A stretch of 30,647 nt of DNA from a virus: IMG/VR virus record IMGVR_UViG_3300042346_000135, positions 1-30,647 of that record, one strand, 5' to 3'. A program made the translations under genes and the position numbers. Numbering within the stretch: the first letter of the stretch is position 1; every line of letters starts with the position of its first letter. The notes beneath the pieces were generated by a model. That model was not told the origin of the DNA and did not search any database. It saw nothing but the letters and a program-made list of their open reading frames with translations. Below, one piece after another: positions 1 through 30,647 of the stretch.

Positions 1-1124
1 TGCATCGGTCAGTTGAGATTGCACATGGTAGTAGGGTAAAACGTGCTGAGATTATTAAAAGCACTGCGGAGATAGTTATTATTAACTTCGATGGTGTTGA
101 GATTGTAGAGAAAGAGATTGCTGAAGGTGGGTTTGATTTGATTGTAGTAGACGAAGCTACGCATTTAAAAAACGTCTCGACTCGTAGATGGAAGACGATG
201 AACCGCTTAGTCACTGCAGACACATGGCTCTGGATGTTAACGGGTACACCTGCAGCGCAGTCACCAGTGGATGCGTATGGACTAATTAAACTAGTTAACC
301 CCAAGCAAACACCTAGAGCGTTTAATGCGTTTCGAGATATGGTGCAGATACGCACCTCGCAGTTTACGTTTAAGAACCGACCCGATGCAGAGCAGATAGT
401 ACACAGCTTTATGCAACCTGCAATACGGTTTACTAAAGAAGAATGTCTAGACTTGCCAGAGCTAACATATCAGACAAGAGATGTGCCTCTATCCCCACAG
501 CAAGAGAAGTACTACAGACTTCTCAAAAAAGAAATGCTCATGCAAGCGGCAGGAGAAGAGATAACTGCGGCTAATGCGGCAGTGGCTTTGAATAAATTAC
601 TTCAGCTTTCATCTGGGGCGGTGTACTCAGATACTGGAGAAGTGATTGAGTTTGATGTGAAATCTCGTGCGGCAGAGCTATTAGATATTGTAGCTGAAAC
701 ATCCCATAAGACGATTGTGTTCGTGCAGTTTAAACACACCATAGAGATAGTAGAGAGAATATTACTAGATGTAGGCTACAGTGTAGGCGTTATTCATGGC
801 GGCATAAATGCAAACAGACGCTCTGAATTATTTAATGCATTCCAAACTTCGCCCAATCCACAGGTTCTAGTTATTCAGCCGCAAGCGGCGGCGCATGGGG
901 TAACTTTGCACGCGGCTAATACAATCGTGTGGTGGGGCGTCACGCTTTCACTGGAAACTTATAAGCAAGCTAATGCGCGTATCCATCGTGCAGGGCAAGT
1001 AAACAGATGTAGCGTGGTGCATCTTGTAGGCTCACCCGTAGAGAAGAAAGTCTTAAACGTACTAGAAGATAAAGGTGCGGCTCAGACTAAGTTGTTAGAT
1101 TTATACAAAGATGTTATTAGTTGA
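1..1124 (+). CDS. SNF2-type DNA helicase, C-terminal part (5' end outside window)
   Basis: The reading frame is open from the left edge (codon phase starts at base 3), so this is the 3' part of a longer gene and the TTG at 138 is not a real start. SNF2/superfamily-2 helicase motifs are visible: a motif Ia-like HGSRVKR near the edge, motif II VVDEATHLKN (about 144-173), motif III LTGTPA (about 234-251), and in the C-terminal RecA-like domain IVFVQFKHT, VGVIHGG and motif VI QANARIHRAGQ (about 966-1000). The Walker A motif must lie upstream of the window. The family couples ATP hydrolysis to translocation on double-stranded DNA. In phages it sits in replication/recombination modules, which fits the neighbours here. 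The stop codon overlaps the -35 box of the next promoter. Confidence 0.9.
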   Translation, partial: HRSVEIAHGSRVKRAEIIKSTAEIVIINFDGVEIVEKEIAEGGFDLIVVDEATHLKNVSTRRWKTMNRLVTADTWLWMLTGTPAAQSPVDAYGLIKLVNPKQTPRAFNAFRDMVQIRTSQFTFKNRPDAEQIVHSFMQPAIRFTKEECLDLPELTYQTRDVPLSPQQEKYYRLLKKEMLMQAAGEEITAANAAVALNKLLQLSSGAVYSDTGEVIEFDVKSRAAELLDIVAETSHKTIVFVQFKHTIEIVERILLDVGYSVGVIHGGINANRRSELFNAFQTSPNPQVLVIQPQAAAHGVTLHAANTIVWWGVTLSLETYKQANARIHRAGQVNRCSVVHLVGSPVEKKVLNVLEDKGAAQTKLLDLYKDVIS

Positions 1125-1149
1125 CATGGGACAGTAGGTACTGTATAAT
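1121..1149 (+). promoter_or_regulatory. Consensus sigma70 promoter
   Basis: TTGACA at 1121-1126 and TATAAT at 1144-1149 are both perfect matches to the bacterial housekeeping consensus, separated by the ideal 17 nt. The -35 box overlaps the TGA stop of the helicase gene (1122-1124). The expected transcription start is about 1156-1158, giving a leader of roughly 25 nt with the AGAGGA ribosome site at 1172-1177 ahead of the ATG at 1184. It should drive the coiled-coil, HTH and Cys-rich genes using unmodified host RNA polymerase, probably as an early/middle promoter. Confidence 0.85.
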
Positions 1150-1183
1150 ATAATCTCCTTCAAAGAGATATAGAGGAAAACAC

Positions 1184-1576
1184 ATGAGCACAGTAAACGT
1201 AGAACAACTCGTTAAGGCATACATAAAGATGCGCGATGCGAGGCAACAATTGTTGCGAGAGTTTGATGAAGCAGACGCTAAGATAAAACAGCAACAAGAT
1301 GTAGTACAACAAGCTCTACTTGAGCTTTGTAAGGAGACAGGGACAGATGGGCTTAAGACCTCAGCAGGTACAGTGACACGGACGGTTAAAACCAGATACT
1401 GGACAAGCGATTGGAACAGTATGAAAAATTTTATTAAAGAGAACGATGCGTTTGAGTTACTTGAGCAACGAGTGCATCAAACAAATATGAAATCTTTTTT
1501 AGAAGAAAACCCAAACCTCATGCCCCCAGGCATGAATATTGATAGCAGATACGCTATAACAGTAAGAAGGAAATGA
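1184..1576 (+). CDS. Conserved phage protein of unknown function, N-terminal coiled coil
   Basis: This 130-aa protein starts at an ATG with AGAGGA 6 nt upstream, just after the consensus promoter. The first ~50 residues are heptad-rich and charged (repeated Q/E/K, e.g. DEADAKIKQQQDVVQQALLE) and should form a coiled coil. The second half contains KTSAGTVTRTVKTRYWTSDW, then a segment ending PPGMNIDSRYAITVRRK. This layout (helical start, T-x-x-G-T strand, PPG near a basic C-terminus) resembles hypothetical proteins I have seen in replication modules of many tailed phages, but I do not know a demonstrated function. It is followed after 1 nt by the HTH gene. A role in DNA metabolism is inferred from position only. 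Confidence 0.8.
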   Translation: MSTVNVEQLVKAYIKMRDARQQLLREFDEADAKIKQQQDVVQQALLELCKETGTDGLKTSAGTVTRTVKTRYWTSDWNSMKNFIKENDAFELLEQRVHQTNMKSFLEENPNLMPPGMNIDSRYAITVRRK

Positions 1577-1577
1577 T

Positions 1578-1805
1578 ATGCAATCCAAAGAAGATGAAGA
1601 TGTCTATTTGACAACTGACCAAGTTATGAAGATACTAGGTCTCTCCAGACAGTCTATCTCTAGACTAAGACTCACAAACGTGCTGACTACTTACCGTCAA
1701 GGTACGAAGTATCTATCCAGTGCAAGAGAAGTCGAAGACTTACTAACACAAAGAACCACAATAGTTAAAATCAATAAACCACAAGAGGAAAATAACAATG
1801 GCTAA
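1578..1805 (+). CDS. Small helix-turn-helix DNA-binding protein (MerR/excisionase-like)
   Basis: This 75-aa protein begins 1 nt after the previous stop, with an AAGGA ribosome site at about 1567-1571 inside the upstream gene. The segment YLTTDQVMKILGLSRQSISR (about residues 10-29) is a typical winged-helix/HTH_17 recognition unit as found in excisionases and MerR-type regulators. It is followed by a short wing (TYRQGTKYLSSAREVEDLL). The C-terminus is polar and low complexity. It overlaps the next gene by 8 nt. It may regulate the replication operon or act as a DNA-architectural protein. No integrase is seen nearby, so an excisionase role is not supported. Confidence 0.75.
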   Translation: MQSKEDEDVYLTTDQVMKILGLSRQSISRLRLTNVLTTYRQGTKYLSSAREVEDLLTQRTTIVKINKPQEENNNG

Positions 1806-2667
1806 CGAAATGAGCTTATTCACAACAGGCGCAGTAATTCCAGCACACTTTGCAAAAAGAGAACTAAGTGCAACTACTAAAGCACTTATGGGCGGTGCAT
1901 CCGATGCTCGCCGCATCTCAGTAAAAGGTAACATCTTCCGCTTAACTGTTGGTGGTCAAGAGGTCGCTAAGAATGAAGACCGTGCAATGAACATTATCAT
2001 TGCGGCGGCAGCTCCTAATACATCTCGCCAATACTATAGTGGCTCTTATCAAGAAGGTGTAATAGCCGCACCCGACTGCTGGAGTTCAGATGGTGAAATG
2101 CCTAATGCATCTATTAAAGAACCAAAACACACAAACTGCAAAGCGTGTCCTATGAACGTAGCAGGGTCTGGTCAAGGCACGAGTAGAGCTTGCCGTTTTA
2201 ATCATCGTCTGGCGGTTTTACTTGAGAATGATATGCATGGTGATGTATATGAACTATCTCTTGCGGCTACATCTATCTTCGGTAAAGGTGAGAACGGTAA
2301 AATGCCTTTATTCCAGTATGCCAAGCAGTTAGCTGGTCATGGTATGAACGTCACTGACGTGGTAACAGAGCTTAGATTTGATACAGACTTTGCTACACCT
2401 AAGATGATATTCCGTGCGGTGCGCCCACTTGAGTTAGCTGAGATTGATGTTGTACTTAATAAAGGTTCTTCCGTTGAGGCTATTCAAGCTATCACTACCA
2501 GCTACTCAGCTCCAGTAAAAGAAGATACTGCACCTAGTGGGTTTATACCGACTGCAATTGAAGCTCCTGTGTCTACAGACGAGCCTATTGTAAGAGAGAA
2601 AAAAGCAGCAACTAAACCTGCTAACCCAACTGATTTAGAAAGTACCTTAGCTGAATGGGCTGACTAA
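1798..2667 (+). CDS. Cys-rich protein with acidic tail, probable single-stranded-DNA-binding protein
   Basis: This 289-aa protein has an ATG preceded by AGAGGA at 1784-1789. Four cysteines, C94, C114, C117 and C132 (C-x19-C-x2-C-x14-C), look like a structural zinc site inside a beta-rich core (RISVKGNIFRLTVGGQEV at about 40-57; FDTDFATPKMIFRAVRPL late in the core). The C-terminal ~45 residues are Pro/Ala/Glu-rich and disordered, ending DLESTLAEWAD. Such an acidic, aromatic-containing tail is characteristic of SSB proteins, including T7 gp2.5 and T4 gp32, which also carries a zinc site. Its place between a helicase and a primase fits an SSB role. The assignment is an inference from architecture and context, not from a recognised family match. 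Confidence 0.55.
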   Translation: MANEMSLFTTGAVIPAHFAKRELSATTKALMGGASDARRISVKGNIFRLTVGGQEVAKNEDRAMNIIIAAAAPNTSRQYYSGSYQEGVIAAPDCWSSDGEMPNASIKEPKHTNCKACPMNVAGSGQGTSRACRFNHRLAVLLENDMHGDVYELSLAATSIFGKGENGKMPLFQYAKQLAGHGMNVTDVVTELRFDTDFATPKMIFRAVRPLELAEIDVVLNKGSSVEAIQAITTSYSAPVKEDTAPSGFIPTAIEAPVSTDEPIVREKKAATKPANPTDLESTLAEWAD

Positions 2668-2682
2668 ACACTTCCCCATTAG

Positions 2683-2710
2683 AAGGGGCGGTACTATCCG
2701 CCCCTTTTTT
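2683..2710 (+). terminator. Rho-independent terminator between the SSB-like and primase genes
   Basis: A perfect 9-bp stem, AAGGGGCGG (2683-2691) with CCGCCCCTT (2698-2706), and a 6-nt loop is followed by a T-run at 2705-2710. It lies 15 nt after the stop of the Cys-rich gene and 22 nt before the chosen start of the primase. Only 22 nt separate the T-run from the next ATG, too little for a complete downstream promoter, so the primase must rely on read-through, antitermination or a promoter inside the upstream gene. Confidence 0.85.
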
Positions 2711-2732
2711 GTCTTTATTTTTAGGTGTAATC

Positions 2733-5522
2733 ATGAACAGGATAGATTTTTTAAAGACAGTGTTAGCAAAAGGCGGTATGTATTGCGCTGTAGGTATAAT
2801 AAATAAGAAAGTTAACCAAGTATTTTTTAATACGATGGAAGAGTTAACACAATGGTCAGACGTTCAAACCTTAGCTGGCGTAAATGTTTTCTTTGCAGTA
2901 GCTACCTATCACACAGCTATTAGTAGAAGTGCTAAAAATACTAAGCTGTTTAAATCTTTATGGCTTGATTTAGATATAGGTAAAGGAACTGCGTATGAAT
3001 CGCAGGTTACAGGTATCGCGGCACTTAAAAATTTTTGTGTTGCGGCTTCCCTTCCCAAACCAACCATAGTGTCATCAGGATATGGGTTGCACGTTTACTG
3101 GGCGTTTAAAGAAGAAGTTGATTATAACGAATGGAAACCCTTAGCTACCGCATTAGCGGATAAGATAACAGCCGAGAATTTTAATGTTAAAGATTTAGGT
3201 GTAACAACAGACGGTGCTCGCATCTTGCGTGTACCTAACACAAAAAACTATAAGTATAGTGATGCAGTAAATGTTGAAATAATAACGCTTTCTGCGCCTA
3301 CACCTATACAAACTTTAAAAGACATACTGTCTCCAAAAGATACATTAACCCCCTTAGCTAAAGCAGAGCTTGCCGCTTCTAATGTAACGCTCAACGATAC
3401 AACTCGTGCACTGCTAGGAAACATTATCTACAAGTTCTCACGGGTTATGCATAAAAGCCTTAGTAATAACGGCTGTGCGCAGATGGCTCATATATACCTA
3501 AACCAAAACGATATCCCAGAACCTCTTTGGAGAGCGGGACTTTCTATTGCTCAGTTCTGTGTAGATAAAGAAACAGCAATACATAAGATATCTCAAGCAC
3601 ACGATGAGTATTGCCCTGCTGAGACTGAAAGAAAAGCATGGCTTATTAAAGGTCCGCATCTATGTGAAACATTTAATCACATCAACCCCGATATGTGCGT
3701 GGGGTGTAAGCACGCTGGGGTTATAACAACGCCCTTAATGCTAGGTAGAGATATACTAGAAGCTTCACCCTCAGATAATATTGTTACGGCAGAGAGTAAA
3801 GAGCTTGGCACAATCGACATAGAGATACCTCAATACCCATACCCATACACAAGAGGACCTAATGGCGGTGTATATGTTAAGAGCGTACTTGACTCTGGTG
3901 ATGGTGAAGAGACTGATAAAGTATTAGTCTATGAAAACGATTTTTATGTAGTAGGCAGACGCAATGACCCAAACGATGGTGAAGTGTTGCATATGCGTCT
4001 TATTAGACCTTATGACGGTGTAAGTGATTTTATCGCTCCTCTTGCAACTGTAACAGCGGGAGACAAATGCCGTGAGTTCCTATCCCATCGAGGGGTCGCC
4101 GCTCATGCAACTCAAATGAAACTAATTATGGCATACCTAGTAGCGTGGACTAAACATTTGCAAAATACAACTAAGGCAGAGCAGGTTAGAGTACAGTTTG
4201 GCTGGACACCCGATGACGCGGCATTTGTTATTGGTTCAAGAGAGTTTGTGAAAGGTGCATCTCCTAAGTTCAGCCCTCCTTCAGCAACAACGCAGGAGGT
4301 AGTTAAGAAGTACAATAAAGAAGGTTCTATTGATGAATGGTCTAGAATTGTCAACACTTATGCTCTTCCTGGAAATGAGGTACGTGCCTTCGGTTTGTTT
4401 TTGAGTTTAGGTGCTCCGATGTTTAAGTTCTTCTCTCTAGGTGGGGCTATTTTGCATCTGACTAACGCATCATCTGGTGTGGGTAAAACAACTGTACAGT
4501 ATGTAGCAAGTAGTGTGTGGGGGCATCCTAAAGACACGGTGCTTACCAATGAAGATAAGCTATTAGCTAAATACCACCGTATGGGGGTTATTCAAAATCT
4601 TATTCTATGCATTGACGAGGTGACCAACTTACCGCCTGATGAAGTGAGTGATTTGGCATTTGGTATTACCAATGGTCGAGGTAGAAACCGTATGAGTTCT
4701 TCGGCTAACGTAGAGCGAGTTAATAACACTACATGGTCTATGCCTTGCATTACATCTGGTAACAACAGTTTGCATGAGGTGCTTCAGTCCCATAAGGCTG
4801 ACCCAGAAGGCGAGGTACTTCGTATCTTAGAGCTTGAGGTAGTACGTGCAGACTATATGACTAAACAAGATACTGACCAGTTATTCAGTAGAGACCTATT
4901 TAAAAATTATGGGTTTGCTGGAGATGTTATTGCACAGGCTATTTTAGACAACCTAGACTTATCAATTAAAGACTTGTTTGCTATCCAACGTGATTTTGAT
5001 ACTAGAGCTAACCTATCTCAAAGAGACCGATATTATTCTGCACTTATTGCAACGGCTATATTTGGCGGTAAACTTGCAAATGAGCTGGGTATTATTAACA
5101 TCCCCGTTGAACCTGTCATAGATTATCTAGTTAAAAAGATAGGACATAAGGCTACCGTTATAAAAGTACAGGAAGATAAAGCATCAGCTAATTTAGGTTT
5201 GTTTATGTCAGAGCATATGCAAAACCAACTTGTGATAAATAATAAAATACCTGTCATACCAGGAGTACTGGGCGTACCTATTGAAACCCCTCGCGGCGCA
5301 CTAGTAATACGCAGAGAACCAGATACTAATAGAGCGTATATTATCTCGTCAGTAATTAAAGCATGGTGTGCAAAGAAGCAAATATCCTATAAATGTATGG
5401 TAGCTGACCTAAAGAAAATAGGTATCTTAGTAGATACAACTAAGGTTAGGATGTCGGCTGGGACAGTGCAGGATAGCCCTGCTGTTATGGCACTCGTCTT
5501 GGATACTACTCAAATGGGATAA
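2733..5522 (+). CDS. Primase-polymerase (AEP type) fused to DUF927-like helicase
   Basis: A 929-aa replication protein. I chose the ATG at 2733 because AGGTG lies just upstream; a TTG at 2709 is in frame but sits in the terminator T-run. The N-terminal archaeo-eukaryotic primase-like domain shows the metal-binding pair D79-L-D81 in SLWLDLDIGKG, the SSGYGLHVYW motif with H120, and RILRVPNTKNYK near 165-175. A zinc-like cluster follows (C311, C322, C325). The C-terminal half is a DUF927-type P-loop ATPase: Walker A NASSGVGKTT (K585), Walker B ILCIDE (D628, E629), and the following FGITNGRGRNRMSS. Such fusions prime DNA synthesis and unwind the fork in phages and plasmids. The stop is followed directly by the convergent terminator. 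Confidence 0.85.
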   Translation: MNRIDFLKTVLAKGGMYCAVGIINKKVNQVFFNTMEELTQWSDVQTLAGVNVFFAVATYHTAISRSAKNTKLFKSLWLDLDIGKGTAYESQVTGIAALKNFCVAASLPKPTIVSSGYGLHVYWAFKEEVDYNEWKPLATALADKITAENFNVKDLGVTTDGARILRVPNTKNYKYSDAVNVEIITLSAPTPIQTLKDILSPKDTLTPLAKAELAASNVTLNDTTRALLGNIIYKFSRVMHKSLSNNGCAQMAHIYLNQNDIPEPLWRAGLSIAQFCVDKETAIHKISQAHDEYCPAETERKAWLIKGPHLCETFNHINPDMCVGCKHAGVITTPLMLGRDILEASPSDNIVTAESKELGTIDIEIPQYPYPYTRGPNGGVYVKSVLDSGDGEETDKVLVYENDFYVVGRRNDPNDGEVLHMRLIRPYDGVSDFIAPLATVTAGDKCREFLSHRGVAAHATQMKLIMAYLVAWTKHLQNTTKAEQVRVQFGWTPDDAAFVIGSREFVKGASPKFSPPSATTQEVVKKYNKEGSIDEWSRIVNTYALPGNEVRAFGLFLSLGAPMFKFFSLGGAILHLTNASSGVGKTTVQYVASSVWGHPKDTVLTNEDKLLAKYHRMGVIQNLILCIDEVTNLPPDEVSDLAFGITNGRGRNRMSSSANVERVNNTTWSMPCITSGNNSLHEVLQSHKADPEGEVLRILELEVVRADYMTKQDTDQLFSRDLFKNYGFAGDVIAQAILDNLDLSIKDLFAIQRDFDTRANLSQRDRYYSALIATAIFGGKLANELGIINIPVEPVIDYLVKKIGHKATVIKVQEDKASANLGLFMSEHMQNQLVINNKIPVIPGVLGVPIETPRGALVIRREPDTNRAYIISSVIKAWCAKKQISYKCMVADLKKIGILVDTTKVRMSAGTVQDSPAVMALVLDTTQMG

Positions 5523-5525
5523 AAA

Positions 5526-5550
5526 AGGGGGCTTAACGCCCCCTCTCTTT
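5526..5550. terminator. Bidirectional terminator at the convergence of the two arms
   Basis: The hairpin GGGGGC (5527-5532), loop TTAAC, GCCCCC (5538-5543) fills a 27-nt gap between two convergent stop codons. On the - strand it is followed by six T (complement of 5521-5526), a strong terminator for the late operon. On the + strand it is followed by TCTCTTTTAT, a weaker but usable U-rich tract. One hairpin therefore serves both arms. Confidence 0.85.
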
Positions 5551-8500
5551 TATGGATGAACTCTATTGTATAAGGCTTTAGATTTACGCTCTAAATTGAG
5601 GATGCGCTCTTCAATACTATCGAGCTGTGTACGTTTATCAGCAGGAGACATAGAGTCGTTAGGTATAGCCATAATAATACGCTTCTTACGGTTTAACGCA
5701 TCTACCTTTGTGATGATATGGTTTAGCGCAGTGTGTGCGCCTTTGTTTAACATATCTCTATTCTCTTCTTTATACGCTCTAGCTTCCTCAAAGCGTTTCT
5801 CACCTTTAAGCATATTGTATGACCTAAAGGCTTTCTCTTGCTCTTCGCGGAGTTTATAGAAGACGTCTTGTGACTCATCAGAGTGAGCTTTCCCTAGTAG
5901 TGACGGCATTCCAGGAATGCTTCTAAACGCATCAGCCCCAGACTTATCAGCATAAGGGATATCCATACCTTGTCTAAGCCCATAGTCAATAGTTGCAAGT
6001 GCGGCTGCCCCTGTATACCCAGCAAACCCTTTAATGAGATGGTCAGCATTAATAGGGGATATAAACCCAGTCTTACCTAAAAGTTTAGAAAATTCTGATG
6101 TGTCGCTTTTATACTGATACTCTTTATCTGCGCCCACTAATCGTTGAGGTACTACGTTTCTACCTGTGAAGAAGTCATGGTTAATAGACACTTCAAGGAT
6201 AGGTTTAATAATAGTAGGCCCAACAGGCGCATTCATAAACGCCGCTACCACTGCGGCTGTCATTGCTTCTTTAGCTAACTCAGGATTTTCTGTGCCCTCA
6301 TTCATTAAGTAAGTATATGCATGGTTACCCGTTACAAAAGGCAGTGCAAACACGTCAGCACGAATAGGTAGGGTGATATTAGACTTAACGCCCAGTGCTC
6401 TTAATGGGAATATGTGAGTATCCTTCTCTCTTGAGTCTTTATTTTTAAACTCATCGTCATCATCACCGTGGTCGGCTAAAGCGTTGTATAACCACAACAT
6501 CGCCATCATCTGAATAGTAGTACCAGCCATAGTAGCTAGAGCTGCTTTTCTTTCTGAAGGTGCAATCCCTCTCCCAGATATTGCATTGTACGCCGCGCGG
6601 TTAGCTTGGATGTATGCACCTAAGAAAGGAGTAATTTGTCTAATAGAATCGAGTCCAGCACTTGCACCGCGTCTACGGAAGTTAATCACCTCAAAGGCTC
6701 TTTCTTGCGCTATAGCTTCAGCTTCGGGTCTACCCTTCATCTCTTTCATAGTGCGGTTATAGATTGCTTGGCGAACGGCGTTATCACCAGCCATAGCAAA
6801 ATGCTCTGCCATATCTTTAATCTTACCAAAGGCACTCCGCTTTCCAGCATGATGCCCACCATACGCAAGGTCATGGATACTCACACCGAACTGGTCTGCA
6901 AAATCTTTTTGCCCTACTGCACCGATACGTTTAAGTCTTTCATGGGCTTTAGTTGTACTAAATGCTGTACCGACAAATTCTTTTAAGACTTCAAAAGGTA
7001 GCATTAGAGGACGCTTTACACCTGATGTGTACATCGCTGTGTACGTATCTTGAGGTAGCTGAGAAAGAGTAAACAGTGGATTATATACGATACAGTTACG
7101 CAAGAACGTAGCCAGCTTAACACCCATACTTAATGCACTACGTGGCACAGGAGATACCCCGTTGAAAGCAAATCGCATAAGAGGGTCTTTAAACTCCCAA
7201 TACTCTTTTACACCATTGCGATAACATACAACAGCAGTAGGACCATTTTTATCTAACTCAGTAACAGAACCTTGAGGCAGTACATCCTCTGCAACATCAA
7301 CAAGCTCTCTAGACTTATCTGCTCTAATAGCTTTTACATAACTATTAACAACCCATTTCTCCATGTTAAGGATGATGTCATCTACTTCACGAGTTTTAGA
7401 CCCCTTCATTTTATGTTCTGTCTGCCCTGCCATGAGACTACCCGACTTACGGAAATTACCATTTGCCATCTGAGCATACATCTCATCAGGGTCTTGAACA
7501 TCCATAATACGGTTAAAGGGCACATAAGCCACAGCATCCATATAGTTAGAGGCTTGCTCTGGAGAATATCTACCTGACGCAACAAGCGTATCAATTACAT
7601 TTTTTCTAACTCTATGCCACATCTCCATAGGCTCTCTAAACTCAGGCATAGAATTAAATGCAGCTAGATGAGTTGCTACTTCAGCCTTTGACATATGCAG
7701 GTTTTTGGCTAGGTCTAATATTTTTCTAGCCTTTCTTAAATATTCGTGGCGAGCAGGACCGCTTATAGTTTGAGCGGTGGCTTTAATGTTATCTGCCGCT
7801 CTATATATCTCATCAATACGAGCCGCTACCATGAATTCCCCAAAGCGTTTTGAAGTTTCTTCAAAAGTCTCACCGTATTTAGTTGCAATATCACTAATTA
7901 GCTGACGGATTCTAGGCATATTATCTGCACTATCTACGCCTTCCCACATATGAGTAGCAGAGCTTTTCTTCAGACCACCTCTAAGTGCTCCCTCACCTGC
8001 CGTTGATGTACTATGCATGGTTTGAGACTGTGATACTCGCATTAGGAAATCACGCATTTGGTCCCATGTAATCTGAGACCCTTTAACCATCTTAGTTAAT
8101 TGATTTCTAAGTGTGTTGATATATCGCGCATCATAACTACTTATGCTAGTTTCTATCTTATCTATGCCTTTTTGTATGTTCTCTCCTATAGTAAGAGGAG
8201 CATTAGCCGCAGGTTTTGGATGTCCTTGCTTTCTAGCTTCTGTTGCCGCTTGAGATGCTTGCCCTTGTGGAGTAAATGAAAACGCTGTACCTTCTCTCGG
8301 TGCACGAGTAGCTGTTTGTGACTCTCTACGCAGTGCTTTAGCTGCAAGATGATGGATGTCTGACTCGGTAGTACTAAGCTTTGCACCGAATGTAGTACGT
8401 ACCCAATTTTTAACAGCCGATATTGCACGTTTTACAATAGGTAGATTAGGCGCGTTCTCGACTAGGTAAGCTAGAATTTCTTCGCCTTTTAAATGCGCTG

Positions 8501-10952
8501 GGGTATTTGCGGGTACAGACTGACGTGCACGGTCAAACGCTGCACCTTTAGTAGTCAGAGCTTGAGAGGTTAAATCCCCCCAGACTTTATCGCCCACCAT
8601 ACCTCTCATGCCAACGTGTACACCCACTTCATGCATCGCTACTTTAGGTAGCGTCTCTGGGGTTAACTTATTAGCTACTAGATGCACCTCACCTTGAGGT
8701 GTGGTAAGCCCTTGTACTCTTTCTGGATGTCTTCCACCAGGTAGTGTATCTGCCGTATTATGCAAAGTGAGCTTACCGCTCTCAACAAGGCGTTTCATCT
8801 CAGGTGTAAGATGAGGTTGCAGTGACTCTACAGTATGGTTTGTGTTTACTCCTTCTGGTGCAACAGATAATCTAGGTAATGTTTTCTTTTCTGTACGCAG
8901 TGCTCTAATCTTATCAGATAGCTCTTTTTGTTCATCGGGGTCTAAGCTTTCTTCTTTTTGAAAGTTTAATGCGGAAATCTCTTCATCTACATCTAGCTGA
9001 GTACGTCCAGTATAAGCCTCTTGCTCTGGCGTTTTTTCTGATGATTTCTGCCGTATGTTTAAAAATGCATCAAAGAGAGCCTGCTCTTTTTCATCTGCAG
9101 ATTGTTGTTCTTGGAAATCATTAGCTACGACAGTTCGACCTACTTCAGGTGCAGGTGTAGGTGTTTCTTCCTCTACTTCAGGCGGCGGTGTAGGTGGGGG
9201 TGTATTATCTTCTTCTGATTTTTGCTGTGCATCTCTCTTTGCTTGTCTATCTTTTGCTTCTTGGTCTGTACCAAAAATAGCATCCATAAGGCTTTGGTCT
9301 TCGCCATCCGAGATTCCTTCTTCCTCTACTACAGGCGGCGGTGTTTCTTCCTCTACTACAGGCGGCGGTGTAGGTGGTGTTTCTTCCTCTACTACAGGCG
9401 GTGGAGGAGGTGGAGGTGTATTATCTTCTTCCTCTTGTTCCTCTACTACTGGGGTAGTTTTAGCTTTCTTAGGTTTAAGAAGCTCTGGAGGAAGTTTTAA
9501 AGTTGTTGCTTCTTTTAAAGGTACGTTCTCTTTAGTCCACGTTCTACCATCTTTATGTGTATATGTTGCATTGTAAAGGGCTGTGCCATCTTCGTGCGTG
9601 CCTACCTGCTCATAGGTAGCAGATATAGTTTTATTCTTTACCGTACCTTTACTTTCAGGTGAAGGTGGTACCTCGTCCTCTTCTTCATTTTCTGGTGGTG
9701 GGGGTGGAGGTGGAGTTTCGTCTGTTGTTTCTTCTACGCCTGCTTGAGTCTTTGCATTTGATATAAATGCATTCCATGCATCGTTATTGAACCCTACTGG
9801 AAGACCGTGTCTACCTTGGATGTTTTCTCTTTTAGAGATAATACCTTCAGCCTCTGCAATACCTTCTGGCGTAGAGTAATCAATACCGGTTAGAGATTCA
9901 AAAAGTTTACGGTGTTCATTTCTAAAAATACCTACATTCTTAAGCTCACGAGATACATTTAAAGGCCCACTAACTTCTTCTTGAGCAGGCTGGTCTTCTG
10001 GTTTAACAGCTTCTTCTGGTTTTGCAGTGGGCATAGCTGCGCTAATGCCTTTAATACCGCCACCACCAATAGCGCCTAATGCTGCACTGACTTCTCTTTC
10101 TTGAGCTGCTTCTGGAGTAGAAACATCTTGGTTACCACCTACTTGCTCTAACCCTGTCTGTGCATACTCTGTTGCACCTTCAGCCCCTGCACCTATACCA
10201 CCCTGTTTAACTATTTTTAAAGCAGTATCAAGAGCACCGCCTTTTATAGGCGCAGCACCTTCCATAAGAGCTGCACCCGTTTCACGAACCTCTGCATTTA
10301 CGGCACTGCGTAGAGAGGATGGGAGAAGTCTAGAACCGCCCAGTAACAATTTATCTGTAAGTGCATCCATCGCCGCAGCTGGCATGGCTGTGAGTAAAGC
10401 TTTGGGGATGTCTTCTTTCCCACCTTCATGTTGCTTACCACGCATCTCAGTATATTCTTGCATATAAGAAGGGAAAAAAAGACCTAACGCCCCACCAATA
10501 ACTGCACCAATAGCTGTACCAGCACCGGGAACAACAGAACCTATTGCAGCACCTGCTTCCGCTCCAGCCCACGAACTTGCAAGTGATACGGGTAGTTGAG
10601 GCAGTACGTTACCAGCAGCTGCTTCTAAGGCATCAATTGGATGCTCACCGATATCTTTTACTGAACCGATAGAGCTTGGGTTTTCTTTTTGGATTTGCTC
10701 TGCTCGTTCACGAACACCCTTACCAAACTCAGCTACCTTTTCAGAACCTATAGCTGTACCAATATCTTCTATAGGCTGCCCTAAAAAGGCGTTCACCATG
10801 TGAGCGCCCGTAGATGTAGCAGTCTTACTAAACTCACTACTGTCTTCTTGTTTAGGGTAGGGTTTAACTTGAGCAGCTAAGTGTTCTAAATCATCAACTG
10901 ATAGTTCTTTATCTGACTCAAACCGTTGTCCTTCAATTTCATATATAGGCAT
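5550..10952 (-). CDS. Giant polyvalent-type virion/ejection protein with putative metallopeptidase motif (LPD38-like C-terminus)
   Basis: An 1800-aa protein, last gene of the late operon. In order: a short PIYEIEGQRFESDKEL N-terminal module; a Gly/Ala-rich amphipathic region (about 110-310, e.g. GAAIGSVVPGAGTAIGAVIG) suited to membrane insertion; a Pro/Glu linker (about 405-605) with two runs of seven prolines; a zincin-like motif MHEVGVH (H774, E775, H779) with GEEILAY at 823-829; long helical regions; and a C-terminal region with YNPLFTLSQLPQDTYTAMY (about 1290) and ADHGDDDDEF (about 1495), ending in charged helices. This arrangement resembles phage polyvalent proteins carrying the large polyvalent-protein domain LPD38, thought to be injected with DNA. 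The motif is HExxxH rather than classical HExxH, so catalysis is uncertain. The gene starts 4 nt after the previous stop. Confidence 0.65.
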   Translation of the reverse strand: MPIYEIEGQRFESDKELSVDDLEHLAAQVKPYPKQEDSSEFSKTATSTGAHMVNAFLGQPIEDIGTAIGSEKVAEFGKGVRERAEQIQKENPSSIGSVKDIGEHPIDALEAAAGNVLPQLPVSLASSWAGAEAGAAIGSVVPGAGTAIGAVIGGALGLFFPSYMQEYTEMRGKQHEGGKEDIPKALLTAMPAAAMDALTDKLLLGGSRLLPSSLRSAVNAEVRETGAALMEGAAPIKGGALDTALKIVKQGGIGAGAEGATEYAQTGLEQVGGNQDVSTPEAAQEREVSAALGAIGGGGIKGISAAMPTAKPEEAVKPEDQPAQEEVSGPLNVSRELKNVGIFRNEHRKLFESLTGIDYSTPEGIAEAEGIISKRENIQGRHGLPVGFNNDAWNAFISNAKTQAGVEETTDETPPPPPPPENEEEDEVPPSPESKGTVKNKTISATYEQVGTHEDGTALYNATYTHKDGRTWTKENVPLKEATTLKLPPELLKPKKAKTTPVVEEQEEEDNTPPPPPPPVVEEETPPTPPPVVEEETPPPVVEEEGISDGEDQSLMDAIFGTDQEAKDRQAKRDAQQKSEEDNTPPPTPPPEVEEETPTPAPEVGRTVVANDFQEQQSADEKEQALFDAFLNIRQKSSEKTPEQEAYTGRTQLDVDEEISALNFQKEESLDPDEQKELSDKIRALRTEKKTLPRLSVAPEGVNTNHTVESLQPHLTPEMKRLVESGKLTLHNTADTLPGGRHPERVQGLTTPQGEVHLVANKLTPETLPKVAMHEVGVHVGMRGMVGDKVWGDLTSQALTTKGAAFDRARQSVPANTPAHLKGEEILAYLVENAPNLPIVKRAISAVKNWVRTTFGAKLSTTESDIHHLAAKALRRESQTATRAPREGTAFSFTPQGQASQAATEARKQGHPKPAANAPLTIGENIQKGIDKIETSISSYDARYINTLRNQLTKMVKGSQITWDQMRDFLMRVSQSQTMHSTSTAGEGALRGGLKKSSATHMWEGVDSADNMPRIRQLISDIATKYGETFEETSKRFGEFMVAARIDEIYRAADNIKATAQTISGPARHEYLRKARKILDLAKNLHMSKAEVATHLAAFNSMPEFREPMEMWHRVRKNVIDTLVASGRYSPEQASNYMDAVAYVPFNRIMDVQDPDEMYAQMANGNFRKSGSLMAGQTEHKMKGSKTREVDDIILNMEKWVVNSYVKAIRADKSRELVDVAEDVLPQGSVTELDKNGPTAVVCYRNGVKEYWEFKDPLMRFAFNGVSPVPRSALSMGVKLATFLRNCIVYNPLFTLSQLPQDTYTAMYTSGVKRPLMLPFEVLKEFVGTAFSTTKAHERLKRIGAVGQKDFADQFGVSIHDLAYGGHHAGKRSAFGKIKDMAEHFAMAGDNAVRQAIYNRTMKEMKGRPEAEAIAQERAFEVINFRRRGASAGLDSIRQITPFLGAYIQANRAAYNAISGRGIAPSERKAALATMAGTTIQMMAMLWLYNALADHGDDDDEFKNKDSREKDTHIFPLRALGVKSNITLPIRADVFALPFVTGNHAYTYLMNEGTENPELAKEAMTAAVVAAFMNAPVGPTIIKPILEVSINHDFFTGRNVVPQRLVGADKEYQYKSDTSEFSKLLGKTGFISPINADHLIKGFAGYTGAAALATIDYGLRQGMDIPYADKSGADAFRSIPGMPSLLGKAHSDESQDVFYKLREEQEKAFRSYNMLKGEKRFEEARAYKEENRDMLNKGAHTALNHIITKVDALNRKKRIIMAIPNDSMSPADKRTQLDSIEERILNLERKSKALYNRVHP
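9318..9420 (-). repeat. Pro/Glu-coding tandem repeats in the giant protein
   Basis: The unit TTCTTCCTCTACTACAGGCG (+ strand reading) recurs at about 9318, 9345 and 9380, and a diverged copy with CTTCAGGCGGCGGTGTAGG lies near 9165-9200. In the protein these give PPVVEEE and TPPPPPPP segments, a flexible linker between the Gly/Ala-rich and peptidase-like parts. Two heptaproline runs are encoded, near 9401-9421 and 9692-9712. Consecutive prolines normally need elongation factor P for efficient translation. Confidence 0.75.
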
Positions 10953-10956
10953 ATAG

Positions 10957-12237
10957 TTACCCTACTCGTTTTACAGTTGCGCCTGAAGGAAGTTTAATAG
11001 CTGAAGGTGTTTCAGGATTTTGTCCAGGAAGATTACCATTCCACGCGTCAATAGGATGCATTACACGGTCCATAAAGTCTGGACCTTTTACTGGTTTTGC
11101 TGGAGGGATATACAATTTTATAGGTTCTCCTCCCCCTTCTATTTCTTGTCTTCTAACAAGTAAATCATTAAGCTTTTCCGTATAAAACTCTGCTTCTCCA
11201 GGCTTACTAGCATTTTCAATTAATTCTTTTACAGTTTTAATATCAGTATCGTTGGTTTTAAGAAGTCTAGCTTGTGCTGCTGTTAGACCATCCCCGCTGT
11301 TAGCTGCATCTCCTTTACTTTTTAAATACCCTAAATACCCTTGATGATAACTAGCATCGTCATCGGCTTTTTGTCTTTCGATACTTAACTTCTCTTTTTC
11401 GATACCATGTTTAGCAACATCTTCATTGTATTTTAATTGAGCTTCAGCACCTTTTAGTTTATCGGTATGGTCAGACAGTCTTCTACGTTCAGCGCTTTCT
11501 GAACCGTATTTAACAGCTGCTAGGGCCTCTGCACGTTGAGACTCTTCAATCTTACTTCTTAAATCATCGAGTTTATCTGCGCGAGCGGATATTGCTTTCT
11601 TAGACTCGCCGTAAGCAGACAACCCTTTAGATGCACCTTCACCAATATTAGCAAACGCATTAGGGGACGTACCCGCCATAGTTGCAAGACCTGCTTGCAT
11701 AAGAGCCATCCAAGGCGCTTTATCTTCCTCACCTTTAAGTGAGGCTTCTCTAGATGCAATGCGCTCTTCCTGCTTTGCAACACCAGGGTCAGTACCCATT
11801 CTCTTATTAAACTGTTCTGTAAGTACATCAGGATTTTTCTCTTCATCAGTATACTGCCCCGCATAGGGGCTTGTATCAAACGCTGGGTAGCCTGGTACTA
11901 AAGAACCGTCTGTATCTCCAGCAAAAGCAATAATCCCACCACCTGCATAATCACTTTCATCAATGCCACTAGGTAAAGAGTCAATCCCACGAGCTTCGGG
12001 TTGTTCTTCCACTTGGCGAGCCATGTGCTCTTGCATGACATCATTATGCGCAGCGTCTAAGATTTGCTGTGCTACGGGTGGTTTAGGTGCGCCTTGTTGA
12101 AGCGCTTGTTGCTGCGCCATCGCTTGCTTCTGCGCCATCGCTTTTTGTAGCATGGGGACTACAACATAGTCGGGTACACCGTTTTGGCGAGCTTTAAGTA
12201 GCTGGTCAACAGAATACATAGAAGGGGTATTCATCAT
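10957..12237 (-). CDS. Putative internal virion protein, Gln/Ala-rich, coiled coil
   Basis: This 426-aa protein starts at a double ATG (12237 and 12234), with AGGAGG at 12247-12252 as ribosome site, 1 nt after the upstream stop. The N-terminus is helical (MYSVDQLLKARQNGVPDYVV) followed by a Gln/Ala stretch (AMAQKQAMAQQQALQQG). Residues 97-102 carry YAGGGI, one of the [FYM][AK]xGG motifs found through this operon. Residues ~160-300 are rich in Glu/Lys/Ala and should form long coiled coils; the C-terminus is Pro/Lys-rich. No enzymatic motif is seen. Position between two low-complexity virion-type proteins and the giant terminal protein suggests it is packaged in the head or ejected, but that is inference. 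Confidence 0.75.
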   Translation of the reverse strand: MMNTPSMYSVDQLLKARQNGVPDYVVVPMLQKAMAQKQAMAQQQALQQGAPKPPVAQQILDAAHNDVMQEHMARQVEEQPEARGIDSLPSGIDESDYAGGGIIAFAGDTDGSLVPGYPAFDTSPYAGQYTDEEKNPDVLTEQFNKRMGTDPGVAKQEERIASREASLKGEEDKAPWMALMQAGLATMAGTSPNAFANIGEGASKGLSAYGESKKAISARADKLDDLRSKIEESQRAEALAAVKYGSESAERRRLSDHTDKLKGAEAQLKYNEDVAKHGIEKEKLSIERQKADDDASYHQGYLGYLKSKGDAANSGDGLTAAQARLLKTNDTDIKTVKELIENASKPGEAEFYTEKLNDLLVRRQEIEGGGEPIKLYIPPAKPVKGPDFMDRVMHPIDAWNGNLPGQNPETPSAIKLPSGATVKRVG

Positions 12238-12238
12238 C

Positions 12239-13840
12239 TTATTTTCCTCCTTTCATTGCGTTATACACCGCTAAGTCACCGATACCACCACTCTTAGCTT
12301 TAGGCTCTTTAATAACACCGCCTTTCTTTTTAAAGGCTTGATATGCACCCACACCCGTAGCAGCTAACCCAGCCACTTGAGACAGAGGGCTTGGTGAAGG
12401 GGTATACCCTGTCATACTACCAGTTTGTACACCGTTAAGTACGTTACCAATATTACCCATGATTTCCCAAGGATATTTCTGTTGATAGTCGTTGTAACTA
12501 ATAGCATTATTAATAGCTTGTTGACCAAGCGCTTGCTGCTGCGCACCGTAGGTATTTTGCATACCCGCAATAGATTGCTGCTGTGCTAACTGCTGATTAC
12601 CGATACTAGCTAGTTGTTGCCCTGCACTTCCTGCCAGTCCGTACCCAGACTGTGCTGCACCTACACCTGACAGACCAACACCCGCACCTTGCATCGCTTG
12701 TGCTTGTCCAGATAACCCAGTTTGTGCACCTGCTAGACCATACTGCCCTGCGCCAGTTGCCGTAGTGACACCTTGAAGCCCTGTTTGAGCACCTTGAATA
12801 CCTGTGTTATACCCTTGAAGACCCAGTTGTGAGCCCTGCAAAATATTACCTTGGGCTGTATCGTAGGCTGATTTATAGCCTTGACCGATGAGGTTTGCTT
12901 GCGCTAATTGATTAGACTGGTCGTTAAGGTTATTTTGCACCATCTGACGACTACCGCCATACGCCCCAGCTTGCGCTGCTTGTGAATTAGATTTCTGGTT
13001 AGCGATAGCATTCTGTTGGTCCATCAACGCAAGTTGAGGTTTTAGTGACGCTTCCAGATAAGGGTTCATGTAGGCGTTAACTGTCCCTGCATTAGTAGCT
13101 TTATTCTCGTAAGACTGACCAATCCCTGCTCCAGCCGCGCCCATCACAGCACCAAGACCGCCGTAGTTCTGTGCACTATTACCTAGAATATTCGCATTCT
13201 GAGCCGCTGTATCAGCCGCCGCATTCCCTAATTGCGCTGAGTTAAGACCTGCTTGATAACCTGCACCACCATAGTCAAGGGCAGACGTTGCTGTATTAAG
13301 CCCCCCTGTTGCGGCAATATTAGATAAATCAGCCGCTGTTTGGTTTTGCTCAGGTAGACCCATTTGAGCCGCAGCAGAGTAAGACATATTCTGCAAAGCT
13401 GTTGCCGGTGCTACCATTCTGTTAGGGTCAAACTCCCCAGCATCATTTAGCATATACTCAGAAGGCTGGTAAGCGGTAATGCCTGTAGGATTAATTTTAG
13501 CAGACCCAAAACCACCAGAAGGGCCTAAAATACCTAATTTTTGAAGGTCTGCTGTGGTTACGCCACCAGGCGCATACCCTTTCACTTCACCGCCTTTTGC
13601 GTAATTAGACGTTTGAGGTTCCCAATCTGCAGCCATTTTAGGCGCAGGTTTTCCAGGATTGTCCGCAGAGGTAAACCCTTGTTTCATCATAGAGTTTAAA
13701 AGCACTTCATAATAAGGTTTTAACTCAGTTGGAATATTACGCTGTTGCACAGTTGTGTTCTGACCGCCCCCGCTTCCGCCACCATAGAATGTCGGTACGA
13801 TATAGGTTGTGAAATACTTTTTAAAACTTTTAATAATCAT
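12239..13840 (-). CDS. Gly/Ala/Gln-rich virion or ejection protein
   Basis: This 533-aa protein starts at an ATGA overlap with the GNAT-like gene. After a basic N-terminus comes YGGGSGGGQNTTVQQRNIP, then YAKGG (residue 80) and YAPGG (residue 89). Residues ~150-470 are a long Gly/Ala/Gln/Asn-rich stretch with degenerate repeats such as GLQGYNTGIQGAQTGLQG and QQLASIGNQQLAQQQSIAGM. The C-terminus has KKKGGV and AKSGGI before VYNAMKGGK. The composition suggests a flexible, possibly membrane-active or fibrous protein, as in podoviral ejection proteins. I recognise no specific family. The neighbouring GNAT-like and giant proteins support an internal/ejected role. Confidence 0.7.
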   Translation of the reverse strand: MIIKSFKKYFTTYIVPTFYGGGSGGGQNTTVQQRNIPTELKPYYEVLLNSMMKQGFTSADNPGKPAPKMAADWEPQTSNYAKGGEVKGYAPGGVTTADLQKLGILGPSGGFGSAKINPTGITAYQPSEYMLNDAGEFDPNRMVAPATALQNMSYSAAAQMGLPEQNQTAADLSNIAATGGLNTATSALDYGGAGYQAGLNSAQLGNAAADTAAQNANILGNSAQNYGGLGAVMGAAGAGIGQSYENKATNAGTVNAYMNPYLEASLKPQLALMDQQNAIANQKSNSQAAQAGAYGGSRQMVQNNLNDQSNQLAQANLIGQGYKSAYDTAQGNILQGSQLGLQGYNTGIQGAQTGLQGVTTATGAGQYGLAGAQTGLSGQAQAMQGAGVGLSGVGAAQSGYGLAGSAGQQLASIGNQQLAQQQSIAGMQNTYGAQQQALGQQAINNAISYNDYQQKYPWEIMGNIGNVLNGVQTGSMTGYTPSPSPLSQVAGLAATGVGAYQAFKKKGGVIKEPKAKSGGIGDLAVYNAMKGGK

Positions 13841-14265
13841 ATTGATACTTCCAGTAAGGTACTGCGGGGTTGAAAGTCAAAGCGTTTCCAGAGTCTAACA
13901 ATAGCAGGTCTTCCGTAACCTTGAATCATCGTAGCTCCCCGCGCTTTAAATAAATTTTTTAATTGGTTAAAACTATCTTGGGTAGCAATCAACCTACCGC
14001 CTACCGCTGTGATAAAGGCAACTCGATGTAGTGGGTAGTTAATATACGAGATAGTTGCGGCGCCTCGCATTACGTTATTCTCATCTACTGCCACAAAAAG
14101 CTCCCAGTTGCCGTTAACAAGATAGCTTAGTACATGGTCGTCATTATACGTCATGTTAGGTGAATTCTCACCACTCCCTTCCTGCAAACCAGCCACAATA
14201 TGCGGCCTCGCTAAAGGCCACGTCTGCTGAATAAACTCAAGAGGTACTGCGTGGATGGTTATCAT
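13837..14265 (-). CDS. GNAT-like protein, possible internal virion protein (T7 gp13-like)
   Basis: This 142-aa protein is linked to its neighbours by ATGA overlaps at both ends. The central part (ELFVAVDENNVMRGAATISY, then RVAFITAVGG) has the strand pattern of a GNAT acetyltransferase fold. It is followed by a helix (SFNQLKNLFKARGATMIQGY) and a C-terminal FDFQPRSTLLEVSI resembling the last GNAT strands. The usual acetyl-CoA loop (Q/R-x-x-G-x-G/A) is not obvious, so the protein may be structural rather than catalytic. T7 gp13, a small internal virion protein of similar size, and related podoviral proteins are often described as acetyltransferase-like. Placement inside the ejection block supports that analogy; true orthology is unproven. 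Confidence 0.6.
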   Translation of the reverse strand: MITIHAVPLEFIQQTWPLARPHIVAGLQEGSGENSPNMTYNDDHVLSYLVNGNWELFVAVDENNVMRGAATISYINYPLHRVAFITAVGGRLIATQDSFNQLKNLFKARGATMIQGYGRPAIVRLWKRFDFQPRSTLLEVSI

Positions 14266-16844
14266 GGAATAAGGCCCATAGCTCTCATATTACGATCTCT
14301 ATCCATAGCATTAATTTGATCTTGAGTCATTCCTCCAGCAACAGCTTGGTTTAAATTTGCGTATTGACCATAATCATTAGTCGTAGGAGTAGGAGCAGTT
14401 GTTAAACTCACTTGATTAGGATTACTTAAGTTAATAGGTGGAGTTTGCACAGATTGGTTATTCGTATTTATAAAACTATTCATTGCGGCAGTATCTTCCA
14501 AGTCACCTTGATACCCTGCATTAGTTGCTATATCTTCTAACTCCTGTTGACTGCTAGGTGCATATGTGTAAGTTACGGCAGGTTGTGTTACGGTTGGTGC
14601 TACAGGACTAACTAAAGACGCAACGCCCCCTGCATTTATAAAACTATTCATTGCGGCAGTATCTTCCAAGTCACCTTGATACCCTGCATTAGTTGCGACC
14701 CTTTCTAAAAAAGAGTTTCCTTCTACTGCCGCTTTATCTACTGCCGCTTTATCTGCTGCCGCTTTAGTATCTGCTGCTAGTATGTTCGCACGATCAGCAG
14801 GGGTTATAAAACTCTCCATAGCTGCTGTATCTTCCAAGTCACCTTGATAACCCAGATTAGTTGCGTCCCTTTCTAAAAAAGAGTTTCCTTGTTGAGTTAC
14901 TGCAGGTTGTTGTGTTACGGCAGGTTGTTGTGTTACGGCAGGTTGTTGTGTGGACGTCTCTTGCTGTACTGCATTAGGAGTATTTAACAAGCTTGTAATA
15001 GAGGATGCTCCATTAGGCCCAGTCGCAGCAGTGTTCATATTACCCGTTGTTGTAAACCCACCTATGTTTGTAGCTATCCCATTGTTTGCCCCTGCGGATG
15101 CAGTCATAGCCGCCCTATTACGTGCTCCATCAATAGCAGTAGTTTGGTCTTGTCTTATTACAGCTGCAATAGCCGCTTGGTCTGCTGCATTACCGTTCTG
15201 AGCCCAGTATTGCTGAGCCGCAGTGAGCTCACTTGGGACAGTGTAAGGAGTTGTATTTGTAGCTATTCCATTATTAGGTGTAGGTGTAGGATTATACTGA
15301 TCTGCGGTAATATTTGCATTTTTTGAACTGACTGCTGTAGTAATATTACCGGTATTCCCTGCAAGTGAATCAATTAAAGTAGAGTATTTTATCCGATCTG
15401 CTAAATCAGGAGTACTAGCTGCAAGAGAGTTATACCAACTAGGGGTAGATGCAAACGCTGCACGTGTTTCAGGGGTAATATAATTATCAAAATTGTATTT
15501 AGATAAAAGTGCTTTATCCGCCGCTGCTTTATCCGCCGCTGCTTTATCCGCCGCTGCTTTATCCGCCGCTGCTTTATCCGCCGCTGCTTTATCCGCCGCT
15601 GCTTTATCCGCCGCTGCTTTATCCGCCGCTGCTTTATCCGCTGCTAACTCAGCGGCTGTTTTTACAGTAGGCTTACCTGTTATAGGCACTATAGGAAGTG
15701 TTGTTTTCGTTGTATCAGGCGCACCTGGTTTAGTTGCTTTCCCTGCTGAGTTAGTAATACTAGGCTGATATATTTTTGATAGTGCAGGGGATAAGCTTGT
15801 TATTGCTTTGGGGTCGTAAGGTTGACCAGCAGTATTAGCTAATTTTAATAAGTCTTTAGACGTGGGGGTGTTTTCAAACGGTTTTTTGATATTGGTTAAA
15901 TCAGGCGTCTCAGGCATCTTTAGCTGATTTGTATAACCCGCCGCGTAAGGATTTTTATACCCTGATAACATCCCGTTTAAAATGTTTGAGTATGGCGATG
16001 TAGAGTTAGCAACTAACTTACCAGAAGCATCTAATGACGGTGCGCGGTAAACCCCTTTATTAGGGTTGTAAGATTGTGTAAACCCAGTCATTTTATCAGG
16101 TTCTATCTCTCCCCCAGTATAAGCAAAGTTACCGTTAGCATCTTTAAAACTCCCTTTAGGAAGTAACCCTGTAATCCCATCAGTAGGTGTAGTTGTAGTA
16201 GTGGTATTTGACCCATCACCTGTGGTCGCATCTTTGGTTAACTTAGATACGTTTGAGTTATATGAATCTACTAATTTACTAGGGTCGTTTAATAGGGATT
16301 TGTATGTAGGGCTATCTGTAATATCACTAAATTGACTAGCTGATGACCCTAATGATTTAATAGTTGCTGTCCGTGCAACAGTTATAATTTGATTACCTAA
16401 ATCATTAAAATCGGCGCTCCCAGACGCAACTGCATCTATAAGGTCAGTGTTAATTAACGACTGGCCTTTATCAGTTTTTAAACCGCCAAAATCTTTTGTA
16501 AGCTGCGCTTTATATGCATCTACTGATGCAGGGTCTTTTGGGTCCAGTGCTAGGTAATCAGTGATGTATGAAGGCGGTTTAACTGTAGGGTCTTTAGCTA
16601 AGATAGTTTGAATAGACGTAGGTATTCCTGCATCTTTCATCCATAAGGCAAACGCCTTTTTAAGAGGTTCTTGAACAGTAGCTGTTGAGTTACTATTAAT
16701 TTCCAGTTGCCAAGTTTTTAGCTGGTCAGCAAGAGTAGCATCATCCGCTAGGTTATCTTGCAAAAGCTTTGCGTTACCCTTAGTAATGGCAGTTTGGGTT
16801 GGGGTAAGCCATGTGCTTTTAATGGTTGGGTCTAGTGGTTGCAT
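14262..16844 (-). CDS. Large repeat-rich virion protein of unknown function
   Basis: An 860-aa protein, low complexity outside its first ~200 residues. The N-terminal part is helical and ordered (e.g. TWQLEINSNSTATVQEPLKK, DPKDPASVDAYKAQLTKDFG). Then come a Thr/Asp linker, nine tandem AADKA units (about residues 400-445), an Asn/Thr/Ala-rich region, three QQPAVT units, and three copies of a motif centred on GYQGDLEDTAAMxSFI (starting near residues 651, 709 and 767). The C-terminus contains DQINAMDRDRNMRAMG. No catalytic motif is visible. It sits between a repeat-rich Gly/Ala protein and a GNAT-like protein, so an internal-core or ejection role is likely. It starts 9 nt after the upstream stop and ends in an ATGA overlap. 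Confidence 0.7.
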   Translation of the reverse strand: MQPLDPTIKSTWLTPTQTAITKGNAKLLQDNLADDATLADQLKTWQLEINSNSTATVQEPLKKAFALWMKDAGIPTSIQTILAKDPTVKPPSYITDYLALDPKDPASVDAYKAQLTKDFGGLKTDKGQSLINTDLIDAVASGSADFNDLGNQIITVARTATIKSLGSSASQFSDITDSPTYKSLLNDPSKLVDSYNSNVSKLTKDATTGDGSNTTTTTTPTDGITGLLPKGSFKDANGNFAYTGGEIEPDKMTGFTQSYNPNKGVYRAPSLDASGKLVANSTSPYSNILNGMLSGYKNPYAAGYTNQLKMPETPDLTNIKKPFENTPTSKDLLKLANTAGQPYDPKAITSLSPALSKIYQPSITNSAGKATKPGAPDTTKTTLPIVPITGKPTVKTAAELAADKAAADKAAADKAAADKAAADKAAADKAAADKAAADKAAADKALLSKYNFDNYITPETRAAFASTPSWYNSLAASTPDLADRIKYSTLIDSLAGNTGNITTAVSSKNANITADQYNPTPTPNNGIATNTTPYTVPSELTAAQQYWAQNGNAADQAAIAAVIRQDQTTAIDGARNRAAMTASAGANNGIATNIGGFTTTGNMNTAATGPNGASSITSLLNTPNAVQQETSTQQPAVTQQPAVTQQPAVTQQGNSFLERDATNLGYQGDLEDTAAMESFITPADRANILAADTKAAADKAAVDKAAVEGNSFLERVATNAGYQGDLEDTAAMNSFINAGGVASLVSPVAPTVTQPAVTYTYAPSSQQELEDIATNAGYQGDLEDTAAMNSFINTNNQSVQTPPINLSNPNQVSLTTAPTPTTNDYGQYANLNQAVAGGMTQDQINAMDRDRNMRAMGLIP
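14467..14893 (-). repeat. Three long in-frame repeats in the 860-aa protein
   Basis: Copies lie at about 14467-14545, 14635-14725 and 14805-14893. The first two share 62 identical consecutive bases (14467-14528 and 14635-14696). The second and third share a further nearly identical stretch downstream (14691-14721 and 14859-14889, differing at one base). All encode the GYQGDLEDTAAMxSFI motif; two also encode NSFLERxATN. Base-level identity over this length implies recent duplication or ongoing recombination. Confidence 0.9.
15511..15645 (-). repeat. Nine tandem 15-nt repeats encoding AADKA
   Basis: The 15-nt unit gctttatccgccgct (+ strand) occurs nine times head to tail. The first eight are identical and the ninth (15631-15645) has one change. 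On the coding (-) strand each unit gives Ala-Ala-Asp-Lys-Ala, a helix-favouring charged/Ala repeat. The unit length preserves frame for any copy number. Perfect identity suggests slippage-driven expansion. Related AADKA/AVDKA codons recur near 14735-14775. Confidence 0.95.
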
Positions 16845-16853
16845 TTGTATCTC

Positions 16854-18368
16854 CTATGCTGGTAAGTGTCTAGAGGCTTTAGGGTTGTCTGAAAACTTAC
16901 CCTTACCAGTTGTTTTTTTACGGTCTGATTGAATACGGTCCATCATTTGATAAAGACGTTTAGCGCCTGCATCAGTAGAGCCATTACCTAACTCAGAAAC
17001 AATACGTGCAGGCACTACGAACTCACCTTCAGCCAATCGAGCAGGTTGCTTACCACCAATAGTAGCAGGGATATCGTCAGAAACGCCATCGCCAGGACCT
17101 TTGAGCAGTCGTCCGCCATCAGAATACCCTCCTAAATCAGAAATACCACCATGTGCCATCAGTTGCACAGAGTCACCCATATAACCTTGGTTGTTTGACA
17201 CTTCGTTGCGGTTAGGGATATCAAGCGTTCCAGGACTTTGCATCTGCGGTGCTTGGTCATAGTTATCTAAATCGGTAATCCCACCCGCTGCAAACTGAGG
17301 ACCGTATGGACGATATACGTTAGGGTTCCACTTATAGTTACTACGAATACCTTTTTGTTCTGGTATCGTAGGGTCAGATGCCAAGGCAGAGTCTAAAGCC
17401 ATACCTGAACCCATACTAAGTGCAGCCGGAACAAGCACATCATGTTTAGCAGCAAAGTTACCGATACTCCCTAACGTACCCCCAGAACCAGCCATAGAAG
17501 CAAGACCAGCACCCGCAGCACCACCTACAGCACCAGTAAGTGCACCTTTACCCATAGCCTCACCAACATCTTGACCTTGTGCGCCAGCAACTAAACCGTT
17601 AATACCAGCATTCATAACACCGCCTTGCAGTGCCCCACCAGCCATTTTAAGACCCGTATTACCTACTATATTCCCTTGGTTATTTGTTAAATCAGCAAGA
17701 AAGCGAGTTCCCATATTGGCATCTGTGTAAGCTGAAGCATTGGCTATTTGGTCTGGGGTTGCTTGAGGACCAACAAAGCCGGGTTGTCCTGGGAGTGTAC
17801 TAATACCTCCAGAGGAACTATTCATAACGGACTGCTGACCTAGCATATTAGCCGCAGATTGATTACCCGCTACTCCTAGCGAATTTGGGGCTGTTGTTGG
17901 AACTACACTTGTACCTTGGGGACCTAACCCTGCAAACCCAGCACCTTGTTGAGCAGTTTGACTAACCCCTTCTTGCGCTAATTGCTCTGCACTTTTTTGA
18001 GCTACTTGTTGCGCTGTTTGACTAACCCCTTCTTGCGCTAATTGCTCTGCACTTTTTTGAGCTACTTGTTGCGCTGTTTGATTAACCCCTTCTTGTGCTA
18101 ATTGCTCTACACTTTTTTGAGCTACTTGCTCACCTACTTTGGATGCAACTTCTCCGCCTTGGAACGCTGGGCCTAATGCTCCTACAGCACCAGATGCTAA
18201 CCCACCAATACCGCCCATCAAAGCACCCTCACCAACATCTCCACCAGTAAGAGCAGAAACTCCAGCACCCAAGCCAGCACCAGCAACGGCACTAGCACTA
18301 GCACCAGCGGCAGCACCTAATAACCCTCCACCAGCCGCAGCGGTAACCATACTTGCAATAAAACTCAT
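16854..18368 (-). CDS. Gly/Ala-rich virion protein with 20-residue repeats
   Basis: A 504-aa protein starting at an ATGA overlap with the cupin gene. The first ~65 residues are a hydrophobic Gly/Ala stretch (AAAGGGLLGAAAGASASAVA), which could insert in a membrane. Residues ~80-140 are three tandem 20-residue helical repeats (consensus VAQKSAEQLAQEGVSQTAQQ). Later there is a second Gly/Ala-rich region, then FAAGG (359), MAHGG (404) and YSDGG (415). The C-terminal domain GPGDGVSDDIPATIGG, with EGEFVVPARIVSELGNGS, is one I recognise as recurrent in structural genes of environmental tailed phages, without a known function. Context and composition favour an internal or ejected virion protein. Confidence 0.75.
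   Translation of the reverse strand: MSFIASMVTAAAGGGLLGAAAGASASAVAGAGLGAGVSALTGGDVGEGALMGGIGGLASGAVGALGPAFQGGEVASKVGEQVAQKSVEQLAQEGVNQTAQQVAQKSAEQLAQEGVSQTAQQVAQKSAEQLAQEGVSQTAQQGAGFAGLGPQGTSVVPTTAPNSLGVAGNQSAANMLGQQSVMNSSSGGISTLPGQPGFVGPQATPDQIANASAYTDANMGTRFLADLTNNQGNIVGNTGLKMAGGALQGGVMNAGINGLVAGAQGQDVGEAMGKGALTGAVGGAAGAGLASMAGSGGTLGSIGNFAAKHDVLVPAALSMGSGMALDSALASDPTIPEQKGIRSNYKWNPNVYRPYGPQFAAGGITDLDNYDQAPQMQSPGTLDIPNRNEVSNNQGYMGDSVQLMAHGGISDLGGYSDGGRLLKGPGDGVSDDIPATIGGKQPARLAEGEFVVPARIVSELGNGSTDAGAKRLYQMMDRIQSDRKKTTGKGKFSDNPKASRHLPA
17951..18130 (-). repeat. Three tandem 60-nt repeats in the 504-aa protein gene
   Basis: Units begin at about 17951, 18011 and 18071 with an exact 60-nt period. 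The first two copies are identical over about 50 nt; the third differs by three substitutions (at about 18082, 18096 and 18109). Each encodes the 20-residue helical unit VAQKSxEQLAQEGVxQTAQQ. Confidence 0.95.
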
Positions 18369-18793
18369 AAACCTTCCCCAATTAACTGTTGTGTTTTTAG
18401 CTCGTACTCTTCAAAAGAACCAGATACAAGCGCTTCTTCGATAGCGTCAATGCTATCAAGGTCAGTTCGATGAACTGTAATAAATGTGCAATCTGTTTCA
18501 GCGTAGCCTAGGCGTTTAATACCGGGCTTATCAACTGTGATGTAAGGTGCGGTAACGACTGTAGACGTTTCACCGTTTGTGATGCGAAGTGTACCCTGAG
18601 CTAGAATACCAATGCTTTCGTGATTGTGAATCTTACCTGTAAGCAAACAGCCTTTAGGTATAAAAAGAGACCGACAATAAACACCGCTCAGATGATAATG
18701 CTGTGCGGGAGACTCTACCTGTGGCATAGTCTTCATAAGGGCTTCTAATTCTAAGATTTTTGGCATATTGCCAAGGGTTGCTAAATCGCTCAC
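18365..18793 (-). CDS. Cupin-fold protein
   Basis: A 142-aa protein starting with GTG at 18793; GGAGGT lies only 3 nt upstream (18797-18802), and an in-frame ATG at codon 10 has no ribosome site. The core SLFIPKGCLLTGKIHNHESI followed by ILAQGTLRITNGE and VTAPYITVDKPG matches a small single-domain cupin barrel. H56 and H58 form the HxH of cupin motif 1, but the glutamate of the usual motif is shifted and the motif 2 histidine is not evident, so metal binding is uncertain. Cupins of this kind are found among phage late genes; the substrate is unknown. It is followed by an ATGA overlap with the 504-aa gene. Confidence 0.7.
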   Translation of the reverse strand: MSDLATLGNMPKILELEALMKTMPQVESPAQHYHLSGVYCRSLFIPKGCLLTGKIHNHESIGILAQGTLRITNGETSTVVTAPYITVDKPGIKRLGYAETDCTFITVHRTDLDSIDAIEEALVSGSFEEYELKTQQLIGEGL

Positions 18794-18820
18794 GATACCT
18801 CCAAAGTTTAGCTAATAATA

Positions 18821-19450
18821 TCATGAGTATAGTGCTGAAACAAACGTAGCGGTAAGGATGACAGGAGGTATCGCAGGGGAGAATGAATTAGCTGCTACTG
18901 CTTTTAATATAACGTCCACATGGTCAGCTGCCCAGTAAAGCTCAAAGTAATCTCCAGCATTCATTGGAAGTACAAAATTCCATGCAGCTACCATCTCAGA
19001 ACTACTAGACCCCGTTAGCTGAAGCTTAGTATTAGAGTCAGGAATATCTACCCCATTTACTCTAGGCCATATCCACGCAGACATCGCACTACCTGAAGTC
19101 TTAGCCAGTTGCGCTGAGAACTGAAAGTTGTAGTATCCAGCCACGCTGGTTACGATGTGTGATGTAGTTGTTCCAATAGCAACTTGATTTGATACGGCTG
19201 TATTGTTAAACGGTATAGCGTAAGCCGTATTTATAACAGGTATCGTCTGCTGCGTAGTCAAATAAAAACTACCGACAGGAAATTTAAAAGCCGCTCCCCC
19301 TGCAATACTCAGCAGGGATTGGAACGTATTATCGAGTTGATTGAAGTATAAGCGCAGTACGTTGTTTAATTGGTCAAGGTAGTTACGGCTATATTGCACC
19401 TCAGCAAAAGGTAAACTTGGTGCTTTAGGGGTTTGGACTGTAATACTCAT
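18821..19450 (-). CDS. Virion fibre/appendage protein with C1q/TNF-like C-terminal domain
   Basis: A 209-aa protein coupled to the upstream stabilisation gene by an ATGA overlap. The N-terminal ~60 residues are helical (NYLDQLNNVLRLYFNQLDN), likely a trimeric stalk. Residues ~75-209 look like a C1q/TNF-type jelly roll: FPVGSFYLTTQQTIP, the strand AGYYNFQFSAQLAKTSGS, WIWPRVNGVDIPDS and AGDYFELYWAADHVDV. Such domains trimerise and often bind ligands at the tips of phage appendages. It probably forms a tail-associated knob or spike. The jelly-roll call rests on the strand pattern and the aromatic spacing. Confidence 0.6.
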   Translation of the reverse strand: MSITVQTPKAPSLPFAEVQYSRNYLDQLNNVLRLYFNQLDNTFQSLLSIAGGAAFKFPVGSFYLTTQQTIPVINTAYAIPFNNTAVSNQVAIGTTTSHIVTSVAGYYNFQFSAQLAKTSGSAMSAWIWPRVNGVDIPDSNTKLQLTGSSSSEMVAAWNFVLPMNAGDYFELYWAADHVDVILKAVAANSFSPAIPPVILTATFVSALYS

Positions 19451-21534
19451 TTCTGCCCGTCTTGCTTAATTTCGAGTCGCATAGCACCCAACTGCCACAT
19501 AGACCCTAGCTGATTGTTATACACTTTAAAAGAAAACTGTCTACCGCGTACGCGGATAAATACTTGTCCTGTAAACTTCTCAATAGGCACAGTCGCTGTG
19601 CGCGTTACCGCCGCTTCATTTGTTCCGCCAACAGACGCTGGGTCTGTATACCCACTCCCTGCGTTCATCAAAGGGATAATAGAAAGTGTTGCTGTTGGGT
19701 TCTCTGTTGTAGAACCTCTAAACGTCATATCAGGCAGGATTCTGCGAATAAACACAAAGTTGTGTCCGTCATCAATATCAGTTTCAGAGCTTGTAATGTA
19801 AGACTCAATAGCTGTAGGCGTAGCTGTCTCGTTATTATCAAGACCACTTTCGTGGTTAACTAAGTTATTTGAGTAAGTAGCTGCAATAGGGAATTCTAAA
19901 ATCCCAGAGTCAAGCCAAGCGGTGCGACCCATCGTGCCGTAATACCATATATCTTCAGCGTAATTATATACTGCATATTTGTCCACCACAGTGCTACCGG
20001 CAGAGCAGTAGAACCACCAGACTTCGTTAAACCCTTCGTTGGTACTGGCAAAGACTTGCTCTGCTTGTTGTGTATTAAAGTCATTAAATATGTACTCCCG
20101 TAAGTCGCAGTTTTGTGTTTGCACACGACCATCGTATTTATAGAATTTATCTCGCCCCATCCAGTACACAACACCCGAAGCCAAAGCAGCTGAGTTTTCA
20201 CCTACGATAGAGATATTATCCCCAAGAAGCTGTGCGCTCCACACCAGCGGGTAACCTAAGTACTGCATAGAGTAGAGCGTAGAATCCGTCCAAACTAGAA
20301 TCTCTTGGCGTGTTTGCAATGCCGTAATAATCTGAGACCCACGAGTTAAAGTCAGTGAACCTGCTTGATTAGTAGTAGATGGTGTCCAGTCAGCGGCATT
20401 CTCTTGGTCAGACCAGCGTATTAACAGTGGGCTTTGAGCAGATACACCGTAGTCATTAGCACCAAAAGCAAATACAAAGCGGAAAGTGTCTGATACGGTA
20501 ATATAGTTTTGAATAGTTGGGACATCTGAAGCTCCAGCAATAGTCGTTAAATTTACTGCGCGTGCTGAAATAGATTGGGTACCTGACCCTGCTACAGTAG
20601 CGTTGATTAGAGTCCCTGCGGAGTCAGTTATATTAAACACACCTGCAACATAATTTTTTATATAGTAAGTCGTACCTGTACTAAGCCCTGTAGGAAGTGT
20701 GCCTGACGTTTCAAAGGCTATTGGTGCGCCTTCTGTATACTGGTTTGTAGTAGTAATAACTGCTGGAGATGCTACTGAAATAGTTGCTGTAGTAGATGCA
20801 ACCCCTCTCTCTGCATAATAATAATACATAGCGCCAGTACGCGGACCAAAGACCAAGTCTTCACCGTAGTTACTCTGAGACCAAAGGCGAAGAGAATCCG
20901 TAGTCGCAACGCCGGTACCCCATACACCAAACCCCCAACCGCCAGCACCCCAACCAGTCACTGCGGTTTGAATCTGTGGACCGCTATTTATCTGATATAC
21001 AGCCCGGACTGTGCCGCCGTTCCCAGTGTCTCCACTGGTTGCCGCTATACTAACTGAAATCGTGTAAGAGTTTACACTAACATACGTAATCTGGTGCTCG
21101 GTATTAAGTACAGCTGCCGTGATAGCCCCACCTAAAGTTGTTGCACCGTTATAAGTAACAAAGTCCCCATTAATGCACCCATGTGAAGGCGCTGTCACCG
21201 TAATGACCGTTGAGCCTGTAGTGGCTGCAAAGGGTGTAGTCAGGTTAGTTGCTGTGCGAATAGGCGTAATGTCGTTATAGTACCCACCACGAGAGATATA
21301 GAACTTAGTATTTGTTCCAACACCTATAAGCGGTATCTGAGCAAGTGTTTGCCAAGCCCATAGTGAGCGACATACTCCATTAAAGGTAGAACTAGAAATG
21401 CGATTCCAACCCCCTATTTTCTGTGGAGTACCTTGACGAAAGCGTATTTTATTGCAGTCGTACCATCCTCCTTCTGTAAAATACCGGGAATTTTCGCGAT
21501 TAACGCCTGACTTCACTACGAGTTTTTTAAGCAT
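19447..21534 (-). CDS. Tail/DNA-stabilisation protein (P22 gp10-like)
   Basis: A 695-aa protein. The N-terminus GGWYDCNKIRFRQGTPQKIG and the later ILVWTDSTLYSMQYLG, WMGRDKFYKYDGRVQ and NEVWWFYCSAGS segments match the pattern of phage packaged-DNA stabilisation (P22 gp10-type) proteins, which form part of the short tail's hub below the connector. Repeating aromatic beta units suggest a propeller or multi-blade beta fold. A Thr/Gly-rich stretch with GWGAGGWGFGVWGTG (about 190-205) is inserted in the middle; a similar GWG segment opens the 169-aa protein at 24884-25393. The family usual length is shorter (P22 gp10 has 472 aa), so extra beta insertions are present. It starts 3 nt after the lysozyme stop. 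Confidence 0.55.
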   Translation of the reverse strand: MLKKLVVKSGVNRENSRYFTEGGWYDCNKIRFRQGTPQKIGGWNRISSSTFNGVCRSLWAWQTLAQIPLIGVGTNTKFYISRGGYYNDITPIRTATNLTTPFAATTGSTVITVTAPSHGCINGDFVTYNGATTLGGAITAAVLNTEHQITYVSVNSYTISVSIAATSGDTGNGGTVRAVYQINSGPQIQTAVTGWGAGGWGFGVWGTGVATTDSLRLWSQSNYGEDLVFGPRTGAMYYYYAERGVASTTATISVASPAVITTTNQYTEGAPIAFETSGTLPTGLSTGTTYYIKNYVAGVFNITDSAGTLINATVAGSGTQSISARAVNLTTIAGASDVPTIQNYITVSDTFRFVFAFGANDYGVSAQSPLLIRWSDQENAADWTPSTTNQAGSLTLTRGSQIITALQTRQEILVWTDSTLYSMQYLGYPLVWSAQLLGDNISIVGENSAALASGVVYWMGRDKFYKYDGRVQTQNCDLREYIFNDFNTQQAEQVFASTNEGFNEVWWFYCSAGSTVVDKYAVYNYAEDIWYYGTMGRTAWLDSGILEFPIAATYSNNLVNHESGLDNNETATPTAIESYITSSETDIDDGHNFVFIRRILPDMTFRGSTTENPTATLSIIPLMNAGSGYTDPASVGGTNEAAVTRTATVPIEKFTGQVFIRVRGRQFSFKVYNNQLGSMWQLGAMRLEIKQDGQK

Positions 21535-21537
21535 TAC

Positions 21538-21987
21538 TTAGTCCTGTTTTAAAAACAACTCAGCTTCAGCGTTTCTACGTCTCGTTAAGCCTGCGAGTGG
21601 TTTGCCACCTGCTTTGTCCCAGCGTAGGAATTGCTTGGCTACTTCTGATTTAGGCTCACCCGCTTTAAGCATCTTGACAAGCGTTGAAGAGACAAAGTTC
21701 CCACTGCCGATGTTATAGCATAAAGAAACTAAAGCGTCATACTCATTCTGTGTAAGCTCAACACCTACCGTATTTACTGTGTGTTCGTAGGCTGCTACTG
21801 TTTTAGTAAGTAGCATTAATGCCGCTCCTTCATTTGGGAGAGCTTGATTTGCTTTTACAGGACTACCATCTGCATAGCGCGTTGAGCCAATACCAATAGT
21901 CCAAACACCTGCTGGGCATTTATAAGAGATTAGTTTGCACCCTTCAAACTCTTTAATTAACTTTAACCCTTCCGCACCAATTTTCAT
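21538..21987 (-). CDS. Endolysin, GH24 lysozyme (T4/P22-type muramidase)
   Basis: A 149-aa single-domain lysozyme that cleaves the MurNAc-GlcNAc bond of peptidoglycan. The catalytic signature is E15-x8-C24-x5-T30 (FEGCKLISYKCPAGVWTIG), with the family's aspartate replaced by cysteine. Cysteine at this site is found in natural homologues, and the equivalent D20C change in T4 lysozyme keeps activity. The downstream core (NEYDALVSLCYNIGSGNF, GLTRRRNAEAELFL) is typical of the family. No signal peptide or SAR segment is seen, so export should depend on the holin-like proteins encoded just upstream. It is coupled to the 81-aa holin-like gene by an ATGA overlap. Confidence 0.93.
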   Translation of the reverse strand: MKIGAEGLKLIKEFEGCKLISYKCPAGVWTIGIGSTRYADGSPVKANQALPNEGAALMLLTKTVAAYEHTVNTVGVELTQNEYDALVSLCYNIGSGNFVSSTLVKMLKAGEPKSEVAKQFLRWDKAGGKPLAGLTRRRNAEAELFLKQD

Positions 21988-22226
21988 TTCTTCCCTCTCA
22001 TTAGTAGTATGGTAGACAGCTTCTGACTTAGGCGTATCATATCATTATCTAACACACGAATCTGGTCAATTAACTCAATTAAGGCATCCATCGCTTCTTG
22101 CAAAATCGGTTTAACTATTGTAGTTACCCAAACCCACACAAAGTACACGATGTACCCCATGCCGCCAGCCGATACAATCGGAAAGCCATACACATTAATA
22201 TATTTTGCAATTGCCTCAGCGTCCAT
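21984..22226 (-). CDS. Holin-like small membrane protein (second of a related pair)
   Basis: An 80-aa protein using ATG at 22226, which overlaps the upstream stop as TGATG; a GTG one codon upstream (22229) is also possible and would give 81 aa. One transmembrane segment (GFPIVSAGGMGYIVYFVWVW, about residues 13-32) is followed by an amphipathic charged helix with heptad spacing (DALIELIDQIRVLDNDMIR) and a basic tail. One transmembrane helix plus a cytoplasmic coiled coil, directly upstream of a lysozyme, fits a holin that controls endolysin release. It aligns end to end with the product of the preceding gene. Confidence 0.65.
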   Translation of the reverse strand: MDAEAIAKYINVYGFPIVSAGGMGYIVYFVWVWVTTIVKPILQEAMDALIELIDQIRVLDNDMIRLSQKLSTILLMRGKK

Positions 22227-22486
22227 CACTCTACCTTTTTAGTTTGAGGTTTTGGTGTTTCTTGGGGTATATCGAGTGCCTGTGTCATTAAACTGTCGAT
22301 ATTGAGGATGTCGTTTGACATCCCCGTCACTCGTTTATCAAGTTGCTTAATAATACCTATTAGACTTTTAATCTTTTCAAGCACACTATCAAGCAGAAAC
22401 TTTAGCGTCAGAAATACAAAGTACATCCCAAGGCAGGATGAACCAATGGGAAATCCAACATCAGTTATAAGTTGAAGGATTTCCAT
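22226..22486 (-). CDS. Holin-like small membrane protein (first of a related pair)
   Basis: An 86-aa protein with one transmembrane segment (GFPIGSSCLGMYFVFLTLKF, about residues 11-30), then a charged helix (LIGIIKQLDKRVTGMSNDIL) and a Pro/Lys C-terminal tail. Shared positions with the following gene include the GFPI-x-S start, the glycine/aromatic face of the membrane helix, the LI-x-x-I spacing and a conserved Asp. The pair probably arose by duplication. They may act as holin and antiholin, or form a mixed lesion; which is which cannot be told from sequence. Confidence 0.6.
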   Translation of the reverse strand: MEILQLITDVGFPIGSSCLGMYFVFLTLKFLLDSVLEKIKSLIGIIKQLDKRVTGMSNDILNIDSLMTQALDIPQETPKPQTKKVE

Positions 22487-22494
22487 AGACTACA

Positions 22495-22641
22495 TTACTC
22501 CACTGGTTCTTCTACGGATTGACTATCAGTTTGCTGTTTTAAATCAACAAGCAGGGGATATGCACCCGACGAAGTTGGGAGTTGACCTAACATACTTAAT
22601 ATTGCATTTGCTGATTCTTCAGATAAATTCCAAGTAATCAT
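22495..22641 (-). CDS. Small 48-aa phage protein
   Basis: A short gene: ATG at 22641 overlaps the upstream TAA as TAATG, and TAA lies at 22495-22497, 8 nt before the next start. The product begins MITWNLSEESANAILSMLGQ, then LPTSSGAYPLLVDLKQQ, with an acidic tail. The N-terminal W-N-L-S, helix, LP, helix pattern resembles tiny conserved proteins found near tail and lysis genes of many phages, function unknown. Exact fit between neighbours and coupling support that it is translated. Confidence 0.65.
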   Translation of the reverse strand: MITWNLSEESANAILSMLGQLPTSSGAYPLLVDLKQQTDSQSVEEPVE

Positions 22642-22946
22642 TAGTTGCTCCAAGGTGTGCCGTTAGACAGTACAACTTTTTGATTCTCAATATGAGCCGC
22701 TAATTCCGAATCTGCTAACGCTTCAGACTGTGTACCCACTAGATTTTTAATCCATGCAATAACATCTGCTTTTGATAGTTTATCGTAATCAATGACTGTG
22801 CCTTTAGGTGCAGGCAAACCTGTAATAGAGTTAACCGTTACGCTGTCTGTGCCGTTTGATGCTGTGATAGTAAATTGCACTTGGTTCACAATACCGTTTT
22901 GGTCGCGTTGCAAGTTAGTTGGTTCGTATGTGTATGTTGTTGTCAT
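22641..22946 (-). CDS. Conserved phage protein, possible tail-fibre-associated
   Basis: A 101-aa protein with AGAGGA upstream of its ATG. The first half is beta-rich (IVNQVQFTITASNGTDSVTV). It is followed by YDKLSKADVIAWIKNLVGTQ, a helical segment, then an acidic helix and PWSN at the C-terminus. The combination of a strand module and a helical 'work on W-IK' segment recalls small proteins encoded next to phage tail fibres, some of which aid fibre assembly, but I recognise no defined family with certainty. It sits 16 nt after the fibre stop. Confidence 0.65.
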   Translation of the reverse strand: MTTTYTYEPTNLQRDQNGIVNQVQFTITASNGTDSVTVNSITGLPAPKGTVIDYDKLSKADVIAWIKNLVGTQSEALADSELAAHIENQKVVLSNGTPWSN

Positions 22947-22962
22947 GAGTATTTCCTCTTAA

Positions 22963-24879
22963 TTAAACTGAAGTGATTGTTTGCCATGCCGCACCAGAGT
23001 AGACGCAGAGTTTAGCTAATGTTGTATCAAAAACCATTAAACCTGCCGCAGGTGACGCAATGGCGTTTTTTTGCGTAGTTGTCATATTAGGCATTCTCAC
23101 GCCTTTTGTCGTTGACTGTACATCAAGAATGGCGGATGCGTTAGGTGAAGCTGTACCAACCCCCAAACTCCCAGCCAAATAGTTATCAGCCGTTCCTGCC
23201 ATATAGAGATTATATCTGCCTGTACCATAGGGTATAGCACCGTAAAAGCCGTAGTTGTTTGTTGCGCTAGTAAAAGCCCCTGTTGTGTAACCAGTCATTG
23301 TGCCTATAGATGAGCCTGCGCCAAGAGAGTCTAGCGTTATGTTATACCCAGTTACACTACCTATACTTGCTGCCGCTGCTGTAGATATACCCGTATAATT
23401 GAACGTAGCCGTAGCAGTAGAGTCTGTTGCTATAGTTGCTTGATTTACAAATCCATATGTATTTGTCGCACCTGTTAATGTTTTTGCAAGCCTAAAATTT
23501 TGTCCGGTAGCGGCACCGCTGCCTATATTAAGTGTACCAGCCAAATAATTATCAGCCGTTCCTGCCATATAGAGATTATATCTGCCTGTAGCAAACGCTA
23601 TACCACCGTAAAATCCGTAGTTGTTGGTTGCGCCTGTGAGCGATGCTGACACATTAAAACCAGTTTGAGTAGTTACAGTTGACCCTGAGACTGTGCTTTG
23701 ACTAGCATAATAGTGAATCAGCTCACCTAATGTTGAGCCTGTTTGTAATGATAAATTACTTGCGTACCCAAATGCCGCGTTTGTAACATCTGTCATAACT
23801 TGAGCGGATACCCAAGACCCATAAGCTACTGTGCCACCGGTTATATTTTTTCCTATGGTTGCCGAAGCTATCGAACTTGCAGACCCTCCTATTCCAAAGT
23901 TTCCCGAAGAAGTAACAAGCATTTTTAAACTGTTATTCACATACCATTGATGTCCCGCGTATGCACCATAAGCCATCTTGCCATTTAATGATATTGAAGT
24001 AGACGTTGACGTGGGGGCAGAATCATAGATGCCCCAAATAGCATTGTAGTCGCCTATTGACGTACTAGCATCTGAATCACCTCCTAACATTAAACTAAAT
24101 AACCTTGGTGTTGCAGTGTTAGATGCCGCTCTTACTATACTAAACGGACAAAAATTCCAATCTAATCCGCTAGTAATTTTTGACACAGCAGAAGCTGTAT
24201 TTCCTCCAAGCTGTAGTCCCCCAGACACAACTAACGCTGAACTAGAAGTGGAAGATAATGTAACTTGCGCAGGGAAAGTTGGGTTTGATGCAAATACCGC
24301 TACGCCTGTGCCTGTTTTATCTGTTAATGCTGCAGCGAGGTTTGCGCTAGTGAAAGAACCTAAAGAAGCTGCATTACCAATAGAAGTTATAGCACCAGTA
24401 AGATTGGCGTTGATAGTTGCTGTGCCAGTCGTGTTTCCTGTCCCACCATTTAAAATAGGTAAAACCCCTGAAATAGTATTAGGGGTTACCTCAACAAAGT
24501 CTGAGCCGTTCCAAGCTACTATAGATGTTTTACCAGAAGCAATCGTTACGCCTGTGGTCGCAGCGCCTTTAAGCACTACAGCCGCGTTTGACTGGTTAAT
24601 TACAATGTAGGCTTTACTTAAGCTAGGTGCAATAATATTGCGTGATACACCAGGTGAGCCTGTTGGGATAAGAATGGCTTTTCGTGCTTCGTTTGTCGCG
24701 CCAGACCCCGTTGTTGAAAGAGTCCAATTTGCAGAAAGTACAGAAGCCGTAGCAACTCCTGCAACAGAGTCTTCAACAAGTTGAGTTACGCTAGTATTAA
24801 CTGTATCGCCCCATGTCCCAGCTTCTGTACCTGAGACGGGTTGGGCAAGCCCTAAAAGTGTTGTGTAATTAACTGTCAT
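22963..24879 (-). CDS. Tail fibre protein
   Basis: A 638-aa protein, Ser/Thr/Gly/Asn-rich throughout. The N-terminus (MTVNYTTLLGLAQPVSGTEA, then GTWGDTVN) is a typical virion-attachment start of phage fibres. The segment GVLPILNGGTGNTTGTATIN is a common collar/fibre motif, followed by long beta-helix-like stretches. Two copies of a TNNYGFYG...GRYNLYMAGTADNYLAG module are present, with a third partial copy (TNTYGFVNQ). The C-terminus (SPNASAILDVQSTTKGVRMP, then VYSGAAWQTI) is the usual distal domain of receptor-binding fibres; no intramolecular chaperone protease motif is visible. It should bind the host surface. Starts 4 nt after the upstream stop. Confidence 0.85.
   Translation of the reverse strand: MTVNYTTLLGLAQPVSGTEAGTWGDTVNTSVTQLVEDSVAGVATASVLSANWTLSTTGSGATNEARKAILIPTGSPGVSRNIIAPSLSKAYIVINQSNAAVVLKGAATTGVTIASGKTSIVAWNGSDFVEVTPNTISGVLPILNGGTGNTTGTATINANLTGAITSIGNAASLGSFTSANLAAALTDKTGTGVAVFASNPTFPAQVTLSSTSSSALVVSGGLQLGGNTASAVSKITSGLDWNFCPFSIVRAASNTATPRLFSLMLGGDSDASTSIGDYNAIWGIYDSAPTSTSTSISLNGKMAYGAYAGHQWYVNNSLKMLVTSSGNFGIGGSASSIASATIGKNITGGTVAYGSWVSAQVMTDVTNAAFGYASNLSLQTGSTLGELIHYYASQSTVSGSTVTTQTGFNVSASLTGATNNYGFYGGIAFATGRYNLYMAGTADNYLAGTLNIGSGAATGQNFRLAKTLTGATNTYGFVNQATIATDSTATATFNYTGISTAAAASIGSVTGYNITLDSLGAGSSIGTMTGYTTGAFTSATNNYGFYGAIPYGTGRYNLYMAGTADNYLAGSLGVGTASPNASAILDVQSTTKGVRMPNMTTTQKNAIASPAAGLMVFDTTLAKLCVYSGAAWQTITSV
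23171..23590 (-). repeat. Duplicated fibre segment (two ~54-nt copies)
   Basis: Copies at about 23171-23224 and 23537-23590 differ at only one position (AGTT versus AATT near the start). They encode the YNLYMAGTADNYLAG part of the fibre. The flanking TNNYGFYG codons are also similar but more diverged, indicating a duplicated fibre module. Confidence 0.85.
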
Positions 24880-24883
24880 GTTT

Positions 24884-25393
24884 TTAACCTAGTGTGTTAA
24901 TGGGTGTCCAAATTGCGTCTTGTGTTGTAGTAATCGGTGCCCAGTTAGCAGTTTGTGTATCATCTATATCCTCCCATAAAAACCGCGAAGTTAATGAGCT
25001 TGTTGCTACTACCGTTTCATTTATATTACTAACGTACGTACCTTGTGCACTAACTACATCTATTGCGCTTACAGATTCAACGACATTTGAAAGATATGTA
25101 GCCGCTACAGATACTGAATCCAAAGCAGTTATAGACTCTAATAAAGTAGTAGATATTATTATAGTGTCTGTTTGACTATCAGTTGCTGATACCGACTCGC
25201 TAATAGACGGACTTAGTATTATTATCCCTGTTTGGGAGTCAGTTACGGTTACCGTTTCAGTTAAACTTACTAAGGCGTTTAGTAGTGCAGTCTGAGTATC
25301 CGTTGCTGTAACAGCTTCCGTAATAGAATCCACATAACCAGAACCACTCCATGCCGATACCCCCCAACCTCCGCTACCCCAACCGCCAGCCAC
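24884..25393 (-). CDS. Virion surface protein with six 20-residue beta repeats
   Basis: A 169-aa protein. It opens with a Gly/Trp segment (AGGWGSGGWGVSAWSGSG), similar to one inside the stabilisation protein. Residues 24-143 consist of six consecutive repeats of exactly 20 residues, consensus [IVL]xE[ST]V[ST]ATDSQT followed by eight variable, largely hydrophobic residues. The C-terminus DDTQTANWAPITTTQDAIW has two further W-x-P-I repeats. The pattern suggests a regular beta solenoid or fibrous shaft. No family is recognised with certainty. It lies directly upstream of the tail fibre, with a 4-nt gap, so a tail-appendage role is likely. Confidence 0.7.
   Translation of the reverse strand: MAGGWGSGGWGVSAWSGSGYVDSITEAVTATDTQTALLNALVSLTETVTVTDSQTGIIILSPSISESVSATDSQTDTIIISTTLLESITALDSVSVAATYLSNVVESVSAIDVVSAQGTYVSNINETVVATSSLTSRFLWEDIDDTQTANWAPITTTQDAIWTPINTLG
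24965..25324 (-). repeat. Six tandem 60-nt (20-aa) diverged repeats
   Basis: The 20-residue period is exact over six units in the protein (residues 24-143), although DNA identity between units is low. Each unit carries an E-[ST/A]-[VI]-x-A/V-x-D core. High divergence with strict length points to an old, structurally constrained repeat, unlike the near-identical arrays further left. Confidence 0.8.
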
Positions 25394-25402
25394 AAGAGTT
25401 TC

Positions 25403-25897
25403 CTACACTGATGCTGTATAAGTTACAAGCAGTGAATCGCCTGAAATAACCGCACGCGAAGTTGCAAAACTCCCTGCTGAGTAAAGAGTTCCAGTAGTAC
25501 CGCCTTTAGTGTTATTGTTAACTAATAACGCCCCCGCAATAGTAGCTGTAGCGTTAATATTAAATGTAGCTGGCGAACTTGAAATAGAATTAGTAGGAGT
25601 AGGTGTACCAAATGTTGCTTGAGGTCTAGTGGCGTTAGAGTAAGCAGTGCTTTCAGTCCATCCTGCATGAGAGCTTATAGTATCTGCATCCGCATAAGTT
25701 GGTGAAGTGGCGCCGTTTACAAGCCCTAAATACCATGCAGTTGTCTGAGTACTTGAGGCAAGGTATACATTTAATAAGTTAGCCTTACCTACAGTTACAA
25801 CAAGATTCTCAATTAAATCTTCCCATTTTAAATTTCCATTAGCATCAAGGCACTTTACTTCATACCGTCCTGTTGCATTTACTGATTCTATATACAT
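25403..25897 (-). CDS. Conserved phage virion/tail protein
   Basis: A 164-aa beta-rich protein. Landmarks are the N-terminal GRYEVKCLDANGNLKWEDLI, then VTVGKANLLNVYLASS, AWYLGLVNG, SSHAGWTE, and a second domain ATIAGALLVNN ending GDSLLVTYTASV. This sequence of short motifs (W-E-x-x-x-N-x-V-T-x-G, then WYLGL, then shagW-E, then aGA-x-L) is one I associate with a phage structural family encoded among tail or head-decoration genes; its exact role is not known to me. It sits between two other surface-type proteins with gaps of about 9 nt. Confidence 0.7.
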   Translation of the reverse strand: MYIESVNATGRYEVKCLDANGNLKWEDLIENLVVTVGKANLLNVYLASSTQTTAWYLGLVNGATSPTYADADTISSHAGWTESTAYSNATRPQATFGTPTPTNSISSSPATFNINATATIAGALLVNNNTKGGTTGTLYSAGSFATSRAVISGDSLLVTYTASV

Positions 25898-25906
25898 ATT
25901 TAGTAC

Positions 25907-26323
25907 CTAATTAGATGACCGGATGATGGCAGAAGTCGCTGTATTCGCCGGAAAAGTTATTGTAAAAGTTGAATTTGTTACCTTATCACTACCAAAGTCT
26001 AATACAGCAACAGAGCGATTAGCTTTAGAGCTATTATATATCAACGCGCCACGTACTGTGAAACTTGCTGAAGTCCACGATATATTATCAAAGCTAATAT
26101 ACGCAACACCACTTGCTGAACTGACTATAGGGTTAACTAAAGACTTACCACCTGCTGTATATCCAGTGCTCGTAATCTCACCTGTAGCAGTGTAAGCAGT
26201 GGTATCTTGATTCAGCGTAGCGTTAGCGGTGTACAGAGCAATTTTAAACGTATCCGTAGTGAAATTATGGATAGCCTCGTAAAGCTCTTTTTTAAAGCTA
26301 GTTGTTTGGCCTTGTACTATCAT
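25907..26323 (-). CDS. Conserved phage virion/tail protein
   Basis: A 138-aa protein whose ATG overlaps the stop of the adaptor gene as ATGA. Landmarks: TSFKKELYEAIHNF (helix), TFKIALYTANATLNQDTTAY, GYTAGGKSL, ISFDNISWTSASFTVRGALI, and a final beta strand TFTITFPANT. The pattern (short helix, K-x-ALYT, W-x-x-A-S-F-T-x-R-G-A-x-I-Y) recurs in small phage structural proteins next to head-tail adaptors. A beta-sandwich decoration or tail component is likely; no enzymatic features are seen. Confidence 0.7.
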   Translation of the reverse strand: MIVQGQTTSFKKELYEAIHNFTTDTFKIALYTANATLNQDTTAYTATGEITSTGYTAGGKSLVNPIVSSASGVAYISFDNISWTSASFTVRGALIYNSSKANRSVAVLDFGSDKVTNSTFTITFPANTATSAIIRSSN

Positions 26324-26982
26324 CTAACAGGTATCCTTGCTTGACCGTTACGGTACGCATCGCCTCTGTCTTTGCCCGTAGCTAATGTATTGAGTAAGTT
26401 CATAGCTTCTTCGTAGCGTTGACGATAAGTTGTCATAATGTCTGCATCGCCTTTAAGGAACGTGTACGCTTCTAATATAGAGCCATACAGCAACGCAGAG
26501 TCAAAGTTTTCACCTAGCCATGTATTACCACCAGACTCTTCACTTGTAATAGAAGGCGGGTAGTAGAAGTAGTGAAGCTCTGTTTCATACTGCACATCAG
26601 GTGTAGGCCCTAAGATAAACGTCAATTCGTTTATATCATTAGACTGCGGTCCAAAGATAGCATAATACTTAGGTGTTCCATAACTCGTTGGGCTTGGGTA
26701 AGCTTCGTGGATGAAGTTAACGTCTTTGTTTAAAAGGTAGGTGTACTCACCGGATGTAGGGTCAATAACCGCAATAGAGTAGGCCGATAAAAAGTCATTC
26801 GGGCATTGCAGGTATTTATTGTGTAGAGTAACTACACCCGTGACGTTTTTACGCAAGTCTGGAAGCTGTATTGAATTGTAAATACGCTGCTCCGCCTCTT
26901 GAATAAAGAGGTTAACTTGCGCAGTAGAAAACGTGTTCTCTACATAGTCTTGAATTGCTGCTGCCAGTTCTGCGTAAGTCAT
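26320..26982 (-). CDS. Head-tail adaptor protein (SU10-adaptor-like)
   Basis: A 220-aa protein. The N-terminal helix (FSTAQVNLFIQEAEQRIYN) and LPDLRKN, the middle strands (YLQCPNDFLSAYSIAV), the ELHYFYYPPSI strand, and the C-terminal helices (SALLYGSILEAYTFLKGD, then YRQRYEEAMNLLNTLATG) match the layout of podoviral head-tail adaptors of the SU10 type, which bind below the portal and extend the channel. It ends in an ATGA overlap with the next virion gene and follows a tiny basic gene by 3 nt. Confidence 0.7.
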   Translation of the reverse strand: MTYAELAAAIQDYVENTFSTAQVNLFIQEAEQRIYNSIQLPDLRKNVTGVVTLHNKYLQCPNDFLSAYSIAVIDPTSGEYTYLLNKDVNFIHEAYPSPTSYGTPKYYAIFGPQSNDINELTFILGPTPDVQYETELHYFYYPPSITSEESGGNTWLGENFDSALLYGSILEAYTFLKGDADIMTTYRQRYEEAMNLLNTLATGKDRGDAYRNGQARIPVR

Positions 26983-26985
26983 AGC

Positions 26986-27123
26986 TTATGCCATCGGTCC
27001 GCGTGCGATTTTACCTTTCGTTGCAGCGCCATTACCACGAGTTTTAATACCAGACGTTTTAATGCCTGTCTGTGGATAGCCTGCTACTTTAGGAGTAGGT
27101 TCTGTTTTAATTTTGCCTGTCAT
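26986..27123 (-). CDS. 45-aa basic protein with shared C-terminal Gly/Lys motif
   Basis: A short gene with ATG at 27121-27123 and TAA at 26986-26988, 9 nt after the zinc-ribbon gene and 3 nt before the adaptor gene. The product begins MTGKIKTEPTPKVAGYPQTG and ends in TRGNGAATKGKIARGPMA. This tail matches the C-termini of the 219-aa and >318-aa proteins at 29002-30647 (RGDGxAxKGxTxGK). The very basic, disordered product may bind DNA or a virion surface; its function is unknown. Exact packing between neighbours and the shared tail argue that it is real. Confidence 0.65.
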   Translation of the reverse strand: MTGKIKTEPTPKVAGYPQTGIKTSGIKTRGNGAATKGKIARGPMA

Positions 27124-27132
27124 GGTAGTTCT

Positions 27133-27540
27133 CTAAGTTGTGATTGTAACAGTGCCAACAGACGCGATGGCAACAAGGTAATTAGGTGTAAGTACTGCAT
27201 CAAACTGTGAAGCGCCACCAACTGGTGCCCAACCCCATTGAAATACACGACTTCCGTCTGTCGGTACGCCGTTATCCGTTAAGGTCAATTGTAACCCATT
27301 TAGACCTGCTTGGTAATAGCTTGTATCGGGTCTGGGATTACGTAAAGCCTGTGGGTCAAAAATTGGATATAGACCAAGTAGTAACTGTGGGTGATCATAA
27401 TCCCAACAACTCTTACAGACAAGTATGTTAGTTACTTTAGTCTTAACCGTTAATTTCTTAAGGTCTTTTAACTGAAACCTTTGAGAGCACCTATCGCAAA
27501 ACGCATGACTCCACTTACCTGAAGAGTATTTAACTGACAT
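27133..27540 (-). CDS. Zinc-ribbon phage structural-region protein
   Basis: A 135-aa protein. An N-terminal zinc ribbon is formed by C15, C18, C42 and C45 (AFCDRCSQRF and VCKSCWDYDHP). It is followed by DPQALRNPRPDTSYY and a C-terminal beta region (GGASQFDAVLTPNYLVAIAS). This domain order is familiar from small proteins near the head-tail genes of environmental phages; the function is unknown. Its start lies inside the 3' end of the homing endonuclease gene (11-nt overlap), with AGGGGA just upstream, so the ribosome site is within endonuclease coding sequence. Confidence 0.75.
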   Translation of the reverse strand: MSVKYSSGKWSHAFCDRCSQRFQLKDLKKLTVKTKVTNILVCKSCWDYDHPQLLLGLYPIFDPQALRNPRPDTSYYQAGLNGLQLTLTDNGVPTDGSRVFQWGWAPVGGASQFDAVLTPNYLVAIASVGTVTITT

Positions 27541-28126
27541 CTAAGTCCCCTACAAATTCTGGGTATCTACGTGCGTATTCCACTTTCCAAGTATCCCCGT
27601 AATTTCTCTTTATATTTGAAATTCGCCCTGCGCGTTTTCTGTTTTCTATTTGCTCAGGTGTACATTTATACCCTTTGTTATAGGCATTACCTTTTCGAGC
27701 ATTTATAGACTTTTCTCTGTAGCTTGGGTCTGCCCATAATGCTTTAGTACGTTCAGCTTTCTTTTTACGTTCTTCATCAGTAAATGCAATTCTACCATCA
27801 TTCCGCTTCATTGTATTTTCTGTAGGATTTAATGCCCCTATACAACTAGCTTCATAAAAATTTAAATTTTCTTTAGCACAGATGATTAGTACTTTTATAT
27901 CAAATGCTGACGCGCCATGCTGATGATACGTCTTGCTAAAATTGTCATATGTGGTTACTTGTTCGTTATTGTGCATACTACTTAGGTGTTGTCCTAGTCT
28001 ATTTCTAATGTTTGTAGAACTACCTATATACGTTCTATTAGTAACCGTATCTGTAATCATGTATACACCACTAACGCTACCAACTGTAAATGACGCTAAT
28101 CTATTATCTTTATATTGATTTGCCAT
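27530..28126 (-). CDS. GIY-YIG homing endonuclease
   Basis: A 198-aa protein from the ATG at 28126, chosen because AGGAGG lies just upstream (28131-28136); the frame is open further to 28222 but has no ribosome site there. GIY-YIG motifs: GVYMI (20-24), TYIGSS (32-37), then R41/R43 and H47, and NFYEASCIGALNPTEN with the metal-binding Glu and conserved Asn. The second half (DEERKKKAERTKALWADPSY and KCTPEQIENRKRAGRIS) is a NUMOD/intron-endonuclease-type DNA-binding tail. The enzyme makes site-specific breaks that spread its own gene. It is freestanding, inserted in the late operon between adaptor-like and zinc-ribbon genes; neither neighbour is interrupted. Confidence 0.92.
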   Translation of the reverse strand: MANQYKDNRLASFTVGSVSGVYMITDTVTNRTYIGSSTNIRNRLGQHLSSMHNNEQVTTYDNFSKTYHQHGASAFDIKVLIICAKENLNFYEASCIGALNPTENTMKRNDGRIAFTDEERKKKAERTKALWADPSYREKSINARKGNAYNKGYKCTPEQIENRKRAGRISNIKRNYGDTWKVEYARRYPEFVGDLDVS

Positions 28127-28196
28127 AACCCCTCCTATATTTAGAAAGGGATACTTTACCACATCAGTCACATTATTGTCCACATCAATCACATAA
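28127..28196 (-). promoter_or_regulatory. Leader of the homing endonuclease gene with direct repeat
   Basis: This 70-nt spacer is the longest gap in the late operon. On the - strand two 13-nt copies, GTGAtTGATGTGG and GTGAcTGATGTGG (28180-28192 and 28159-28171), lie 21 nt apart, about two helical turns. A weak sigma70-like pair (TGGACA, 18 nt, TAAAGT) overlaps them. A strong AGGAGG ribosome site precedes the ATG. The repeat could be an operator for a private promoter; this is tentative. Confidence 0.4.
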
Positions 28197-28937
28197 CTAA
28201 ACGTGCATAATCCGTGGAACAAACCGATTACTCGCTTTCTCTCTGTCTTCTGAGAGTGCCAAGTCTAACTGTTGCTCATACTCCCCTTTAAGCATTTGAA
28301 TACGGCTAGGGTCTACGCCAGCAAGCTTCATACTAAGATAAAAAGCTAATCCTGCTACCATCGCATTCAATAAACGGAACGGGATATCTTGTGTGTTTAC
28401 TGCATTTCCAGCATCTTGCATCCTGCGTAGTCGCCAGTAAACAAAGTAATAATAAGGTGCTTCGGCTGTGCCTTGGTCTGGTGTAGGCCATATATTAATC
28501 TGTGGAGCTTTAGTAACTGTAGTTGCACCGTCAGGGTAAGTTGCTCCTGTGCGGCGGTTAATCCATACTTGAATTGGTCTACCCCGTGCATTCTTATTAG
28601 GAATTGTAGAGTAAGTCGATTCAGAGATACGAGAAATATTAATATCTACTTGATTTTGCCCTGTGCCTGTACGTACTACATGGTCAAGTAAATCAACAGT
28701 GTCTATAGGTAGGTCATAAGCAATTTGACCCGGTATGAGCGAAATGGGTACAGCACACTGTTCAATTGTCCATAAATTAATACCTCTGTTTGCAAACTCT
28801 ACTAAGAGTAAGTTTAGAGAACGTCTAGCTGTGCGCATATCGTAACCGCTGCGAAGCTCTTGTCCGCAGCGCTCAAACGCCTCTTCTACGAGGTCACCTA
28901 AATCAAGGTTAAAGTTTGCTGTACCCGATGTCGTCAT
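28197..28937 (-). CDS. Putative head-tail connector/adaptor protein
   Basis: A 246-aa protein whose ATG overlaps the stop of the micro-ORF as TAATG. Landmarks: LGDLVEEAFERCGQELRSGY, TARRSLNLLLVEFANRGINL, WTIEQ, a PISLIPGQIAYDLPIDTVDL strand pair, ISESTYSTIPNKNARGRP, and C-terminal helices with LLNAMVAGLAFYLSMKLAG. I recognise this as a common podoviral connector-region family, encoded next to head-tail adaptors; it is comparable in role to P22 gp4 or T7 gp11. It shares the helix-sandwich-helix layout with the 220-aa adaptor downstream, so the two may form successive rings under the portal. Confidence 0.65.
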   Translation of the reverse strand: MTTSGTANFNLDLGDLVEEAFERCGQELRSGYDMRTARRSLNLLLVEFANRGINLWTIEQCAVPISLIPGQIAYDLPIDTVDLLDHVVRTGTGQNQVDINISRISESTYSTIPNKNARGRPIQVWINRRTGATYPDGATTVTKAPQINIWPTPDQGTAEAPYYYFVYWRLRRMQDAGNAVNTQDIPFRLLNAMVAGLAFYLSMKLAGVDPSRIQMLKGEYEQQLDLALSEDREKASNRFVPRIMHV

Positions 28938-29005
28938 TATTTTTTACCTTTTCGTCCAGGGAGTTTTTTAGGATTAACTGCTCCCATACCTCTGCAGGGT
29001 CTCAT
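28937..29005 (-). CDS. 22-codon basic micro-ORF
   Basis: The ATG at 29005 overlaps the upstream stop as ATGA, and its TAA (28937-28939) overlaps the next ATG as TAATG, so the frame exactly fills the space between two genes. The product is MRPCRGMGAVNPKKLPGRKG followed by KK: strongly basic, with an MRPxRGMGA start that I associate with N-termini of longer phage proteins in similar positions. It may be a functional micro-protein, a trimmed remnant of a longer gene, or only a coupling device for the connector gene. Confidence 0.55.
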   Translation of the reverse strand: MRPCRGMGAVNPKKLPGRKGKK

Positions 29006-29661
29006 AGGTATTTACCCTTTGTATGACCTTTAGTTGCACAACCATCACCGCGTTTAGAAGCCGATGTACGTGATGTACTACCACCCGATGCAAACTTTCT
29101 AGCTGGTACTTTCTTAGCAGGTTTAGGTGGACGTTTAGTCATGCCGCCTTTTTTAAAGTCAGTGTCTTTAAGCTCTGAAGGTTTAGGTAAATCTTTATCA
29201 CCTGTAAACTCAGGGTCGCTATTATAAATATCACGCATTCGCGCTATCTGGTCTCTAGCTTTTTGACCTTCAGTAAGGCCTTTAGGTTTTGAAACTACGG
29301 GTGCAGTCTTTACAATTTCAGTTTTCTTAATTACAGCATCGGGGACATCGTTAGGTCTATTACCGTAATCCATGTCACGAGTATCTACTTTCACTGAAGG
29401 TTTGCTTTTTATACCAAGAGCACTAGCAGCCATATCAGACTTGGTATTTTTATACTCATCTTCAGCTTGTTTCTGTTTTAACGAATTACGTTTACTGTAC
29501 TCAGAGTCTGAACTAGTTTTATAAGGACTAATTAACTTTTGAAGAATACCTTCACCCTTACCTGCATCTGTTTCAGCTGCAGTTTTTCTACGCATCATTT
29601 CAGGTAGGTTTTTTAATCGTTTTTGCTCGTTTTCTTTTTGAGTCTCTAGCCAACTAGCCAT
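29002..29661 (-). CDS. Basic virion-region protein (paralogue of the upstream gene)
   Basis: A 219-aa, Lys/Arg/Ser-rich, probably disordered protein. Its central half (LPEMMRRKTAAETDAGKGEG, ILQKLISPYK, MAASALGIKS, ARDQIARMRDIYNSD) matches the upstream protein closely, so the two arose by tandem duplication. It carries FKKGG and FASGG motifs and ends in RGDGCATKGHTKGKYL. No enzymatic motif is seen. Placed just before the connector gene, it may be a scaffold, head-interior or DNA-associated protein; function is not known to me. It ends in ATGA with the micro-ORF. Confidence 0.75.
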   Translation of the reverse strand: MASWLETQKENEQKRLKNLPEMMRRKTAAETDAGKGEGILQKLISPYKTSSDSEYSKRNSLKQKQAEDEYKNTKSDMAASALGIKSKPSVKVDTRDMDYGNRPNDVPDAVIKKTEIVKTAPVVSKPKGLTEGQKARDQIARMRDIYNSDPEFTGDKDLPKPSELKDTDFKKGGMTKRPPKPAKKVPARKFASGGSTSRTSASKRGDGCATKGHTKGKYL

Positions 29662-29670
29662 TTCAATCCC

Positions 29671-30647
29671 CTAAACAAATTTGCCGCGAGTACGACCACG
29701 AGAAGCAATACCATCACCACGAGTAACGCCGCCACCTTTCATACCACAACTTTTTACTTTACCACCGCGTTTCATATCACTGTCTTCAACAGCATCTAGC
29801 TTACCTTGAGTGTTCATGTCTTCGGCTGTAGAGGAGTCACTATTATAGAGTTCACGCATACGTTCAATCTGGTCTCTAGCTTTTTGACCTTCTGTTTTAG
29901 CACGAGGTACAGATTTTTTAGGCTTACTATCTGATGTTTTAGCTTTAGGCTTAGGTTCGGAATCTGAACTACTACTTTTTATGCCAAGAGCATTAGCAGC
30001 CATACCAGACTTAGTGTCTTCATATTCGTCTCTTGACTTCTTTTGTACAGCTGAGTTACGTTTGTTGTACTCAGTGTCTTCGCCTGACTGGTAAGGACTT
30101 CTTAGCTTTTGAAGAATACCCTCGCCTTTACCTGCATCTGTTTCTTCAGCAGTCTTTCTACGCATCATTTCAGGGATGTTGCTATGCCCTTTAGATATAG
30201 CATCTTTAGCACTTTGAAATAGATTGTCACCTTTTACGCCACCACGACCTACTCTACCGCCTTCAGCCATCATCTTACCTTTAGTATGACCTTTAGTAGC
30301 ACAGCCGTCTGCACGAGTAACACCACCTTTAGCATAGCAAGAGCCGCCAGATTTCATCTTCTTATCGTCAGAGTTCATCTTTTTCTTGTCTTCCATCTTC
30401 TCACCTTTAGCATATTGCTGTGGAGTGAGTTTACCAGATTTAATAGCTTTGCCTTCTTTAAGCTCTTCTTTGTACGTATCTTTACCTTTAAACATCTTTT
30501 TTAGATTAGCCACGTTGCCGCCTTCTTTAAATTTTTTGCCTTTGTCGGCTTGATTAAACTCTTTAGCTACACTTACTGGTATACCCGCTTTCTTTGCAAA
30601 GCTAGGGTTGTGAGAGGCAGCTGCCATAAATTTTTTCTGTTTGAGTG
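29671..30647 (-). CDS. Basic virion-region protein with FAKK/ADKGKKF N-terminal module (5' end outside window)
   Basis: At least 325 aa; open at the right edge. An ATG at 30627 is in frame, but it has no ribosome site, and the codons upstream of it (LKQKKF before MAAASHNPSFAKKAG) match the usual N-terminus of this family, in which SKxQxxFM precedes AAxxHNPxFAKK. The real start therefore lies beyond the window. After the GIPVSVAKEFNQADKGKKF module come Lys-rich segments with repeated GG motifs (FKEGG, YAKGG, MAEGG, MKRGG). An internal RADGCATKGHTKGK is followed by the region duplicated in the next gene, and the protein ends RGDGIASRGRTRGKFV. Function unknown; it is probably head-associated. 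Confidence 0.75.
   Translation of the reverse strand, partial: LKQKKFMAAASHNPSFAKKAGIPVSVAKEFNQADKGKKFKEGGNVANLKKMFKGKDTYKEELKEGKAIKSGKLTPQQYAKGEKMEDKKKMNSDDKKMKSGGSCYAKGGVTRADGCATKGHTKGKMMAEGGRVGRGGVKGDNLFQSAKDAISKGHSNIPEMMRRKTAEETDAGKGEGILQKLRSPYQSGEDTEYNKRNSAVQKKSRDEYEDTKSGMAANALGIKSSSSDSEPKPKAKTSDSKPKKSVPRAKTEGQKARDQIERMRELYNSDSSTAEDMNTQGKLDAVEDSDMKRGGKVKSCGMKGGGVTRGDGIASRGRTRGKFV

Follow-up and report, generated by a model that had tools for sequence, protein, structure and literature searches.

What kind of protein is assembled from six consecutive units of exactly 20 residues whose DNA has diverged, and of what use might such a protein be to the virus that encodes it? The question is raised by a short gene on the minus strand of the record scanned here, a virus sequence of 30,647 bases called the window below. 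The original prediction, made from the sequence alone, placed six strict repeats at 24965-25324 and read the product, here termed REP, as a short spike with a GWG-rich anchor.

The repeat protein and its six units

24884..25393, minus strand: repeat protein (REP), 169 aa, GTG start, from the ORF list and its translation
25400..25404, minus strand: AGGAA, read directly from the sequence, a putative ribosome-binding site
25337..25387, minus strand: aromatic triad GGWGSGGWGVSAWSGSG (W-x4-W-x4-W) of REP, from the translation
25265..25324, minus strand: REP unit 1, ITEAVTATDTQTALLNALVS, from repeat analysis
25205..25264, minus strand: REP unit 2, LTETVTVTDSQTGIIILSPS, from repeat analysis
25145..25204, minus strand: REP unit 3, ISESVSATDSQTDTIIISTT, from repeat analysis
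25085..25144, minus strand: REP unit 4, LLESITALDSVSVAATYLSN, from repeat analysis
25025..25084, minus strand: REP unit 5, VVESVSAIDVVSAQGTYVSN, from repeat analysis
24965..25024, minus strand: REP unit 6, INETVVATSSLTSRFLWEDI, its second half part of the C-terminal cap
24887..24982, minus strand: REP C-terminal cap FLWEDIDDTQTANW, then 11-residue tryptophan repeats, from comparison with relatives

The AGGAA lies 6 bases 5' of the start codon of REP and overlaps the end of the upstream gene. The predicted repeats are where they were said to be, since residues 24-143 map to 25324-24965, and they do form six gap-free units: at lag 20 the core of REP has 37 identities in 100 comparisons, against a mean of 10.3 and a maximum of 23 in 5000 residue shuffles, and no shuffle equalled this score at any of the lags 5 to 40. 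The motif proposed for them, E[ST]V[ST]ATDSQT followed by eight variable residues, describes a genuine repeat but sums to only 18, the two residues before the E completing the 20, and its ATDSQT portion is strict in units 1-3, if T/S and A/V changes are allowed, but not in the rest. Unit 6 is the weakest, being half repeat and half cap, with SRFLWEDI starting the cap common to relatives. The expected divergence of the DNA is borne out as well, as pairs of units share 3-10 of 20 amino acids and 21-37 of 60 nucleotides (35-62%), and Tandem Repeats Finder at score 30 reported no array at the units. A DNA-level repeat or an assembly artefact is thus ruled out, given the absence of an array by that program, the divergence of the units in DNA and the many contigs that carry the pattern.

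The lag scores of REP are higher at even than at odd lags, as expected for beta strands, and the protein is rich in S, T and A, with no K, one R and a net charge of about -17. In the unit profile of the relatives the hydrophobic positions are V1, A5, V11, A13, F17 and A19. As the anchor used to find units demands E at position 3 and restricts positions 4 to 9, columns 3-9 of this profile are partly a matter of construction; the frequencies free of that bias are V1 61%, V11 52%, A13 50% and F17 34%. A constant repeat length, a conserved turn and hydrophobic positions, the combination by which a beta-solenoid or trimeric beta-fibre shaft would be recognised, are all found here.

Relatives, spacing and the C-terminal cap

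A scan of viral contigs yielded 297 confirmed relatives, the best 80 of which were used and, together with the window, provide a first set of 73 distinct proteins. Of the 700 anchor spacings in this set (best 80 of 297), 607 are exactly 20 and 642 are multiples of 20; among its 39 mutually less similar members the spacing is exactly 20 in 305 of 358, while shuffled sequences give 1.3%. Because the cap octamer DDTQTANW had been one of the patterns in that scan, the search was repeated with queries ending before the cap. The resulting second set comprises 75 distinct proteins, 13 of them also in the first set and 62 new (L042, L048 and L050 were left out), and its spacing is exactly 20 in 595 of 657 cases overall and in 499 of 554 among the new proteins. 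Insertions and deletions inside units, which would speak against a structural constraint, are rare: the first set has 17 spacings of 19, 21 or 22 against the 607 of 20. The exceptions include L033, L043, L057, L066 and L071, with spacings of 19, 21 and 46, and L069, with 21 and 41. The repeats are therefore a solid observation, with support from relatives beyond that available to the original prediction, and the proposal that their strict length reflects structural constraint is strengthened accordingly.

The octamer DDTQTANW is present in all 73 proteins of the first set (best 80 of 297), where it was itself a search pattern; in the second set, where it was not searched for, it occurs in 38 of the 69 proteins whose 3' end is present; for the new proteins alone the count is 26 of 57. 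A looser cap pattern is found in 67 of the 69, including at least one chance match, that of L302, which lies in a shifted frame. The distance from the first unit to the cap equals 18 modulo 20 in 47 of the 73 first-set proteins (best 80 of 297) and in all 38 second-set proteins with the exact octamer; another 15 of the 73 give 16 modulo 20 because of an internal 58-residue step. Estimated from this distance, unit number in the 70 complete first-set proteins (best 80 of 297) runs from about 6 to 29 with a median of 12, L040 having about 14. The description as a short spike consequently suits the window protein, which stands at the short end, but not the family.

The genomic slot and its divergence

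22963..24879, minus strand: fibre-type gene, 638 aa, directly downstream of REP, the variable partner in the block
25403..25897, minus strand: phrog_8123 protein, directly upstream of REP, from a PHROG match
25907..26323, minus strand: phrog_644 protein, from a PHROG match, at the edge of the block and conserved among close relatives
26320..26982, minus strand: SU10-type tail adaptor (PF24175, E 1.1e-23)
19447..21534, minus strand: tail hub or nozzle-type protein with its own GWGAGGWGFGVWG triad, from searches and comparison

The order adaptor, phrog_644, phrog_8123, REP, fibre recurs among the relatives, with all four neighbours present in 54 of 80 loci (best 80 of 297). A phrog_8123 relative lies upstream of REP in 74 of these loci, a fibre relative lies downstream in 74, and 69 have both. 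The 638-residue product of the downstream gene matches no Pfam family and no PHROG below E 0.02, and it is called a putative fibre on account of its position, length and composition. The phrog_8123 protein has a relative in PDB entry 26la, chain U ('Structural protein'), the aligned part of which recurs without a change in proteins of Pseudomonas phages KPP25, CRPAP1904 and YMC17/07/R4900a. Judging by the adaptor and by the relatives of the hub, the phage is probably short-tailed. A search of genome contigs with the DDTQTANW pattern alone matched one stretch, which was not confirmed, and for that reason no cellular host is proposed.

Divergence across the slot was followed in 11 relatives out of the 80, picked for flanks like those of the window. 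Identity to the window in these is 40-73% for REP, 54-91% for phrog_8123 and 34-74%, over partial coverage, for the fibre; phrog_644 is 84-95% identical in 8 of 9 of the close relatives, L008 being the exception at 49%. The adaptor is 87-99% identical in all 5 relatives compared, in three of them over partial length, and the hub 76-93% in 7; in L007 an ORF that looks by eye like a lysozyme is 98% identical. L003, L004 and L008 gave hub scores of 34-37%, which were set aside as chance, there being no counterpart at E 1e-5. Between the window and L003, REP has a dN of 0.163 and a dS of 0.50, such that dN is below dS with a ratio of about 0.33, as compared with 0.06-0.14 for adaptor, phrog_644 and phrog_8123. 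This contrast in identity and dN/dS argues that in close relatives REP diverges with the fibre and not with the tail core. REP thus sits beside a fibre-type gene and changes with it between conserved flanks, as would a member of an adsorption block, a contrast that is clear in the 11 chosen relatives only. It fades in distant loci such as L020, where the flanks are about 60% and REP 33% identical, because the flanks there have diverged too.

Several further features of these regions deserve record in their own right. A second SU10-adaptor-like protein is encoded at 28197-28937 (PF24175, E 1.9e-9), in addition to that at 26320-26982, and between this gene and the ORF at 27133-27540 lies one at 27530-28222 that is presumably a GIY-YIG-like endonuclease, identified by eye; a similar ORF follows the repeat gene in L035. 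Glycine-rich ORFs with GGGGGSG blocks, perhaps further adhesins, stand between the repeat and fibre genes of L064 and L070. One to three extra ORFs separate phrog_8123 from the repeat gene in L009, L010, L013, L033 and L043, and one extra ORF upstream of the repeat gene begins MALV[LI]ADRV[KR]ETTT. Elsewhere in the window, about three near-identical 60-nt repeats at 17945-18128, within a 504-aa minus-strand ORF, encode the 20-residue repeat KSAEQLAQEGVSQTAQQVAQ, which is recent at the DNA level and helical by eye, and nine 15-nt repeats (99% matches) at 15510-15645, within an 860-aa ORF, encode an ADKAA array.

Aromatic triads

The idea of a GWG-rich anchor is not supported by comparison with the relatives. 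Among the 70 complete first-set proteins (best 80 of 297), W-x4-W-x4-W is N-terminal in 56, F-x4-F-x4-F takes its place in 10 and neither is found in 4, and internal triads occur as well, of the W kind in 18 and of the F kind in 4. L252 has at least six W triads, several of which split a unit between its E-A-T and D-T-V parts; the pattern matches 15 times, with overlaps, over a 1251-residue stop-to-stop frame whose start is not fixed. Hubs carry the W triad too, in 9 of 9 fragments long enough (3 of the 12 were too short), as well as in those of DSL-LC04, HTVC027P, Pag-Yong1 and CRP-901. Seven of those nine hub triads adjoin a repeat protein with an N-terminal F triad; the repeat protein of L010, among the seven, carries a W triad internally as well. 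Docking of REP to the hub, GWG to GWG, was considered but is not supported, as the hub triad is present whatever the N-terminus of REP and the two are not associated. Since it is found in hubs and at internal sites, we regard the triad as a recurrent module of tail-region proteins and not as a special anchor of REP.

Gain, loss and exchange of units

Comparison of 455 pairs of relatives showed 183 gaps in the C-terminal part, 173 of them 11, 22 or 33 residues long. Gaps in the repeat part are prominent at 20, 40, 60 and 80, likewise at 38, 58 and 98, the latter belonging to groups with internal triads, and many are of 1-2 residues; given this mixture, we rely upon the anchor spacings. The gene of one relative, L002, is nearly identical to the window over nt 0-200, then in its middle matches L007 at offset +180 and subsequently +420, and over nt 420-510 returns to the window, with an equally good match to L004. 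The L002 gene is a mosaic in which pieces of different alleles meet, and as both offsets, +180 and +420, are multiples of 60 nt the exchange kept phase, whatever its history. Near-identical 60-nt tandem copies, which indicate recent duplication, are found in L019 and L075 and are absent at that threshold from the other 78 of 80 loci (best 80 of 297). The unit phase, the whole-unit length classes, one in-phase mosaic, the fixed slot and, in close relatives, a divergence faster than that of the flanks are established by these comparisons.

Structure prediction and alternative readings

It had been suggested that structure prediction should reveal a regular repeat fold. For the window protein it does not: the AF2 monomer from a 34-row alignment has a pLDDT of 42 and no secondary structure, its last 29 residues being the best (block means 57-73). 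For relative L020, modelled from 25 rows, two strands per unit do emerge, typically at positions 20-6 and 9-17, with low confidence (pLDDT 48). Foldseek with the L020 model gave no match at E <=0.001 in PDB or BFVD; the best E in the PDB is 0.24, with probabilities <=0.33 and TM-scores <=0.43 among the 50 matches listed, and the best in BFVD, at E 0.006, is an uncharacterised protein of an uncultured phage. Sequence searches place the window protein in no known tail-fibre family of Pfam (best TBCC, E 0.037, below its cut-off) or PHROGs (best E 0.055), and it matches no PDB sequence up to E 1. Alignment A1, of 34 members with the window, has one that matches a PHROG named tail protein (E 0.006), two that match the unnamed phrog_12240 (best E 2.2e-5) and one that matches phrog_32217. 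A tblastn search of phage records with P0001 (E 1e-3, low-complexity filter on) returned nothing. The literature, as far as its available text extends, offered no description of the REP protein, and the accessible part of PMC9599517 does not mention it.

These predictions speak neither for nor against a solenoid or a trimeric shaft, and they admit further readings. REP could be a monomeric beta-solenoid with one coil per 20 residues, placed on or capping another tail protein and itself binding a host polysaccharide. The L020 model has about two strands and two turns per unit, as such a fold would, and most of the 50 PDB matches listed are beta-helix proteins, tailspikes and pectate-lyase types among them. 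Those matches carry little weight, however, because of their poor E-values, probabilities and TM-scores and the pLDDT of 48 of the model behind them, and the window protein alone gives no fold; we consider the solenoid unlikely. The absence of a confident AF2 fold in both proteins might equally be taken to mean that REP is a low-complexity, mostly disordered spacer or linker whose period stems from tandem duplication and not from folding, and the acidic composition, poor in basic residues, would not be out of place there. Yet the period outlives similarity of the DNA, which slippage alone would not sustain, indels within units are rare, and the alternation of even and odd lags together with position-specific hydrophobics suggests beta strands, leaving a disordered spacer decidedly improbable.

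A structural part with no share in adsorption, be it a collar, a decoration protein or an assembly ruler, would be expected to adjoin adaptor, phrog_644 and phrog_8123 genes as REP does and to keep a C-terminal cap common to relatives, and might change quickly solely through its proximity to the fibre gene. But a range of about 6-29 units is hard to accommodate in a collar of fixed geometry, and in the 11 chosen relatives the identity of REP drops with the fibre gene and not with the adaptor. We judge such a role improbable.

A proposed rod of the attachment apparatus

The reading we prefer, at a probability of roughly 0.55, is that REP is a modular, elongated, strongly acidic and beta-rich fibre-type part of the host-attachment apparatus of what is probably a short-tailed phage. 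The differences of whole blocks among relatives suggest a rod of adjustable length within that apparatus. Each 20-residue unit would probably consist of two short beta strands meeting at a conserved G-T-D turn, and the units would stack end to end, so that their number would set the length of the rod. The aromatic triad module, usually N-terminal, and the C-terminal tryptophan cap with its 11-residue repeats would close the rod, and probably attach it either to the virion or to the fibre next to it. As all units have a common phase and core, recombination, whether between genes or within one, may insert, delete or replace them whole, 60 nt at a time, with the fold left intact; in this manner the length and surface of the rod could co-evolve with the adjacent fibre. 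Location in the virion, the fibre role, the beta fold, the oligomeric state and an effect upon host range are what we infer for REP.

If this is right, it puts a name to a family of probable virion proteins which is poorly covered by Pfam and PHROGs and numbered 297 relatives in one viral-contig scan. Unit number would become a simple countable variable that can be related to adsorption or host range, and REP would offer structural work a natural phase-locked repeat scaffold.

Comparison with known systems

Trimeric beta-spiral shafts such as that of the adenovirus fibre, and other viral beta-fibre shafts, are built from beta repeats of fixed length whose number sets the length of the shaft. 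REP resembles the adenovirus type in having fixed-length repeats whose number would set length, and differs in its unit, which has 20 residues and the core V-x-E-[ST]-x-[TS]-x-[TS]-D, with no PDB sequence match. In the usual fibre, the N-terminus is the virion-bound and conserved end; the REP family, with a shared C-terminal cap and a variable middle, has the opposite arrangement, which counts against the preferred reading.

Closer counterparts come from other phages. When relative L017 was used as the tblastn query, its cap matched a single stretch of 27 residues in phage DSL-LC04 (E 0.4), which led to a counterpart with 22-residue units, WJZ48131, a 'hypothetical protein' of 376 aa that has W triads, units of VTGVQ type and W repeats at its end. 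Like REP, it and its IMG/VR relatives have W triads, W-containing C-terminal 11-mers and a slot between phrog_644 and fibre; unlike REP, their units are of 22 residues, of the kind VxVTGVQATGxVGxVTV. Of 507 spacings in 64 proteins of this type, 380 are multiples of 22, with 279 of these exactly 22. Its 80 IMG/VR loci have phrog_644 upstream in 53, a fibre relative downstream in 30 and both in 18, and a phrog_8123 match in none. A third form is gp68 of Pelagibacter phage HTVC027P, a 'hypothetical protein' of 321 aa, which by eye shares with REP the W triads (N-terminal and internal), regular VTG...G units and a terminal W motif, and differs in its unit sequence and in having no DDTQTANW cap. 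No hybrid of 20- and 22-residue units was found among 126 ORFs with a W triad under the patterns used, which disfavours free exchange between the two kinds. It is at most a tentative suggestion, then, that in this group of podophages the slot beside the fibre gene holds plug-and-play rods, in which 20- or 22-residue beta units would be interchangeable, W or F triads would serve as insertable modules, a tryptophan cap would end the rod, and in-phase recombination would tune length and surface.

In the accessible text of PMC7565637, beta-spirals are given about 17 residues per 15 A, and the beta-bracelet of Orsay virus CP-delta is described as an attachment fibre of many short beta repeats, rich in V and L with acidic loop residues, whose five-residue strands and three-residue loops form a pentamer on an animal-virus capsid. 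Set beside it by description, REP would be alike in its short, V-rich, acidic beta repeats. Host-recognition genes are noted to vary in marine phages, again in the accessible text (PMC3909814). We file REP, a protein that no searched family library models and whose location and function are predicted, as a variant of the viral beta-fibres built from repeats of fixed length.
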